A stretch of 64,000 nucleotides of DNA from Gammaproteobacteria bacterium (GTDB lineage Bacteria > Pseudomonadota > Gammaproteobacteria > Burkholderiales > Burkholderiaceae_C). The notes beneath the pieces were generated by a model. The model was not told the DNA's origin. It did no database searches and saw only the letters and a list, made by a program, of their open reading frames with translations. The position numbers and the translations under genes were made by a program. This document shows, in pieces, positions 1-64,000 of this stretch (position 1 is its first letter; the number at the start of each line of letters is the position of its first letter). The stretch is taken from assembly GCA_018828125.1 (NCBI GenBank), contig JAHJWB010000001.1, forward strand, positions 248,001-312,000. The letters are read 5' to 3'.

Positions 1-947
1 GTCACGAGCGTCTGCTGGGGGTTTTGCAGCGGACGCCACAGCCATTCGCCCTCGCCGGTGGCCACCATCAGACCGTCCGAGTCGTGCACCTCGGGTCGAA
101 AGTCTTCCTTGCGGGGCTGGTTCTCCCCAAAGAAAAACATGCTGGTCAGTGGTGCAACCCCCAGCGTGGCGATGGGCTTGCCCGCGGAGGCTCGTACAAA
201 CACCCTGCTGCGCACCGTGGTCGTGGTCTGGGGGCCGGGGGTGATGTCGAATTGGTAGGCGCCGGTAGCCCGGGGCGAATCCATCAGCGCATAGACGGTC
301 ACTTTCGTGGACTGAGCCTGGGGCTTGACCAGCCAGAATTCGGTAAAACGCGGAAACTCCTCGCCCGAACCGCCCACGGTGTCAATGGCAAGACCCCGGG
401 CTGACAGCCCGTACTGCTGCCCTTTGCCCAGCGCGCGGAAGTAGCTGGCACCCTGGAACACGACCAGCTCGTCCTTGTACTCGGGCGAGTTCAGGTGGTT
501 GTGCAGGCGAAAACCGGCGAATCCGAGATCTCCCCAGGTTTGGGGCTTGACCTGGTTTTTCCCGTAGTCGAAATCAGCGCGGCTGTAGCTGATGTGGCGA
601 GTGCCCTCGGGGGGCACTTCGTTGATCAACACGGGCTCCGTCTGATACAGGCCAAGGTGAAAGAACATTGCCTCGAATGGCAACTTATCTGCGCGCCACA
701 AGGCCCGATCAGGGCGCCAGCGGATGTCGCGCACCTGGTCGTAGTTCAGCTTTGCAAGGTCAGCAGGGAGCTTGTCGCTAACAGCCCGGTAGGGCTGGTT
801 CGCACTGTCACGGGCGAGGCGCGTGACATTCTCAAAGTCAAACCCCTGCGCGGAGGCCGCTCCCCCCAGCAGCGAGGCGACCAACACAAACAGCGGCCCC
901 GCTGCTTTGCGGGCGGCTTTAGATAAAGAGGGAGAAACAGCGTACAT
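1..947 (-). CDS. opgG: Periplasmic glucan biosynthesis protein OpgG (MdoG), C-terminus beyond window
   Basis: Periplasmic protein needed to make osmoregulated periplasmic glucans, where it acts on the beta-glucan backbone. About 315 codons are visible; the family is usually around 500 residues, so roughly the last 190 lie beyond the left edge. A Sec signal peptide (basic SKAARKAAG, hydrophobic stretch, cut after ASA) precedes the mature start GFDFENV. Family-typical stretches seen include DLGFAGFRLH, GASYFRALG, YGLSARGLAIDT, GEEFPRF, DSPRATGAYQF, LGVAPLTSMFFFG and HDSDGL...GEGEWLWRPL. The ATG at 947 is the only possible start: there is no ATG, GTG or TTG between it and the in-frame stop at 1005-1007. 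No ribosome binding site is visible. A sigma-54 promoter ends just upstream, so the message may be leaderless. OpgD is a paralogue and remains possible, but the resemblance is closer to OpgG. Confidence 0.9.
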   Translation of the reverse strand, partial: MYAVSPSLSKAARKAAGPLFVLVASLLGGAASAQGFDFENVTRLARDSANQPYRAVSDKLPADLAKLNYDQVRDIRWRPDRALWRADKLPFEAMFFHLGLYQTEPVLINEVPPEGTRHISYSRADFDYGKNQVKPQTWGDLGFAGFRLHNHLNSPEYKDELVVFQGASYFRALGKGQQYGLSARGLAIDTVGGSGEEFPRFTEFWLVKPQAQSTKVTVYALMDSPRATGAYQFDITPGPQTTTTVRSRVFVRASAGKPIATLGVAPLTSMFFFGENQPRKEDFRPEVHDSDGLMVATGEGEWLWRPLQNPQQTLV

Positions 948-960
948 GCCGGCATATAGG

Positions 961-975
961 GCAAACCCTGTGCCA
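961..975 (-). promoter_or_regulatory. Near-consensus sigma-54 promoter of opgG
   Basis: The minus strand reads TGGCACAGGGTTTGC. This matches the sigma-54 consensus TGGCAC-N5-TTGC, with the invariant GG (-24) and GC (-12) separated by ten bases. The predicted start of transcription is about position 949, only two or three bases before the opgG ATG at 947. The match is direct; function is inferred from its position and from the enhancer-like sites upstream. Confidence 0.7.
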
Positions 976-1069
976 GCATGAAAAAACCGTTTTAAATCAA
1001 CAGCTTATGGTGGGTATGGCATGTAAGCGTTTGTACGAGGCGCCTACTCACGCCGTAAACACCGATTTT

Positions 1070-1087
1070 TGTCGCTGATTAGCGACT
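1070..1087. promoter_or_regulatory. Putative GlrR (QseF) enhancer site 1 upstream of opgG
   Basis: TGTCGCTGATTAGCGACT: a 6-bp inverted repeat (GTCGCT/AGCGAC) that fits TGTC-N10-GACA, the site reported for E. coli GlrR, except for the last base. Its centre is about 130 bp upstream of the predicted sigma-54 start, a normal enhancer distance. The cognate-type regulator gene lies immediately upstream. Confidence 0.5.
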
Positions 1088-1105
1088 TCGTAGCCATTGA
1101 TGAGT

Positions 1106-1131
1106 AAAAAGTCTATGTAAATCAAAGACTT
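1106..1131 (-). terminator. Weak intrinsic terminator of the glrK-qseG-glrR operon
   Basis: On the minus strand AAGTCT and AGACTT can pair around an 11-base loop, followed by TTT. The hairpin starts at the glrR stop codon. The stem is only 6 bp and AT-rich, so it may be leaky, which would let the operon read into opgG. Confidence 0.4.
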
Positions 1132-2542
1132 AATCGTGTCGCTCATCTGCGACGTCGTCGCCGCCAGCCCCATCCGTTTTGAAATTTCCGGGGGTCAGGG
1201 CATGTTTCTGCAGCAGCCGATAAAACTCGGTGCGGTTTCGTTGGGCCAGGCGCGCGGCGTCGGCCACGTTCCCGTCGGTCATCTTGAGCAGACCGACCAA
1301 ATATTCACGCTCGAAACGCTGGCGGGCTTCGGTGAAGCTCAGCACCTGAGTTGTGGGGGTGCGCAACGCGCGTTGCACCAGGGTCAGCGGCACCAAGGGA
1401 GTCGTAGACAGGGCGCACACCTGCTCCACCACATTGAAAAGCTGGCGCACATTGCCTGGCCATGCGGCCGTGGTCAGAGCTTTGAGAGCCTCGGGAGCAA
1501 AGCCCGACAGGCGTTTGTCGTATTTGCGGGCCAGCTTGTCGAGAAAGTGGTTGGCCAGCAACGAGATGTCTTCACGCCGTTCTCCCAGGGTGGGCAGCAT
1601 CAGGGTGACCACATTCAGGCGGTAATACAGGTCTTCCCGGAACTGCGCAGTGGCCATCGCGGTTTCCAGATCGCGGTGCGTGGCAGAGATGATGCGCACA
1701 TCAATGGGAATGGACTGGCTGGAGCCTACGGGGCGCACCGCACGTTCCTGCAAGACGCGCAGGAGCTTGACCTGAAGCGCGGGCGGCATGTCCCCGATTT
1801 CGTCGAGCAAAAGGGTGCCGCCTTCGGCGGCCTGGAACAGGCCCTTGTGGTTGCTCACCGCATCGGTGAAGGCGCCTTTGACATGGCCGAACAACTCGGA
1901 TTCCAGCAGAGCCTCAGGAATGGCACCGCAGTTGACGGCCACAAAAGGCTTGGCAGCGCGCGGGCTTGCGCGGTGGATGGCCTGTGCCAGCAGCTCTTTG
2001 CCCGCCCCGCTGTCACCCAGCAGAAGTACGCTGGCATCCGATTGGGCCACCAGATAAGCCTCGGCCAGCAGGTCGGTCATCAGGTTGGATCGGCTGACGA
2101 TGTCGGCACGCCAGGCCTCATTGGCGTGGGCGTGGGTGACCGCGGGCGCGCTGAGCGCCAGTGCCTGGGCAATCTTCTCCAGCAGTTCTTTGCCGTCGTA
2201 GGGTTTGGTCAGGTACGTGAAAACTCCGCGTGAAGTGGCCTCCACGGCGTCGGGGATCGTGCCGTGTGCCGTGAGCAAGATCACGGGCAGGGAGGGATGG
2301 CGGGCACGCACTTCGTCAAACAGCGCCAATCCATCACGGCCAGGCAACCGAACGTCGCTGAGAACCAGTTGGGGCCGCGCCATGTCCAGCTGCGCCAAGG
2401 CGGCCTCGGCGGAGGTCACGGCCACTACGTCGTGGCCAGCCCCATTGAGGCGCAAGGACAACAGTCGAAGCATGTCGGCATCGTCGTCCACGACGAGGAT
2501 GCGGGCGCCTTGGGATGCGCGGGAGGGTGTCTGGGCCGCCAT
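1130..2542 (-). CDS. glrR: Sigma-54-dependent response regulator GlrR (QseF)
   Basis: Response regulator of the GlrK/GlrR (QseE/QseF) envelope-stress system; it activates sigma-54 promoters. Of 470 residues, 14-125 form the receiver with acidic DDD at 19-21 and phospho-acceptor D63 (VLSDVRLPG). An AAA+ domain of about 145-375 carries Walker [24 protein letters not shown], Walker [11 protein letters not shown] and the R-finger region [12 protein letters not shown] Fis-type helix-turn-helix sits near 415-455. The sigma-54-contacting loop reads GAFTDA instead of the canonical GAFTGA, which is unusual and could change its sigma-54 contact. The gene is last in the run glrK-qseG-glrR, 17 bp after qseG. 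Enhancer-like sites lie at and just after its 3' end. Confidence 0.92.
1137..1154. promoter_or_regulatory. Putative GlrR (QseF) enhancer site 2, inside the 3' end of glrR
   Basis: TGTCGCTCATCTGCGACG shares TGTCGCT and GCGAC with site 1, with the same ten-base spacing. It lies 67 bp further upstream, about -196 from the predicted opgG start, and overlaps the last codons of glrR. Two similar sites make chance less likely than one, but binding is inferred. Confidence 0.45.
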
Positions 2543-2559
2543 GGGTGTATTGGGAGGTG

Positions 2560-3231
2560 TCAGGGCACTGGCCGCGGTGTGTTGCCACCGTTGGCGGGCG
2601 CTGGGGTGGGGCGTGTTGTCAAGCTGCGCTCAATGGCGCGCACGGCTTCCAGTCGCTCGTTGAGCTGCTCGTTGCGCCGCTGCGCATCTCGCAATTGCTG
2701 GCTTTGCCGGTCCAGCTGATCTTCCAGCCGGCGTTGTTGGAGCAAGCGGGACTCCATCAGGCGTGCCAGTGGGTGCAAAGCCTGGGCAGCCGGGGCATTG
2801 TTGCCCAGTACCCGTTGCACCAGGCCCAACGCGCGTGCGGTGTCGACTGGCTGTCGTGTTTGTGCCAGTGCGACTGCCAGCAGCAGCGGGTTTTCGATCG
2901 CGGATTCTTCCCGTTCGGTCAGGCGGGCGATTTCCTTGGTCAAATCCGCCGAAGTCATGCGCAGCGTCCGGTCTGTCTGCGCGAGGACGAGCACGACAGG
3001 ATCGAAAGCCACGGTTTTTTCCGGCTTTTTGACCGGATCAGCCACCTCCGGTACTGCGGTGGCTGGCGTTTCTACTGCCTCGATGACCGGAGGCCCAGGC
3101 GGTGCAGCGTACGCGGGCGCCTTGGTGCTGCAGCCCGCCAACACCAATGCAGCAGCCATCGACGACACCCACAACGAGGCTTGTCTTAACTCTGATGGAG
3201 CCAGGCGATTCAATAGATAGCTAGTCAACAT
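2560..3231 (-). CDS. qseG: QseG-like lipoprotein of the glrK-glrR operon
   Basis: Predicted outer-membrane or periplasmic lipoprotein of 223 residues: a signal segment ends in lipobox LAGC with the lipidated cysteine at position 34. The C-terminal half is rich in Gln, Arg and Leu and looks coiled-coil. Its start overlaps the 3' end of glrK by 11 bp and glrR follows after 17 bp, matching the enterobacterial order glrK-qseG-glrR, where QseG modulates the kinase. Sequence similarity to QseG (YfhG) is low by eye, so the name rests mainly on position, lipoprotein signal and size. Confidence 0.7.
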   Translation of the reverse strand: MLTSYLLNRLAPSELRQASLWVSSMAAALVLAGCSTKAPAYAAPPGPPVIEAVETPATAVPEVADPVKKPEKTVAFDPVVLVLAQTDRTLRMTSADLTKEIARLTEREESAIENPLLLAVALAQTRQPVDTARALGLVQRVLGNNAPAAQALHPLARLMESRLLQQRRLEDQLDRQSQQLRDAQRRNEQLNERLEAVRAIERSLTTRPTPAPANGGNTPRPVP

Positions 3232-4681
3232 GCGGTAGTTCTATGCGAAAAAATGCGTGGACGCCGTCGTCCACCAACTGAACCCGGCCACCGTGGGCAA
3301 CGACGTACTCGTGGACGATGGACAGCCCAATGCCGGTACCCCGCACGGCGTCAGCGGGCTGGCGGACGCCGCGGTAGAAGGGCTCGAAAATGCGGTCTCT
3401 GTCAGCCCCCGCGACACCGGGGCCCTGGTCCGTGACGTCGATGTGTACTTGGCCCGGCTGGCGCGAAAGTACCAGTCGCACTGTGCCACCTTTGGGGGAA
3501 AAACGGATGGCGTTGGACAGCAGGTTGCTGATGGCGGAGCCGATTTTCTCCGCGTCAATGGGCAGCGCGAGGTCTGGCCCCTCAACGCGCACGCGCAGAC
3601 CTCGCGCCTGCCATTGAAGGCGCTGCGACTCCACCTGCGACTCCAGCAGGGCCAGCATCGGGGTATCTTGTCGCTGCAACTGGCGCGCCTCAAACGCTGC
3701 GGCGTTGAAGCGCAAAAGCGCTTCGATCTCGCCCTGAAGAACCAACGTGTTGTGGTGCAGGATCTGAGCCACCTCGCGCTGGCCGGCGGTGAGTTCACCC
3801 GTCACGCCGTCTTGCAGCAGGGCTACGCCTTCGCGGAGCGCGGCCAGGGGCGTTTTGAGTTCATGGGATACATGGCGCAGAAACCGGGCCTTGTCTGAGT
3901 CCAGTTCCAGCAACCGAAGTCGCAGCCATTCCAGCTGCTGTCCGACGCGGCGCATGTCGTCCGGACCGGAAACCAGAATGGGCTGATTGAGCTGGTTTTC
4001 CCCTAGCTTGCGTATCGCGCCTTCCAGTCGTTTGAATGGGCGCGCGAGCCAGATGCCCAGCGCCAGCGCGAGTGCCAGCGCCAGAACAATTACCCCCACC
4101 ACCTGGTGCGTCACGTTGCGGCGGCTGTCTTCGACACGATCCTGCAGGAGCTGGTTGCGTTGGGTGTTGATGTCCTGCACGGACTGAGCGATGACCGTGT
4201 GCAGAACGTCCAGTGCCACAAACTCTTCAGCGACCTGGCGCTCATTGTCCAGCGCGCGCTCGGGTGGCGCATCCAGCAGCGCTTTGACCGTATCCAGTCG
4301 CTGGCGCCATTGCGAAGCCTGTTCCTGCGGCAGTCCCCCGTTCTGCAACTTTTCCAGAAGGGTTTGGGCCTCCCCGGTCATCTCGTTGAAGCTGCGCCGC
4401 AAGGGGGCGTCGCGCAGCACCAGCGATTGACGCGCTGCTCGCTCCAGCGCCTGTCCGCGCTGGTTGAGGGCCTGTGCGGCCGCATTGAGCGCGGTGGCCT
4501 CTGTCGCCCCGAGGCGACTTTGCATCATGAGTTGCTCCAGCGTGTGCAGCGCCCGCAAAGAACTTACCCCCAGCAAACCCGCAATCAGCAAAAAAGCCAG
4601 CAGCAGCATCTGCTGGAAAGAAAGCCCGTGCAAGGGGCCTTCATTCCTGGGGCGCGCAAGCGGAGTGCTGTCTGCAAACAT
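3221..4681 (-). CDS. glrK: Sensor histidine kinase GlrK (QseE)
   Basis: Membrane histidine kinase expected to phosphorylate GlrR. The 486 residues begin with a transmembrane helix (MLLLAFLLIAGLLGVSSL), then a helical periplasmic region of about 150 residues, a second helix (VVGVIVLALALALALGIWL), a HAMP-like linker, and the kinase core. The phospho-acceptor is H273 in RHVSHELKTPLAALREG. ATP-binding boxes follow: N box ISNLLSNAIRFSP, G1 DQGPGVA, F box IFEPFYRG and G2 GTGIGLSIVHEYV. It is the first gene of a three-gene operon and begins 21 bp after miaB on the same strand, so transcription from miaB may continue into it. The periplasmic region offers no hint of its signal. Confidence 0.9.
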   Translation of the reverse strand: MFADSTPLARPRNEGPLHGLSFQQMLLLAFLLIAGLLGVSSLRALHTLEQLMMQSRLGATEATALNAAAQALNQRGQALERAARQSLVLRDAPLRRSFNEMTGEAQTLLEKLQNGGLPQEQASQWRQRLDTVKALLDAPPERALDNERQVAEEFVALDVLHTVIAQSVQDINTQRNQLLQDRVEDSRRNVTHQVVGVIVLALALALALGIWLARPFKRLEGAIRKLGENQLNQPILVSGPDDMRRVGQQLEWLRLRLLELDSDKARFLRHVSHELKTPLAALREGVALLQDGVTGELTAGQREVAQILHHNTLVLQGEIEALLRFNAAAFEARQLQRQDTPMLALLESQVESQRLQWQARGLRVRVEGPDLALPIDAEKIGSAISNLLSNAIRFSPKGGTVRLVLSRQPGQVHIDVTDQGPGVAGADRDRIFEPFYRGVRQPADAVRGTGIGLSIVHEYVVAHGGRVQLVDDGVHAFFRIELPHVD

Positions 4682-4702
4682 CCGGGGTAAGCCCAGAAAG
4701 CA

Positions 4703-6046
4703 CTATGCCGCGAGGACGGGCTCGCGGGTGAGGACCTCGCCCCGCAAGGTATAGGCCTTTGCTTCGGTGATGGCAACTTGAACCATCTGGCCCACCAGAC
4801 GGGGTTGGCCGACAAAATTGACCACGCGGTTGCATTCGGTGCGCCCCATCAGCTCGGTGGTGTCGCGCTTGGAGGCGCCTTCCACCAGGATGCGCTGCAC
4901 TGTGCCCACGCGGCTTTCGCTGATGGATTTGATGTTCGCATTGATGACGCCTTGCAGGTGCTGCAGGCGGCGCAACTTCACGTCGTGTGGCGTGTCGTCG
5001 TGCAGGCCTGCGGCAGGTGTGCCGGGGCGCGGACTGAAGATGAAGCTGAAGCTGTTGTCGAAGTGAATATCGTCGATCAGCTTCATCATCTTGTTGAAGT
5101 CGTCTTCCGTCTCGCCGGGGAATCCCACGATAAAGTCGCTGCTCATGGCCAGATCGGGGCGGATGGCGCGCAGCTTGCGCACTGTGCTCTTGTATTCCAT
5201 GGCGGTGTAGCCACGCTTCATGGCCATCAGAATGCGGTCGCTGCCGTGCTGCACCGGAAGGTGCAAGTGGCTGGCCAGCTTGGGCAACTTGGCATAGGCC
5301 TCGATAAGGCGGGGCGTGAACTCATTGGGGTGGCTGGTGGTGTAGCGAATGCGCTCGATCCCGGGAATGTCCGATACGTATTCCAGCAGCAGGGCAAAGT
5401 CGGCAATCTCTGCGGTATCGCCCATCTTGCCCAGGTAGGCATTCACGTTCTGGCCCAGCAGGGTGATCTCCTTAACGCCTTGGTCGGCCAGCCCCGCCAC
5501 TTCCACGAGCACGTCGTCAAATGGGCGACTCACTTCTTCGCCGCGTGTATAGGGCACAACGCAGTAGCTGCAGTATTTGCTGCAACCTTCCATGATCGAC
5601 ACAAACGCCGACGCGCCTTCGACGCGCGCGGGTGGAAGGTGGTCGAACTTTTCAATCTCGGGGAAGCTGATGTCCACCTGGGGTGTGTCCGTGCGGTCGC
5701 GGTGATTGAGCATCTCTGGCAAGCGGTGCAGGGTTTGCGGACCAAACACCACATCGACATAAGGTGCGCGCTTGATGATGTCAGCGCCTTCCTGGCTGGC
5801 CACACACCCGCCCACGCCAATCTTCACACCCTTGGCCTTCAGGTGCTTGATGCGTCCCAGGTCGCTGAACACTTTTTCTTGTGCTTTCTCGCGCACAGAG
5901 CAGGTATTGAACAGAATCAGGTCTGCCTCATCCACGTTTTGTGTCGGCTCGTAGCCTTGGGCGGCGTGCAGGACGTCTGCCATCTTGTCCGAGTCGTACT
6001 CGTTCATTTGGCAGCCGAAGGTTTTGATGAAGACTTTTTTGGCCAT
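4703..6046 (-). CDS. miaB: tRNA-2-methylthio-N6-dimethylallyladenosine synthase MiaB
   Basis: Radical-SAM methylthiotransferase that converts i6A37 to ms2i6A37 in tRNAs reading codons that start with U. At 447 residues it has the family's usual size. The N-terminal UPF0004 domain carries three cluster-binding cysteines ([33 protein letters not shown]). The radical-SAM CxxxCxxC motif is in [22 protein letters not shown] domain follows ([12 protein letters not shown]...[11 protein letters not shown]). The reading frame is open far upstream, but homology begins at [15 protein letters not shown], so this ATG was chosen. No clear ribosome binding site precedes it. Confidence 0.96.
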
Positions 6047-6138
6047 GGCTGTATCGCAATCGAAAGGGGGCGCTGCGGCGCGCATGGGCGCCGCAAGAAA
6101 TCGAAGGGATCGCGCCATGCGGCACGACCCCCGGGGCG

Positions 6139-6570
6139 TCAGTTTTTGACGGCGTCGGACTCGGCGCGGTAGTTGCGCTCTACGTCGTCGCTGCCCTTGC
6201 GCGGCTGGTCCGCTTCGCCTTGGCTCAATATCCAGGCGGACTGCAACATGCCAGTGCTCGGCTCGATCAGGTAGTTGACCTTGAATGTCTGTCCGAGAAC
6301 CATGTGCGCCATCACCAAGCTGTTTTGCGGACTGAAAATGCGCATGCCGGGGGCCATGCGAATGGCGCGGCCATTCAGGGTGGCGTCGGATGCGGCTGTG
6401 ATGGTCAGCGTGCCACGCAGCGCAGCATCGGGGAATGTGCGTGCCACTCCCAGGGCAGATTGCACCTGCGCCGATGCGGGCAGTGCGCCCCAGAACACGG
6501 CACAACCGATGCCAACGGCCAGGGCGCGTTTCAGGAGCTTGGTGGGGGAGGGGGATTTGGTTGGTTTCAT
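6139..6570 (-). CDS. Exported protein of unknown function
   Basis: 143 residues: basic start [15 protein letters not shown], hydrophobic core, and probable signal peptidase site after PASA, giving a secreted protein of about 110 residues. The mature part has [41 protein letters not shown], which looks beta-rich and ends in a charged tail ([20 protein letters not shown]). I recognise no domain. It is 92 bp upstream of miaB on the same strand and could share transcription. The coding is convincing because of the signal peptide and even composition; no function is offered. Confidence 0.75.
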
Positions 6571-6632
6571 GGGGCAGCAGTGCTTGGTTTATATCCAGGG
6601 GCTGGAGGGGCGATTCTAAGGTTGTCCCTAAG

Positions 6633-7345
6633 ATGCACAGCAAACAACCACTCAAGGCACCGTTGATGAACGAATCGTGGGAGCAAGCGCGGGAGGCTTT
6701 CGTGCGGGGCATCGCGCTGTTCGGGGACGGGCAATACGAACCTGCCGACGAGGCGTTTACCCAGGCTCTCGCGTTGGCTCCTGGGCGTGCGGCCAGTTGC
6801 GCTACCAGGGGCATCGGGTATTGATAGAGCAGTTGTCTGACGCCTGCCATGCCCGGTTTGCACAGGTGCTGGATCTGGGCTGCGGCACCAGCCTGTGCGG
6901 CCTGCACATCAGGTCTCGTGCGGAGGTGCTCTGGGGCTTGGACCTGTCCGAGGCCATGCTCGACAAGGCCCGCGCGCTGGGAGCGTATGACCAGCTTATC
7001 GAAGGAGAGGTGGTGGAAGCCCTGCGCAGCGAAACCGCTCTGTTCGACCTGGTGCTGGCGGCTGATATTTTCATCTACGTGGGCCATCTTGGCGATGTCT
7101 TTGCGCTGCTGGCCCAGCGCATCCGGGCCGGTGGTTGGCTGGCCTTCACGGTAGAGGAACCCGTGGGCGCCTGGGATGAGCCCCAATTGCTGCCCAGCCT
7201 GCGCTACGCCCACCCGTCGAACTACATCCAGGCGCTTGCCATGCAGCATGGCTTTCGGTGAGTCCATGCCCACAGCGCCCCGCTGCGGTGGGACCAGCAG
7301 ATCGGGGTCCCCGGCACGTACTTCTATCTGCAGCGGTCTGCGTAA
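6633..7345 (+). pseudogene. Degenerate TPR-repeat SAM-dependent methyltransferase
   Basis: Remains of a TPR-methyltransferase fusion. An N-terminal piece ([15 protein letters not shown]...[15 protein letters not shown]) is one TPR unit and is open until a stop at 6824. The methyltransferase part lies in a different frame and starts abruptly with [14 protein letters not shown], then motif [52 protein letters not shown] and [10 protein letters not shown]. The junction near 6780-6796 looks like a deletion that removed most TPR units and shifted the frame. The methyltransferase frame also has an internal TGA at 7259-7261; the same frame then continues for 27 codons (HAHSAPLRW...[10 protein letters not shown], a normal ending for such proteins) to TAA at 7343. 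Two independent lesions make this a pseudogene. Confidence 0.8.
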
Positions 7346-7453
7346 AAAGAATAGCTGATTGCGCTCGTCCTTATTAGCTTTTCAATAGTTTTTATATTGA
7401 GAACCAATACAGTCAAGCGCTGTAAGCTATGAATATTGATGGATCGCACAAAG

Positions 7454-7487
7454 AAAAACCCCCAGCACCTGCGCACTGGGGGTTTTC
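7454..7487 (-). terminator. Intrinsic terminator after tRNA-Met
   Basis: An 11-bp stem (AAAACCCCCAG pairs with CTGGGGGTTTT) around a 10-base loop, with a T-run on the minus strand. It lies 5 bases beyond the 3' end of the tRNA. Confidence 0.85.
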
Positions 7488-7491
7488 AATT

Positions 7492-7568
7492 TGGTGGTCG
7501 TAGGTGGACTTGAACCACCGACATCAGCATTATGAATGCTGCGCTCTAACCAACTGAGCTATACGACC
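7492..7568 (-). tRNA. tRNA-Met (anticodon CAT)
   Basis: 77 nt on the minus strand. Acceptor arms GGTCGTA and TACGACC pair perfectly, followed by discriminator A and an encoded CCA. The D arm is AGCTCAGTTGGTTAGAGC. The anticodon arm is CAGCA-TTCATAA-TGCTG with anticodon CAT. The T arm is GGTGG-TTCAAGT-CCACC. The non-paired-start initiator features are absent, so it is an elongator-type tRNA. A CAT anticodon can also belong to tRNA-Ile2, but the body reads as elongator Met. Confidence 0.95.
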
Positions 7569-7578
7569 GGAGCCCCAA

Positions 7579-7608
7579 ATTATAGAACAAATTTTATTGG
7601 TGGGTGAA
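7579..7608 (-). promoter_or_regulatory. Sigma-70-type promoter of tRNA-Met
   Basis: On the minus strand TATAAT (7579-7584) is preceded 18 bp upstream by TTCACC (7603-7608), which overlaps the end of the enoyl-CoA hydratase gene. The predicted start lies a few bases before the tRNA 5' end at 7568. Confidence 0.5.
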
Positions 7609-8373
7609 GTTGGCAGCGCGCTTGTTCATAAAAGCATCCATGCCTTCCTTCTGGTCCTGTGTGGCGAACAGTGCGTGGAACAGGCGGCGCTCGAACATGA
7701 CCCCATCACTCAATGTGCCCTCGAAGGCCCGGTTGACCGACTCTTTGGCCGCCATCACTGCGATCTGAGAGAACCCTGCCACGATGATGGCCGCGCCCAG
7801 CGCCTCGTCCATGAGCTTGTCGAATGGCACGACGCGGCTGACGAGTCCGGCGCGTTCCGCCTCGGCCGCATCCATCATGCGGCCAGTGAGGGCCATGTCC
7901 ATGGCCTTGGATTTGCCCACGGCGCGGGGCAAGCGCTGCGTGCCGCCTGCACCGGGGATCACGCCCAGCTTGATTTCGGGCTGACCGAACTTGGCGGTGT
8001 CCGATGCAATGATGAAATCGCACATCATCGCCAGTTCACAGCCGCCACCCAGTGCAAAACCGCTCACAGCGGCAATCACGGGCTTGCGGATGGCGCGAAT
8101 GGCTTCCCAGTTGCGGGTGATGTAGTCGCCCTTGTAGGTGTCTGCAAAACTGTACTTGGCCATGGCACCAATGTCGGCACCAGCGGCAAACGCTTTTTCG
8201 CTGCCGGTGACGATGATGCAGCCGATCTTTTCGTCCGCGTCAAAATCTTTGAGCGCGGCGCCCAACTCGTTCATGAGCTGGTCGTTGAGTGCATTGAGTT
8301 GTTTGGGACGGTTGAGCGTGATGACGCCGACCTTGTCCGCTTCGACGCGGACCTCGATGGTTTCGTAAGCCAT
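7594..8373 (-). CDS. Enoyl-CoA hydratase (crotonase family)
   Basis: Adds water across trans-2-enoyl-CoA in beta-oxidation or degradation of aromatic or branched-chain acids. At 259 residues it matches short-chain enoyl-CoA hydratases. The oxyanion-hole region is [13 protein letters not shown] and [16 protein letters not shown]. Both catalytic glutamates are present, in [11 protein letters not shown] and [25 protein letters not shown]. The ATG at 8373 has AGGAG nearby; an upstream in-frame start would add residues not seen in the family. No other catabolic gene is adjacent, so the in vivo substrate is open. Confidence 0.92.
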
Positions 8374-8457
8374 GAAATCTCCTGGGTTTGTGGTTTGTTG
8401 TGAAGGCACGAAGAAATATACCGAAGCGGGTTTCTGCTTGGACCGGCTTGGATGGGC

Positions 8458-10287
8458 TTATGCCAGCCAGCGGGCCAAGGCGGACATTTCTGTTGCTGAC
8501 AGACTGATGGTGTCGGGTTGAGGCAGGGGTAACCCTGTCCTTGTCTTGGACGCTGCCGTGTGCGCTGCCGCATTGTTTGAAGCCGCCGCCAGCTCCAGCG
8601 GGAGGTGCAGAAGCCGACCATCCCGCGCCACGACAGCAGTGAGCGAAGTTTCGGTGCCGGCATAAAAAGCGACGTCGTCCAGCTTGCACACACGCCATTC
8701 CTGGCCCTTCACCGCCAAACCCAGCCACTCATCACCCGATGCCAGCCCCGCCTTTTCTGCGGCGCCACCCCGCAACACGCTTTTGACCTGCACACTGTGG
8801 TTTTCCGTCACGCGCAGGCCCAGCCGCTGTGCAAGTTGAGGGGTTTCGGCTCTAAGCGTTACGCCGTGCGAGGCCAGCAGTTCAAGCAGCGGCAACTCCT
8901 CGGTGCTGTGTACCCATTGATCAAGCTCCGAATCCCACGGGCGGCCTGCCAAATCCTGTAGCACGGCGCGCAAGTCAGCCTCTTGCATCGGGCCAGCGGC
9001 GCAGCGCATCCAAATCGCGCGCATCACATCGTCCAGCGTGGTCTTGCCCTCCCGGCGCAGCGCCAAATCCAGGCACATCGCCACCAGTGAGCCTTTGGTG
9101 TAGTAGCTCACCGTGGCGTTCGGCGTGTTCTCGTCTTGGCGGTAGTACTTGACCCACGCATCAAAACTGGCCTGGGCGACCGTTTGTACGGCCCTGCCCG
9201 GCGTTTGAAGCACTTGGTTGATGGTCTTGGTGATGAGCTTCAGGTAGGTGGCTGGGTCAATCAAGCCTGCGCGGCACAGCAGCAGATCATCGTAGTAGCT
9301 GGTGAACCCTTCAAAAAACCACAGCAGCTCGGTGTAGTTTTCGCGCGTGTAGTCATACGACGTGAACTCCGCAGGGCGCAAACGTTTCACATTCCACGTG
9401 TGGAAGTACTCATGGCTGATCAACCCCAACAGCGTGGTGTAGCCTTCGGGCGCCTTGGCCTCACCCACGCGGGGCAAGTCTCGGCGGCCGCAGATCAGTG
9501 CAGTGGAGTTGCGGTGCTCCAGACCCCCGTAGCCATCGCCCACGGCGTTGAGCATGAACAGGTAACTTTTAAAGGGCGCCTTGCCCTCGCCATGCCAGAA
9601 GCGGATCGCTGTCTCGCATATTTTCTGGGTATCGGCGAGCAGCCGCTTGCCATCAAACGAGGGCGCAGCGCCCGCGACCACAAAACGGTGGGACACGCCG
9701 CAAGCAGTAAAGCGACCGATCCAGAACAGCCCCATTTCCACCGGGCAGTCCACGAGCTCGTCATATCCCGAGGCGGCGTACAAGCCGAACCCGTTCTTGT
9801 CGGCCTTGACCGCCGTCAGCCCTGTGATCGCAGACCAGCCGGCCGTGCCGGGTGTACTGACGATCTCCATCGTGTGCCGCAATGTCTCCGCGCCATGTAC
9901 ACGCAGGCAAAGGCTGGTGCCATTGAAGAAACCGCGTGCTGCGTCCAGCCAGGCAGTGCGCACGGAGTTGTCATAGGCGCACACTGCATACGTCAGCACC
10001 AGGGGTTTGCCAGCAATGCATTTGGCTTGCCAACGGTGCTTGTCCAATTGGGTCAAGGGCGTGTCGTGTTTGCCCTGCTGGGCCTTCAACTGCTGGAGGT
10101 TCTTGGAAAACTCTCGCACCAGATAGCTGCCAGGAATCCAGACCGGCAACGACACCTCCTGCAGCGCCTTCGGCTCTGCGACGGTCAGGGTGACCGTGAA
10201 CAGATGGGCATTCAGGTCCGACGGTTCGATCCGGTAGTGAACGGAGGAGGGGGCAGTCTTGGCGGCAGGTGGGCGTGCAGAAGGCAT
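8458..10287 (-). CDS. M61 family metallopeptidase with PDZ domain
   Basis: Zinc aminopeptidase-like protein of the M61 (glycyl aminopeptidase) family, about 609 residues. The N-terminal beta domain starts at VHYRIEPSDLNAHLFTVTLTV. The zinc motif HEYFH is in LLGLISHEYFHTWNVKRLRP, with ENYTELLWFFEGFTSYYDDLLL downstream containing the third-ligand glutamate. A PDZ domain (SVQVKSVLRGGAAEKAGLASGDEWLGL) is near the C-terminus. I see no signal peptide, so it is probably cytoplasmic. I chose the ATG at 10287, which puts 15 residues before the conserved HYRI; an in-frame ATG at 10329 would add 14 residues and also lacks a clear ribosome binding site. Confidence 0.88.
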   Translation of the reverse strand: MPSARPPAAKTAPSSVHYRIEPSDLNAHLFTVTLTVAEPKALQEVSLPVWIPGSYLVREFSKNLQQLKAQQGKHDTPLTQLDKHRWQAKCIAGKPLVLTYAVCAYDNSVRTAWLDAARGFFNGTSLCLRVHGAETLRHTMEIVSTPGTAGWSAITGLTAVKADKNGFGLYAASGYDELVDCPVEMGLFWIGRFTACGVSHRFVVAGAAPSFDGKRLLADTQKICETAIRFWHGEGKAPFKSYLFMLNAVGDGYGGLEHRNSTALICGRRDLPRVGEAKAPEGYTTLLGLISHEYFHTWNVKRLRPAEFTSYDYTRENYTELLWFFEGFTSYYDDLLLCRAGLIDPATYLKLITKTINQVLQTPGRAVQTVAQASFDAWVKYYRQDENTPNATVSYYTKGSLVAMCLDLALRREGKTTLDDVMRAIWMRCAAGPMQEADLRAVLQDLAGRPWDSELDQWVHSTEELPLLELLASHGVTLRAETPQLAQRLGLRVTENHSVQVKSVLRGGAAEKAGLASGDEWLGLAVKGQEWRVCKLDDVAFYAGTETSLTAVVARDGRLLHLPLELAAASNNAAAHTAASKTRTGLPLPQPDTISLSATEMSALARWLA

Positions 10288-10367
10288 GGGCGCTTGTGGA
10301 AGGCTGGCGTTGCGATGGGATCGATGCACGCCCGGGGCGGAAAGCGCCCATCAAGGGCGCTGGGGCG

Positions 10368-11099
10368 TTAGTTGTTCGTTGGCGACTCGTTGCTGGCCTC
10401 CGCCAATCGCTTTTCTACATCCTGTGCACCAATGGCTCCAGGGACCCGCGTGCCATTGGCAAAGATCAAGGTGGGGGTGCCGGTGATCTTGTGCTTCTTG
10501 CCGAAAGCCAGGTTGCGCTGCAACGCGCTGGTGTCGCAGCTGGCAGCTGCAGGTGCCTTGTCTCGGACCATATAGTCCTGCCACGCTGCCATCTTGTCTT
10601 TGGCACACCAGATATTGCGCGACTTTTCAGCCGAGTCGGGGCTCAGGATTGGGTAGAGAAAAAGATAGACGGTAACGTTGTCCACGTTCTGCAAATCCCG
10701 CTCAAAACGTTTGCAGTAGCCGCAATTGGGGTCTTCGAACACTGCCACCTTGCGTTTTCCGTCTCCCCGCACGATGGTGAAGGCATCCTTGAGTGGCAGG
10801 GCCGAGAAATCAACGGCGGTGAGCTTGGCAATGCGATCTTCTGTGAGGTTGCGCCGCGCCTTGGTGTCGATCAGCTCCCCCTGAATCACGTAGTTGCCTT
10901 TTGCGTCGGTATAAAAAAGGTCGGTGCCGATCCGTACCTCATACAGACCTTTCATGGGCGTGGGGCGGACCTCGTCGATTTTGTCCATTTGCGGGATGCG
11001 CTCGGCCAAGGCCTTGCGGATATCCGATTCCTGCGCGCTTGCGGTCCCGACCAGGGATGCAAGGCTGAGTGCGGTCAGCAGCGTGGAGATGAGTTTCAT
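10368..11099 (-). CDS. dsbC: Thiol:disulfide interchange protein DsbC
   Basis: Periplasmic disulfide isomerase, 243 residues. The signal peptide MKLISTLLTALSLASLVGTASA is followed by the dimerisation domain (IRKALAERIPQMDKIDEVRPTPMKGLYEVRIG) and a thioredoxin-fold domain with active site CGYC (FEDPNCGYCKRFERDL) and the cis-Pro loop ITGTPTLIFANG. It sits between an M61 peptidase and a UbiH-like gene on the same strand. The ATG is chosen because it starts a proper signal peptide. Confidence 0.94.
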   Translation of the reverse strand: MKLISTLLTALSLASLVGTASAQESDIRKALAERIPQMDKIDEVRPTPMKGLYEVRIGTDLFYTDAKGNYVIQGELIDTKARRNLTEDRIAKLTAVDFSALPLKDAFTIVRGDGKRKVAVFEDPNCGYCKRFERDLQNVDNVTVYLFLYPILSPDSAEKSRNIWCAKDKMAAWQDYMVRDKAPAAASCDTSALQRNLAFGKKHKITGTPTLIFANGTRVPGAIGAQDVEKRLAEASNESPTNN

Positions 11100-11159
11100 G
11101 GTGGTCTCGTTCAGTCGATCTGGTGGGCCGCAACGCAATGTGCAGTGGCTCCGTGTGTT

Positions 11160-12293
11160 TCAGTTCATGCCCATGGCTTGGCGCGCTACAAAAGTCTTGA
11201 GCCATCCACTGCGCTCAAAACCCTTCATTCCCAAGTTGCGCAGCGATTGCCACGGTCCTTCGTGGCGCGAAAACAATTGCTGCAGGCCGTCGGTCGCGAG
11301 GCCCATTGCCAGCACAGCCGCCTTTCGCTCACGTTCGTAACGCCGCAGCAACCGCAGATCCCCGACGCTGCGCCAGTAGTCCCGCCTTTGAAGGACATCC
11401 GCAAGTGCCTGCGCGTCAGCCAACCCCAGGTTCAGCCCTTGGCCTGCAAGGGGATGAACGTTGTGGGCAGCATCCCCCGCCAGTACCCAGTTGCGCGGGT
11501 TTTTGCCAGCCACAGGGCCTACGCCGCACCAGCGGCTCGCCGTGGCCAGCTGCAGCGGCCACGTCGCGCGCTCCGCACACAATGTCAATGCACCCAGTTC
11601 ACCGTGGCTGGCGCCCCGCAATTTGTCAGCAAACGCTTCTGGCGAAAGTGCCATCAGCGCATCGACCTGGTCCTGCATGACGGACCACACAACCGCCACG
11701 GAGTTCCCCTCGGCTTCTTCGAGTGGCAGAAAAGCCAGAATCCCATCGGCTGAAAACCACTGCCGCGCGGTTTGTAGATGGGGATGCTCGCAGCGCAGCC
11801 GCGTGGCGATGGCATGTTGTGGATAGGGCGTAACGTCAAAGTCCACGCCAAATTCCGCGCGCGTGCTGCTGGCGCGACCCTCGCACACCACGGTCAGAGC
11901 GGCCGAGACCGGCGCCTCGACGACCTCCACCTGAGGTTGATAGCGCACCGCTTCGACGAGCCGGGCCTCCAGCGCCGGTACATCCACAATCCAGGCCAAC
12001 GCATCTACGCCTTGGTCCATGGCGTCAAAACGGACCTCCCCGTCCCGGTCTCCCAGAACCTGCATGTGTTTGACCGCGGTGGCATGTTGTGCATCGGGCC
12101 AGCTGCGCAGCGATTCCAGCAGTTGGCGCGATGCCATGTTCAGTGCGTAAGCCCGCACATCCGCGACGGATGGGCTTGGGGTGCCTGTGGCTCGCACCAG
12201 GGCCACTTTCAATCGGTCTCGCGCCAGCAGGAGCGCCAGGGTTTTGCCCACAATGCCAGCGCCGCGGATACAAATATCAAAGTTTTGGGCCAT
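11160..12293 (-). CDS. UbiH/VisC-family FAD-dependent monooxygenase
   Basis: 377-residue flavoprotein hydroxylase of the UbiH/UbiF/VisC group, most often acting in ubiquinone ring hydroxylation. The N-terminal dinucleotide motif is FDICIRGAGIVGKTLALLLARD; the usual GxGxxG reads GAGIVG. The second FAD motif is WVLAGDAAHNVHPLAGQGLNLGLADAQAL. The GDAAH segment is canonical. The start was set at MAQNFDI, just before the FAD fold; the frame is open ten codons further. It diverges from the MOSC gene across 92 bp. Which ring position it hydroxylates cannot be told from the sequence. Confidence 0.85.
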   Translation of the reverse strand: MAQNFDICIRGAGIVGKTLALLLARDRLKVALVRATGTPSPSVADVRAYALNMASRQLLESLRSWPDAQHATAVKHMQVLGDRDGEVRFDAMDQGVDALAWIVDVPALEARLVEAVRYQPQVEVVEAPVSAALTVVCEGRASSTRAEFGVDFDVTPYPQHAIATRLRCEHPHLQTARQWFSADGILAFLPLEEAEGNSVAVVWSVMQDQVDALMALSPEAFADKLRGASHGELGALTLCAERATWPLQLATASRWCGVGPVAGKNPRNWVLAGDAAHNVHPLAGQGLNLGLADAQALADVLQRRDYWRSVGDLRLLRRYERERKAAVLAMGLATDGLQQLFSRHEGPWQSLRNLGMKGFERSGWLKTFVARQAMGMN

Positions 12294-12385
12294 GCGGGGC
12301 ATTGTAGGAGGGGTCTTACGCACCTTGCGCCGCAGTGCAGAATTGCGGTTCCCACCTGTATGGCCATTTTGAGGAGCACCCCGGC

Positions 12386-13258
12386 GTGAGTTTCAACCCC
12401 GACTGCGATCTGTCCGGCACCATCGCGCGTTTATTCGTATATCCCGTCAAGTCCTGCGCGGGCATCGAGGTACAACAAGCGCTTTTGACTGACACGGGCC
12501 TGGATCTTGACCGCGCCTGGATGGTGGTCGACGCCCGCGGCATGTTCTTGACCCAGCGCACCTTGCCCCGGATGGCTTTGATTCAGCCGCAACTCAAAAC
12601 CGACGAAATGGTTTTGCGTGCACCCGGCATGCTGGCCTTGCACGTGGCCATTGACTCGGTGGAGGCTCCGGCTACCGTGACGGTGTGGCGCGACACCGTG
12701 CCCGCGTGGGACATGGGGGCCGTGGCTGCGCAGTGGTTTACGGACTTTCTGGGCCAGCCTTGTCGCCTGGTCCGTTTTGACCCTGAGCACCGCCGTCTGT
12801 CCAGCATGGATTGGACGGGAGGCGTTGAGGCGCCGAACCAGTTTGCGGACGGTTTTCCGGTTCTGCTGGCCAGTGAAGCGTCGATGGAAGAGCTCAACGG
12901 GCGCTTGGTGGCGGCAGGGTATGCAGCGGTGGGCATTGGCCGGTTTCGACCCAATGTGGTGCTTGCAGGGGTGGGGGCACACGACGAAGACCGCGTGGAC
13001 CTGATTCGCGTCGACTGCGGGGCCGAGGGCGAAGTCCATTTGCAGCCCGTAAAGCCCTGTTCGCGCTGTCCTATTCCCGACATCGACCCGGCAACCGCAG
13101 AGACCCACCCTGCAGTCGGCGATATGTTGCGTACATACCGCCAGGACAAGCGGCTGCATGGCGCCATCACGTTTGGCATGAATGCCATTGTTCGACAAGG
13201 CGCAGGCCAAATGCTGCGTAAGGGGCAGCGTATCGGGGCCGATTTGCGCTTCGAATGA
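12386..13258 (+). CDS. MOSC domain protein (YcbX-like)
   Basis: 290 residues: an N-terminal beta-barrel (GTIARLFVYPVKSCAGIEVQQ...DLDRAWMVVDARG) and a C-terminal MOSC domain (RFRPNVVL...VHLQPVKPCSRCPIPDIDP). MOSC proteins bind the molybdenum cofactor and transfer sulfur or reduce N-hydroxylated compounds; the conserved cysteine lies in KPCSRC. There is no ferredoxin domain, unlike E. coli YcbX. GTG at 12386 is taken as start because GAGGAG lies nine bases before it; an in-frame GTG at 12335 has no such site. Confidence 0.82.
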   Translation: MSFNPDCDLSGTIARLFVYPVKSCAGIEVQQALLTDTGLDLDRAWMVVDARGMFLTQRTLPRMALIQPQLKTDEMVLRAPGMLALHVAIDSVEAPATVTVWRDTVPAWDMGAVAAQWFTDFLGQPCRLVRFDPEHRRLSSMDWTGGVEAPNQFADGFPVLLASEASMEELNGRLVAAGYAAVGIGRFRPNVVLAGVGAHDEDRVDLIRVDCGAEGEVHLQPVKPCSRCPIPDIDPATAETHPAVGDMLRTYRQDKRLHGAITFGMNAIVRQGAGQMLRKGQRIGADLRFE

Positions 13259-13342
13259 AAGCCCAAATGGGACCCTGATGGGCGCTTGGCTGGCGGACCC
13301 GTAAAATCGGCGGTTTGTCTCCGAATTCCAGAAAGCCCTGCC

Positions 13343-14437
13343 ATGAGCCTCCAATGCGGCATCGTGGGCTTGCCCAACGTCGGCAAGTCCACCCTTTTCA
13401 ACGCGCTGACCAAGGCCGGCATCGCCGCCGAAAACTACCCCTTCTGCACCATTGAGCCCAATGTGGGCGTGGTGGAAGTACCCGATCCACGCCTCCAACA
13501 ACTCGCCGACATCATCTCGCCCGAGCGCATTGTTCCAGCCATCGTCGAGTTTGTGGACATCGCTGGCTTGGTGGCGGGTGCCAGCCAGGGCGAAGGCCTG
13601 GGCAACCAGTTCCTCGCGCACATCCGCGAAACCGACGCCATCGTGAACGTGGTGCGCTGCTTCGAAGATGAGAACGTGATTCACGTGGCTGGCCGTGTGG
13701 ATCCGATCTCTGATATTGAAGTCATCCAGACCGAACTGTGCCTGGCTGACATGGGCACGGTGGAAAAGGCGCTGAATCGCTACACCAAGGCTGCCAAGTC
13801 GGGTAACGACAAGGATGCCGCCAAGCTGGTGGCGCTGCTCACGCGCATCCAGGCCGCGCTCAATGAAGGCAAGCCCGCCCGCTCGGTCGAGATCAGCAAG
13901 GAAGAGCAACCTCTTCTCAAGTCCCTGTGCTTGATCACGGCCAAGCCCGCAATGTTTGTGGGCAACGTGAGCGAGGACGGCTTCGAGAACAACCCGTTTC
14001 TCGACCGTCTCAAAGAATACGCCGCTAGTCAGAACGCCCCCGTGGTAGCCATCTGCGCCAAGATGGAAGCTGAAATGGCCGAGATGAGCGATGAAGACCG
14101 CGACATGTTCCTGGCCGAGATGGGGCAGACTGAGCCCGGCCTCGCCCGCCTGATCCGCGGCGCCTTCAAGCTGCTGGGTTTGCAGACCTATTTCACCGCC
14201 GGTGTGAAGGAAGTGCGTGCCTGGACCATTCACATCGGTGACACGGCGCCCCAGGCAGCGGGCGTGATCCATGGCGACTTTGAGCGTGGCTTCATCCGCG
14301 CACAGACCATCGCGTTCGATGACTTCATCGCGCTCAAGGGCGAACAAGCGGCGAAGGATGCGGGCAAGATGCGCGCGGAAGGCAAGGAATACGTGGTCAA
14401 GGACGGCGACGTCCTGAACTTCCTGTTCAACGTCTGA
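13343..14437 (+). CDS. ychF: Redox-regulated ATPase/GTPase YchF
   Basis: Universally conserved Obg-family P-loop NTPase that binds ribosomes and prefers ATP. At 364 residues it is full length. G1 is [10 protein letters not shown]3 is [20 protein letters not shown], and the NxxE-type G4 variant explains ATP preference. A coiled-coil insertion and C-terminal TGS domain ([38 protein letters not shown]) follow. Its product begins [15 protein letters not shown] and ends LNFLFNV, typical of the family. A terminator lies 50 bp downstream, so it is probably monocistronic. Confidence 0.97.
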
Positions 14438-14487
14438 CCTCCATGGGCTCCACGGCGCGGTCGCGCTGGGGCTCGTGCTGAATCATC

Positions 14488-14521
14488 CCTGCCCAACCAC
14501 TGGTTGCGCAGGGTTTTTTTT
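14488..14521 (+). terminator. Intrinsic terminator of ychF
   Basis: CCTGC pairs with GCAGG and, inside, CAACC pairs with GGTTG around a short loop. The stem is followed by a run of eight T. Confidence 0.85.
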
Positions 14522-14753
14522 GACTTGTCGCAGTTGTTGTGCGGAGAGTTCACACCTGCAGACATCGAACCGATAGCCTCGTGCCCTGGATGGTTCGCTT
14601 CAGGCATCCGCGCTACTGGAAAACACGGAGAGCGAACGTGTCAGTTCTCCGTAAGATGCGCGGGTTTGCCTGTATCGGGTCACCGTGTCCTGACACCCAT
14701 ACACTTTCGGTCAAACAGCCACCCGCACAACCCAGGCCGCCGCCTGCCCCTCT
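14522..14753. other. Leader region between ychF terminator and diguanylate cyclase gene
   Basis: No gene seen. A 7-bp inverted repeat (ACGGAGA at 14625-14631, TCTCCGT at 14646-14652) could form a hairpin about 100 bp before the cyclase start. It has no T-run and does not match a riboswitch I know. The rest is plain GC-rich sequence. Confidence 0.4.
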
Positions 14754-15986
14754 ATGCTTTTTGGACGCAAAAATCCATTTTCGGCCACGGACGCCTTTCC
14801 CTTGTCCGACGCCGTCATGGAGTTTGACGACTCGTCGTCAGCTGCGGTGCGTCCCGCTCGCCGTGCCCTGGACGGCTTTGGCGCGCGGCCCCGGCCCACC
14901 TCAGGCCGGGAGTGGTTGGCAACGGTGGGATTGATGGGCCTCTACAGCGGGGCGCTGATCGTTTTCTGGGTGCTGGGCATGGTAGACGCCACCGTGGTGG
15001 GGGTGCTTGCAGCCATGATCGTGGTGGGTTGCGCAGGCTTCTGGATCGTCCTGAACGCTGGCCTGGTTCAGAAAATCCGGCTGCGGCACCTCAAGCTGGC
15101 CATCGTCACCGCTGCCTCGGCAGGCATGATGGCTGTGTTTTATCTGGCGCCGGTCACGCAGATTCTTCTCACGCCCTTCACCTTTGTGGCAGTGGCGTAC
15201 GGCATTTTCACGGTGCCACGGCGCACCCTGCTGGTCTTGGCCGTTGGCATCTTGCTGGCATACGCGTTGGTCGTATGGCGGCACTACGCAGAGCAAAACA
15301 ACGCCGCATTGCTGCGGCTGGAGGTGCTGCACATGCTGGCGCTGGTGGTGTCGTTGCCAGCGTTCATCGTGCTCATGAGCAAGGTGCAGCGGTTGTACCG
15401 CAGCCTTTATCAGGCCAGCCGAAAGATCAAGAACATCCAGGAAGACGCACAACGCGACACGTTGGTGGGGTGTTTCAACCGGCGGTACGTGCTGGCGGCG
15501 CTGGAGGAGCAAAAACAGCTGGCGGACGAAAGCGGTATTCCGCTGTGCCTGGCGGTTCTCGACCTTGATCATTTCAAGCGCATCAATGACGAGTTAGGCC
15601 ACCTGGGGGGCGACGAGGTGCTGCGAACTTTCGCGCGCATCGCGCAGCAGGGCGTGCGAGGCGGGGACGTGTTTGGACGCTACGGTGGCGAGGAGTTTTT
15701 GCTCATTTTTCCTGGCACCTCGTTGCTGCCCGCGCTCAACACCTGCGAACGCATCCGCGCCCAGGTCGAAACTTACGCCTGGACCGGGCTGTTGAAAGGG
15801 CGGGTCACTGTCTCGATTGGTGTGACGCAGTACGTGCTGGGCGAGTCTGTGCTGGAGTTTTTCTCACGCGCGGACACTGCGATGTACATGGCCAAGGAAG
15901 GCGGGCGCAACCAGGTGGTGGTGGAAGAGCCCGTGGCCAAGGATGATTCGCAGCTCTCGGAGCCCAGTGCGCACGCGTTGCTGTAG
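14754..15986 (+). CDS. Membrane-bound diguanylate cyclase (GGDEF)
   Basis: Makes cyclic di-GMP from two GTP. 410 residues: an N-terminal cytoplasmic tail, about six transmembrane helices between residues 55 and 205 (e.g. TVGLMGLYSGALIVFWVLGM, LLVLAVGILLAYALVVW), a short coiled linker (RLYRSLYQASRKIKNIQEDAQRD), and a GGDEF domain. The active loop reads GGEEF. An RxxD product-inhibition site (RGGD) lies five residues before it, so the enzyme is probably active and feedback-inhibited. No EAL or HD-GYP domain is present. The start has no clear ribosome binding site; ATG at 14817 is an alternative. It stands alone, with no obvious partner. Confidence 0.9.
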   Translation: MLFGRKNPFSATDAFPLSDAVMEFDDSSSAAVRPARRALDGFGARPRPTSGREWLATVGLMGLYSGALIVFWVLGMVDATVVGVLAAMIVVGCAGFWIVLNAGLVQKIRLRHLKLAIVTAASAGMMAVFYLAPVTQILLTPFTFVAVAYGIFTVPRRTLLVLAVGILLAYALVVWRHYAEQNNAALLRLEVLHMLALVVSLPAFIVLMSKVQRLYRSLYQASRKIKNIQEDAQRDTLVGCFNRRYVLAALEEQKQLADESGIPLCLAVLDLDHFKRINDELGHLGGDEVLRTFARIAQQGVRGGDVFGRYGGEEFLLIFPGTSLLPALNTCERIRAQVETYAWTGLLKGRVTVSIGVTQYVLGESVLEFFSRADTAMYMAKEGGRNQVVVEEPVAKDDSQLSEPSAHALL

Positions 15987-16042
15987 CGCGGCATTTGACT
16001 GGCGGAGCGCTCAGCGCCATCCTCTGATGCAGCAATTGCGCG

Positions 16043-16534
16043 TCAGACCGCCATTTTCCCTGGCATGAAATGCAACAACACACTTGTCATGAGCAGGTAA
16101 CGGAAGAACTTGCCCACGGCCATGTAGGCAAGGCAGGGCCAGAACGGGAGCTTGAGCCAACCGGCCACTGCGCACAACGGATCGCCCACCACCGGCAGCC
16201 AGCTCAGCAGGCAGGCCTTGGCGCCAAACCGTTTGAGCCAGTTGAGTGCCCGCACATCGGTCTGATAGCCGCGGGCCCTGTCCACCACCTTGTGCGCGCC
16301 CAAGCCCATCCACCAGCTCACCCCGCCGCCCAGCGTGTTGGCCACGGTGGCCACCAGTATGGCGGGCCAAAAGAGTTCGGGATTGATTTTGATGAGCCCG
16401 AACACGGCGGGCTCCGAGCCCAACGGCAGCAGCGTGGCCGAGATGAAGGACACGACGAAAACCGTGCTCAGGCCAAACTGCGGCAGCGCCAGCCACTCCA
16501 GCAGCTGGTGCATCCATATTTCCCAAATTTCCAT
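16043..16534 (-). CDS. YqaA/DedA-like small membrane protein (VTT domain)
   Basis: 163-residue inner-membrane protein resembling E. coli YqaA, a short member of the DedA/VTT superfamily linked to lipid scrambling and envelope homeostasis. Family-like features are FISATLLPLGSEPAVFGLI, VANTLGGGVSWWMGLGA, RFGAKACLLSWLPVVGDPLCAVAGWLKLP and the C-terminal helix AYMAVGKFFRYLLMTSVLL. It converges on the diguanylate cyclase gene. Substrate and exact role are unknown. Confidence 0.8.
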   Translation of the reverse strand: MEIWEIWMHQLLEWLALPQFGLSTVFVVSFISATLLPLGSEPAVFGLIKINPELFWPAILVATVANTLGGGVSWWMGLGAHKVVDRARGYQTDVRALNWLKRFGAKACLLSWLPVVGDPLCAVAGWLKLPFWPCLAYMAVGKFFRYLLMTSVLLHFMPGKMAV

Positions 16535-16682
16535 AAGCGGCGAGTTTAGGGCCGGGCAGTAGGCGATTGGGGTGCAGAGGGATCTGTCCTACATCGGTGC
16601 GCGGCAAGCGCGCATGGCCCGATATCGAGTGCATTTGTATCGTGAAGCAACAACACCTTCATACCACCACCGGGAGGTCCCC

Positions 16683-17285
16683 ATGTTCTTCGCCCCTCGC
16701 CACACAGATCCTCACAACACCACTGCTGCCAATCCAGGCACGTCTTCCTCTGTGCATGCCCCGCGGCCAGCACGCGGCGGGGCGGTGGTGGTTGCGCTGT
16801 TGCTTGCTGCCTGCGCTCACAGTCCGCAGGCAGCCGTGGCGACCAATGGAATGGCCGAGGTGCAGGGGAGCGGCGGCAGCAGCGCTGCCGGGTGCCGCGA
16901 AACACCCGCGGCGCGTGCCGCGTTGCTGAGCATCACCCGCGATTTGCAGGCGCAAGGCATGGCGCTCAAGGCCTATTGCCAGGTGGGGAGCGGTGGCTGG
17001 GTGGTGCAGGTGAAAGTGACCGACGGCCTGAAAGCGAGCGCGGTGGTGCGTGGACCTTTGGCTGATGGGCACGATGTGGACATGGGCACCCCTGCGGGGG
17101 TGCGGTTGGCAGGCGCACCCACATCGGCCGATGGCTTTTCGCCCGATGTGCAATACAACCGGCAGTGGCTGCACGCGTTGATGGCGCGCCACCAGTTTGA
17201 CAATCTGCCTGACGCTTGGTGGCATTTTGCGCAGCGCGGCACAGCGCCAGCGCACGTCGGTGAAACAGATATCGCCGCTCGCTAA
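16683..17285 (+). CDS. VanX/DdpX-like (M15D) lipoprotein lacking catalytic residues
   Basis: 200 residues. A long Pro/Arg N-region is followed by AVVVALLLAACAHSP, a lipobox with acceptor cysteine, so it is probably a lipoprotein. The C-terminal half resembles D-Ala-D-Ala dipeptidases: SAVVRGPLAD occupies the place of the zinc motif SxHxxGxAxD, DVDMGTP follows, and QYNRQWLHALMARHQFDNLPDAWWHF matches the NRxxL...F.NxPxEWWH end. The zinc-binding His is Val and the catalytic Glu before WWH is Ala; the Asp and final His remain. It therefore looks like an inactive binding protein. GGGAGG precedes the ATG by a few bases. The family assignment is by eye and modest. Confidence 0.65.
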   Translation: MFFAPRHTDPHNTTAANPGTSSSVHAPRPARGGAVVVALLLAACAHSPQAAVATNGMAEVQGSGGSSAAGCRETPAARAALLSITRDLQAQGMALKAYCQVGSGGWVVQVKVTDGLKASAVVRGPLADGHDVDMGTPAGVRLAGAPTSADGFSPDVQYNRQWLHALMARHQFDNLPDAWWHFAQRGTAPAHVGETDIAAR

Positions 17286-17461
17286 AGCCTTCTGGGCAGA
17301 GGCCGCGGTTCTTTTGAAATGAAGGCTGCGACGCAATGAATGAGGCGAGTCAAAGGGCGTGAATTTCAGCTTGCAAAACATTTCAACTGCTGAAATTTTG
17401 AGCAGGTACAATCCCGCCTCCTTTTTCAGCAATCGCTGCTGCCCCCATCTCGCCCCCTTTC

Positions 17462-18508
17462 ATGCACATCGGCCACATTCCTTTGGCGAACCGGTTGTTC
17501 GTCGCTCCGATGGCGGGCGTCACTGACCGGCCATTTCGCCAGCTGTGCAAAGCGCTGGGCGCGGGCTATGCGGTGAGCGAGATGGTGACCTCGCGCAAGG
17601 ACCTGTGGAACAGCCTCAAGACCTCGCGCCGGGCCAACCATGAAGGGGAGCCGGGGCCCATTGCCGTGCAGATCGCCGGCACCGATGCGCCGATGATGGC
17701 CGAGGCTGCGGTCTACAACGTGGAACGCGGTGCGCAGATCATTGACATCAACATGGGCTGCCCGGCCAAGAAGGTGTGCAACAAATGGGCGGGCTCCGCC
17801 CTGATGCAAAACGAGGCCCTGGCGGTGGAAATTGCCGCCGCGGTGGTCGAGGCCTGTGCCCCATTCAACGTCCCGGTCACGTTGAAGATGCGCACCGGGT
17901 GGTGCCAGGAACACAAAAACGCTGTTGCTCTGGCACGGCAGTTCGAGGCGGTCGGCATCCAGATGCTGACCGTGCATGGACGCACGCGCGAGCAGGGCTA
18001 CAAAGGCGTTGCGGAGTACGACACCATCGCCGCCGTCAAGGCCGCGGTCAAGGTGCCCGTGGTGGTCAATGGCGACATCACATCCCCCGAGAAGGCGCGC
18101 GATGTACTGGCCGCCACTGGCGCCGATGCGATCATGATCGGCCGCGCCGCCCAGGGCCGGCCCTGGATCTTCCGCGAAGTCGGCCACTTCCTGGCCACGG
18201 GCGAACACCTGGCGCCACCGCTGGTGGCCGAGGTGCGCCGCCTGCTGCTGGACCACCTGCACGACCACTACAGCCTGTATGGCGAGCTGACCGGGGTGCG
18301 CAGTGCGCGCAAGCACATTGCGTGGTACCTGCGCGCGCTGCCGGGCGGCGAGGCCTTGCGGGCACACATCAACACGATTGAAAACAGCGCCACGCAGTGG
18401 CAGGCCGTGGCCGATTACCTGGATACCCTGGGGCAGCAGATGGACCGGCTACCCGTCGCCACCGATGTGGGCGCAGACACAGAAGAACAAGAGGGATTGG
18501 CTGCATGA
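17462..18508 (+). CDS. dusB: tRNA-dihydrouridine synthase DusB
   Basis: FMN enzyme that reduces uridines in the tRNA D-loop using NADPH. 348 residues with VAPMAGVTDRPFRQLC, ERGAQIIDINMGCPAKKVCNKWAGSALM (catalytic Cys in the MGCPAKKV motif), VTLKMRTGW, LTVHGRTREQGYKG, PVVVNGDI and GADAIMIGRAAQGRPWIF. Its stop overlaps the fis start (ATGA), the conserved dusB-fis arrangement of proteobacteria, so the two are one operon. Confidence 0.96.
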   Translation: MHIGHIPLANRLFVAPMAGVTDRPFRQLCKALGAGYAVSEMVTSRKDLWNSLKTSRRANHEGEPGPIAVQIAGTDAPMMAEAAVYNVERGAQIIDINMGCPAKKVCNKWAGSALMQNEALAVEIAAAVVEACAPFNVPVTLKMRTGWCQEHKNAVALARQFEAVGIQMLTVHGRTREQGYKGVAEYDTIAAVKAAVKVPVVVNGDITSPEKARDVLAATGADAIMIGRAAQGRPWIFREVGHFLATGEHLAPPLVAEVRRLLLDHLHDHYSLYGELTGVRSARKHIAWYLRALPGGEALRAHINTIENSATQWQAVADYLDTLGQQMDRLPVATDVGADTEEQEGLAA

Positions 18509-18738
18509 GCAAGAAACACATAGAAGAATGCGTGCGCGAGAGCCTGCAAGGCTACTTTCGCGACCTGGGCGGCGAGACGCCCGATGGCATGTACGACATG
18601 CTGGTGCGCGTGGTCGAGAAGCCGCTGCTTGAAGTGGTGATGACCCAGGCCGACAACAACCAGTCGCGCGCCGCCGAATGGCTGGGCCTGAACCGCAACA
18701 CCCTGCGCAAGAAGCTGGTCGAGCACAAGCTGCTCTGA
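18505..18738 (+). CDS. fis: DNA-binding protein Fis
   Basis: Small nucleoid-associated protein of 77 residues. The C-terminal helix-turn-helix reads NQSRAAEWLGLNRNTLRKKLVEHKLL. The N-terminal part (ESLQGYFRDLGGETPDGMYDMLVRVVEKPLLEVVM) forms the dimer region. It is shorter than E. coli Fis (98), as is usual in betaproteobacteria. It is translationally coupled to dusB. Confidence 0.95.
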   Translation: MSKKHIEECVRESLQGYFRDLGGETPDGMYDMLVRVVEKPLLEVVMTQADNNQSRAAEWLGLNRNTLRKKLVEHKLL

Positions 18739-18766
18739 CGCCCTCGTGTCATTTGCTATTTAATTT

Positions 18767-18816
18767 GTAGCTGCTGGCGCTTTATGGATAAGCGCTAGAG
18801 CCTGTTTTCATTCAAA
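18767..18816 (+). repeat. Dispersed palindromic intergenic repeat, copy A (fis-purH)
   Basis: TAGCTGCTGGCGCT, a short spacer and ATAAGCGCTAGAGCCTG: imperfect inverted repeat around GGCGCT/AGCGCT. Same family as the copies near 22711, 40587, 48538 and 55935. It ends about 20 bp before the purH start codon. Confidence 0.8.
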
Positions 18817-18834
18817 CTCTCCCCCTCCCACACC

Positions 18835-20436
18835 ATGAACGCACTCCTCTCCGTCTCCGACAAGACCGGCATCGTCGAATTCGCGCAAGCGCTGCAAGCG
18901 CTGGGTATCAAGCTCTTGTCCACCGGCGGCACTGCCAAGCTGCTGGCCGACAAGGGCCTGCCCGTGACTGAGGTGGCCGAAGTCACCCGGTTCCCAGAGA
19001 TGCTCGACGGCCGCGTGAAAACGCTGCACCCCAAGGTGCACGGCGGCCTGCTCGCCCGCCGCGAGCTGCCCGAACACATGGCGGCTTTGAAGGAACACGG
19101 CATCGACACCATCGACCTGCTGGTGGTCAACCTCTACCCCTTTGAAGCCACCGTGGCCAAGGCGGGCTGCACGCTGGCTGATGCCATCGAGAACATCGAC
19201 ATTGGCGGCCCCGCCATGGTGCGCAGCGCTGCCAAGAACTGGAAGGACGTGGGCGTGATCACCTCGGCCGACCAGTACGAGTCCGTGTTGACCGAGCTGA
19301 AGGCCGGTGGCAAGTTGAGCGACAAGCTGCGCTTCGCGCTGTCGGTGGCCGCGTTCAACCGCATCGCCCAGTACGACGGCGCCATCAGCGACTACCTGTC
19401 GTCCGTCACGTTCGAAGAAGAAAAGCTGTCGGAAACCTATTTGCCTACACGCACGCAGTTTGCGGGCCAGAGCAACGGCATCTTCACCAAGGTGCAGGAC
19501 CTGCGCTACGGCGAAAACAGCCACCAGCAGGCCGCGCTGTACCGCGACCTGCACCCCGCGCCTGGTTCGCTGGTCACCGGAGTGCAGTTGCAAGGCAAGG
19601 AACTGAGCTACAACAACATCGCCGATGCCGACGCTGCCTGGGAATGCGTGAAGAGCTTTGAGGCCCCGGCCTGCGTCATCGTCAAACACGCCAATCCCTG
19701 CGGCGTGGCGGTTGGCCTGGATGCTCTGGACAGCTACAGCAAGGCGTTCCAGACCGACCCCACCAGTGCCTTTGGCGGCATCATCGCCTTGAACCGTACG
19801 GTCGACGGCAACGCGGCGCAGCAGATCTCCAAGCAGTTTGTCGAGGTGTTGATGGCGCCGGACTTTTCCGCCGAAGCGCTCGACGTATTCAAGGCCAAGG
19901 CCAATGTGCGCCTGCTCAAGATTGCGCTGCCCGCGCACGGTGGCAAGACGGATTGGGAACGTGGCCGCAACGCCATGGACGCCAAGCGCATCGGCTCGGG
20001 CCTGCTGCTGCAGACGGCCGATAACCACGAGCTGTCGCTCATCGACCTCAAGGTCGTGACGAAGAAGCAGCCGACGCTGGAAGAAATGGAAGACCTGCTG
20101 TTCGCCTGGAAGGTGGCCAAGTACGTCAAGAGCAACGCCATCGTCTTCTGCAAGGGCGGCATGACCATGGGCGTGGGCGCCGGCCAGATGAGCCGCCTCG
20201 ACTCGGCCCGCATCGCCAGCATCAAGGCGGGCCATGCCAACCTGTCTCTGCAAGGCACCGTGGTGGCCAGCGACGCGTTCTTCCCCTTCCGCGACGGCCT
20301 GGATGTGGTGGTGGATGCAGGCGCCACCTGCGTCATCCAGCCCGGTGGCTCCATGCGCGACAACGAGGTGATCGACGCTGCGAATGAACGTGGCGTGGCC
20401 ATGGTTTTCAGCGGCGTGCGCCACTTCCGCCATTGA
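18835..20436 (+). CDS. purH: Bifunctional AICAR formyltransferase/IMP cyclohydrolase PurH
   Basis: Last two steps of de novo IMP synthesis. At 533 residues it is full length. The N-terminal IMP cyclohydrolase (MGS-like) domain shows [59 protein letters not shown]. The C-terminal transformylase has [71 protein letters not shown] and [11 protein letters not shown]. It follows dusB-fis, separated only by repeat copy A. No clear ribosome binding site is visible before the ATG. Confidence 0.97.
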
Positions 20437-20456
20437 TTTGATCGGCGGTCACCAAC

Positions 20457-20488
20457 AAAAAAGCGGCTTCCTTGGAAGCCGCTTTTTT
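20457..20488. terminator. Bidirectional intrinsic terminator between purH and pobA
   Basis: Stem AAAAAAGCGGCTTCC / GGAAGCCGCTTTTTT with a two-base loop. A-run and T-run flank it, so it can serve purH on the plus strand and pobA on the minus strand. Confidence 0.92.
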
Positions 20489-20517
20489 TATGCCCGTCGC
20501 CAGGCTGAGGGTGACGT

Positions 20518-21840
<1,323 letters not shown>

Positions 21841-21904
21841 TATTGATATGCGTCATGTGCCGTGCTGCAGGTCCGCGGCCCCCCGTAAGACGCAACAACT
21901 CCCC

Positions 21905-22684
21905 ATGACCACCGTCCCCATTTCAAAGTCCGATCTCATTGAAGGCATGGCCAAGGGCATGGCTGTGCTGGAGAGCTTCGACACGGAACGCCAGCGCCTG
22001 AACGCCTCACTTGCCGCGCAGCGCACGGGCCTGACGCGTGCCGCCGCGCGCCGGCACCTGTTGACGCTGGCGCACCTGGGGTATCTGGAGACGGACGGCA
22101 GCTACTTCTGGCTGGCGCCCAAGGTGCTGCGCTTCTCGGGCAGCTATCTGGCGTCAGCCCGCCTGCCGCGCGTGCTGCAGCCCACGCTAAACCGGCTGGC
22201 CGCGCAGACGCAGCAGTCCTTCTCGGCCGTGGTGCTGGACGGGGATGAGGTGGTGATCGTGGCGCGCAGCGGGGTGTATGGCGCGCCTTCACGCACCATG
22301 GCCTACGGCCTGCACTTGGGCGCGCGTTTGCCCGCGCACCCCACATCCACGGGCCGTGTGCTGCTGGCGGCGCTGCCGGCGGCGCAGTTCTCAACGTGGC
22401 TCAAAGCCTGCACGCTGCAGCGGTTGACCCCTCACACCATCACGCAACCGGGCGCGCTGCGTAAGGCAGTAGCCCAGGCCCGGCGCGACGATGCTTGTCT
22501 GGCGGTGGAAGAGCATGAACTGGGCGTGCATGCGCTGGCTGTGCCGCTGCGCAATCTGCAAGGCCAGACGGTGGCCGCGCTCAACGTTGTGGCATCGCCC
22601 CAGCAGATGCAGGCCCAAACCCTGCAGCGCGACATGTTGCCGCTTTTGCAGGAAGCCGCCCGCGAGTTGCGGGGGTTGTTGTGA
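21905..22684 (+). CDS. pobR: IclR-family regulator, probable PobR activator of pobA
   Basis: 259 residues: an N-terminal winged helix-turn-helix (GMAVLESFDTERQRLNAS...TGLTRAAARRHLLTLAHLGYLETDG) and a C-terminal IclR ligand domain (LPRVLQPTLNRLAAQTQQSFSAVVLDGDEVVIVARS...HPTSTGRVLLAALP...AVEEHELGVHALAVPLRN). Divergent orientation to pobA and the IclR-type fold match known PobR/PcaU activators that respond to 4-hydroxybenzoate or protocatechuate. The symbol rests on this context. Confidence 0.85.
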   Translation: MTTVPISKSDLIEGMAKGMAVLESFDTERQRLNASLAAQRTGLTRAAARRHLLTLAHLGYLETDGSYFWLAPKVLRFSGSYLASARLPRVLQPTLNRLAAQTQQSFSAVVLDGDEVVIVARSGVYGAPSRTMAYGLHLGARLPAHPTSTGRVLLAALPAAQFSTWLKACTLQRLTPHTITQPGALRKAVAQARRDDACLAVEEHELGVHALAVPLRNLQGQTVAALNVVASPQQMQAQTLQRDMLPLLQEAARELRGLL

Positions 22685-22710
22685 ACGATGCGGAGCGCTC
22701 AGTGTGCGAA

Positions 22711-22760
22711 ATATCAATCAAAATGGCCTCTAGCGCTTGATGGTAAAGCGCCAGAAGCTA

Positions 22761-22770
<10 letters not shown>
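22711..22770 (-). repeat. Dispersed palindromic intergenic repeat, copy B (pobR-hemL)
   Basis: Reverse-oriented copy: read on the minus strand it gives TAGCTTCTGGCGCTTTACC then ATCAAGCGCTAGAGGCC and ATTTTGAT. It fills most of the gap between the convergent pobR and hemL genes. Confidence 0.8.
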
Positions 22771-24054
<1,284 letters not shown>

Positions 24055-24071
<17 letters not shown>

Positions 24072-25011
24072 GGGGTGGCATCACAAAGCCTTCCAGGGCT
24101 TGTGCTTCATCAATCAGGGGTTCGTCGTCGTCGCCCGCTTCGTCTTCGTCCGGCAGTGCCCAGAACATGCGGTCAGGCACGATGTGCCCCATGCCGGGTC
24201 GAAAGCCTGCGTCCAGGCAGCGGTCCAGGTAGCCCAGCGCTTCACTGGTGGCTTCGCCCAGGTCGTTGCCGCTGCCCACCAGGGCGGTAAGCGCCGCCGA
24301 CAGGGTGTCGCCCGCGCCTGAGAAGGTGGCGTCGAACAACTCGAACTTGCCGCTGCCGATGATTGTCTGGGGCGATGCCAGGACATTTTCGACAAACTGC
24401 TCGGGCAGGGGGATGCCCGTCACCAGTGTGTAGGGCACGCCCATTTCTGATGCAGCACGCGCAATGTCGCGCGCGGTAGGGCTGCGGTCGCTGGTCCAGT
24501 CGGGCAGCAGCCATCGCCACAGCGTACTGTGGTTTCCAACCAACACTGAGGTCTGCGGTAACAACAATTCCCGGAAGGCGTCCAGGTACTCGTCGATCAG
24601 CTCTTCACGCCACCAGGAGAGGTTGGGCATGTACGCTATCACCGGGACTTCGTCATAGTCTGTCGTTATCTCGGCAATGGTGCTGATGTTCTCCGGGCTG
24701 CCCACAAACCCGATCTTGATGGCTTGTACCGGAAGGTCTTCCAGCACAGCACGGGCTTGTTCTGCGACGGCCTCGTCGTCGAAGCTGAAGTGGTCAAAAA
24801 TCTCAGCCGTATCGCGGGCGTACGCGCCAGTGACGACCGCAATCGGATGCCCGCCCACGGAGGCGATGGTGGTGATGTCGGCCGTCAGTCCGCCTGCACC
24901 ACTGGGGTCGCTGGCATTGAAAACCAGAACGCAGGCCGGGCTGGCATCCTCCAGGTTTTCATCGTCAATGTCGGTGATTTCGGGAGGGGGGAGGGGGGAT
25001 TTGAGGGTCAT
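24055..25011 (-). CDS. thiD: Hydroxymethylpyrimidine/phosphomethylpyrimidine kinase (ThiD-like)
   Basis: Ribokinase-fold kinase of the thiamine pyrimidine branch. 318 residues, longer than typical ThiD (about 265) because of an acidic N-terminal tail ([14 protein letters not shown]) and an acidic C-terminal extension ([16 protein letters not shown]). The core has [49 protein letters not shown] and the anion-hole/catalytic motif [16 protein letters not shown]. It overlaps hemL by 17 bp. The divergent neighbour is a rubredoxin gene. The middle part is more diverged than in standard ThiD, so another pyrimidine or vitamin kinase role is possible. Confidence 0.85.
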
Positions 25012-25105
25012 GGACCAGTTCCTGCTGAATGGGTGGCACAGAAGCTGCAGGCCGCTGAGATGACTAGATACAATCGTTGCATTCTATGTGAAGGCCCTTT
25101 AAGCT

Positions 25106-25279
25106 GTGATCGACTCTAAAACTTGGATGTGCTTGATTTGCGGTTGGATTTATGACGAGGCGGAGGGTTCACCTGAGCACGGCATCGCACCCAACACCCC
25201 ATGGGATCAGGTCCCCATGAATTGGACCTGCCCAGAATGTGGCGCCCGCAAGGAAGATTTCGAGATGGTTCAGATTTGA
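25106..25279 (+). CDS. rubA: Rubredoxin
   Basis: 57-residue electron carrier with one Fe(Cys)4 site. Both pairs are present: CLICGWIYDEAEG near the N-terminus and CPECGARKEDFEMV near the C-terminus, with the typical GIAPNTPWDQVP between. It starts at GTG (VIDSKTWMC); the first ATG lies immediately before the first cysteine and would remove the N-terminal strand. GAAGG lies upstream. It is 49 bp before pilG on the same strand. Its redox partners are not in the window. Confidence 0.92.
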   Translation: MIDSKTWMCLICGWIYDEAEGSPEHGIAPNTPWDQVPMNWTCPECGARKEDFEMVQI

Positions 25280-25328
25280 GACGCAGCGCTCGCTGCGTTG
25301 TTTATTTTTCCATCGGGAGCAGTAACAA

Positions 25329-25727
25329 TTGACTACAACAGGCGCATCTTTCAAAGTGCTCGTGGTGGATGACAGCAATACCATCCGTCGAAGCGCCGAG
25401 ATTTTTCTCAAGCAGGGGGGGCACGAAGTCTTGTTGGCCGACGACGGCTTTGACGCTTTGGCCAAAGTCAATGATTACCAGCCTCAGCTGATTTTCTGCG
25501 ACATCCTTATGCCCAAGCTCGACGGGTACCAGACCTGCGCCATCATCAAGCGCAACGCCCGTTTTGCAGATACTCCGGTGGTGATGCTGTCCTCCAAGGA
25601 TGGCGTATTCGATAAAGCGCGTGGGCGCATGGTCGGCTGCCAGGAATATCTCACCAAACCGTTTACCAAAGACCAGCTGTTGCAAGCCGTGCAGCAGTTT
25701 GGCAATGCCCAACAAGGAGCGATGTAA
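25329..25727 (+). CDS. pilG: Response regulator PilG (type IV pilus chemosensory system)
   Basis: Single-domain receiver of 132 residues with VLVVDDSN, phospho-acceptor Asp in LIFCDILMPKLDGYQ and the conserved Lys in EYLTKPFTKDQL. First gene of the pilGHIJ-chpA run, which controls twitching motility. It starts at TTG, with GGGAG about nine bases before; no ATG precedes the receiver fold. Its stop overlaps the pilH start (TAATG). Confidence 0.93.
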   Translation: MTTTGASFKVLVVDDSNTIRRSAEIFLKQGGHEVLLADDGFDALAKVNDYQPQLIFCDILMPKLDGYQTCAIIKRNARFADTPVVMLSSKDGVFDKARGRMVGCQEYLTKPFTKDQLLQAVQQFGNAQQGAM

Positions 25728-26092
25728 TGCCCATCCAGAAAGTGCTGGTCGTCGACGACTCGAAGACTGAGCTGATGTTTTTGACAGACCTGCTTCAGAA
25801 AAAAGGTATGCAAGTGCGCACGGCAGAAAATGCCGATGAAGCGTTTCGCCGTCTGGCCGAAGAAAAGCCCGATTTGATTTTGATGGACGTGGTGATGCCG
25901 GGCCAAAACGGTTTTCAGCTGACCCGCGCCATTACCCGTGACCCGCTTTACGCCGATGTGCCGATCATTATGTGCACCAGCAAGAATCAGGAGACGGATC
26001 GTGTCTGGGGTATGCGCCAGGGTGCTCGCGGCTACATCACCAAGCCGGTCGATCCCGCTGAGTTGCAAGCCAAAATTGACGCTCTGAACTGA
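25727..26092 (+). CDS. pilH: Response regulator PilH
   Basis: 121-residue stand-alone receiver: VLVVDDSKTELMFLTDLLQKKGMQV, phospho-acceptor Asp in LILMDVVMPGQNGFQ, switch Thr in IIMCTSKNQETD and Lys in YITKPVDP. In Pseudomonas PilH works as a phosphate sink or retraction regulator opposite PilG. Start codon overlaps the pilG stop by one base, so translation is coupled. Confidence 0.93.
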   Translation: MPIQKVLVVDDSKTELMFLTDLLQKKGMQVRTAENADEAFRRLAEEKPDLILMDVVMPGQNGFQLTRAITRDPLYADVPIIMCTSKNQETDRVWGMRQGARGYITKPVDPAELQAKIDALN

Positions 26093-26107
26093 GGCTGCGG
26101 CGCGTTC

Positions 26108-26635
26108 ATGGCCAACCGCGAAGCCCTTCGAGAGCTCCAGACCCGACTTGCCAGCCGCTTGCAGGCTGCAAGAACCGAAGGAACGTCTGTGTCGTCCTGG
26201 CTGGCTGTAGAGTCTGCCGGGGCTTTCTATTTGCTGCCGCTGGGCCAATCCGGGGAGATTTTCCCGTGGGTGCCCGTCCAGGCAGTGCCCTATACCCAGA
26301 GCTGGTTTTTAGGCGTTGCCAACTTGCGCGGTGGGTTGGTGGGGGTGGTGGATCTGGCCGGCCTGATGGGTGCTGCGGCTCCACGCTCCGACCAGGCCAT
26401 GGCGGAAACCAGTTTGCTGTCGTTCAATGCCGCGCTCGAAGTTAACGCCGCATTGCTGGTTGACCGGCTGGCGGGCCTGCGCGGGACCGATGCGTTTGTC
26501 ACGTCCGAGCCGCCCGCTGAGGATTCCCCCGGGTTCTTTGGCACTACCTATATCGATTCCAGCGGCACACGCTGGCAGGAGCTGAACTTGCAGATCCTGT
26601 CCCAACATCCCGCTTTCCTGAGCATCAGTGCTTGA
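26108..26635 (+). CDS. pilI: CheW-like adaptor PilI
   Basis: 175-residue CheW-domain protein that couples the receptor PilJ to the kinase ChpA. Beta-barrel motifs include SWLAVESAGAFYLLPLGQSGEIFPWVPVQAVPYTQSWFLGVANLRGGLVGVVDLAGLMG and the late strand NLQILSQHPAFLSISA. It is 15 bp after pilH and 21 bp before pilJ. Confidence 0.9.
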   Translation: MANREALRELQTRLASRLQAARTEGTSVSSWLAVESAGAFYLLPLGQSGEIFPWVPVQAVPYTQSWFLGVANLRGGLVGVVDLAGLMGAAAPRSDQAMAETSLLSFNAALEVNAALLVDRLAGLRGTDAFVTSEPPAEDSPGFFGTTYIDSSGTRWQELNLQILSQHPAFLSISA

Positions 26636-26656
26636 GTTTTTCTGTAAGGCTGCACC

Positions 26657-28930
26657 ATGTCCGTCGTCAATCAATTTGGAAAACTGTTCAACCGGAAACC
26701 CGGCTCGGATGCCGGCTCGGCCGATGACGGGCGGGATCTCCTGGCTACTGGCTCGCTCGATGGAGCGCAGCTTGGTGATGCCTATCAGGCGGAGGCCATG
26801 AACAGCGTCCAGGGCGACCCGGACGGCTATTCGCCAGAGCTCTCCTCGCCAGACTCCGATGAAGATCTGATTTCTTTGCCTCTGCTCGGTCGGTCGACCG
26901 CAGCGGGTCACCAGCGCCGTTTGCTCGCTTTGCTGGCGATCGGCGTGGTGGTGCTGGCGTTGATTGCTGGTTGGGTGCTCCAGCAAGCAGACCGAGCCGC
27001 GCAACAGCTGGCGGCTACCGGTCAATCGCTGATGCAGTCGCAGCGACTTGCTAAATCGGTGTCGCAGGCGCTGGTGGGTAGCCCACAGGCTTTCCCTGAC
27101 GTGGTGGAAAGTTCTGGGGTGCTCGCGCGCAACGTGCGTGCGCTCAATGCAGGGGACGACGAACTCGGTGTTCAGTCACTGGGTGAGCCCTACAAGCCAG
27201 ACTTGGAGTCAGTGAATCCCCTGATGGAACGCGCCGAGCGCAACGCAACTGTGGTGATGGGACAGCAGAAGATTCTGACGCAGGTGGGTGACGCGCTGCG
27301 TACCATCAACCGCCAGTCATCTGACCTGTTGGAAATCGCTGAGACGGTTTCGTCGCTGAAGCTTCAACAAAACGCTCCTGCGGCAGAAATCTCTGCGGCT
27401 GGTCAGCTTGTGATGTTGACGCAGCGGATCGGCAAGTCGGCCAATGAATTCCAGACCATGGAAGGTGTGAGCCCTGAGGCCGTGTTCTTGCTGGGCAAGG
27501 ACTTGAACTCATTCAAGGAAATCGCTCAAGGCCTGCTCGATGGCAGTCCCGAACTGCGTCTGGCCGCAACCAAGGATGCACAGACCCGTGAACAGTTGGA
27601 AGCGCTGGTGAAACTTTACGAGCAGACCCGCACGCAAGCCAGCGCCATTCTGGGCAACCTGCAAGGTCTGGTATCGGCCCGTGAAGCCCAGTCCGCCATC
27701 ATTGCCGACAGCGAACCGCTGCGTCGCCAACTGGAAGGCCTGCAATCGAAGTTGTCGGCCCAAACGGGCCTGGGCGGTGGCCAAGTGGCAGCACTGGCAC
27801 TGGCCGGCTTGTTCGTTGTGCTTTGCGGTATCGGCATCTCGCGTGTTCAGCTGCTGGACAGCCGGGGTCGTCAGGCCAACGCTGAAATGCAGCAAAAGGA
27901 CGCCAAGCGCCAAGAGCAGGAGGCCAAGCGCGTCAACGATGCCAACCAGGCCGCTATTTTGCGTTTGATGAACGAACTGCAGTCGGTCGCTGAAGGTGAC
28001 TTGACCCAGGAAGCTACGGTGACCGAGGACATTACAGGCGCCATTGCTGACTCGGTGAACTACACGGTGGAAGAGTTGCGTCAGCTGGTGGGCAGCGTGC
28101 AGAACACGGCGACCCGCGTGGCGCAAACGACCGCACAAGTGGACAGCACGTCGACCGAACTGCTGGCGGCATCGACCGAACAGCTGCGCGAAATTCGTGA
28201 AACTGGCCGCTCCGTTCTGGACATGGCGACCCGAATCAATGAAGTGTCCACACAAGCCCAAGAGTCGGCCACGGTGGCCCGCCAGTCGCTGCAAGCGGCT
28301 GACTCCGGTCTGCAGGCTGTGCAGAACGCCATCGGCGGTATGAACTCCATCCGCGACCAAATCCAGGACACCTCCAAGCGCATCAAGCGCCTGGGCGAAT
28401 CCTCGCAGGAAATTGGTGAAATTACCGAGCTGATTTCCGACATTACCGAGCAGACGAACGTGCTGGCTCTGAACGCTGCCATCCAGGCCGCGTCCGCTGG
28501 TGAAGCTGGTCGTGGCTTCTCGGTGGTGGCCGAAGAAGTGCAGCGACTGGCTGAGCGTTCCGCCGATGCGACGCGCCAGATTTCTGCCCTGGTGAAAGCC
28601 ATTCAGACCGACACCCAGGATGCCGTGGCCGCTATGGAGCGTTCCACGCAGGGTGTGGTGGAAGGGGCACGACTGTCCGACAGCGCGGGTACTGCACTGT
28701 CTGAAATTGACCGTGTGTCGCGCCGACTCGCTGAACTGATTGAGCAAATTTCGTCTTCGACGTCCCGGGAGGCTGTCCTCGCCAATGAAGTGGCCGACAA
28801 CATCCAGCACATTTTTGCGGTGACCGAGCAAACGGGTGAAGGTACCCGTACCACAGCGCAACAGGTGCGCGAGCTCTCGCACATGGCTGAAGAGCTGCGC
28901 CAATCGGTGGCCCGGTTCAAGATCGCCTGA
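26657..28930 (+). CDS. pilJ: Methyl-accepting chemotaxis receptor PilJ
   Basis: 757-residue receptor of the pilus chemosensory array. A long cytoplasmic N-tail (about 90 residues) precedes the first transmembrane helix (LLALLAIGVVVLALIAGWVL). The periplasmic part has two PilJ-type helical modules (AATGQSLMQSQRLAKSVSQAL... and AAGQLVMLTQRIGKSANEF...). The second helix is GGGQVAALALAGLFVVLCGIGI, then a HAMP linker. The signalling hairpin IGEITELISDITEQTNVLALNAAIQAASAGEAGRGFSVVAEEV is intact. No C-terminal methyltransferase-binding pentapeptide is seen, and no pilK or chpB gene is nearby. Confidence 0.94.
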   Translation: MSVVNQFGKLFNRKPGSDAGSADDGRDLLATGSLDGAQLGDAYQAEAMNSVQGDPDGYSPELSSPDSDEDLISLPLLGRSTAAGHQRRLLALLAIGVVVLALIAGWVLQQADRAAQQLAATGQSLMQSQRLAKSVSQALVGSPQAFPDVVESSGVLARNVRALNAGDDELGVQSLGEPYKPDLESVNPLMERAERNATVVMGQQKILTQVGDALRTINRQSSDLLEIAETVSSLKLQQNAPAAEISAAGQLVMLTQRIGKSANEFQTMEGVSPEAVFLLGKDLNSFKEIAQGLLDGSPELRLAATKDAQTREQLEALVKLYEQTRTQASAILGNLQGLVSAREAQSAIIADSEPLRRQLEGLQSKLSAQTGLGGGQVAALALAGLFVVLCGIGISRVQLLDSRGRQANAEMQQKDAKRQEQEAKRVNDANQAAILRLMNELQSVAEGDLTQEATVTEDITGAIADSVNYTVEELRQLVGSVQNTATRVAQTTAQVDSTSTELLAASTEQLREIRETGRSVLDMATRINEVSTQAQESATVARQSLQAADSGLQAVQNAIGGMNSIRDQIQDTSKRIKRLGESSQEIGEITELISDITEQTNVLALNAAIQAASAGEAGRGFSVVAEEVQRLAERSADATRQISALVKAIQTDTQDAVAAMERSTQGVVEGARLSDSAGTALSEIDRVSRRLAELIEQISSSTSREAVLANEVADNIQHIFAVTEQTGEGTRTTAQQVRELSHMAEELRQSVARFKIA

Positions 28931-28974
28931 CGCAGTCATCAACTAGCTGGCTCATTGCAGCCGGGGACGAATCC

Positions 28975-31900
28975 ATGTCATCTATTGATGTCAACAATGC
29001 ACCGGCCGCGGATGGGACACAGGGAGATCATGACCTGGGCCCATTGGCCTGGGTGCTCGACGAACTGCGCAAGTCTCTAGACGGAGCGGTCAAGGCCATG
29101 CGGCGTTTCGTGCGTGACGCCGAAGCCGCGCGGGAATCCGATTTGGCCGCGCTGGACGCTGGCCCCTTGCGTATTGCGCGCCAGCAGCTTCACCAAGCCT
29201 GCGGGGCACTGGAAATGGTGGGCATGGGTCCTCCAGCACTGGTTCTGCGGTCCATGGAGTCTGCTGTTCAAAAGTTTGTGCAGCGCCCGGAGACCTGCAG
29301 CGATGAGGCTGCTGCTGTCATCGAGCGCGCAAGCTTTGCGCTGATCGAATACCTGGAAACCGTGCTGGCGGGCAAGGTCACGTCACCCGTGGCGCTGTTT
29401 CCTCAGTATCGCGACGCACAGGCGCTGGCAGGTGCTGAGCGTGTGCACCCTGCCGATCTCTGGCCCGTGGAGCGCCGTTTCCGTGAACCAGAGGGCATGA
29501 TCGCAGCGACGCCACTGCCCTACGGTCCTGAAGCCCGTGCTCGCCTGGACTCCGCCGTTCTGAGGATCGTCAAGTCAGGCGACCTGAAAGCGGCCCGCAG
29601 TCTTCACGAGACCTGCCTCTGTTTTGTGGCAGCCCAACCCGATCGGCAGTCGCGCGCGTTCTGGAAGATTTGCGCAGGTTTTTTTGAAGCCTTCGGTGCG
29701 GGGCTGTTGCCCCCCGATGTGTACGTCAAACGCGTGGCATCGCGTGTACTGATGCAGTATGCGACGTTGGCCAAAGGTGACACGACCATTGCCGACCGCC
29801 TGGTCCAGGATTTGTTGTTCTTTTGCTCGCAGGCCAAGCCCGAAGAAGATTCTGCAGATGCATTACCTTCGTTGAACGCTGTGCGCCAGGCATTTGCGTT
29901 GGATCGTTTCAAGCCGGTGGATTACGAAGCAACGCGCTTCGGCCGTTTTGACCCTGCCTTGCTGACCCAGGCACGCAAGCGGATCGCGTCGGCGACGGAG
30001 ACATGGTCCGCATTGGCCGGTGGTGACCGCAACAAGCTCAAGCCCGCAGCAGATCAATTCAGTTTGGTGTGTGACTCCTTGCGCAAGCTCCACCCGGGCA
30101 GCGAAAGCCTGGCTCAGGCCCTGACCCATGCGGTCGACGCGACCACCCGTTCTGGCGAGCCTCCTTCAGCCGCTTTGGCCATGGAAGTCGCTACCTCCGT
30201 TTTGTACCTCCAGGCTGCGTTTGAAGAGCTGGATGCAGCAGATGAGCAGATGGAGGCACGTGCGGCGCGACTCGCGGAGCGACTGGATGTAGTCGCCGCT
30301 GGCGCAGAGCCCGAGCCACTGGAACAGTGGATGGAAGAGCTGTACCGCCGGGTCAGCGACAACCAGACCATGGGAAGCGTCGTTGACGAACTTCGCGCAA
30401 CCTTGGGTGAAGCAGAAAAGTCGCTGGATCAGTTTTTCCGCGATCCTCAGGACACAGCAGTTCTCGCAACGGTACCGGGCCACCTTGCGCAGATGCGCGG
30501 CGTGTTGTCGGTGTTGGGACTTGACCAGGCTTCGCTCGCTGTCGTGCGTATGCGTGACACGGTGGAGCGCTTGCTCATCAATGAAATCGCAGAGGAAGAT
30601 AGGCAAACCGCATTCGAGAAGCTGGGTAACAGTCTTGGGGCTCTCGGTTTCCTGATCGACATGCTCAGCTACCAGCGCACCATGGCGCGCAAGCTGTTTG
30701 TGTACGACGAAGAGCTAGGTGAGTTGCGCATATTGATGGGCAAGACGCGCGGTCGCGCCTCGGATGCCGTGGACGAAACACCCGTCAAGCTGGATGAGCG
30801 CTCGTCGATTCCATTGCCGGATGTCGTACCCCGATTCCCTGTGCCGGAGCCTGTCAGCGAACCTACTGATTTCGCTCCACTGCCCGATTTTGCAGCGGCC
30901 CCCGCGCCTTTGGCACATGCTGAGCCAGCCGCGTTGGCGCCAGAGATATCTTTCGACGCACCTCCTCCTTCAACGGAGAGTTCGCCGGTGCCCGCAGCGT
31001 TGCCGACGCCCGTCACCCGGCCCCTGGAAATCGAAGACGAACTATTGGAAGTGTTCCTCGAAGAGGCGCGCGAGGTCGTGGTTACGGGCCTTGCAGCCAT
31101 CGATGTGCTCAAGGATGAAGCTGGCAACCTCAGCGAGCAAACCACACTGCGCCGCGCTTTCCATACCCTCAAGGGTAGTTCGCGGATGGTCGGGCTGAAC
31201 GATTTTGGCGAAGCCGCGTGGTCGATGGAGCAATTGCTGAACGCCTGGTTGGCAGAGCAAAAGCCCATGCACCCCGAGTTGCTGCAGCTGTCGTCGGACG
31301 CAATGCGCGCTTTCAGCCGCTGGGCCGATGACATAGCGGCGGGTACAACGTCGGGCTGGAGCACGGAGGCGTTCCGCAAGTCTGCCGACGCGATGCGTCT
31401 GGATGGCAACTTTTTGCCATTGGCCGCGCCTGCAGAAGCAGACGCTTCTGCGGAGGTGATCGACGAATCCGCGATGGTTGTGGAAGCGCTGGATGAGGCG
31501 CCCGTGCCCGTTTTGGAACCCATGCCCGACGAGCAGCCGTTGGTGGCCTCAGAGTTGCCGCAGCCAGACGAAGAAGTGCTGGAGATGCCAGACTTCGAAT
31601 CCACCCAGCTGTCGGACCATGTTCCCGAGCAACCTGCAGAGGTTGCTGGTACCGCAGCGGACGTAGCAGAGGACATCGACTTCTCGGTGTTTGCTGCGGC
31701 TCTGAATGAGGCACCAGGCGAGCACCGGCCGGTGGATCCATCGAGTGCGGATTTTGTTCTGGATCTCGAACTTCCCGATCTAGAACCCGTGGCTGCGCCC
31801 ACTTCAGAAGCACAAACTTCTGCAAGCGCGCTGACATTGCCCGAGGCAGATTCCGAAGCGGCCGCTTCCTTACCGCCCACAGAGGCTTTCGATGTTGCCG

Positions 31901-34900
31901 ACCTGGACGCTGGCGCGCTCGCAGAGCTGGAAAGCATGCTGGACGCACCGCCTGAGGTGGAGGCGCTGGCGGATGTGCCTGCCGTCGATCCGGTTGTTTC
32001 AGAGTCGCTACCGGCTGCTCTGGATGCTCATGAAGCCCTGCCGCAAGAAGACGGTGCCAACGACGACGCGGTCAAGGTAATTGAGACTTTGCGCATCGGT
32101 ATCCCGCTGTACAACGTATACCTCAACGAAGCGGACGAATGGTCGCGCCGTCTGGTGACCTGCTTGCAGGAATGGGCGCTGGAGCTGCACCAACCCTTGC
32201 CTGATACCGCAGTGGCATTGGCGCACTCGCTGGCGGGCAGTTCCGCAACAGTGGGTTTCAATGCATTGTCGGAGTTGTCGCGTGTTCTAGAGCATGCCCT
32301 CCAGCACGTGCAACTGCAGTCGGGAGGTACCGAAGAGCAAGCGCAGGCGTTCATGGCCGCCGCCGACGACATTCGTCGCTTGTTGCACCAGTTTGCTGCG
32401 GGTTTCCTCAAAGAGCCCAGCCAAGAGGTGCTGGCGCAGTTGCGGGAGATTCTGGAATCCGAGGTAGACAACACTTTGTCGCCTCCGGAAGAGGAAGACG
32501 ACTTGCCACTGGAGCGCCAAGAAGCGGTGCAGGAACTCTCAGTTGCAGCACTTGCCGAACCCGAACCGATTGCGGAAGTCGCTCCGGAACCCGCCCCGCT
32601 TGTGGTACCGACAGGTCATGTAGCGCCCGCACTGTCCGTTGTTACGCACGACGTTGACCATGACCAACAGGTTGACAACGCGATTGCACATGCCATTGCA
32701 ATGGGTTCGGACGTTGACGACGATATCGACGCCATTGACGTCATCGATCCAGATCTGTTCCCGATTTTTGAGGAAGAGGCCGCAGAGTTGTTGCCTCAGC
32801 TCGGCGGCGCGTTGCGTCAATGGGCTTCACGGCCGGATAACCTCGGTGCCCGCAGTGAAGTGTTGCGAGCATTGCACACACTCAAAGGCAGCTCGCGATT
32901 GGCGGGCGCAATGCGGCTGGGTGAAATGGCCCACCGCTTGGAGTCCGCCATCGAGCAACTCGATGCGGATACCGTCACCTCAGACCAGATTGAGCCGCTG
33001 CAAGGAAGCTTTGACGGGCTGCAGGCAAACTTTGAAGCACTGCGCGCCATTGGCCAGAGTCCCGCAGATACCGTGACGTCTGTGCCGGTGGAGCCCGCGG
33101 GTTCCAGTGCGCCAGCGGCTGACACCGCTGCAGCCGCTCCGGCTACCGCCGGCGGCGTGGCGAGGCCTTCTGCGCCTTCGGTGCGTCTGCCCGGCCCATC
33201 ACAACTTGCGCCTTTGCGGGCGGCGGCCAGTCAGTCGGTGCGCGTGCGCGCCCAATTGCTGGACCGCCTGGTCAATCAGGCGGGTGAGGTAATGATCAGT
33301 CGCTCGCGTCTGGATGTTCGCCTCGGTCAGTTCCGCAGTTCGCTGACAGACCTGTCCGGCAACTTGGACCGCTTGCGCCAGCAGTTGCGTGACATCGAAG
33401 TGCAGGCCGAATCACAGATGCAGTCGCGTCTGGCGCTGTCCAAGGATTCCGCCGCCGGGTTCGATCCCCTGGAATTCGACCGATTCACGCGCGTGCAGGA
33501 GCTCACCCGCATGATGGCCGAATCGGTCAACGACGTGGCCACCGTGCAGCGCAACCTCCAGCGTGCCATGGAAGGCGCTGAAGACGATCTGATTGCTCAA
33601 GGTCGCCAAGCGCGGGAGCTGCAGCGCGATCTGTTGCGCACTCGCATGGTGGAGTTCGAAGGCATCTCCGAACGACTCTACGCCGTGGTACGACAGGCGT
33701 CCAAAGAAACTGGCAAACAGATCAAACTGGACATTACCGGCGGCTCCATTGAAATGGACCGCGGCGTGCTGGACCGCATGACACCGGCGTTCGAACACTT
33801 GCTTCGTAACTGTGTCGCCCATGGCATCGAAGATCCAGAAGTCCGGACAGCCGCAGGCAAACCTGCATCGGGCACGATCACGATTGATCTGCACCATGAA
33901 GGCAATGACGTGTCGGTGGAGTTCCGCGACGACGGCGCAGGTCTGAACCTGCCCCGCATCCGCGAGAAGGCTCTGGCACAGGGCCTCGTGAACACTGATG
34001 TGGAACTGAGCGATGCGGACGCTGCAAACCTGATCTTTATGCCAGGGTTCTCCACCGCTTCCGAGGTCACGGGCTTGTCAGGGCGCGGTATTGGTATGGA
34101 CGTCGTGCGCGCCGAGATCAACGCTTTGGGTGGTCGCATTGAAACCTCGACCGAAATGGGCAAAGGCGCCGCCTTCCGGATGGTGCTGCCACTGACCACC
34201 GCGGTGACCCAGGTGGTGATGCTGCGCGCGGGCGACTTGGCCGTGGGGGTTCCCGCCAGCGTGGTGGAAATTGTGCGTCGCACTTCGGCTGCCGACCTTG
34301 AAGAGGCTTACCGCACGGGCACCTTTGATGACGGCATGGAAAAATTGCCGTTCTTCTGGTCCGGCGCTTTGCTTCAGGCCTCCGCCCGGAGCTATGAACC
34401 GGGCGGAAAGTCTCGCCCTGTGGTGATCTTCCGCAGCGCCGCACAGCGCATTGCGATGCACGTGGACGAAGTTTTGGGCAACCAGGAAGTGGTGGTGAAG
34501 AACCTGGGTCCTCAGCTGTCGCGTTTGCCGGGGCTCGCCGGAATGTCGGTGCTGGCTTCGGGTGCTGTGGTGTTGATCTACAACCCTGTGGCGTTGGCAA
34601 CGGTGTACGGTGATCAGGTTCGCGCTTCCAGCGTGGGGCTGCCACCGGTGCTTGAGGCAGGTGGCACGGGTGCTGGCAAGTCGGTGGTTTCGTCACAACT
34701 GGCTGGCCCCAGCCAGGTGCCACTGGTGTTGGTGGTGGATGATTCGATCACGGTGCGCCGTGTGACCCAGCGTCTGCTGCAGCGCGAAGGTTACCGGGTG
34801 GCGCTCGCCGCAGACGGCCTCCAGGCGTTGGAGCGTTTGCAGGAAGAGCGCCCCACCGTAGTGCTGTCGGACATCGAAATGCCCCGCATGGACGGATTCG

Positions 34901-35100
34901 ACCTGGCGCGCAACATCCGCGCAGATGGCGCTCTGCGTGATCTGCCCATCATCATGATCACTTCGCGCATCGCTGAAAAGCACCGCGAGCATGCGATGGA
35001 GCTGGGCGTCAACCACTACCTGGGCAAGCCTTATTCGGACGAAGAACTGCTGAGCCTGATTCAGCACTACGCCCGCCTCGCTGCCGCCGCAGAGGTTTGA
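28975..35100 (+). CDS. chpA: ChpA-type hybrid chemosensory histidine kinase (multi-Hpt, CheA, REC)
   Basis: Giant kinase of 2041 residues controlling type IV pili. Three phospho-transfer motifs are clear: FHTLKGSSRMVGL (His near 730), LAHSLAGSSATVGF (near 1083) and LHTLKGSSRLAGAMRLGEMAHRLE (near 1301). Earlier helical bundles (QLHQACGALEMVGM near 65; PGHLAQMRGVLSVLGLD near 505) look like Hpt domains without the histidine. Acidic Ala/Pro-rich linkers separate them (620-690, 820-1020). From about 1410: dimerisation (QSVRVRAQLLDRLVNQAGEVMISRSRL), ATPase (TPAFEHLLRNCVAHGIEDP; GRGIGMDVVRAEINALGG), a CheW domain, and a C-terminal receiver (LVVDDSITVRRV; LSDIEMPRMDGF; YLGKPYSDEEL). It follows pilJ by 44 bp and precedes pilU. 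Confidence 0.94.
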   Translation: MSSIDVNNAPAADGTQGDHDLGPLAWVLDELRKSLDGAVKAMRRFVRDAEAARESDLAALDAGPLRIARQQLHQACGALEMVGMGPPALVLRSMESAVQKFVQRPETCSDEAAAVIERASFALIEYLETVLAGKVTSPVALFPQYRDAQALAGAERVHPADLWPVERRFREPEGMIAATPLPYGPEARARLDSAVLRIVKSGDLKAARSLHETCLCFVAAQPDRQSRAFWKICAGFFEAFGAGLLPPDVYVKRVASRVLMQYATLAKGDTTIADRLVQDLLFFCSQAKPEEDSADALPSLNAVRQAFALDRFKPVDYEATRFGRFDPALLTQARKRIASATETWSALAGGDRNKLKPAADQFSLVCDSLRKLHPGSESLAQALTHAVDATTRSGEPPSAALAMEVATSVLYLQAAFEELDAADEQMEARAARLAERLDVVAAGAEPEPLEQWMEELYRRVSDNQTMGSVVDELRATLGEAEKSLDQFFRDPQDTAVLATVPGHLAQMRGVLSVLGLDQASLAVVRMRDTVERLLINEIAEEDRQTAFEKLGNSLGALGFLIDMLSYQRTMARKLFVYDEELGELRILMGKTRGRASDAVDETPVKLDERSSIPLPDVVPRFPVPEPVSEPTDFAPLPDFAAAPAPLAHAEPAALAPEISFDAPPPSTESSPVPAALPTPVTRPLEIEDELLEVFLEEAREVVVTGLAAIDVLKDEAGNLSEQTTLRRAFHTLKGSSRMVGLNDFGEAAWSMEQLLNAWLAEQKPMHPELLQLSSDAMRAFSRWADDIAAGTTSGWSTEAFRKSADAMRLDGNFLPLAAPAEADASAEVIDESAMVVEALDEAPVPVLEPMPDEQPLVASELPQPDEEVLEMPDFESTQLSDHVPEQPAEVAGTAADVAEDIDFSVFAAALNEAPGEHRPVDPSSADFVLDLELPDLEPVAAPTSEAQTSASALTLPEADSEAAASLPPTEAFDVADLDAGALAELESMLDAPPEVEALADVPAVDPVVSESLPAALDAHEALPQEDGANDDAVKVIETLRIGIPLYNVYLNEADEWSRRLVTCLQEWALELHQPLPDTAVALAHSLAGSSATVGFNALSELSRVLEHALQHVQLQSGGTEEQAQAFMAAADDIRRLLHQFAAGFLKEPSQEVLAQLREILESEVDNTLSPPEEEDDLPLERQEAVQELSVAALAEPEPIAEVAPEPAPLVVPTGHVAPALSVVTHDVDHDQQVDNAIAHAIAMGSDVDDDIDAIDVIDPDLFPIFEEEAAELLPQLGGALRQWASRPDNLGARSEVLRALHTLKGSSRLAGAMRLGEMAHRLESAIEQLDADTVTSDQIEPLQGSFDGLQANFEALRAIGQSPADTVTSVPVEPAGSSAPAADTAAAAPATAGGVARPSAPSVRLPGPSQLAPLRAAASQSVRVRAQLLDRLVNQAGEVMISRSRLDVRLGQFRSSLTDLSGNLDRLRQQLRDIEVQAESQMQSRLALSKDSAAGFDPLEFDRFTRVQELTRMMAESVNDVATVQRNLQRAMEGAEDDLIAQGRQARELQRDLLRTRMVEFEGISERLYAVVRQASKETGKQIKLDITGGSIEMDRGVLDRMTPAFEHLLRNCVAHGIEDPEVRTAAGKPASGTITIDLHHEGNDVSVEFRDDGAGLNLPRIREKALAQGLVNTDVELSDADAANLIFMPGFSTASEVTGLSGRGIGMDVVRAEINALGGRIETSTEMGKGAAFRMVLPLTTAVTQVVMLRAGDLAVGVPASVVEIVRRTSAADLEEAYRTGTFDDGMEKLPFFWSGALLQASARSYEPGGKSRPVVIFRSAAQRIAMHVDEVLGNQEVVVKNLGPQLSRLPGLAGMSVLASGAVVLIYNPVALATVYGDQVRASSVGLPPVLEAGGTGAGKSVVSSQLAGPSQVPLVLVVDDSITVRRVTQRLLQREGYRVALAADGLQALERLQEERPTVVLSDIEMPRMDGFDLARNIRADGALRDLPIIMITSRIAEKHREHAMELGVNHYLGKPYSDEELLSLIQHYARLAAAAEV

Positions 35101-35186
35101 CCTCTTTGTCACGCCCCTTCCTGCGAAGGAGGGGGCATGCAGTCTTCTCCTGACGTCTTTTTCGCCAACCATTTGTGCCCTCTCCT

Positions 35187-36377
35187 ATGGATTCTGTGAA
35201 TCAATCAGGGGTCTCGTTGGACGCCAAGGCCCCGGCTCCTTATGGGGACAGCCGCTTGCTGGCGTGTTTGGCACTGGTGGCCCGCGAGCGAGCATCCGAT
35301 CTCTTTCTGTTGGCCGGGGCCCCGCCCACTGTCAAACGACAGGGCGCGTTTTTGCCCATCAGCCAGCAGGTGCTGAAGGCGCAAGACATTCGTACCATGG
35401 CCTACTCGATCATGGGCAAGGCACAGCACCATGAGTTTGAATCCACCATGGAGTGCGATTTCTCGTATGCGACGGCGGAGGGGGATCGTTTCCGTGTCAA
35501 TGTTCACTTGCAGCGCGGCCAGGTGGGCATGGTGATTCGCCATGTGGCTGGCAGCATTGCCAGCTTGGATGAGTTGGGCTTGCCCCAAGTGTTGAAGGAT
35601 CTGGCTTTCCTCAAAGGCGGGCTTATCCTCACGGTGGGGTCGGCGGGGTCCGGCAAGACCACCACACTGGCCGCGTTGATAGACCATCGCAACACCAATG
35701 AGAGTGGTCACATTCTCACCATCGAAGATCCCATCGAGTATCTGCATCCGCACAAAAAGTCACTGATCACGCAGCGTGAAGTGGGTATCGACACGCGCTC
35801 GTACGACGAAGCCCTGCGCCGCGCAATGCGCGAGGCACCCAACGTGATAATGATCGGGGAGATTCGAGACCGCGCCACCATGCAGCACGCGCTGCACTAC
35901 GCCGAGTCTGGGCACCTTTGTGTGTCTACGCTGCATGCCCACAACGCCAATCAGGCGGTGCAACGCATTCTCAATTTTTTCCCGGAGCATGCGCACAAGC
36001 AATTGCAGATGGACCTATCGCTCAATCTGCGGGCGGTAGTGGCACAACGCTTGATCAAGGGCATTCAGGGCCGACTGGTGCCCGCCACCGAGATCATGTT
36101 GCTCACCCCTTATGTAGCGGACCTGATTCAGAAGGGGCAGGTCGACGAACTCAAAACCGCCATCAACCGCGGTACAGAGCAGGGCATGTGCAGTTTTGAC
36201 CAGTCCCTGTTCAAGTTGGTCGAGTCCGGTGCCATTTCTGCCGAAGAGGCGATTGCCCATGCGGACAATCGCACTGACCTTTCTCTCAAGCTGCGTCTGG
36301 CCGCAGGCGGCACACTGAGCGTGGATGGCATGAGCATGAGCGCGCAACAGGCAGCGGCAGCACCCAACAGTCGGTGA
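35187..36377 (+). CDS. pilU: Twitching motility ATPase PilU
   Basis: Accessory pilus-retraction ATPase, 396 residues. Walker A is GSAGSGKTTT (PilT has GPTGSGKS), the Asp box is IEDPIEYLHPHKKSLITQREVGIDT, Walker B is VIMIGEIRDRATMQHAL and the His box STLHAHNANQAVQRIL. The C-terminal part is longer than in PilT, as expected of PilU. The ATG at 35187 was chosen; GTG at 35175 is in frame four codons earlier, and neither has a strong ribosome binding site. pilT is not adjacent. It lies 86 bp after chpA. Confidence 0.92.
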   Translation: MDSVNQSGVSLDAKAPAPYGDSRLLACLALVARERASDLFLLAGAPPTVKRQGAFLPISQQVLKAQDIRTMAYSIMGKAQHHEFESTMECDFSYATAEGDRFRVNVHLQRGQVGMVIRHVAGSIASLDELGLPQVLKDLAFLKGGLILTVGSAGSGKTTTLAALIDHRNTNESGHILTIEDPIEYLHPHKKSLITQREVGIDTRSYDEALRRAMREAPNVIMIGEIRDRATMQHALHYAESGHLCVSTLHAHNANQAVQRILNFFPEHAHKQLQMDLSLNLRAVVAQRLIKGIQGRLVPATEIMLLTPYVADLIQKGQVDELKTAINRGTEQGMCSFDQSLFKLVESGAISAEEAIAHADNRTDLSLKLRLAAGGTLSVDGMSMSAQQAAAAPNSR

Positions 36378-36438
36378 CTTACGCATCCGCGGGAATGCGG
36401 GGCTGAAGAGATTTATGGCTGCGCTGCCGACCCTGGCA

Positions 36439-37926
36439 CTAGTCAGCGGCTGCAGCCTTCACCACCGCATAACGTTCCAGCGTGCGCTTCCTGGCGACGT
36501 CATGGTCCACCACGGGCAACGGATAGTTGCCACCCAGCCGAACGTCTGCGTCCTGCAGTTCCAGCGGGCGCGCCAGCCATGGTGCGTGCAGCGCCTTGGC
36601 TGGCAGCCCCGCCAGCTGTGGCAGGTAGCGGCGAATGAATTTGCCATCGGGGTCAAATTTCTCGCTCTGGCTGACGGGATTGAAGATGCGGAAATAGGGT
36701 TGGGCGTCGCATCCGCTGGAACTGGCCCACTGCCAGCCCCCATTGTTGGCCGACAGATCAAAGTCATTGAGGTGCGTGGCAAAGTAGGCCTCGCCCCAGC
36801 GCCAGTCGATGCCCAAATCTTTCACCAGAAAGCTCGCCACCACCATGCGCAGGCGGTTGTGCATGTACCCCGTCTGGTTGATCTGCGCCATGGCGGCGTC
36901 CACCAGCGGATAACCCGTGCGGCCCTCGCACCACGCGGCAAACAGCGCATCGGCCTCGTTGCCAGACTCCCACTGGATCGCGTCATAAGCCGGCTTAAAG
37001 CTGTTGCCCACCACATGCGGATGGTGGTGCAGGATCTGAAAATAAAAGTCGCGCCAGATCAACTCGTTGAGCCAGGTCGTGGCGCCCGGGTTGCCCCCCA
37101 GCATCAGGCGGTGCGCGGTGCGTGCCAGCAGGCGGGGCGAGATGGTGCCAAAACGCAGGTGCACGCTGAGGTAGCTGGGGCCCTTGACGGCCGGAAAGTT
37201 GCGCGCGTCGTCGTAGTGCTCGACGCGGTTCAGGAAATCGTCAAACAGTTGCTGTGCGCCGCTGGCTCCTGTGGGCAGCCGCAGTTGGGAAAGGGCTGTG
37301 GCCTCGAAACCCAGTGATGCCAGCGTTCGCACTGCTTGGCAGTGCTCTCGCGGGCGCGGAGCGAGGTGATGTGCATGGTGCTCCACGGGGTAGCTCTTGA
37401 GCTGGAAGGCGTCGACCTTTTTGAGCCACGCGTTCTTATAGGGCGTGAATACGCTGTACGAGTTGCCGGTCTGCGTCAGCACCTCGCTACGTTCCAAAAC
37501 GCTATGGTCTTTGAAGGTGTGGAAGGCTCTGCCAGCGGCGGCCAGCCGCGTGCGCACCAGACTGTCGCGCGCGAGCGCCTGGGGCTCGTCGTCGTGGTTG
37601 GCAAACACGGCTTGCACACCCAGGGTGGTGGCCAGAGCAGGAATGGCGTCGCTCGCCACCGCGTGCAACACGATCAAGCCGCCCTGCGCCTTGCCAGAAA
37701 GCGTGCGCAGTGATTCGTCGAGTTCGACCAGTGCCTCGCGGATGAACTCCACTCTACGGTCGGCCTTTGGAAGGGTATCCAGGATTTCGCGGTCAAATAC
37801 AAAGGCGCAAAACACCTCTTGGCACTGCGTGAGTGCGCGGTACAGGGCGGCCTGGTCGTGCGCGCGCAGGTCACGGCGAAACCAGACAAGACCGCTGGGG
37901 TACGAAGGCTCGGGGGAGGGGACCAT
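36439..37926 (-). CDS. phrB: Deoxyribodipyrimidine photolyase
   Basis: Light-driven repair of cyclobutane pyrimidine dimers; class I photolyase of 495 residues. The N-terminal antenna domain starts GLVWFRRDLRAHDQAALYRA. The FAD domain has YLSVHLRFGTISPR, TWLNELIWRDFYFQILHHHP, CEGRTGYPLVDAAMAQINQTGYMHNRLRMVVASFLVKDLGIDWRWGEAYFATHLNDFDLSANNGGWQWASSSGCDAQPYFRIFNP, all canonical. It diverges from yqgE over 21 bp, leaving little room for separate promoters. The start chosen is the Met 11 residues before GLVWFRRDLR. Confidence 0.95.
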   Translation of the reverse strand: MVPSPEPSYPSGLVWFRRDLRAHDQAALYRALTQCQEVFCAFVFDREILDTLPKADRRVEFIREALVELDESLRTLSGKAQGGLIVLHAVASDAIPALATTLGVQAVFANHDDEPQALARDSLVRTRLAAAGRAFHTFKDHSVLERSEVLTQTGNSYSVFTPYKNAWLKKVDAFQLKSYPVEHHAHHLAPRPREHCQAVRTLASLGFEATALSQLRLPTGASGAQQLFDDFLNRVEHYDDARNFPAVKGPSYLSVHLRFGTISPRLLARTAHRLMLGGNPGATTWLNELIWRDFYFQILHHHPHVVGNSFKPAYDAIQWESGNEADALFAAWCEGRTGYPLVDAAMAQINQTGYMHNRLRMVVASFLVKDLGIDWRWGEAYFATHLNDFDLSANNGGWQWASSSGCDAQPYFRIFNPVSQSEKFDPDGKFIRRYLPQLAGLPAKALHAPWLARPLELQDADVRLGGNYPLPVVDHDVARKRTLERYAVVKAAAAD

Positions 37927-37947
37927 GTTCACCGTTAAAATTGACAG

Positions 37948-38547
37948 ATGTCTTTCGATTCTGCGCCCATCAACCTGACGCATCACTTCCTGATTGCGAT
38001 GCCCGGTCTGGAAGATGAGTCTTTCTCCCGCAGCGTCGTTTACCTGTGCGAGCACAGCGAGCGCGGTGCGCTCGGCCTCATCATCAACAAGCCCTCAGAC
38101 ATTACCCTTAAAGGTCTTTTCGACAAGGTAGACCTGTCGTTGCGCCGCGAAGACCTCACCCGGGAGCCCGTGTTCCAGGGCGGCCCGGTGCAGACGGAGC
38201 GTGGCTTTGTATTGCATGAACCCATGCTCATGGACAAGGCGGAAACCGACGAATCGGCCTATGCCTCCACCATGACCATCCCGGGCGGGCTGGAGATGAC
38301 CACCTCCAAGGACGTGCTGGAAGCGCTTTCTACGGGAGCGGGGCCCCGGCGGGTGCTCATCACGCTGGGGTATTCGTCCTGGGGTGAGGGCCAGCTTGAA
38401 TCGGAACTGGCCGAAAACGCCTGGCTCACGGTGGCCGCCGATCTGTCCGTGATCTTCGACACCCCCGTGCCCGAGCGTTACGACCGCGCCCTGGCGCTGC
38501 TCGGCCTCAAGGCATGGATGTTGTCGCCCGAAGCGGGGCACGCATGA
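37948..38547 (+). CDS. yqgE: YqgE/AlgH family protein (UPF0301)
   Basis: 199-residue conserved protein of unknown biochemical role. Typical stretches: NLTHHFLIAMPGLEDESFSRSVVYLCEHSERGALGLIINKP, FQGGPVQTERGFVLHE, ALSTGAGPRRVLITLGYSSWGEGQLESELAENAWL. It heads the run yqgE-ruvX-pyrR-pyrB; its stop overlaps the ruvX start (ATGA), which is a common arrangement in proteobacteria. Confidence 0.94.
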   Translation: MSFDSAPINLTHHFLIAMPGLEDESFSRSVVYLCEHSERGALGLIINKPSDITLKGLFDKVDLSLRREDLTREPVFQGGPVQTERGFVLHEPMLMDKAETDESAYASTMTIPGGLEMTTSKDVLEALSTGAGPRRVLITLGYSSWGEGQLESELAENAWLTVAADLSVIFDTPVPERYDRALALLGLKAWMLSPEAGHA

Positions 38548-38963
38548 CCGGCTTGCCCGCTCAGCCCGCCGTTCCCGCGCATTTCCAGACTTTTCTTGCT
38601 TTCGATTTTGGCCTCAAGCGCACCGGCGTAGCTTCGGGCAATCGCATGCTGCGTGGCGCCACGCCCCAAGCGACCATCAAGGCTGAGGGCGACGCCCGAT
38701 TTTTGCAAGTGGCGCAGCGCATCAAGGAATGGCAACCCGACGCACTGGTGATCGGCGTGCCTTACCACCCCGATGGCGCGAGCCACGAGAACACCGAGCG
38801 CGCGCTCAAGTTCGGCCGCCAGTTGCGCGGCCGTTTTGGCTTGCAGGTGTTCGAGGTGGACGAGCGCTACAGCACCACCGAGGCCATCGCGGGTGGTGCC
38901 AAGGATGCAGACGCTGCGTCGGCCTGCATCATCCTGGAACAGTTTTTGAGGAATCTTCCATGA
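38544..38963 (+). CDS. ruvX: Holliday junction resolvase-like RuvX (YqgF)
   Basis: RNase H-fold nuclease, 139 residues, implicated in 16S rRNA 5' processing or recombination. FLAFDFGLKRTGVASGN carries the first catalytic Asp; DALVIGVPYHPDGASHENTERALKFGRQLRGRFGLQVFEVDERYSTTEA carries the second acidic site; the end is KDADAASACIILEQFL. Starts and stops overlap its neighbours by ATGA on both sides. Confidence 0.93.
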   Translation: MTGLPAQPAVPAHFQTFLAFDFGLKRTGVASGNRMLRGATPQATIKAEGDARFLQVAQRIKEWQPDALVIGVPYHPDGASHENTERALKFGRQLRGRFGLQVFEVDERYSTTEAIAGGAKDADAASACIILEQFLRNLP

Positions 38964-39481
38964 CCACCCCTTCCACCGGAATGTCCGGCAGCCTGGTGCT
39001 CGACGCGGAAGCGCTGTACCGCGAACTGCTGCGCGGCGTGCGCAGCATGCTCACACCCACCACGCGCCTGGCGGGCATTGCTTCTGGCGGCGCGTGGCTT
39101 GCAGAGCGTCTGCATAAGGACCTGAGCCTGGAAGGGCCTGCGGGCGTGCTGTCTTCGGTGATGCACCGTGACGACTTCGCCCAGCGCGGCCTGTCGGCCA
39201 GCGCGCAGACCTCGCTGCCGTTCGACGTGAACGGTGCCGATGTGCTGGTGCTCGACGACGTGCTCTACACCGGTCGCACCATTCGCGCCGTGCTCAACGA
39301 GCTGTTCGACTACGGCCGCCCCGCCAGCGTGCGCCTGGCCGTGCTGGTGGACCGAGGTGGGCGCGAGCTGCCCGTACAGGCCGACTTTGCCGCCGCGCGG
39401 GTGGCCCTGCCTGCCGCTCAGTCGCTGGCCCTGGCGCGCGACGACAGCGGCACCTTCCAATTCCAAGTCAAAGAGGCCTGA
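38960..39481 (+). CDS. pyrR: Bifunctional pyr operon regulator/uracil phosphoribosyltransferase PyrR
   Basis: 173-residue type I phosphoribosyltransferase. The PRPP loop is [37 protein letters not shown] and [15 protein letters not shown] match PyrR. In Bacillus PyrR binds an RNA attenuator, but only two bases separate its stop from the pyrB start here, so there is no space for a leader. Control of pyrB by this protein would need another mechanism, or it may only salvage uracil. Confidence 0.9.
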
Positions 39482-39483
39482 CC

Positions 39484-40446
39484 GTGCTGCACAAGCGCAA
39501 CCCCCAACTCAACGGCAACGGCGAACTCATCCACCTGCTGTCCATCGAGGGACTGCCGCGCGACATCGTCACGCACATCCTCGACACGGCCGCCAACTTT
39601 GTCAGCGTGAACGACCGCGAGGTCAAGAAGGTGCCCCTTCTGCGCGGCAAGAGCGTGTTCAACCTGTTCTTCGAAAACAGCACGCGCACACGCACCACCT
39701 TCGAGATCGCGGCCAAGCGCCTGTCGGCCGACGTGCTCAACCTTGACATCGCACGCAGCTCGGCCAGCAAGGGCGAGTCGCTGCTCGACACCATCGCCAA
39801 CCTGTCGGCCATGGCGGCCGATTTGTTCGTGGTGCGGCACAGCGAATCGGGCGCGCCCTACCTCATCGCGCAGCATGTGGCGCCCCATGTGCATGTGATC
39901 AACGCAGGCGACGGCCGCCATGCCCACCCCACGCAGGGGCTGCTGGACATGTACACCATCCGCCACTACAAAAAAGACTTCAGCAACCTCACGGTGGCCA
40001 TCGTGGGCGACGTGCTGCACTCGCGCGTGGCGCGCTCGGACATCCATGGCCTTACGACTCTCGGTTGCGCTGAAGTACGGGTAGTGGGCCCGCGCACCCT
40101 GGTGCCGTCGGACATGGCGCAAATGGGCGTGCGCGTGTGCCACACGCTCGAAGAGGGCATCAAGGACGCCGATGTGGTCATCACGCTGCGCTTGCAAAAC
40201 GAACGCATGAGCGGCGCGCTGCTGCCGTCGAGCCAGGAGTATTTCAAGAGTTTTGGCCTTACGCAGGACAAGCTGCAACTGGCCAAGCCAGACGCCATCG
40301 TCATGCACCCCGGACCTATCAATCGTGGCGTGGAAATCGACTCCGCCGTGGTCGATGGCAAGCAGAGCGTGATCCTGCCGCAGGTGACTTTCGGCATTGC
40401 GGTCCGTATGGCCGTCATGTCCATCGTTGCTGGGAATGAGGCGTGA
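39484..40446 (+). CDS. pyrB: Aspartate carbamoyltransferase catalytic subunit PyrB
   Basis: First committed step of pyrimidine synthesis. 320 residues, starting at GTG two bases after pyrR. Carbamoyl-phosphate motif [65 protein letters not shown] and [15 protein letters not shown] are intact. In bacteria with this gene order the enzyme needs the inactive dihydroorotase homologue PyrC' encoded next. The stop codon is the first base triplet of an intergenic repeat. Confidence 0.96.
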
Positions 40447-40530
40447 CCCCCCTGAGCCGCTTCGCGTCATCCCCCCAAAGTGCGGCGCCAACCCTGGCCC
40501 GGCGAAGCCGGCTCAACGGTGGCACTCGCA
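40444..40530 (+). repeat. Stop-codon-abutting repeat, copy 1 (after pyrB)
   Basis: About 87 bp beginning with the pyrB TGA. It shares TGACCCC.CTGAGCCGCTTCGCGTCATC, CCAAAG, GGCG.AGCCGG and GTGGCACTCGC blocks with the copy after pyrC'. GAGCCG/CGGCTC-type words allow a hairpin. Confidence 0.75.
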
Positions 40531-40586
40531 TGGGGTCTGCTGCGGTGCGAACGATGGGTGAAAGATTGAGTGATGTGTTTGCTGCG

Positions 40587-40645
40587 TTTTTGATAGCTGT
40601 TAGCGCTTATCCAATAAGCGCTAGCGGCCAATTTGGCTTGAAATC
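40587..40645 (+). repeat. Dispersed palindromic intergenic repeat, copy C (pyrB-pyrC')
   Basis: GATAGCTGTTAGCGCTTAT followed by CCAATAAGCGCTAGCGGCC: a near-perfect inverted repeat around TTAGCGCTTAT/ATAAGCGCTAG. It ends at the pyrC' start codon. Confidence 0.8.
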
Positions 40646-41935
40646 ATGAAGATACTGATCCAGAACGGCCGTGTGATCGACCCCGCTTCGGGGCTTGACC
40701 AGACCTGCGACATCGCCATTGCTGCGGGCCGCATCGTCGGTGTGAACCGGGTGCCGCCCGACTTTGCGCCCAAACGCGTGGTGGATGCGACTGGCTGCAT
40801 CGTATTGCCCGGTCTGGTCGACCTGGCGGCGCGCCTGCGCGAACCCGGTCACGAACACGAAGGCATGCTCGAATCCGAGATGGCCGCTGCCGTGGCCGGT
40901 GGCGTGACCAGCCTGGTCTGCCCGCCCGATACCGACCCCGTGCTCGATGAGCCAGGGCTGGTCGAGATGCTCAAGTTTCGCGCCGAGAAGCTGCACCAGT
41001 CACGCCTGTTTCCGCTGGGCGCTCTCACGCGTAACCTGGCCGGCGAGGTGCTGACCGAAATGGCCGAGCTGACCGAATCCGGCTGCGTGGGCTTTGGGCA
41101 GGCCGAAGTGCCGCTGGCCAGCACCCAGGTGCTGCAGCGCGCGCTGCAGTACGCCGCCACCTTTGGGTACACCGTGTGGCTGCGCCCGCAAGAGATGCAC
41201 CTGGGCAAGGGCGTGGCGGCCAGCGGTGCGCTGGCCACGCGGCTGGGCCTTTCGGGCGTGCCCGTGGCGGCCGAGACCATCGCGCTGCACACCATTTTCG
41301 AGCTGCTCAAGACCACTGGCGCCCGTGTGCACCTGTGCCGCCTCAGCAGCGCTGCTGGTGTCGAACTGGTGCGCCGGGCCAAGGCTGATGGCCTGAACGT
41401 GACCTGCGACATCAGCATCAACACGCTGCACCTGACCGAAAACGACATAGGTTTCTTTGACAGCCGCGCGCGTCTGACGCCTCCGCTGCGCCAGCAACGC
41501 GATCGCGATGCCCTGAGCGCGGCGCTGCTCGACGGCACAATCGATGCGCTGGTGTCCGACCATACGCCGGTGGATGAAGACGCCAAGACCCTGCCGTTTG
41601 CCGAGGCCGAGCCCGGCGCGACCGGGCTGGAGCTGCTGCTCAGCCTGGCCCTCAAGTGGTCGCAAGACAGTGGGGTGCCGCTGGCGCGTGCGTTGGCCAC
41701 GGTCACGTCCGAACCTGCACGGGTTCTGGGCAACGCGCTGGGCACCTTGCAGGCCAGCGTGGGCCAGATTGTGGAAGGGGGTGTGGGTGACATCTGCATC
41801 CTCGATCCACAGGCATCCTGGATCGTACAGGACGACGCGCTGTGCAGCCAGGGCAAGCACACGCCGTTCTCCGGCTATGAGCTGCCCGGCCGCGTGCGCA
41901 TGACGCTGGTCGGCGGCCAAGTGGCGTTTGGATGA
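40646..41935 (+). CDS. pyrC': Dihydroorotase-like protein PyrC' (catalytically inactive)
   Basis: 429 residues, amidohydrolase fold, homologous to type I dihydroorotase. The metal motif DxHxHLREPG reads DLAARLREPG (Ala61, Arg63 in place of both His), and later metal ligands are also altered (TVWLRPQEM, VHLCRLSSAAG). Only the SDHTPVDEDAK segment keeps its acidic residue. Such pseudo-dihydroorotases bind PyrB and stabilise it in a dodecamer; an active dihydroorotase must be encoded elsewhere. It follows pyrB after two repeat elements. Confidence 0.92.
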   Translation: MKILIQNGRVIDPASGLDQTCDIAIAAGRIVGVNRVPPDFAPKRVVDATGCIVLPGLVDLAARLREPGHEHEGMLESEMAAAVAGGVTSLVCPPDTDPVLDEPGLVEMLKFRAEKLHQSRLFPLGALTRNLAGEVLTEMAELTESGCVGFGQAEVPLASTQVLQRALQYAATFGYTVWLRPQEMHLGKGVAASGALATRLGLSGVPVAAETIALHTIFELLKTTGARVHLCRLSSAAGVELVRRAKADGLNVTCDISINTLHLTENDIGFFDSRARLTPPLRQQRDRDALSAALLDGTIDALVSDHTPVDEDAKTLPFAEAEPGATGLELLLSLALKWSQDSGVPLARALATVTSEPARVLGNALGTLQASVGQIVEGGVGDICILDPQASWIVQDDALCSQGKHTPFSGYELPGRVRMTLVGGQVAFG

Positions 41936-42015
41936 CCCCTCTGAGCCGCTTCGCGTCATCGCCCAAAGGGGACGCCACCCGTGGCCAGGCGGAGCCGGTT
42001 CCACAGTGGCACTCG
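41933..42015 (+). repeat. Stop-codon-abutting repeat, copy 2 (after pyrC')
   Basis: Begins with the pyrC' TGA and runs about 83 bp, aligning almost end to end with the copy that starts in the pyrB stop codon, with one short gap. Confidence 0.75.
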
Positions 42016-42073
42016 CCTTCGCCGCGCCAGTTGCGTGGGCTCTGGGTATCGCGAGCCACCACGGGTTGCTGAG

Positions 42074-42811
42074 ATGAGGCACTTGCGCGCCTGCTGGCGC
42101 CTGCTGCGCCTTCTGGGCCACATTGCCAAGGGGTTGGTCATTGTGGCGCTGCGGTTTCCGGCACTGTCGCCCGACCAGCAGCATGCGCGTGTGCAGGTGT
42201 GGTCGCTACAGCTGCTTGCGCATGCGGGGATCAGCCTGCGCATCGCGGGGCAACCGCCGCTGACAGGGCCGGTGATGCTGGTGGCCAACCATATTTCGTG
42301 GCTCGATATCCCGGTGATGCATGCGGCGCGGCATTGCCGTTTTGTGTCCAAGTCGGACGTGCAGGGCTGGCCCCTGATTGGCACGCTGGCCACGGCCGCG
42401 GGCACGCTGTACATCGAGCGCAGCTCGCGCCGCGACGCGCTGCGCATGGTGCGGTCCATGCAGGAGGCTTTGGAGCGTGGGGAGGTACTGGCGGTGTTTC
42501 CTGAAGGCACCACGGGCGATGGGCGCGAGATGTTGCCTTTCCATGCCAATCTGGTCCAGGCCGCAGTGGCAGCCAATGCCCCCGTTCAGCCAGTGGGCCT
42601 GCGTTTTGTAGACGAAAAAACGGGCGTGACCAGTTTTGCCCCCAGTTACATCGGCGATGAGACGCTGGTGGGCTCCATCTGGCGCACCCTGAGCGCACCG
42701 GCCATCGAGGCCGTGGTGCACTATGGCGACCCCGAGTTACCCGCCGGACGCGACCGGCGCCTGTTTACACAGCACCTCCAGACCGCAGTGGACCACTTGC
42801 GCCGCAGTTGA
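42074..42811 (+). CDS. 1-acyl-sn-glycerol-3-phosphate acyltransferase family protein (PlsC-like)
   Basis: Membrane-associated acyltransferase of phospholipid synthesis, 245 residues. Motif I HxxxxD appears as NHISWLDIP, motif II region CRFVSKSDVQGWPLIG, motif III VFPEGTTGDG and motif IV APVQPVGLRF. An N-terminal hydrophobic segment (LLGHIAKGLVIVALRFPAL) anchors it. Several bacterial paralogues share these motifs (including ornithine-lipid acyltransferase OlsA), so the exact acceptor is uncertain. It follows pyrC' by 138 bp. Confidence 0.85.
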   Translation: MRHLRACWRLLRLLGHIAKGLVIVALRFPALSPDQQHARVQVWSLQLLAHAGISLRIAGQPPLTGPVMLVANHISWLDIPVMHAARHCRFVSKSDVQGWPLIGTLATAAGTLYIERSSRRDALRMVRSMQEALERGEVLAVFPEGTTGDGREMLPFHANLVQAAVAANAPVQPVGLRFVDEKTGVTSFAPSYIGDETLVGSIWRTLSAPAIEAVVHYGDPELPAGRDRRLFTQHLQTAVDHLRRS

Positions 42812-42976
42812 CGGGACCGGGTTCGCCTCACCCGCACCGTTGCCACAATCCAGGCGGATTCTCCGCATTTGCCTGCCATGGTGTTGCTCTGCCGAACCGT
42901 TGAGGCGTTGTCTGACGTTTCTGCCCAGGTGCACACGCCACACTTGTCAGTCCATTGACGATGCATGGAGGCAGTT

Positions 42977-43252
42977 ATGCAATTCATTCAGCAGTTGGGT
43001 GTGTGGGGCGTGTTGGTATTGAGCGCCATGGCCGCCACCGCGCAAGGTGTGAATACACCTGCTGTGGTGCCTGGTCTTTGGCCGGCAATGCCGCCGTCGT
43101 CGGCTCCGGCCCCCAACACCGTGCCCACTCCGGCTCAGACGCCCAGCCCCTCACCCAGCCAGACCCCCGCCCAAACGCCTGAGCCCCCGCCAGCCCAGTC
43201 CCCGTCGGAAACGCCTCCCGCGCCCGCACCCCTCCCGCCTACGCAGGGTTAA
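42977..43252 (+). CDS. Small secreted proline-rich protein
   Basis: 91 residues. A signal peptide (MQFIQQLGVWGVLVLSAMAATA) is followed by a low-complexity tail of Pro, Ser, Thr, Gln and Ala with repeating PxQTP/PxPSQT units, about 45% proline after residue 40. GGAGG lies five bases before the ATG at 42977, favouring it over the ATG at 42965. No domain is recognised. A stiff periplasmic or cell-wall spacer is conceivable. Low complexity makes homology searching weak. Confidence 0.6.
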   Translation: MQFIQQLGVWGVLVLSAMAATAQGVNTPAVVPGLWPAMPPSSAPAPNTVPTPAQTPSPSPSQTPAQTPEPPPAQSPSETPPAPAPLPPTQG

Positions 43253-43649
43253 GTCGCCATCGCCTTTGCGGCAGACCACAACCCGATGCGGTGGTGATGC
43301 GGTCTTCAAGAAAAAACCGATCGTGGTCCAGAAGCGACCGTGGTCCACCCTGACCCCCGCGACCTCTCCGCATTCGCTGAACCCTGGCCCAGCGTTGGGC
43401 GCCTGTAGCCATCCCTCCATAACGCAGCGCAGCTCCCTACAGAAAAACCTGTCCGGGGTTTTGATGGTTCACCTCTGACTTCCTCTGACGGGCGGTGTGG
43501 CTTGCGCGGCCGAAACCGTGCATATTCCACGTTTGCAGCCCTGTGGGGCTGTAGGCCGGTGCTCCAGAACGCACCGTTTCCCTTATCGTCCGCATCTTTT
43601 GGTCTGCATGCCACTGCGTGCAGGCCCATCACATTGCCGGGAGGGCACC
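43253..43649. other. Gene-free interval
   Basis: About 400 bp without a convincing gene. A 6-bp hairpin (CAGCCC at 43536-43541, GGGCTG at 43546-43551) is the only structure noticed, and it has no T-run. GGGAGG just before 43650 is the ribosome binding site of the next gene. Confidence 0.5.
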
Positions 43650-44882
43650 ATGAACCTGATAGAGCGCGTCAAGAACATTCTTTTGCAGCCCAAAGAGACC
43701 TGGGTCGTCATCGAGTCGGAAACCACCGACACTGCCACGCTGTACACCCAATACGCCATGATCCTGGCGGCCATACCAGCCGTGTGCGGATTTATCGGCT
43801 TGTCACTCATCGGGTTCAGCGCGTTCGGTGTGTCTGTGCGCATACCCTTTGTGTCGGGTCTGGTGAACATGGTGGTGTCGTATGTGCTGAGCCTGGTGGG
43901 GGTGTTTGTGCTCGGGCTCATCATCAATGCGCTGGCGCCCACCTTTGGCGGCCAAAAGAATGCGATCCAGGCGCTGAAGGTGGCGGTATATGCCAGCACC
44001 GCGGCCATGGTGGGCGGTGTGTTCAGCCTGCTGCCTGCGCTGTCCATGCTGGGCTTGCTCGCCGCGCTGTATTCCATCTACTTGCTGTACACCGGACTGC
44101 CGGTGCTGATGAGAAGTGCGCCCGAAAAATCCGTTGGCTACACCGTGGTGGTCATCATTGCCGCGATCGTCATGGGCGTGATCATCGGTGCCATCAGCTC
44201 CGTGTTCATGCCGCGCGGCGCAGGCATGCTGGGTGGAGCGGATGCTCCCGCCATCACCATGAACACCCCCGGTGGCAACGTGTCCATCAACACGGCCGGG
44301 CTGGAGGCAGCGGGCAAGAAAATGGAAGAAGCCGCGCGCCAGATGGAGCAGGCCCAGAAGAGCCAGGATCCCGCCGCCGTTGCGGCCGCCGCTGGTGCCG
44401 CGGCCACGGCTGCAGCGGGCGCACTGGGCGGTGGTCAGGCGATTGCCGCGCAGTCGCTCAAGGCAGCATTGCCTGAAGCGCTCGCGGGCCTGCCCCGCAC
44501 GGCGTTTGAGGTTCAGGATGGCGCCGCCCTGGGCTTGCCCACGAGCCAGGCCAGTGCCCAGTACGGCAGCGACGACAAGCAGGTGCGCGTGGAGATTCTG
44601 GACGTAGGGGGGCTGGGCCAGATGGCCGTGATGGCCATGGGTTTGGGCCAGGGTGAGAAGGAGGACCAGACCAGCGCCGAAAAGACCTGGCAAGAGGGCG
44701 GCCGCACGCTGCACCAGCGCTACGCCAAGGACGGCAGCCATGCGGAGTTCAAGACTGTGCTGAAAAATGGGCTGGTGGTGAGCATCGAGGGCGACAACAT
44801 GGGCATCAAGGAGCTGCGTGGATTCATCTCGCAGGTAGACCTCAACGGCCTGGAAGGCCTGGCGCGCAAGGGCAAGTCCTGA
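43650..44882 (+). CDS. Yip1-family membrane protein with long C-terminal domain
   Basis: 410 residues. The first 190 form a Yip1-type bundle of five helices (LYTQYAMILAAIPAVCGFIGLSLIGF, LVNMVVSYVLSLVGVFVLGLIINALAPTF, AVYASTAAMVGGVFSLLPAL, LGLLAALYSIYLLYTGLPVLM, YTVVVIIAAIVMGVIIGAISSVF), opening with ERVKNILLQPKETWVVIESE as in bacterial Yip1 proteins. The remaining 210 residues are soluble: an Ala/Gln-rich helical stretch (KKMEEAARQMEQAQKSQDPAAVAAAAG), then a mixed alpha/beta domain. GGGAGG precedes the ATG. Function unknown. Confidence 0.82.
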   Translation: MNLIERVKNILLQPKETWVVIESETTDTATLYTQYAMILAAIPAVCGFIGLSLIGFSAFGVSVRIPFVSGLVNMVVSYVLSLVGVFVLGLIINALAPTFGGQKNAIQALKVAVYASTAAMVGGVFSLLPALSMLGLLAALYSIYLLYTGLPVLMRSAPEKSVGYTVVVIIAAIVMGVIIGAISSVFMPRGAGMLGGADAPAITMNTPGGNVSINTAGLEAAGKKMEEAARQMEQAQKSQDPAAVAAAAGAAATAAAGALGGGQAIAAQSLKAALPEALAGLPRTAFEVQDGAALGLPTSQASAQYGSDDKQVRVEILDVGGLGQMAVMAMGLGQGEKEDQTSAEKTWQEGGRTLHQRYAKDGSHAEFKTVLKNGLVVSIEGDNMGIKELRGFISQVDLNGLEGLARKGKS

Positions 44883-44911
44883 ACCTTTGCGAGCTCGTAT
44901 TCGCTCCCTTT

Positions 44912-44936
44912 AAGGCCGACAGACGTCGGCCTTTTT
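44912..44936 (+). terminator. Intrinsic terminator after the Yip1-family gene
   Basis: AAGGCCGAC pairs with GTCGGCCTT around a 4-base loop and runs into TTTTT. Confidence 0.9.
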
Positions 44937-45029
44937 CGTTCAGGGGTGTGCTTACAGGGGCGCTGTCGCACGCGATAGACTGCCTTGCATCGGCGAGCGT
45001 TTCCTTGGCGCCCCTTCGTTTTTGTCTTC

Positions 45030-45647
45030 ATGCACTCCTTGCCTCTGTATCAACGGGCCATGGGCCCCACCTTTCAGCGGCTGGCGCCTGCGTTGGCGCG
45101 GTTTCACAGCCTCTCTGGTCTCCATCGTTTGGAGGGGCAGGTACAGGTGGATGCGCCCGCGACCTGGTCGGCCCGGTTGCTTGCGCTCGCGCTTGGCGCG
45201 CCCCAGCGCGCTGCGCAGGGCACCATCACTTTCGAGCTGGATGCCCGCCCTGCAGCCGAGCGGTGGACTCGCCGTTTCCCCACACAGACCATGCAATCCA
45301 CCTTGCGAGAGGCCAGTACGCCGGTGGCGGGCCAAGTGGTGGAACACCTGGGCGCCGCGCGTCTGACGTTTGCACTGCATGAGGCCGAAGGGCGACTGGT
45401 AATGCAACTGCAGCAGCTTCATTTTTGCGGCGTTGCATGCCCCGCGTGGCTGCGCCCCCAGGTGGTGGCAGAGGAGACCGGGGTTGGCGAGACCCTGCAT
45501 TTCAAGGTGCAGGCTACGGTGCCCGGGGTCGGCCGCGTGGTCAGCTACCAGGGGCACTTGTTGGTTCCTCTGGTGGCTCAAGATGCAACGGCAACGGCAA
45601 CGGCAACGGCAACAGCAATAGCCGCTGCAGGGGGCGCGCAATCGTGA
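45030..45647 (+). CDS. DUF4166 domain protein
   Basis: 205 residues. The start MHSLPLYQRAMGPTFQRLAPALARFHSL, ALALGAPQRAAQGTITFELDA and ERWTRRFPTQTMQSTLREA match DUF4166, a family often fused or linked to saccharopine-dehydrogenase-like or DCC proteins. The C-terminus ends in an Ala-Thr repeat encoded by a GCAACG hexanucleotide array. The stop overlaps the DCC gene start (GTGA). Biochemical role unknown. Confidence 0.78.
   Translation: MHSLPLYQRAMGPTFQRLAPALARFHSLSGLHRLEGQVQVDAPATWSARLLALALGAPQRAAQGTITFELDARPAAERWTRRFPTQTMQSTLREASTPVAGQVVEHLGAARLTFALHEAEGRLVMQLQQLHFCGVACPAWLRPQVVAEETGVGETLHFKVQATVPGVGRVVSYQGHLLVPLVAQDATATATATATAIAAAGGAQS
45585..45620 (+). repeat. GCAACG hexanucleotide tandem repeat
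   Basis: Four perfect GCAACG units followed by GCAACA and GCAATA, in frame within the end of the DUF4166 gene. Each unit adds Ala-Thr, so gain or loss changes tail length without shifting the frame. Confidence 0.9.
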
Positions 45648-46033
45648 TCGTGGTGTTTGATGGCCAGTGCCTGTTGTGCAATGGCTGGGTGCAATTTCTT
45701 CTGCGGCATGACACGGAAAAACGCATTCGCTTTGCGTCTATCCAGGGCGCAGCAGGGCAACGGCTGCTGGCGCAAGCAGGACTCCAAATTGACGGATTGC
45801 AGACCCTGCTTGTCATTGACGGCGCACGCAGCTGGCAGCACACCGCCGCTATCTTGCGGGTGCTGCATGCATTGGGCTGGCCCTGGAGGCTGGCGTGGGT
45901 GGGCTGGCTGGTGCCCGCGCCGCTGCGCGATGCGCTGTACCGCTGGGGTGCGCGCAACCGCTACCGCATCTGGGGGCGGTCCGACACCTGCATGGTGCCG
46001 TCGCCAGAGACTGCTGCGCGTTTTCTGGATTGA
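45644..46033 (+). CDS. DCC-family thiol-disulfide oxidoreductase-like protein (DUF393)
   Basis: 129 residues: VFDGQCLLCNGWVQFLLRHD carries the DxxCxxC motif of the DCC family, followed by IRFASIQGAAGQRLL, LQTLLVIDGARSWQHTAAILRVLHALG and a conserved end (PLRDALYRWGARNRYRIWGRSD). GTG start overlaps the stop of the DUF4166 gene, so the two are coupled. The redox partner is unknown. Confidence 0.85.
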   Translation: MIVVFDGQCLLCNGWVQFLLRHDTEKRIRFASIQGAAGQRLLAQAGLQIDGLQTLLVIDGARSWQHTAAILRVLHALGWPWRLAWVGWLVPAPLRDALYRWGARNRYRIWGRSDTCMVPSPETAARFLD

Positions 46034-46112
46034 GGCGGTGGCCCGCAGCGCCTACAACGCGCCGGGGTCCATCCTTTCCGCCACTGCTTTAACGCTTCAA
46101 AGCTTCGCCACA

Positions 46113-46502
46113 TCAGGCGTTGTTGAACGGCTGGTGCTCCAGCAGCACGTTGTGAAAGTCTTCCACCAGGTCGGTGCCCAACTCTTCAATCGCATCGTCC
46201 TCGGCGTCGTAGGCCCACACCACACGCACGTCGGTGCCGCGCTGGCCTGCTTCGTTCAGCAGTGCAAACAGCGAGCGCAGCCCCATCGTCGACGCGCTGT
46301 TGATGTACTGCAGCCGCATCTCGGCCTCAAATTGACTGGGTTTGTAGGTCGCGAAATACGCCTTCAATGCAGCCAGGATGGGGCTGAAAAACGGCAGCGG
46401 GTTTTCGGGGTAGCACTCGCCTTGCACCACCAGGCGATGCTCGGCAGGCAAAAAACTGATTTCAGGGGTGACAGAGGTGCGTTCGGTTTGGATGGCTTGC
46501 AT
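46113..46502 (-). CDS. siaC: SiaC-like phospho-switch protein (DUF1987)
   Basis: 129 residues. In Pseudomonas SiaC is phosphorylated by SiaB, dephosphorylated by SiaA, and in its unmodified form binds and activates the diguanylate cyclase SiaD. Typical features are ISFLPAEHRLVVQGECYPENPLPFFSPILAALKAYF and the segment FEAEMRLQYINSASTMGLRSLFALL, whose Ser/Thr cluster contains the likely phosphorylated residue. It is last in siaA-siaB-siaC. No siaD follows; the next gene is on the other strand. Confidence 0.85.
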   Translation of the reverse strand: MQAIQTERTSVTPEISFLPAEHRLVVQGECYPENPLPFFSPILAALKAYFATYKPSQFEAEMRLQYINSASTMGLRSLFALLNEAGQRGTDVRVVWAYDAEDDAIEELGTDLVEDFHNVLLEHQPFNNA

Positions 46503-46539
46503 GGGGTGTCCTGAAAGTGGGGGAACAACAAAAGCGGCG

Positions 46540-47157
46540 TCAGATGCGCGCCTTGACGTGGAAAAGCGCCGTGCGCAGCCCGGGGTGGGCCGGGTCAGTG
46601 GCAGCTGGGGTAGGGGTGGACGCAAAGCTGTATTCCAGCGGCGCGCAGGAGTCGCGCGCGATGGTCAGCAGGCCCAGGCCTGCGCCTTTGCTGATGGGGT
46701 CGTCTGCGCTGTGCGTGGGGTTGCGCAGCTGCTCGCGGTAGCTTTGCTTGATCTCATTCAGGCTCATAGCCCGCACGGCGTTGAGCTTCTCGGTCAGGCG
46801 GGGCACAAAGTCCACGTCCACCGGGTTGCTGCAGACGATCCAGTAGTGGCCGTGCACCGCCTCGGGGGTGTCCGCCATGTCCTCGCGCCCCACGCCAATG
46901 GCGCCGCGGGGTGTGGGCAGCGTGCCATCGTTGGCCGGCGTGGCCGCTGCGTAGTGCAGGATGTTCTGCGCCATCTCTACAAAGGTGGAAAACAGCTTGC
47001 GTTTGGCGGGGCCGGTGGCGTCTTCGGTGGCCAGGCGCGCCTTGAGCGAATCGGCCGCTGCCGCAATCACCGCGGGCGTGAACTCGCCCGCGTAATAGAA
47101 CAGCACGCCGCAGTCCTGCGCGCTGGCCTGAAACCGCTCGAAGTCCGGGCTGTTCAT
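46540..47157 (-). CDS. siaB: SiaB-like protein kinase
   Basis: 205-residue GHKL-fold kinase expected to phosphorylate SiaC. The N-box is KLFSTFVEMAQNILHYA and the G-box SKGAGLGLLTIARDS. VLFYYAGEFTPAVIAAAADSLKARL and HYWIVCSNPVDVDFVPRLTEKLNAV also match SiaB proteins. Its start overlaps the siaA stop (ATGA), and siaC follows after 37 bp. Confidence 0.83.
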   Translation of the reverse strand: MNSPDFERFQASAQDCGVLFYYAGEFTPAVIAAAADSLKARLATEDATGPAKRKLFSTFVEMAQNILHYAAATPANDGTLPTPRGAIGVGREDMADTPEAVHGHYWIVCSNPVDVDFVPRLTEKLNAVRAMSLNEIKQSYREQLRNPTHSADDPISKGAGLGLLTIARDSCAPLEYSFASTPTPAATDPAHPGLRTALFHVKARI

Positions 47158-48455
47158 GCTGCGGCCTCGGTGCTGAAGGCCAGCAGCGATACATCGTCGC
47201 GGCGGCGCTGCGAGCCCTGCCATTCGCCAAAGCTGGCCGTGAACGCAGCGCACAGGCTGTGCGCCTTGGCGCCGCGGTGGTCCGCCATGAACTGCATCAG
47301 CCTGCGCCGCCCGTGGGCAATCTGCTTGGCCCCGCCGATCTGGTCGATCACGCCATCGGTGGGCACCACCACCACGCTGCGCTGGCCCAGCGACACGTCC
47401 TGAGTGGTCCACACCTGGTCGTCGGCGGTCTCGGCGTAGCCAATGCCCGCCTTGTCGCCATCGATCTGGGCAATGGTGTCCTCGCCCTCGCGCGCTACCA
47501 GCAGCGACAGGCGCGCCGATGAAAAGCGCAGGCTTCGGCCGTCGGGCGCCAGCAGGAAGATGGCGGCGTCCAGCCCGTCGCTGGATTCCTTTTCCGACCG
47601 CACGGTGGTGTCTTCGTCGCCTTCGTCCGCTCTTGCGCGTTGCTGGAGCACGCGTTTGATGTAGCGGTTCATGCCGGTCAGCGTGGCACCCGGGTCGGCG
47701 CCGCTGCGCGACGGGTCGATGGCCTGCTCCAGAAACGACAGCGCGATCAGCGTCATGAACGCACCCGGTACGCCATGGCCCGTGCAATCAAACAGGCAGC
47801 CCAGCAGCCCGTCGGGCGTGTGGCGAAAAAAGTACGCATCGCCCCCCACCACATCGCGTGGCTCCCAAAGCAGGCCGTGGTCGGGTAAGTGCTTTTGCAG
47901 CACCCGGTCGGATTCGGCCAGGTGCGAGCGCTGGATCAGGCTGGCGTAGCTGATGCTGGACAGCAGCTGGCGCGTCTTCTCTGCCTCGATGTCCGACATC
48001 GCCTTCATCAGGCCAAAGCCTGTGCCCAACCCCAGGTACTGGCCGTGGGCCGTGGTGATGAAACCGTCTTTCAGCACACGGCCGCCAGCGTCCACGGCCG
48101 TTTTAACCAGCAGTTCAATGGGGGTGGCCATGTCGACCACCACGGGGGATTTGTCCATGAATGCAATGCAGCTCTTGCGGCCAAACACCTCGCGCGAGAA
48201 CGGACGTGCGTACTGCTCCATGAATGCGTTGCGGTTGATGAGGCCGATGGGGCGGCCCTGTTCGACCACGGCCATGGTCTCCAGCGACTCATGGCGCGCG
48301 AACAGGTCGCGCACGTCCTCGTTGGTGTGTTCGGGTGAGACGGCTTCGGTCGGGGATGAAAGGTGCTCGGCGCGGGTGGCCAGCGGGCTGTGCGCGATGT
48401 GCAGGTCAGCTGCACTGGCGGCAAGAGTGTCGTAGAGCCTGTCAATGTGGGACAT
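47154..48455 (-). CDS. siaA: SiaA-type PP2C phosphatase with N-terminal CBS domains
   Basis: 433 residues. The C-terminal PP2C/SpoIIE domain has RDVVGGDAYFFRHTPDGLLGCLFDCTGHGVPGAFMTLIALSFL, LDAAIFLL and SVVVVPTDGVIDQIGG with the metal-binding aspartates. In Pseudomonas SiaA the sensor part is a membrane HAMP module; here the first 180 residues look like a CBS pair (VSPEHTNEDVRDLFARHESLETMAVVEQGRPIGLINRNAFMEQYA; SPVVVDMATPIELLVKTAVDAG...DGFITTAHGQYLGLGTGFGLMKA) and no transmembrane helix is visible. Input is therefore probably a soluble nucleotide or ligand. First gene of siaABC. Confidence 0.85.
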   Translation of the reverse strand: MSHIDRLYDTLAASAADLHIAHSPLATRAEHLSSPTEAVSPEHTNEDVRDLFARHESLETMAVVEQGRPIGLINRNAFMEQYARPFSREVFGRKSCIAFMDKSPVVVDMATPIELLVKTAVDAGGRVLKDGFITTAHGQYLGLGTGFGLMKAMSDIEAEKTRQLLSSISYASLIQRSHLAESDRVLQKHLPDHGLLWEPRDVVGGDAYFFRHTPDGLLGCLFDCTGHGVPGAFMTLIALSFLEQAIDPSRSGADPGATLTGMNRYIKRVLQQRARADEGDEDTTVRSEKESSDGLDAAIFLLAPDGRSLRFSSARLSLLVAREGEDTIAQIDGDKAGIGYAETADDQVWTTQDVSLGQRSVVVVPTDGVIDQIGGAKQIAHGRRRLMQFMADHRGAKAHSLCAAFTASFGEWQGSQRRRDDVSLLAFSTEAAA

Positions 48456-48537
48456 GCAAAAACCGGTTGTTACGAGATGCAACTGATTCTTGTGTACCCG
48501 CATGACGGGGCTGTGACGGGCTACACCACAGCACGAT

Positions 48538-48601
48538 AAAAATCAAAATCCATAGCTACTAGCGCTTGATAGATAAGCGTTAGAGGCCATTTTGACCAAT
48601 A
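48538..48601 (+). repeat. Dispersed palindromic intergenic repeat, copy D (siaA-fbpC)
   Basis: ATCAAAATCCATAGCTACTAGCGCT, then GATAGATAAGCGTTAGAGGCCATTTTGA. Same family as copies A, B, C and E. It lies between the siaA 5' end and the fbpC 3' end. Confidence 0.8.
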
Positions 48602-48611
48602 TTTTTGGGCT

Positions 48612-49676
<1,065 letters not shown>

Positions 49677-49705
49677 CGCCTGATTCTAGGCGGGCAGGGG
49701 CGAAT

Positions 49706-49724
49706 GCTTAAAATTCGCATTTGC
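49706..49724 (-). promoter_or_regulatory. Possible Fur box between fbpC and fbpB
   Basis: GCAAATGCGAATTTTAAGC on the minus strand matches 11 of 19 positions of the Fur box consensus, including AAT-G and GAAT cores. It lies in the 64-bp divergent gap where iron control would be expected. The match is moderate. Confidence 0.4.
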
Positions 49725-49740
49725 ATTCCTGATCGTCGCC

Positions 49741-51432
49741 GTGCTGTTGCTGGTTGGCGGGTGTGCGCTTCTTCCTTTTGCCGAGCCACTCGCCTTGCGT
49801 CGCACGCCACTTTTTGCCTTTCGCACCCTCTCGCTGATCGTGTTCGCGGGTTTTCTGGCGTTGCCAGTGCTGGCCGTGCTGGCGTCGTGGTTGCCGTTCA
49901 CGCCCGCAGGGCAGGGCGATGCGCAGGCAGGCGCCATCCTGCGCGAGATGGCGGCCACTGTGCTGCCCGGTTATGTCTGGACCACCTTGTGGCTGAGCGT
50001 GCTGGTGGCCTTGGGCGCGGCCATCGTGGGCACGGGCACGGCCGCTGCGGTGACACTGTTTGACTTTCCGGGCCGCCGCACGTTTGAGTGGCTGCTGCTG
50101 CTGCCCTTGGCCATGCCGGCCTATGTCACTGCATATGCGTACACCGACTTTCTGCAGTTCAGCGGCCCGCTGCAGGTGGGCCTGCGCAACACGTTCGGCC
50201 TGGAAGGCCGCCTGTTGCCCGAGGTACGCAGCCTGGGCGGTGCGGTATGGGTGTTCATCTTCTCGCTGTACCCGTATGTCTATCTGCTGGCGCGCACGGC
50301 GCTAGGCGAGCGCGCCGCGCACCTGATGGAAGCCGCGCGCCTGCTGGGCGCCCCGCTCTCGCGCCGCATCGGTGCAGTGGCTTTGCCGCTGGCGCGCCCC
50401 GCCGTGGCGGCCGGCGTGGCACTGGTGTTGATGGAAACCCTGGCCGACTTTGGCGTGGCCAGCTACTTCGGCATCCAGACCTTCACCACCGGCATCTACA
50501 AAGCCTGGTTGTCCATGGACAACCGCCTGGCCGCCGCGCAGCTGGCCACCATGCTGCTGGTCGTGGTGATGGCGCTGCTGCACCTGGAGCACCGCGCGCA
50601 AAAACGCATGCGCTTTGCCACCGGTGGCGGCCGTGCGGGTTCTGCCGAGGCGCAGCCGCTGGCCCTGCGCGGCGCGCGCCGCTGGGCCGCGTGGGCGGTG
50701 TGCACCGTGCCGGTCGTCATGGGTTTTGTTGCGCCCGTCCTCTTCATGCTGCGCCCGCTGGCGGCCGACTGGTCCGTGCTGCCGTGGGAACGGTTCATGG
50801 AGTGGGCTTGGCACAGCGTGCGCCTGGGTGGCATCACCGCCGCGCTGGCGGTGGCCATTGCGCTGGCCCTGGCATTTGCGGTGCGCCGCCAGCCCGACGC
50901 CATCACACGCGGCGTGGTGCAACTGGCCAGCGTGGGCTACGCCGTGCCGGGCGCCGTCATCGTGGTGGGCCTGCTGCTGCCCGTAGGCTGGTTGCAGGCG
51001 GCCATGCCGCAGTGGGGCGTGGGCGCGCTGGTCACGGCCACGGCGTTCGGCATTGTGTGGGCATACCTGGTGCGGTTCTGCGCGGTGGCGCTGCAGTCCA
51101 TGCAAAGCGGGTATGCACGCATCCCGCTCAGCCTGGATGATTCCGCCCGCATGCTGGGCATCGGCAGCCCCGGGCTGATGTCACGGGTGCATTGGCCACT
51201 GCTCAAACGGTCCACCGCCGCTGCCGCGCTGCTGGTGTTTGTCGACGTGATGAAAGAGCTGCCCGCCACCATGGTCCTGCGCCCCTTCAACAGCGACACG
51301 CTGGCCGTGGTGGCCTACCAGCTGGCGCGGGATGAGCGCTTGGGCGAGGCGGCGCTGCCTTCACTGGCGCTGGTGGCGGTGGGGCTGGTGCCGGTGATTC
51401 TGTTGAGCCGGACGTTGCGCAGCCGGACGTAA
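49741..51432 (+). CDS. fbpB: Iron(III) ABC transporter permease FbpB
   Basis: About 563-residue permease with roughly 12 membrane helices, the fused two-domain architecture of FbpB. Both coupling-loop motifs are visible: EAARLLGAPLSRRIGAVALPLARPAVAAGVALVLMETLADFG in the first half and DDSARMLGIGSPGLMSRVHWPLLKRSTAAAALLVFVDVMKELPATMVLRPF in the second. The start is uncertain: GTG at 49741 gives an unusual leader (MLLLVGGCALLPFAEP); TTG at 49795, followed by RRTPLFAFRTLSLIVFAGFLALP, fits the family better. Neither has a clear ribosome binding site. Confidence 0.87.
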   Translation: MLLLVGGCALLPFAEPLALRRTPLFAFRTLSLIVFAGFLALPVLAVLASWLPFTPAGQGDAQAGAILREMAATVLPGYVWTTLWLSVLVALGAAIVGTGTAAAVTLFDFPGRRTFEWLLLLPLAMPAYVTAYAYTDFLQFSGPLQVGLRNTFGLEGRLLPEVRSLGGAVWVFIFSLYPYVYLLARTALGERAAHLMEAARLLGAPLSRRIGAVALPLARPAVAAGVALVLMETLADFGVASYFGIQTFTTGIYKAWLSMDNRLAAAQLATMLLVVVMALLHLEHRAQKRMRFATGGGRAGSAEAQPLALRGARRWAAWAVCTVPVVMGFVAPVLFMLRPLAADWSVLPWERFMEWAWHSVRLGGITAALAVAIALALAFAVRRQPDAITRGVVQLASVGYAVPGAVIVVGLLLPVGWLQAAMPQWGVGALVTATAFGIVWAYLVRFCAVALQSMQSGYARIPLSLDDSARMLGIGSPGLMSRVHWPLLKRSTAAAALLVFVDVMKELPATMVLRPFNSDTLAVVAYQLARDERLGEAALPSLALVAVGLVPVILLSRTLRSRT

Positions 51433-51563
51433 GGTGGCGCCGAGGAGTGAGATCGCTCTACGGTCCTATCGTGTTTTGAGGCGGTACTCCTGCATTCAGG
51501 GTGCACGGTCTTCGGTGTGCGACCGCCGAGGCTGGTCTTTCTCCGTGCCTGGGGGCGGATGGT

Positions 51564-53147
51564 TCAGGCAAGGTCGCTTGCACCCATTCGCGCACTGGCA
51601 CTCCGCGGTGACGGCGTCCGCAGCTTGAGCCCGAGCCTGCGCCAGCCAATGACTACACCGGTCACGCTCATCACTGCGCCGCCCACGCTCAGCACAATGA
51701 GCACGATGTCCCACAGCGGGCGGCGTTCCAGCAGCGGCAGCCAGTCCCAGCTGTGCAGCATGGCAAACAGCCATCGGCTGGTCCGGCGGTGGCTGTCGGT
51801 GCGGCCCAGTACGGCGCCGGTGTGGGGGTCGATGTGCACCCAGGTTGCGTGAGGGTCGTCGAAAACCACGCGCAGCGCGGGCAGGGGTTTGTCCACGCCG
51901 CCGGTCATGGTGTGGGCGGCGCGGTCGTAATAGTGCAGGTCGTAGGCGGTCAGGGTGTCGGTGCGCATCACCGTGTGGGGCAGCAGCCGCGATGCGGCCT
52001 GGGTTACGGCATTGGGGGCCCAGGTGTGTGCGGTGGCTTTGGCGGCGTCCAGGACTTCGGGGGCGCCGTTGGGGCCGTGGGCCAGCACCAGCGTGTGTCC
52101 TGCGCTGCGCACCCAGCGCAGCTCACGGGTGTTGGGCGAAGAGGCCGACAACAAGCCCTGTACGCTGGCCGCCTGCGCTGGAATGGCCAAGGGGCCGCCT
52201 TGCATGGCCTGCAGGCGCAGTGGCGCCGCACCACTGTCGAAAACCTTCCAGGGGTTCATCGACATGAGGCCGCTGAAGATCCAGGTGAAGGTGATGGCGG
52301 CGAACACCAGGCCGAACACATGGTGCCAGCGCATCATGAAGCCCCGGTAGGGCGTGCGCGCGCCTGTTTTGAACCGCCCCTTGAAGCGCCAGCGCAGCAC
52401 GCCCACCACCGTGCCCGTCACCGTGAGCACGATGCCCGCGATGGATAGCCAGTTGACGATGTTCGTCCAGTAGTCGTTGAAGACATTGCCCCGGAAGGGG
52501 TAGAGCCAGTGGATCCATGCACCGGCGTAGTTCCACGCGCGCTCCTGCAGCGGCGCATCGCGCACCACCTCGCCGGTGGTGCCCGACACGTAAACCACGG
52601 TGGCGTCGCCGTCGCCCAGGTGGAGGCGGTGCAAGGGGCGGTGCACATCGAGCGCGCGCGAGTGGGTGAAGGCATCCTCGTCCAGGGTGCCCTGGTAGTC
52701 GATGGCCGCTGGGGAGTCCTGCGCAAACGCGCGAGCCGATGCGATGGCCCGTTCTGCGTCCACATGCTGCAACTTGTCGCCAGTGATGGCGTCAAGGACG
52801 ACCGCCGCAGGTGCCCTGCGCGGGCGGTGGGCGGCGTCGCCCGACGGCGCAGCGGGCACCGCGAGGTACACCGCCCGGCCGCCACTGGCCACCGCCAGGC
52901 GCAGGTCGTGCAGCGGCCCCGCCAGGCCAGCGCGCGCCAGGGCGTCAGCGGGCTCCAGCAGGCGCTCCAGGCCCTGAGCGGCGGTGCGCAGCGGTGGCAG
53001 ATGGGCCAGGCGCTCGGCCTGCGTGAGCTTGGGGTAGCCCACGTACATCATCACCACGCCCGAGATGAACCACATGGCAAAAAAGGCGCACAGCAGCACG
53101 CCCAGCCAGCGGTGGACGAGGTACAGCCAGCGTTTGGCGTGTGGCAT
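51564..53147 (-). CDS. PepSY domain membrane protein (putative iron-associated reductase)
   Basis: 527 residues with four to five helices. The first, KRWLYLVHRWLGVLLCAFFAMWFISGVVMMYVGYP, carries the His and Arg typical of PepSY_TM proteins. Others are NWLSIAGIVLTVTGTVVGVLRW, RWHHVFGLVFAAITFTWIFSGLMSM and LWDIVLIVLSVGGAVMSVTGVVIGWRR. Paired histidines in the helices suggest haem binding, as in FoxB/FiuB-like siderophore reductases. It lies 19 bp after a TonB-dependent receptor gene on the same strand, so it likely processes the imported metal complex. That role is inferred. Confidence 0.85.
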   Translation of the reverse strand: MPHAKRWLYLVHRWLGVLLCAFFAMWFISGVVMMYVGYPKLTQAERLAHLPPLRTAAQGLERLLEPADALARAGLAGPLHDLRLAVASGGRAVYLAVPAAPSGDAAHRPRRAPAAVVLDAITGDKLQHVDAERAIASARAFAQDSPAAIDYQGTLDEDAFTHSRALDVHRPLHRLHLGDGDATVVYVSGTTGEVVRDAPLQERAWNYAGAWIHWLYPFRGNVFNDYWTNIVNWLSIAGIVLTVTGTVVGVLRWRFKGRFKTGARTPYRGFMMRWHHVFGLVFAAITFTWIFSGLMSMNPWKVFDSGAAPLRLQAMQGGPLAIPAQAASVQGLLSASSPNTRELRWVRSAGHTLVLAHGPNGAPEVLDAAKATAHTWAPNAVTQAASRLLPHTVMRTDTLTAYDLHYYDRAAHTMTGGVDKPLPALRVVFDDPHATWVHIDPHTGAVLGRTDSHRRTSRWLFAMLHSWDWLPLLERRPLWDIVLIVLSVGGAVMSVTGVVIGWRRLGLKLRTPSPRSASARMGASDLA

Positions 53148-53166
53148 GTCTGGTGCTCCGCCTGCG

Positions 53167-55386
53167 TCAGAACGCAGTGTGCAGCGTCACGTCCAGCGTG
53201 CGCGGTGCGCCCAGGTAGACCTGGTCGCGCGTCTCGGCCGCGTAGATGCGGTCGGTGGCGTTGCGCACGCGGCCCGTCAAGGTCGTCGTCTTGTTGATCT
53301 TCCACGCCAGGCCCAGGTCGAGCAGCGTGTACGACGGCCAGAACTTGGTGTTGGCCGCATTGCCATACACCTTGCCCACATGGCGCACGCCTGCGCTGGC
53401 GGTGACGGTGGGCGTGATCGCGTACGAGGCCCACAGGTTGGCCACCTGCTGCGGCACCAGTTGCGGTACGTTGCCTGCGCGCGAAACGCCGCCCTGCACA
53501 AAGTTCTCGTACCGCGCGCGGATCAGCGACAGGTTGCCCTGCAGTTGCCACTGCGGCGTGGGGCGGATGCCGGCCGATAGCTCGATGCCCTTGGACGATT
53601 GTTCGCCCACCAGCACCGTGAGGTTGGGGTTGGACGGGTCTTGCGAGGCGACGTTCTTGCGGCGGATTTCAAAGGCCGCCACCGTGGCGCTGCCCTTGCC
53701 GTTCCAGAAGTCGAACTTGCTGCCCACCTCGATCTGGCGGCCGGTGGTCAGTTCGCCGTTGTTGCGCACATCGGCAAACGAGGCCGAGGCCAGCGAGCCC
53801 GATGGCGGGTCGGCCGCGTTGGAGGCCTGCGCGTACAGGTTGGCGCCGGGCGCAATGTCCCACACCACGCCCAGGCGGCCCGTGGTGGGGCTGTAGCTGC
53901 GGCTGAAGGTGGCGGGCGACGTGGCGGTCACGGCACGGCGGTTCACCAGGTCCAGGTCGATGCGCTCGTGCCGCAGCGCGGTGATGAGGTTTACGCCGGA
54001 CGCCACCGCCGTGCGGTTCTCCAGGTACAGCGCGGTGTTGGTGATCTTGTTGTCCTTGTCAGGGTTCAGGACGGGCGACATGCCGGGGATGTCGAAGAAG
54101 TTTTCAGTGGTGAAGTTGTATGGATTGACCGTGCTCACGGTGACCGAGGGGCCGAAGGGGAAACGCGTCTGCTTGTTCACGCTCACATCGAGGCCAAAGG
54201 ACCAGTCGCTCTTTCGGCTTGCGAGCCGGCCCTGGTAGGTGCCCTCCAGCCGGTCTCCCACCAGCTGTTGGTCGTGGCGTTGCAACAGCGGGGACGTGCG
54301 CGTGACCGCCGTGTTGGTGGCGTTGAAGGTGTAGATCTCCACGTTGCGGTAGTCGCGCAGGGCGTCGTACACATAGAACGTGTTCTTGAGCTGCAGCGCA
54401 TCGGACACGCGCCACTGCGCCACCGAGCGCAGCCACTGCACGCGGTGTTCGTACATGCCATCGGCGCTGTTGTAGTTCTTGAAGCGCGTGGCGGGGTCGA
54501 TGGTCAGCGCGCCCACGGCCGGGTTCAGCACGGGCGTGCCCCAGTACGGGCGGTCCACATGGTCCTTCTGGTACTCATAGGCCAGCGTGTGGCTGAAGCC
54601 ACCGCCGAGGTCCGACAGCAACGAGGTGGCCAGCTGGGTGGACTGCGTCTTGGTGCCCTCGGTCCAGCTGCCTGCGTTGCGGTGGTTGAGGTCGATGCGC
54701 GCGTAGTGCGCAGGCCCCGCAGCGCCGTTGCCCCCCGCAATGCGGCGGTTCAGGCCCACCGAAACTTCCTTCATGTCGTAGGAGCCCAGGCGGAGCTGGC
54801 CCTCGGCAAAGTCGCTGCGCTCGGCTGTCTTGGTGATGTAGCTGATGGAGCCGCCCACGCCGCCCGAGCCGTACAAAAAGCTCGAAGCGCCGCCAATGGC
54901 CTCGACCCGGTCATAGATCCAGCTGTCGACCGCGCGTGTGGCGCTGCCGTATTGCGGGTTGATGCCGTTGTAGAGCTGCGCGACCGAGTTGGACGTGAAA
55001 CCCCGATAGTGGGCGGACATCGAACCGGGCGCGTTGTGCGCCACCACACCGGGCACGGCGCGCAGGATTTCCTGCGTGTCCTGGGCGCCGCGCGCGTCGA
55101 TGGTGGATCGGTCCACCACGGTGACGGAGGCCGGGTTCTCGCGCGCCGTCAGGCCCAGGCGGCTGCCGGACTCGACAGGCGTGTCGAGACTGAGCTTGCC
55201 ATTGGGCGACGCTGCGTTGTCCACCACGTCCACGGCCTGCAGCGTGGGTGCGGTGGTTGTAGTCTGCGCATGGGCGGCCATGGTGGCCATGGCGCAGGTG
55301 GCAAGTACCCCGATGCACAAAGGCGAAAGAGGCAAGCGCTGAAAGCTCGGCGCACGGCGCAAAGCAGGGGAGGAGAATCGGGACAT
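53167..55386 (-). CDS. TonB-dependent siderophore receptor
   Basis: 739-residue outer-membrane receptor. The long signal peptide ends at AAHAQ. The plug has ENPASVTVVDRSTIDARGAQDTQEILRAVPGVVAHNAPGSMSAHYRGFTSNSVAQLYNGI and DRVEAIGGASSFLYGSGGVGGSISYITK, as in TIGR01783-type siderophore receptors. The barrel ends in a C-terminal Phe (LDVTLHTAF). It is followed by a PepSY membrane protein and preceded by a DUF2946 gene. The ligand is unknown; DUF2946 partners are often linked to copper, so a copper chelate is an alternative. Confidence 0.9.
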   Translation of the reverse strand: MSRFSSPALRRAPSFQRLPLSPLCIGVLATCAMATMAAHAQTTTTAPTLQAVDVVDNAASPNGKLSLDTPVESGSRLGLTARENPASVTVVDRSTIDARGAQDTQEILRAVPGVVAHNAPGSMSAHYRGFTSNSVAQLYNGINPQYGSATRAVDSWIYDRVEAIGGASSFLYGSGGVGGSISYITKTAERSDFAEGQLRLGSYDMKEVSVGLNRRIAGGNGAAGPAHYARIDLNHRNAGSWTEGTKTQSTQLATSLLSDLGGGFSHTLAYEYQKDHVDRPYWGTPVLNPAVGALTIDPATRFKNYNSADGMYEHRVQWLRSVAQWRVSDALQLKNTFYVYDALRDYRNVEIYTFNATNTAVTRTSPLLQRHDQQLVGDRLEGTYQGRLASRKSDWSFGLDVSVNKQTRFPFGPSVTVSTVNPYNFTTENFFDIPGMSPVLNPDKDNKITNTALYLENRTAVASGVNLITALRHERIDLDLVNRRAVTATSPATFSRSYSPTTGRLGVVWDIAPGANLYAQASNAADPPSGSLASASFADVRNNGELTTGRQIEVGSKFDFWNGKGSATVAAFEIRRKNVASQDPSNPNLTVLVGEQSSKGIELSAGIRPTPQWQLQGNLSLIRARYENFVQGGVSRAGNVPQLVPQQVANLWASYAITPTVTASAGVRHVGKVYGNAANTKFWPSYTLLDLGLAWKINKTTTLTGRVRNATDRIYAAETRDQVYLGAPRTLDVTLHTAF

Positions 55387-55520
55387 AGAACGCTCTTGAA
55401 GCGACAGCACAGCCGCGCCCACGCGAGGGACGTGCAGGGCAATGCTGCCTTGAAATCAACGGAAAAAAGACATCGCAGCACCCGCCCACCAGGTTCCGGG
55501 CGCTGCAAAAAGGCTTCAGT

Positions 55521-55880
55521 TCAAGAGCGGGACGGTGGCCCGCGCGCGGGCAGCGGGGCTGCAGTGGCGACCGCGATGCGGGCAGCCTCGACGGGCTGCA
55601 GCGCATGGGCCAGGGGATGGGTGGGCACTGTGGGGGCTACCGGCGCAGGCGGCGGCGCCCCCGCGGTGGAGCACAAGGGGCAGTCCATGCCCATGGCGCC
55701 CATTTCGACGGTGCCGTCGTCGGTCTGCACCAGCAGCTTGATGGCGCCAGCGCCCGAGCAGATCACCTCGAACGACTTGGGATGCACCAGCGGCGATGCA
55801 ATGGCCAGGCCCATCGACGCCACGAACCATGCAAGCACCCACAGGCGCAGCGCAGAGAAGGTTCGTCGGGAGGGCGTCAT
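55521..55880 (-). CDS. DUF2946 family exported protein
   Basis: 119 residues: membrane or signal segment (LRLWVLAWFVASMGLAIASPLV), then EVICSGAGAIKLLVQTDDGTV, a CxxC motif in GMDCPLCSTAG and the characteristic ending PARGPPS. DUF2946 proteins are small and often sit beside TonB-dependent receptors and copper genes. It is 134 bp upstream of the receptor on the same strand. The cysteines and terminal motif suggest metal binding, not shown. Confidence 0.75.
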   Translation of the reverse strand: MTPSRRTFSALRLWVLAWFVASMGLAIASPLVHPKSFEVICSGAGAIKLLVQTDDGTVEMGAMGMDCPLCSTAGAPPPAPVAPTVPTHPLAHALQPVEAARIAVATAAPLPARGPPSRS

Positions 55881-55934
55881 GGGGCGCGATGATAGCCGCC
55901 CAAGGTGACGGGGGCTGCGTACCGGTCAGTGATT

Positions 55935-55996
55935 GATATAAAAATGATAGCTGCTAGCGCTCTATGGATAAGCGCTAGAGCCTGTTTTTAATAAAA
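55935..55996 (+). repeat. Dispersed palindromic intergenic repeat, copy E (DUF2946-aldehyde dehydrogenase)
   Basis: GATAGCTGCTAGCGCTCTAT then GGATAAGCGCTAGAGCCTG: the clearest copy, with inverted arms CTAGCGCT and AGCGCTAG. Very similar to copy A before purH. Confidence 0.85.
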
Positions 55997-56029
55997 ATTC
56001 GGGTTGATTCGTTTGGCCGATCTGCATCG

Positions 56030-57469
56030 TCAAGCCTGCGTGTAGGCCGTTTTTACCGTCGTGTAGAACTCGGCCGCGTAGCGCCCCTGCTCGCGCGGGC
56101 CGTAGCTGCTGCCCTTGCGGCCGCCAAACGGCACGTGGTAGTCCACGCCCGCTGTGGGCAGGTTCACCATCACCATGCCGGCTTGCGCATGGCGCTTGAA
56201 GTGCGTGGCGTGCTTGAGGCTGGTGGTGGCGATGCCACTGGCCAGGCCAAAGGGCGTGTCGTTGGCCAGGGCCAGCGCCTCTTCGTAGTTCTTGGCGCGC
56301 AACACGCTCACCACGGGGCCAAAGATCTCTTCGCGGTTGATGCGCATGCCGGGCGTGGTCTCGGTGAAGAGGGCGGGGCGCAGGTAGAAGCCGGGCGCGC
56401 CGTCGGCGTTCTTGTCAAGGGCTTCACCGCCGTAGGCGAGCTTGGCGCCTTCTTGTTGGCCGATGCTGATGTATTCCAGGTCTTGCGCGAGCTGGCGGTC
56501 GTCCACCACGGGGCCGATGTCGGTGCCGGCCTTGCGTGCGTCATCCACCTTCAGGGTCTTCATCTTCTCGACCATGGCGGCCACGAATCGGTCATGGATG
56601 CCTTCGGTCACGATCACGCGGCTGCTGGCGGTGCAGCGCTGGCCGGTGGAGAAGAAGCCGCTGTTGATGGCCGCGCCAACGGCTACATTCAGGTCGGCGT
56701 CGTCCAGCACCACAAACGGGTTCTTGCCGCCCATCTCCAGCTGCACCTTGGCGCCACGCGGCACGCACGCTGCCGCCACGCGCTGGCCGGTGCCGACGGA
56801 GCCGGTAAAGCTCACGCCCGCAATGCGTTCGTCTTCCAGCAGCACGGCGCCCACGTCCGAGCCACGACCCATCACCAGGTTGAACACACCGGCGGGCAGG
56901 CCCGCGCGGTGCAGGATGTCGGCCAGCGCCCAGGCAGAGCCCGGCACCACTTCGGCGGGTTTGAACACCACGCAGTTGCCATAAGCCAACGCGGGCGCGA
57001 TCTTCCAGGCCGGGATAGCGATAGGGAAGTTCCACGGCGTGATGATGCCGATGGTGCCCAGCGGTTCGCGCGTGATCTCGATGCCCACGCCGGGGCGCAC
57101 GGACGGGATCATCTCGCCGCCGGGGCGCAGCGCCTCGCCCGCAAAGAACTTGAAGATGGCGGCAGCACGGCCGACTTCACCAATGGATTCGGGCAGGGTC
57201 TTGCCCTCTTCGCGGGCCAGCAGGTCGCCCAGCTCGGCCTTGCGGGCGATGATCTCGTTGCCCACGGCATCCAGGATGTCAAAGCGCTGCTGGGGCGTGG
57301 ACAGGCTCCACGCCGGGAACGCCGCGTGTGCGGCAGCCACAGCGTCCAGCGCCTGCTCGCGGCTGGCCACGGCGTAGTCGCCGATCACATCACGGGTGTC
57401 AGAGGGGTTGGTGTTCTGGTAGGTGCGGACGCCGTCGGTCCAAGAGCCGCCAATCAGGTTTGCATGCAT
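56030..57469 (-). CDS. Aldehyde dehydrogenase, probable 2-ketoglutarate semialdehyde dehydrogenase
   Basis: 479-residue NAD(P)-dependent dehydrogenase. Catalytic Cys is in NSGFFSTGQRCTASSRVIV, the general-base Glu in VQLEMGGKNPFVVLDDAD, nucleotide-binding loop FTGSVGTGQRV, and Asn in TPWNFPIAIPAWKIAPALAYGNCVVFKPAE. It is closest in kind to succinate/2,5-dioxopentanoate dehydrogenases. Being 126 bp downstream of glucarate dehydratase and beside uronate dehydrogenase, its likely job is oxidising 2-ketoglutarate semialdehyde, the last step of the oxidative hexuronate route. Homology starts at MHANLIGGSW. Confidence 0.88.
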   Translation of the reverse strand: MHANLIGGSWTDGVRTYQNTNPSDTRDVIGDYAVASREQALDAVAAAHAAFPAWSLSTPQQRFDILDAVGNEIIARKAELGDLLAREEGKTLPESIGEVGRAAAIFKFFAGEALRPGGEMIPSVRPGVGIEITREPLGTIGIITPWNFPIAIPAWKIAPALAYGNCVVFKPAEVVPGSAWALADILHRAGLPAGVFNLVMGRGSDVGAVLLEDERIAGVSFTGSVGTGQRVAAACVPRGAKVQLEMGGKNPFVVLDDADLNVAVGAAINSGFFSTGQRCTASSRVIVTEGIHDRFVAAMVEKMKTLKVDDARKAGTDIGPVVDDRQLAQDLEYISIGQQEGAKLAYGGEALDKNADGAPGFYLRPALFTETTPGMRINREEIFGPVVSVLRAKNYEEALALANDTPFGLASGIATTSLKHATHFKRHAQAGMVMVNLPTAGVDYHVPFGGRKGSSYGPREQGRYAAEFYTTVKTAYTQA

Positions 57470-57595
57470 GGTGATTTGCTCGTTCGTTTGTTCAGGTCGG
57501 TAGGAGAAAGGTGCAGGAAGCATTGTGGACAGGGTCTGATGACACGTCCATGGCCGCGTCAGTGCATCAGAGCGTCAGTGGGGCAAGTCGCTGGG

Positions 57596-58921
57596 TCAGC
57601 GAACCAGAGCAGGCCGCTTGGGGTCGAATGCCCAGCCCGGCAGCAGGTACTGCATGGCAATGCTGTCGTCGCGTGCGCCCAGCCCATGCTGTTGGTACAA
57701 CTGGTGCGAGGCTTCGACGGCATCCATGTCCAGCGTCACGCCCAGCCCGGGCGCAGTGGGCACGGCCACTTCGCCGCCCACAATCTGCAGCGGCTGCTGC
57801 GTCAGGCCTTGGCCGTCCTGCCAGATCCAGTGCGTGTCGATGGCGGTGATGCGCCCGGGTGCCGCAGCCGCCGCGTGCGTGAACATCGCCAGCGACACGT
57901 CGAAATGGTTGTTGGAGTGCGAGCCCCAGGTCAGGCCAAAGTCGCGGCAGGTCTGCGCCACGCGCACCGCGCCCTGCATCGTCCAGAAGTGCGGATCGGC
58001 CAGCGGAATGTCCACCGCCTGCAGCGAGAGCGAATGCACCATCTGCCGCCAGTCGGTGGCAACCATGTTGGTGGCGGTGGGCAGGCCTGTGGCGCGGCGA
58101 AACTCCGCCATCACCTCGCGGCCCGAAAAACCGCCTTCGGCGCCGCAAGGGTCTTCGGCATAGGCCAGGGTGCCGTGCAGGTCGCGCAGCAGGCGCACTG
58201 AGTCTTTCAACAGCCAGCCGCCGTTCGGGTCCAGCGTGATGCGGGCCAGCGGAAACCGCGCCTTGAGCGCGCGGATGGCCTCGACCTCCGCCTCCCCAGG
58301 CAGCACACCGCCCTTTAGCTTGAAGTCCTGAAAGCCATAGCGAGCCTGTGCGGCTTCGGCCAAGGCCACCACCGCCTCGGGCGTCATCGCCTCTTCGTGG
58401 CGCAGGCGCAGCCAGGCGTCGTCGGCATCGGGGGCAGTGTCGTACGGCAGGGCGGTCTTTCGGCGGTCGCCAATGAAGAACAGGTAGCCCAGCATCGGCA
58501 CGCTGGCGCGTTGCTGGCCTTCCCCCAGCAGCGCACACACGGGCACTTCAAGGTGCTGACCCAGCAGGTCGAGAAACGCGGTCTCCACGGCAGTCACCAC
58601 ATGGATGGTGGTGCGCAGGTCAAACGTCTGCAGGCCGCGACCCCTTGCATCGCGTGTGGCGAAGGTGGAGCGCACCGCGTTGAGCACGCGCTGCCAGTCG
58701 CCCACGCGGGCGTTGTCGATGAGCGGGCGCGCGTCTTCCAGCGTCTGGCGGATGGGCTCGCCGCCCGGCACCTCGGCCACGCCTGTGCGGCCCGCGCTGT
58801 CGGTCAGGATGAGCAGGTTGCGGGTGAAGAACGGCGCGTGGGCGCCCGACAGGTTCATCAGCATGCTGTCGCGCCCTGCCACGGGCACCACGCGCACCGC
58901 GGTGATGCGGGGTGTGGTCAT
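57596..58921 (-). CDS. gudD: Glucarate dehydratase
   Basis: Enolase-superfamily enzyme that dehydrates D-glucarate to 5-keto-4-deoxyglucarate. 441 residues. [36 protein letters not shown] is a GudD-like start; [10 protein letters not shown] holds the KxK catalytic lysines, LDPNGGW and [38 protein letters not shown] hold metal ligands, and [14 protein letters not shown] holds the His base. Next to a GntR regulator and divergent uronate dehydrogenase. The 5-keto-4-deoxyglucarate dehydratase needed next is not in the window. Confidence 0.93.
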
Positions 58922-59081
58922 GGGGCGGGTCCTTTCAACCGGGCTGCCAAAGCACTGCCGTGTTGGGGACTCATTGGTGGAAGGTGTGGTGGCGTGGCGC
59001 GATGGGGATGGAGACGGTGCATGGCAAGGACTTCAGAGGCAATGATGGAAGGGCGACGAACCGAGCCATTTTGCAAGCTAT

Positions 59082-59101
59082 GTTGTATGTCATCGTACAA
59101 C
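59082..59101. promoter_or_regulatory. Putative GntR operator upstream of gudD
   Basis: Inverted repeat GTTGTA-N8-TACAAC. On the minus strand it includes GTTGTACGATG, sharing the 9-mer GTTGTACGA with the operator-like site upstream of the regulator gene. It lies about 160 bp before the gudD start. Confidence 0.5.
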
Positions 59102-59204
59102 AAGGCGTGTGTTGTGCGTGTCAGGGTTACTACTGATCAGACCACTGCAGCGCTTGCGGGCCGTTGCCCGCCGCTTCGTATTGAGTCGCCTGGCCCCGCG
59201 GGCT

Positions 59205-59933
59205 TCAGCTTGCCTCGGCCTGCGCGCGGCGGCGGCGCTCGCGGCTGTTGGCCAAGTGGGTTCGCATGGCGGCGCGCGCTGCGTCCGGGTCCTGCCCCAC
59301 GATGGCGTCGTAGATGCTTTCGTGCTCTCCATTGACCCGCCGCAGGTACTGGCGGCGCTCGTCATTCAGCGCGTCGGTGGCATCCAGCCGGGCGCGCGGA
59401 ATGATCATGGTGCCGAGCGTGCCCATGAGTTCGGCAAAGTGGCTGTTTTGCGTAGCACGCGCAATTTCAAGATGGAACTGAAAATCCGCAGCCACCGCGT
59501 CGCGCCCCGCGTCCACGGCGGACGCCACGGCGTTCAGTGCCTCCCGCATGGCGTGGATATTGGCGTCCGTGCGCCGTTGGGCGGCCAGTGCGGCGGCTTC
59601 GGTTTCGACGCCGATGCGCAGCTCCAGCACCGCAATCACGTCTCGCAACGTGCTGACCTGGTCCGCAGAAATCTTGAAGCCCGGCGCTTGCCCCAGGCCC
59701 AGTACAAAGGTGCCAATCCCGTGCCGGGTCTCCACCAGACCAGACGCCTGCAGCTTGGAGATCGCCTCGCGCACCACCGTGCGGCTCACGCTGAATTCGC
59801 CCATGATGGCGGCCTCGGTGGGCAACTTGTCGCCCAGTGCCAGTCGTCCATCGCGGATGCGGTCCCCCAGGGATTCGACCAGCTCAAGGGCCAGGGTGCG
59901 GGGCTTGCGACGAAGCACGGTGTCGGTGTTCAT
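59205..59933 (-). CDS. GntR-family (FadR/FCD) transcriptional regulator of the uronate genes
   Basis: 242 residues: N-terminal winged helix-turn-helix (LALELVESLGDRIRDGRLALGDKLPTEAAIMGEFSVSRTVVREAISKLQASGLVETRHGIGTFV) and an FCD effector domain (DVIAVLELRIGVETEAAALAAQRRTDANIHAMREAL...ADFQFHLEIARATQNSHFAELMG) with the metal-binding His residues typical of FCD proteins. It sits between gudD and the divergent udh-dct genes. Likely a repressor released by a uronate or aldarate; the ligand is inferred from neighbours. Confidence 0.9.
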   Translation of the reverse strand: MNTDTVLRRKPRTLALELVESLGDRIRDGRLALGDKLPTEAAIMGEFSVSRTVVREAISKLQASGLVETRHGIGTFVLGLGQAPGFKISADQVSTLRDVIAVLELRIGVETEAAALAAQRRTDANIHAMREALNAVASAVDAGRDAVAADFQFHLEIARATQNSHFAELMGTLGTMIIPRARLDATDALNDERRQYLRRVNGEHESIYDAIVGQDPDAARAAMRTHLANSRERRRRAQAEAS

Positions 59934-59988
59934 TTCTTGGTGTTATCCCTATGGGGCGTCGGGGGCAGAAGGGGTACATTGCGTCGTC

Positions 59989-60001
59989 GTTGTACGACAA
60001 C
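59989..60001. promoter_or_regulatory. Putative GntR operator between regulator gene and udh
   Basis: Perfect inverted repeat GTTGT-ACG-ACAAC in the 122-bp divergent gap. It shares GTTGTACGA with the site upstream of gudD, and could control both the regulator and the udh-dct operon. Confidence 0.55.
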
Positions 60002-60055
60002 TGATGACGTGCAACCCAATGTATCGCCACTGTACCAAGAACCTTTGTGATTGCC

Positions 60056-60874
60056 ATGCCCTGTCACCCGACGTCGATCCGATTTCAACGCCTTTTGCTG
60101 ACCGGGGCCGCCGGTGGTCTGGGCCGTGAGCTGAGGTCACGCCTGAAGGCCTATTGCAGCACCCTGCGCCTGTCGGATATCGCCGATCTGGGCAGCGAAG
60201 CCGCAGGCGAAGAACTGCGTCCTGCTCGGCTGGAAGATGCCGGTGCAATGCTGAACCTGCTGCAAGGGGTAGACGCCGTGGTGCACCTGGGCGGAGTGTC
60301 CACCGAACAACCGTGGGACCCCATCCTCCAGGCCAACATTGTGGGCGCCTACAACCTGTATGAAGCCGCGCGCAAGCAGGGTGTCAAACGTGTGGTGTTT
60401 GCCAGTTCCAACCATGTCACCGGCTTCTACCGGCAGGACGAAGTGGTAGGTCTCAACGACCCGGCGCGGCCCGACGGGCTGTATGGGCTGTCCAAGGCGT
60501 TTGGTGAAGACCTCTCGCGCTTTTACTTTGATCGGTACGCCATCGAAACCGTGTGCCTGCGCATCGGTTCGTCCTTCCCCGAGCCGCGCAACCGCCGCAT
60601 GCTGGCCACCTGGATGAGCTACGACGATCTGGAGCGCCTGGTGGTGGCCAGCCTCACGGCCCCGGTCGTGGGTCACAGCATCATCTACGGCATGGGGGAC
60701 AACACCACGACGTGGTGGGACAACACCCTGGCCCGCCACATCGGGTATCGGCCGCAAGACAGCTCGGAGCCCTTCCGCGCCAAGGTCGAGGCGGCCGATC
60801 CGCGCCCCGACCTGACCGACCCCGCCGTGATCTACCAGGGCGGTCCTTTCGTCCGCACCGGCCCGTTCGATTGA
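60056..60874 (+). CDS. udh: Uronate dehydrogenase
   Basis: NAD-dependent oxidation of D-glucuronate or D-galacturonate to the aldarolactone. Short-chain (extended) fold of 272 residues: FQRLLLTGAAGGLGRELRSRL, LRLSDIADLG, AVVHLGGVSTEQPWDPILQANIVGAYNLYEAAR, VVFASSNHVTGFY, the YxxxK pair in DGLYGLSKAFGEDLSRFYFDRY and CLRIGSSFPEPRNRRMLATWMSYDD, all as in characterised Udh. An in-frame GTG lies three codons upstream at 60047. It heads the operon udh-dctP-dctQ-dctM-lactonase. Confidence 0.93.
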   Translation: MPCHPTSIRFQRLLLTGAAGGLGRELRSRLKAYCSTLRLSDIADLGSEAAGEELRPARLEDAGAMLNLLQGVDAVVHLGGVSTEQPWDPILQANIVGAYNLYEAARKQGVKRVVFASSNHVTGFYRQDEVVGLNDPARPDGLYGLSKAFGEDLSRFYFDRYAIETVCLRIGSSFPEPRNRRMLATWMSYDDLERLVVASLTAPVVGHSIIYGMGDNTTTWWDNTLARHIGYRPQDSSEPFRAKVEAADPRPDLTDPAVIYQGGPFVRTGPFD

Positions 60875-60938
60875 TCGCTGAATCGACTGCTGCCGCCCCC
60901 TTCATACCGCTCATAAAAACCTCGCACCGGAGACAACC

Positions 60939-61928
60939 ATGACCTTTCGCCGTTCCCTGCTGACTGTCTGCGCCACCGCCGTGGCCGCAATCGCCTTCGT
61001 TCCCCTTGCCGCCCAGGCCCAGACCATGGTGCTGAAGGCGGCCGACGTCCACCCCGCTGGCTACCCCAATGTGGTGGCGGTTGAGAACATGGGCAAGAAG
61101 CTTGAAGCGGCCACGCAAGGCCGCCTGAAGATCCAGACCTTCCCCGGCGGCGTGTTGGGTGGTGAGAAAGAAATGATCGAACAGACGCAGTTCGGTGCCA
61201 TCAACATCCTGCGCACCTCGCTCGGCCCCGTGGGTACGGTGGTGCCCGAGGTGAACGTGTTCAACATGCCTTTTGTGTTCCGCAGCCAGGACCACATGCG
61301 CGCCGTGATCGACGGCGCGATTGGCGACGACCTGCTGGCCAAAATCAGCGCATCGCCCGCCAAGCTGGTGGCCATCGGCTGGATGGATGGTGGCTCGCGC
61401 AGCCTGTACACCAAGAAGCCGGTGCGCAGCCCCGCCGACCTCAAGGGCCAGAAGGTCCGCATGATGGGCAACCCGCTGTTTGTGGACACGATGAATGCCA
61501 TGGGCGGCAACGGCATCTCGATGGGCTATGGCGAAGTATTTACCGCGCTGCAGACCGGCGTGGTGGACGGCGCGGAAAACAACGCCCCCAGCTTCTTCAC
61601 CAGCAACCACTACAACACCGGCGCCAAGTACTACACGCAGACCAATCACCTGATCATTCCAGAGCTGCTGGTGGTGTCCAAGGTGACGTGGGACAAGCTT
61701 TCCAAGGACGACCAAGCCTTGCTCAAGAAGTTCGGCCGTGAAGCGCAGATGGAGCAGCGGTCGCTGTGGGACAAGAGTGTGGAGGACTACACCGCCAAGC
61801 TCAAGGCCGCGGGCGTGGAGTTCATCACCGTGGACAACAAGGCTTTTTATGACGCCACGGCCCCCGTGCGCGCCAAGTACGGCGCCAACTATGCCGACCT
61901 GATGAAGCGCATTGAAGCCGTGAAGTAA
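60939..61928 (+). CDS. dctP: TRAP transporter substrate-binding protein DctP
   Basis: 329-residue periplasmic binding protein. A signal peptide ends at AAQAQ. The mature part has VLKAADVHPAGYPNVVAVENMGKKLEAATQGRLKIQTFPGGVLGGEKEMIEQTQFGAINI, the conserved Arg in VRMMGNPLFVDTMNAMG, and FTALQTGVVDGAENNAPSFFTSNHYNTGAKYYTQTNH, typical of DctP proteins of the uronate-binding group. The neighbouring genes indicate a uronate ligand. A strong terminator-like hairpin follows the gene. Confidence 0.93.
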   Translation: MTFRRSLLTVCATAVAAIAFVPLAAQAQTMVLKAADVHPAGYPNVVAVENMGKKLEAATQGRLKIQTFPGGVLGGEKEMIEQTQFGAINILRTSLGPVGTVVPEVNVFNMPFVFRSQDHMRAVIDGAIGDDLLAKISASPAKLVAIGWMDGGSRSLYTKKPVRSPADLKGQKVRMMGNPLFVDTMNAMGGNGISMGYGEVFTALQTGVVDGAENNAPSFFTSNHYNTGAKYYTQTNHLIIPELLVVSKVTWDKLSKDDQALLKKFGREAQMEQRSLWDKSVEDYTAKLKAAGVEFITVDNKAFYDATAPVRAKYGANYADLMKRIEAVK

Positions 61929-61944
61929 ACCGCGATCCGGTCTT

Positions 61945-61983
61945 GCGCGGGTGACGCTCCTGGTGGGTCGCCTGCGCTTTTTT
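61945..61983 (+). terminator. Intra-operon terminator/attenuator between dctP and dctQ
   Basis: GCGCGGGTGACGC (61945-61957) pairs with GGGTCGCCTGCGC (61965-61977) at 12 of 13 positions including two G-T pairs, with a 7-base loop and six T after it. It would stop part of transcription so that the binding protein is made in excess over the membrane subunits. Confidence 0.75.
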
Positions 61984-62014
61984 CTGTTGTCTTCCTGACC
62001 CGTTTGCTTATTGT

Positions 62015-62533
62015 ATGGACCACCCCTTTTTGCGCTGGATGGACCGGCTGTATCTGGCCACCATCTGGGCGGCCGGCACCGCCATCTTCTTCATGTCGCT
62101 GATCATTCCCTGGGGCGTTTTCAGCCGCTATGTGATGGGTACCGGGTCGCAATGGCCCGAGCCCATTGCCATCCTGCTCATGATGGTATTCACCTTCATT
62201 GGTGCTGCAGCGGCCTACCGTGCGGGCGGGCACATTGCGGTCGACATGCTCACCGAGAAACTGCCCGCCGCATTGCAACGGCTGCTTGCCGTGGTGGTGG
62301 ACCTGCTCATGCTGGTCATCTGCGGCTTTGTGGCCTGGTATGGCACCAATCTGTGCATCGAGACCTGGGGCCAGGGCATTGCCGAGCTGCCGTGGTTGCC
62401 GGTGGGCGCCACCTATGCAGCGCTGCCCATTGGCGCTGTAGTCACGCTGCTGTTTGTGATCGAAAAAATAGCGTTCGGCTCGCAGGCACACCGGCGCATC
62501 GTGCGCTTTGAAGAACTGACAGAAGGCGCCTGA
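62015..62533 (+). CDS. dctQ: TRAP transporter small permease DctQ
   Basis: 172 residues with four helices (LATIWAAGTAIFFMSLIIPWGVFSRYVMG, WPEPIAILLMMVFTFIGAAAAYRAGGHIAVDML, LLAVVVDLLMLVICGFVAWYGTNL, VGATYAALPIGAVVTLLFVIEKIAF). FSRYVMGTGSQWPEPIA and RAGGHIAVDML are DctQ hallmarks. It is two bases before dctM. Confidence 0.92.
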   Translation: MDHPFLRWMDRLYLATIWAAGTAIFFMSLIIPWGVFSRYVMGTGSQWPEPIAILLMMVFTFIGAAAAYRAGGHIAVDMLTEKLPAALQRLLAVVVDLLMLVICGFVAWYGTNLCIETWGQGIAELPWLPVGATYAALPIGAVVTLLFVIEKIAFGSQAHRRIVRFEELTEGA

Positions 62534-62535
62534 TC

Positions 62536-63819
62536 ATGGACACCCTTGTATTGCTGGGCACGTTCTTCGTGCTGATGATGATCGGCGTGCCGATTGCGTA
62601 TTCGCTAGGCCTGTCGGCGTTGGTGGGCGCCTTGTGGATCGATCTGCCGCTGGACGCGGTGATGATCCAGCTCGCGTCGGGCGTCAACAAGTTTTCGCTG
62701 TTGGCCATCCCCTTCTTTGTCCTGGCGGGCGCCATCATGGCCGAGGGCGGCATGGCGCGGCGCTTGGTGGCGTTTGCGGGCGTGCTGGTGGGGTTCATCC
62801 GTGGCGGGTTGTCGCTGGTGAACATTCTGGCATCCACATTTTTCGGTGCCATCTCCGGTTCGTCGGTGGCTGACACGGCGTCGATTGGCTCGGTGCTGAT
62901 CCCCGAGATGGAAAAGAAAGGCTACCCACGGCCCTTCGCCACGGCCGTTACCGTGAGCGGCTCGGTGCAAGCCATCTTGATCCCGCCTAGCCACAACGCA
63001 GTGCTCTATTCGCTGGCGGCGGGCGGTACGGTGTCGATTGCGGCGCTGTTCATGGCGGGCGTGTTGCCCGGGCTGCTCATGGGCCTCACGCTGGCCGCGC
63101 TGTGTCTTTTCACGGCGCACCGCGAAGGCTACCCTAAGGGCGAGGTCATCCCGCTCAAACAGGCGCTCAAGATCTGTGTGGAGGCCCTGTGGGGCCTGAT
63201 GACCATGGTCATCATTCTGGGGGGCATCCTGTCGGGCGTCTTTACTGCCAATGAGTCCGCTTCGATTGCCGTGGTGTGGGCGTTTTTCGTCACGATGTTC
63301 ATCTACCGCGACTACAAATGGCGCGACCTGCCCAAGCTCGTCCACCGCACCGTCAAGACCGTCACGGTGGTGATGATCCTCATCGGGTTTGCAGCAGCCT
63401 TTGGCTACCTGATGACCATGATGATGATCCCGATGAAGGTCACAGCCTTCCTCACCAGTCTGTCGGACAACAAGTACGTCATTCTGGCCATGATCAACAT
63501 CATGCTGCTGCTGCTGGGCTGCCTGATGGACATGTCGCCGCTCATCCTCATCCTCACACCCATCCTGCTGCCGGTGGTCAAGATGCTGGGTGTGGACCCG
63601 GTGCACTTCGGAATGATCATGATGGTGAACCTGGGAATTGGGCTCATCACACCGCCGGTGGGCACGGTGCTATTTACCGGAGCGGCGGTGGCCAAGCTGC
63701 CGCTGGGCGTGGTCAGCAAGGCCATGATGCCGTTTTTTATGGCGTTGTTCGTGGTGCTGCTGATGGTTACCTATGTGCCCGCACTGTCGCTCTGGCTGCC
63801 ACGGTTCATGGGTTTGTGA
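62536..63819 (+). CDS. dctM: TRAP transporter large permease DctM
   Basis: 427-residue sodium-coupled transport subunit with about 12 helices. Typical DctM segments: LLAIPFFVLAGAIMAEGGMARRLVAFAGVLVGFIRGGLSLVNILASTFFGAISGSSVADTASIGSVLIPEMEKKGYPRPFATAVTVSGS, IPPSHNAVLYSLAAGG and MDMSPLILILTPILLPVVKMLGVDPVHFGMIMMVNLGIGLITPPVGTVLFTG. With dctP and dctQ it forms a complete transporter, presumably for hexuronates. Confidence 0.94.
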   Translation: MDTLVLLGTFFVLMMIGVPIAYSLGLSALVGALWIDLPLDAVMIQLASGVNKFSLLAIPFFVLAGAIMAEGGMARRLVAFAGVLVGFIRGGLSLVNILASTFFGAISGSSVADTASIGSVLIPEMEKKGYPRPFATAVTVSGSVQAILIPPSHNAVLYSLAAGGTVSIAALFMAGVLPGLLMGLTLAALCLFTAHREGYPKGEVIPLKQALKICVEALWGLMTMVIILGGILSGVFTANESASIAVVWAFFVTMFIYRDYKWRDLPKLVHRTVKTVTVVMILIGFAAAFGYLMTMMMIPMKVTAFLTSLSDNKYVILAMINIMLLLLGCLMDMSPLILILTPILLPVVKMLGVDPVHFGMIMMVNLGIGLITPPVGTVLFTGAAVAKLPLGVVSKAMMPFFMALFVVLLMVTYVPALSLWLPRFMGL

Positions 63820-63828
63820 GGGCGCGCA

Positions 63829-64000
63829 ATGGCAGTTGAGCAATTTCTGGTAGTTGTCTCCTGCGCCGACAGCGGCGAGTTGCATGTGCTGCGCCTGTCG
63901 GCCGATGGGCAATTGCAAACCGTGCAAGTGGTCACGCTGGGCGGCCAGCTCATGCCTATGGCGCTGAGCCCGGACAAGACCCGGTTATATGTCGCTCGCC
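63829..64000 (+). CDS. Lactonase-type beta-propeller protein, N-terminal part only
   Basis: 57 codons before the window ends: AVEQFLVVVSCADSGELHVLRLSADGQLQTVQVVTLGGQLMPMALSPDKTRLYVA. This is the first blade of a seven-bladed lactonase/6-phosphogluconolactonase-like propeller (…MALSPDKTRLYVA is the blade signature). Nine bases after dctM. In this operon it would open the aldarolactone released by uronate dehydrogenase. Length and active-site residues cannot be judged here. Confidence 0.7.
   Translation, partial: MAVEQFLVVVSCADSGELHVLRLSADGQLQTVQVVTLGGQLMPMALSPDKTRLYVAR

Follow-up and report, generated by a model that had tools for sequence, protein, structure and literature searches.

A predicted GlrR-activated sigma-54 promoter of the opgGH operon behind glrR in Burkholderiales

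Introduction

The window analyzed here is a 64,000-nucleotide stretch of a Burkholderiales genome (contig JAHJWB010000001.1), and at its extreme left end the opgG gene lies directly behind a gene for a GlrR-type activator, which raises the question as to whether this regulator controls the synthesis of osmoregulated periplasmic glucans. To our knowledge, the activation of this synthesis is poorly known, as is the role of GlrR outside the enteric bacteria. We consider it very likely that opgGH is transcribed from a sigma-54 promoter activated by GlrR (QseF) with the help of IHF and located directly behind a glrK–lipoprotein–glrR gene set. Such a link would be direct, conserved and easily tested, with one regulator, two defined sites and one operon.

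Organization of the locus

The coordinates of the relevant features are given in Table 1. The opgH gene (691 aa, beyond the window) overlaps opgG. The glrR product has the receiver, sigma-54 AAA+ and GlrR-type helix-turn-helix domains of the GlrK–GlrR (QseE–QseF) system and shares 58% aa identity with Escherichia coli GlrR, and its recognition helix aligns with E. coli GlrR RNRTEFYKLL. Among the eight activator loci of the genome it is the best match to E. coli GlrR, and its own best NCBIfam model is GlrR, with a score (613 bits) that lies under the equivalog cut-off of 763. An earlier note on this DNA had placed the end of a GlrR-type gene at the opgG upstream sites, and this assignment holds. 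A GlrK-type kinase is encoded nearby, as in the GlrK–GlrR system, and between the two genes is a lipoprotein-like gene that has no Pfam or NCBIfam match and no significant alignment with E. coli QseG, and is not recognizably QseG.

Table 1. Features of the opgG–glrK region, in window coordinates
Feature	Coordinates	Strand	Remarks
opgG, 5' part	3..947	-	Pfam MdoG 1.9e-118; 522 aa in full (L181)
Predicted transcript start	945..948	-	On the opgG ATG (945-947) or 1-2 nt ahead of it; leaderless mRNA predicted
sigma-54 promoter, -24/-12	961..975	-	TGGCAC-AGGGT-TTGC (TGGCACAGGGTTTGC)
Promoter-proximal IHF-consensus site	995..1007	+	AATCAACAGCTTA; perfect match
Proximal GlrR-type upstream activating site (UAS)	1071..1086	palindromic	GTCGCTGATTAGCGAC; exact GTCGC-N6-GCGAC, kept in relatives
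IHF-consensus site between the two UAS	1120..1132	+	AATCAAAGACTTA; perfect match; overlaps glrR stop codon
Distal GlrR-type UAS	1138..1153	palindromic	GTCGCTCATCTGCGAC; exact GTCGC-N6-GCGAC, within last glrR codons
glrR (qseF), presumed activator	1130..2542	-	Receiver, sigma-54 AAA+, C-terminal helix-turn-helix like E. coli GlrR
Lipoprotein-like gene in qseG position	2560..3231	-	LAGC lipobox by eye
glrK/qseE-type histidine kinase	3221..4681	-	E. coli GlrK: 32% identity, 420 aligned positions, E 1e-56

The putative promoter and its upstream sites

The near-perfect sigma-54 promoter reported previously on the minus strand before opgG is present, with the -24 GG and -12 GC at the correct spacing and a sequence close to TGGCAC-N5-TTGC, and rpoN is found in the genome. 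The pattern TGGCAYN5TTGC occurs at 56 sites in this genome (10 for the reversed control), and the opgG site alone has a palindrome matching at 9/10 positions or better upstream of it. The other 55 lack one within the 350-400 bases searched (350 for 30 of the sites, 400 for the other 26) and thus give no sign that GlrR has an extensive regulon here, in a scan that is blind to targets with looser elements.

Two exact palindromes lie upstream of this promoter, with centers at about -130 and -197 from the predicted start near 948, in agreement with the positions proposed earlier (about -130 and -196), and the distal one is indeed embedded in the last glrR codons. The GlrR site consensus is given in excerpts of the literature as TGTC-N10-GACA (PMC8745638) and also as TGTN12ACA (PMC6075780). 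The earlier note held that both sites fit the former except for the final base; the fit bar one base stands, but the odd base is the first one on the coding strand, where the sites read AGTC-N10-GACA and CGTC-N10-GACA. Both thus contain GTC-N10-GACA, and we regard them as sites of this type. The genome (5.18 Mb) contains GTCGCN6GCGAC at 11 places and the reversed control pattern at 113, which speaks against a chance origin. An exact pair with a gap of 36-66 occurs once; because the reversed control pair also occurs once, the pair alone is no proof, and it is conservation that carries weight.

In addition, there are two perfect matches to WATCAANNNNTTR, which we take to be the IHF consensus and used to call both sites, situated between and beside the palindromes; these were absent from the earlier note. 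By these consensus matches the region has the IHF sites of a glmY-type promoter.

Conservation in relatives

The earlier note proposed a search among relatives, in which a lack of conservation would have counted against its reading; both elements are clearly kept. We compared 80 named opgG loci, which belong to the nearest relatives and cannot be treated as independent, and 73 of these have an adjacent glrR. The palindrome pair, with both sites matching at 9/10 or better and lying 60-80 bp from each other, is present at 70 of the 73 and the sigma-54 site at all 73, whereas an exact palindrome is found in none of the seven opgG loci without adjacent glrR. Upstream of opgG, a total of 44,233 bp contains 112 exact palindromes, and the 887,902 bp elsewhere in the same loci contain two, a difference in density of approximately 1,100-fold. 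The tie to glrR is also seen in Acidovorax sp. SRB_14, which has no GlrR orthologue in the assembly examined (best match 1.4e-85, at paralogue level) and has lost the palindromes. A third exact palindrome in the window, in glrK (4503-4518), is probably there by chance, because those two are the only ones outside the opgG upstream stretch in the 80 loci.

The consensus of the 140 sites is tGTCGCY-N4-RGCGACA; the sites were picked at 9/10 or better with the flanking bases not used in picking, and these unselected flanks are nonetheless A at 130 sites and T at 102. The distance between the two UAS is 67 bp in 52 of 70 loci, and the UAS–promoter distances are roughly helix-phased. A perfect WATCAANNNNTTR is present in the interval from the proximal UAS to the promoter in 48/70 loci (0.3 expected from shuffles) and between the two UAS in 39/70 (0.1 expected). 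In many Comamonadaceae the distal site falls inside the last glrR codons, and where it is in frame, all 29 loci out of 29 use CGA for its Arg, a codon that there makes up 1.8% of Arg codons; judged by this codon usage, the distal site is under selection at the DNA level.

The glrR gene is present in 38 of 150 family genomes and opgH in 45, with 34 having both. Glucan synthesis therefore does not need glrR, as 11 of the 45 opgH-bearing genomes lack it, and no site pair was found in the stretches examined of these 11. In one of these 11 (L271), opgG is preceded by CGGCACGTCTGTTGC, which resembles a sigma-54 site, but by no palindromes. Several glrR-bearing genomes (G208, G268, G249, G188 and G013) have no opgG match.

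The predicted start of the opgG message

The opgG ATG is 14 nt past the -12 C in the window; among relatives the start codon is 13 nt past it in 60 of 74 loci, and an in-frame start lies 12-16 nt beyond it in 71 of 74. None of these 71 has a Shine-Dalgarno core (AGGA, GGAG or GAGG at -18 to -5), as compared with 6.4 expected from shuffles, and the later in-frame starts (as far as ten codons ahead of aligned residue 36) also lack one. From this spacing and lack of a core, a leaderless message is expected, such that opgGH mRNA probably begins at its first codon. This start-codon spacing and the predicted leaderless message are additions to the earlier note.

An excerpted report describes 171 leaderless mRNAs mapped in S. 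meliloti. The opgG message would share with proteobacterial leaderless mRNAs a transcript start at the AUG but may differ from known ones in its predicted activator-dependent sigma-54 promoter and in a spacing that is nearly single across several genera. These loci would provide a naturally occurring collection of sigma-54 promoters with the predicted start point on the start codon, and could be useful for the study of Gram-negative leaderless translation.

Proposed regulation and known systems

Based on the sites, their spacing, their tie to glrR and the missing Shine-Dalgarno core, we propose that GlrK, perhaps tuned by the lipoprotein and presumably responding to envelope stress, would phosphorylate GlrR, whose dimers would occupy both GTCGCY-N4-RGCGAC sites, which are separated by about 67 bp. 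IHF would bend the DNA in two places, between the two UAS and again on the way from the proximal one to the promoter, and GlrR would remodel RNA polymerase–sigma-54 (RpoN) at TGGCAC-N5-TTGC. Transcription would start no more than about 2 nt from the opgG AUG, the mRNA would be translated as a leaderless message, and increased OpgG and OpgH would give more periplasmic glucan synthesis.

The motif, spacing and IHF sites match those of the E. coli glmY promoter, which supports this interpretation; an excerpt of PMC6075780 describes activation of glmY by GlrR/QseF with IHF from a sigma-54 promoter. Upstream of glmY are TGTCGCTTTCTGGCGACA at -196 and TGTCTCTTTTTAGCGACA at -133, with TGTCGC...GCGACA half-sites as at opgG, and it too has its proximal site near this position (-133), an IHF-consensus match between sites, a sigma-54 TGGCAC, a -12 C (13 nt ahead of the annotated +1) and a kinase–lipoprotein–regulator gene set close by. 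However, glmY has three sites, two of them 63 bp apart, rather than two at 67 bp, and its target is a small RNA before glrK, whereas that in the window is a protein-coding operon behind glrR with a message predicted to be leaderless. The earlier suggestion that an envelope-stress GlrR system is linked to osmoregulated periplasmic glucan synthesis thus gains support from conservation and from the likeness to glmY, the wiring being what we infer.

The E. coli rpoE P2 promoter is also sigma-54-dependent and GlrR/QseF-activated (PMC6075780, in excerpt) and likewise serves an envelope function, but it works through a sigma factor, with opgG only indirectly downstream. An indirect GlrR-to-opgG route in E. 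coli can be assembled from a table in PMC10100675, which lists opgG under RpoE and rpoE under GlrR and RpoN. The claim that a direct link is undescribed agrees with the literature searched, part of which was covered among the matches listed; an excerpt of PMC11778176 names opgG and RpoN without linking them, and the biofilm operon paper PMC5192318, as excerpted, concerns an unrelated CreB-type regulator.

Alternative explanations

The sigma-54 promoter could be real and yet driven by another activator, with the palindromes serving something else. Besides glrR, seven other loci of the genome match the sigma-54 activator domain strongly, and a table in PMC7214821 of NtrBC-influenced genes in P. 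aeruginosa includes opgG. Furthermore, Acidovorax sp. SRB_14 retains the sigma-54 core and an IHF-like site without GlrR, and therefore its opgG may depend on a different activator or on a sigma-70 promoter. The absence of the exact palindromes from the seven loci without adjacent glrR, their identity with E. coli GlrR-type sites and their roughly helix-phased distances from the promoter nevertheless make this reading very unlikely. That glrKR read-through or a sigma-70 promoter accounts for most opgG expression, leaving the sigma-54 element minor, seems to us very unlikely: glrK, glrR and opgG share a strand, and the stretch from the proximal UAS to the promoter contains a further block with partial conservation (GCACA..tgcTtaCa), but enhancer, IHF sites and promoter are retained across wide divergence, the pair and the sigma-54 site are also present where opgH comes first, and the 71 loci lack a Shine-Dalgarno core at near and later starts.

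The GTCGC and GCGAC arms are able to pair and one palindrome sits at the glrR end, as a terminator or RNA hairpin would, and 15 of 41 departures leave a G-U pair, as where a site overlaps the stop codon. We reject this reading as extremely improbable, since the coding strand has no T-run after the arms (an A-run follows the proximal site), only 1/41 departures in 150 sites is compensatory, and two copies with fixed spacing to each other and to the promoter fit a protein site.

Similar modules in other Burkholderiales families

A strict paired-pattern search of 399 Burkholderiales genomes found 28, and with the pattern used, 7 of the 27 non-window loci have no sigma-54-like site in the 350 bases to either side. 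Since this search is insensitive, we examined glrR-downstream regions instead: among 35 from other families the pair is present in 21, and pair plus sigma-54 site in 19. As in the window, these promoters lie directly behind glrR; unlike it, they are followed by genes for BON-domain, BON plus EF-hand or glycine-zipper proteins, by opgH or by unassigned genes, and overall the genes behind such modules are mostly BON-domain, glycine-zipper, opgG or opgH.

It is in our view reasonably probable that Burkholderiales GlrR acts as a cis-placed envelope switch, in which an enhancer–IHF–sigma-54 module at the glrR 3' end (its distal site in the last codons in many Comamonadaceae) has had different envelope genes (opgG, opgH, BON or OsmY-like, glycine-zipper) placed under it; in Comamonadaceae, a leaderless opgGH mRNA with its start codon locked to the sigma-54 start point would couple an activator-dependent promoter to Shine-Dalgarno-free translation. 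Among 13 non-opg targets, the assumed starts are 28-89 nt past the -12 C, and nine have a Shine-Dalgarno core.

Candidate promoter elements in the glrR-opgG region

A sigma-54 promoter and two GlrR-like sites, the second embedded in the last codons of glrR, had been pointed out before opgG from the sequence alone; all are present, the sites being perfect palindromes, and two stretches that fit the IHF consensus (WATCAANNNNTTR) at every base are added to these elements.

Features of the glrK-opgG region, in window coordinates
Feature	Coordinates	Strand	Remarks
glrK	3221-4681	minus	
lipoprotein-like gene	2560-3231	minus	
glrR	1130-2542	minus	
distal palindrome GTCGC-N6-GCGAC	1138-1153		perfect; within glrR end
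predicted IHF site	1120-1132		perfect consensus match
proximal palindrome GTCGC-N6-GCGAC	1071-1086		perfect
predicted IHF site	995-1007		perfect consensus match
candidate sigma-54 promoter TGGCACAGGGTTTGC	961-975	minus	between glrR end and opgG
opgG start (5' part)	3-947	minus	full protein 522 aa
opgH	just beyond window		overlapped by opgG; 691 aa

The 5.18-Mb genome contains 11 instances of the palindrome pattern versus 113 of a reversed control, and the exact pair occurs once, as does its reversed control. There are 56 genomic TGGCAYN5TTGC sites (10 for the reversed control), and that of opgG is the only one with a palindrome matching at least nine of the ten arm bases within 350-400 bases upstream. 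A third exact GTCGC-N6-GCGAC (4503-4518, within the glrK ORF) is probably a chance occurrence. A partly conserved block (GCACA..tgcTtaCa) at about 1019-1040, between the proximal upstream activating site (UAS) and the promoter, is found at the same place in relatives; it is unaccounted for by the UAS, IHF or sigma-54 elements and possibly reflects another regulator or a sigma-70 promoter.

The arrangement resembles that upstream of glmY in E. coli K-12, where an IHF-consensus match lies between TGTCGCTTTCTGGCGACA at -196 and TGTCTCTTTTTAGCGACA at -133; a further, weaker site is present at -229, and TGGCACAGTTACTGC at -27. PMC6075780 describes QseF, aided by IHF, as binding three TGTN12ACA sites there and driving a sigma-54 promoter, and PMC8745638 gives the GlrR site consensus as TGTCN10GACA. 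The consensus of 140 sites of the opgG loci (selected at 9/10 or better), tGTCGCY-N4-RGCGACA, is nested within the latter consensus. The window GlrR shares 58% identity and a near-identical recognition helix with E. coli GlrR, and is the best of 8 activator loci in the genome with that protein as query.

Conservation at related opgG loci

We compared 80 opgG loci (the named loci), which ranked best among 584 confirmed matches; these are mutually related, and the figures count loci rather than independent events. A glrR match is present in 73, and among these the conservation that the earlier note had asked for is evident, with two sites of at least 9/10 lying 60-80 bp apart in 70 and a sigma-54 site in all 73; the other three (L018, L053, L056) lack a regular pair and retain one or two sites. 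Across the 80 loci, the DNA upstream of opgG totals 44,233 bp and contains 112 exact palindromes; the remaining 887,902 bp contain 2. The two UAS are 67 bp apart in 52 of the 70 loci with a pair, and the UAS-to-TGG distance is 110-112 bp in 60. Of the 70, 39 have a perfect IHF match between the two UAS (0.1 expected from shuffles) and 48 have one in the interval from the proximal UAS to the promoter (0.3 expected).

Of the 70 loci, 35 have the distal site fully within glrR, and in 29 of these it is read in frame 0; there its Arg codon is CGA in 29/29, against 1.8% of 1,249 Arg codons in 35 glrR genes, and its Val codon GTC in 29/29, against a 22.8% background in these genes. In the remaining 35 the site and the glrR stop codon overlap, or the site starts downstream of that codon by at most 33 nt. 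The site thus shifts relative to the protein while its sequence is kept; selection acts on the DNA rather than on the protein. Where the distal UAS overlaps the stop codon (L024-L028, L030-L033, L035, L036, L038 and others), the departure GTGAC for GCGAC creates the TGA stop.

Association with glrR

The seven named loci without a glrR match (L022, L023, L037, L039, L040, L041, L044) have no exact palindrome; L039 starts almost at opgG, its upstream DNA being absent from the locus. In Acidovorax sp. SRB_14 (L022) the palindromes are gone, a sigma-54 core and an IHF-like site are retained, and no GlrR orthologue was found in the assembly; the DNA before opgG seems to correspond to the terminal part of the gene preceding glrK in the window, and the locus looks like a natural deletion. 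L040, from a Pedobacter-binned MAG, carries before opgG, at about 5809-5969, a degenerate pair of 9/10 sites with a spacing of 66 bp and a sigma-54-like GGGCACAAAGCTTGC that begins 80 bp after the second site begins; its genome encodes a GlrR orthologue elsewhere (3e-209), which fits a tie to GlrR rather than to adjacency.

Searches of 150 family genomes found glrR (E up to 1e-150) in 38 and opgH (E up to 1e-60) in 45; both are present in 34, glrR alone in 4 and opgH alone in 11. No site pair lies upstream of opgH in the stretches from these 11, of which 7 have an opgG match and one is only 532 bases long; in L271 a sigma-54-like CGGCACGTCTGTTGC precedes the opgG match by about 200 bases, and L276 has TGGCACACCGCTTGC within its own opgG match. 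No opgG match at 1e-20 was found in six family genomes lacking glrR, and five with glrR all have opgG-family matches, adjoining glrR in G049 only. Regions downstream of glrR from 37 family genomes, 33 of them new and four (L236, L238, L240, L257) the same DNA as named loci, contain the pair in 34 and pair plus sigma-54 site in 32.

In Burkholderiales at large glrR is present in 157 of 399 genomes (E up to 1e-110). Among 35 glrR-downstream regions from other families the pair occurs in 21, with a sigma-54 site in 19; in a control made of the terminal 620 bases of all 72 regions, these 35 and the 37 family ones together, the pair occurs in one. Motif cut-offs were fixed and the genomes picked by hand. 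Distances from proximal site to TGG are mostly near 54, 66, 76, 85 and 95, with singles at 108 and 119, stepping by about one helical turn. Twenty hand-picked downstream proteins, eight not behind a regular pair (L189, L197, L200, L205, L206, L213, L215, L221) and one from the window's own family (L184), include ten with BON domains (three with EF hands), three with a glycine zipper, two OpgH-type glycosyltransferases and five without a Pfam match. In one further family (f20: L097-L099) opgG lies behind the module. The module is thus widespread and its target varies, the recognisable targets being of envelope type.

A direct GlrR-opgG link was not found in searches of open-licence papers. A table in PMC10100675 places opgG under RpoE, and rpoE under GlrR and RpoN, with the direct link absent from it; in P. 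aeruginosa, opgG is listed as one of the genes influenced by NtrBC (PMC7214821). Promoters of this type are known; what look new are opgG as a direct target, the spread over the family and the fixed position of the start codon relative to the promoter.

A predicted leaderless opgG message

Of the 74 named loci that have a sigma-54 site, 71 have an in-frame start codon (ATG or GTG) 12-16 nt after the C of the promoter TTGC (the -12 C), at exactly 13 nt in 60 and at 14 nt in the window, the start nearest 13 nt being counted where several fit; counting the first in-frame start instead gives ATG at 13 nt in 57. The equivalent C of E. coli glmY is 13 nt before the annotated +1. AGGA, GGAG or GAGG at -18 to -5 occurs in none of the 71 loci (6.4 expected), and later in-frame starts, followed as far as ten codons ahead of aligned residue 36, have no Shine-Dalgarno core either. 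We infer that the GlrR-driven opgG mRNA would have its 5' end at the AUG or no more than about 2 nt from it. Of 13 non-opg targets, by contrast, 9 have a Shine-Dalgarno core where translation is assumed to begin, a position 28-89 nt downstream of the -12 C. PMC3616915 reports 171 mapped leaderless starts in S. meliloti and RpoN-type motifs upstream of 112 starts, so leaderless messages as such are already known and may include a sigma-54 one.

The three exceptions (L054, L060, L080), from Rhizobacter/Piscinibacter, have a longer leader without the leaderless-type start, and an extra palindrome-like site that precedes aligned residue 36 by 62-68 nt. The spacing rule is weaker in 11 family loci with opgH first: six have an in-frame ATG at a distance of 13-15 nt from the C, two have only an in-frame GTG, and in L184, L185 and L246 the ATG at 13 nt is out of frame with OpgH. 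Counting L237 and L182 as well, where an in-frame GTG follows 2 nt later, the out-of-frame ATG lies 12-13 nt after the -12 C. This ATG may be either a decayed opgG start or the start of a leader peptide; the 66-residue frames that it begins in L184 and L246 resemble each other (MTALTSPSFAL and MSTLTSPSFAL).
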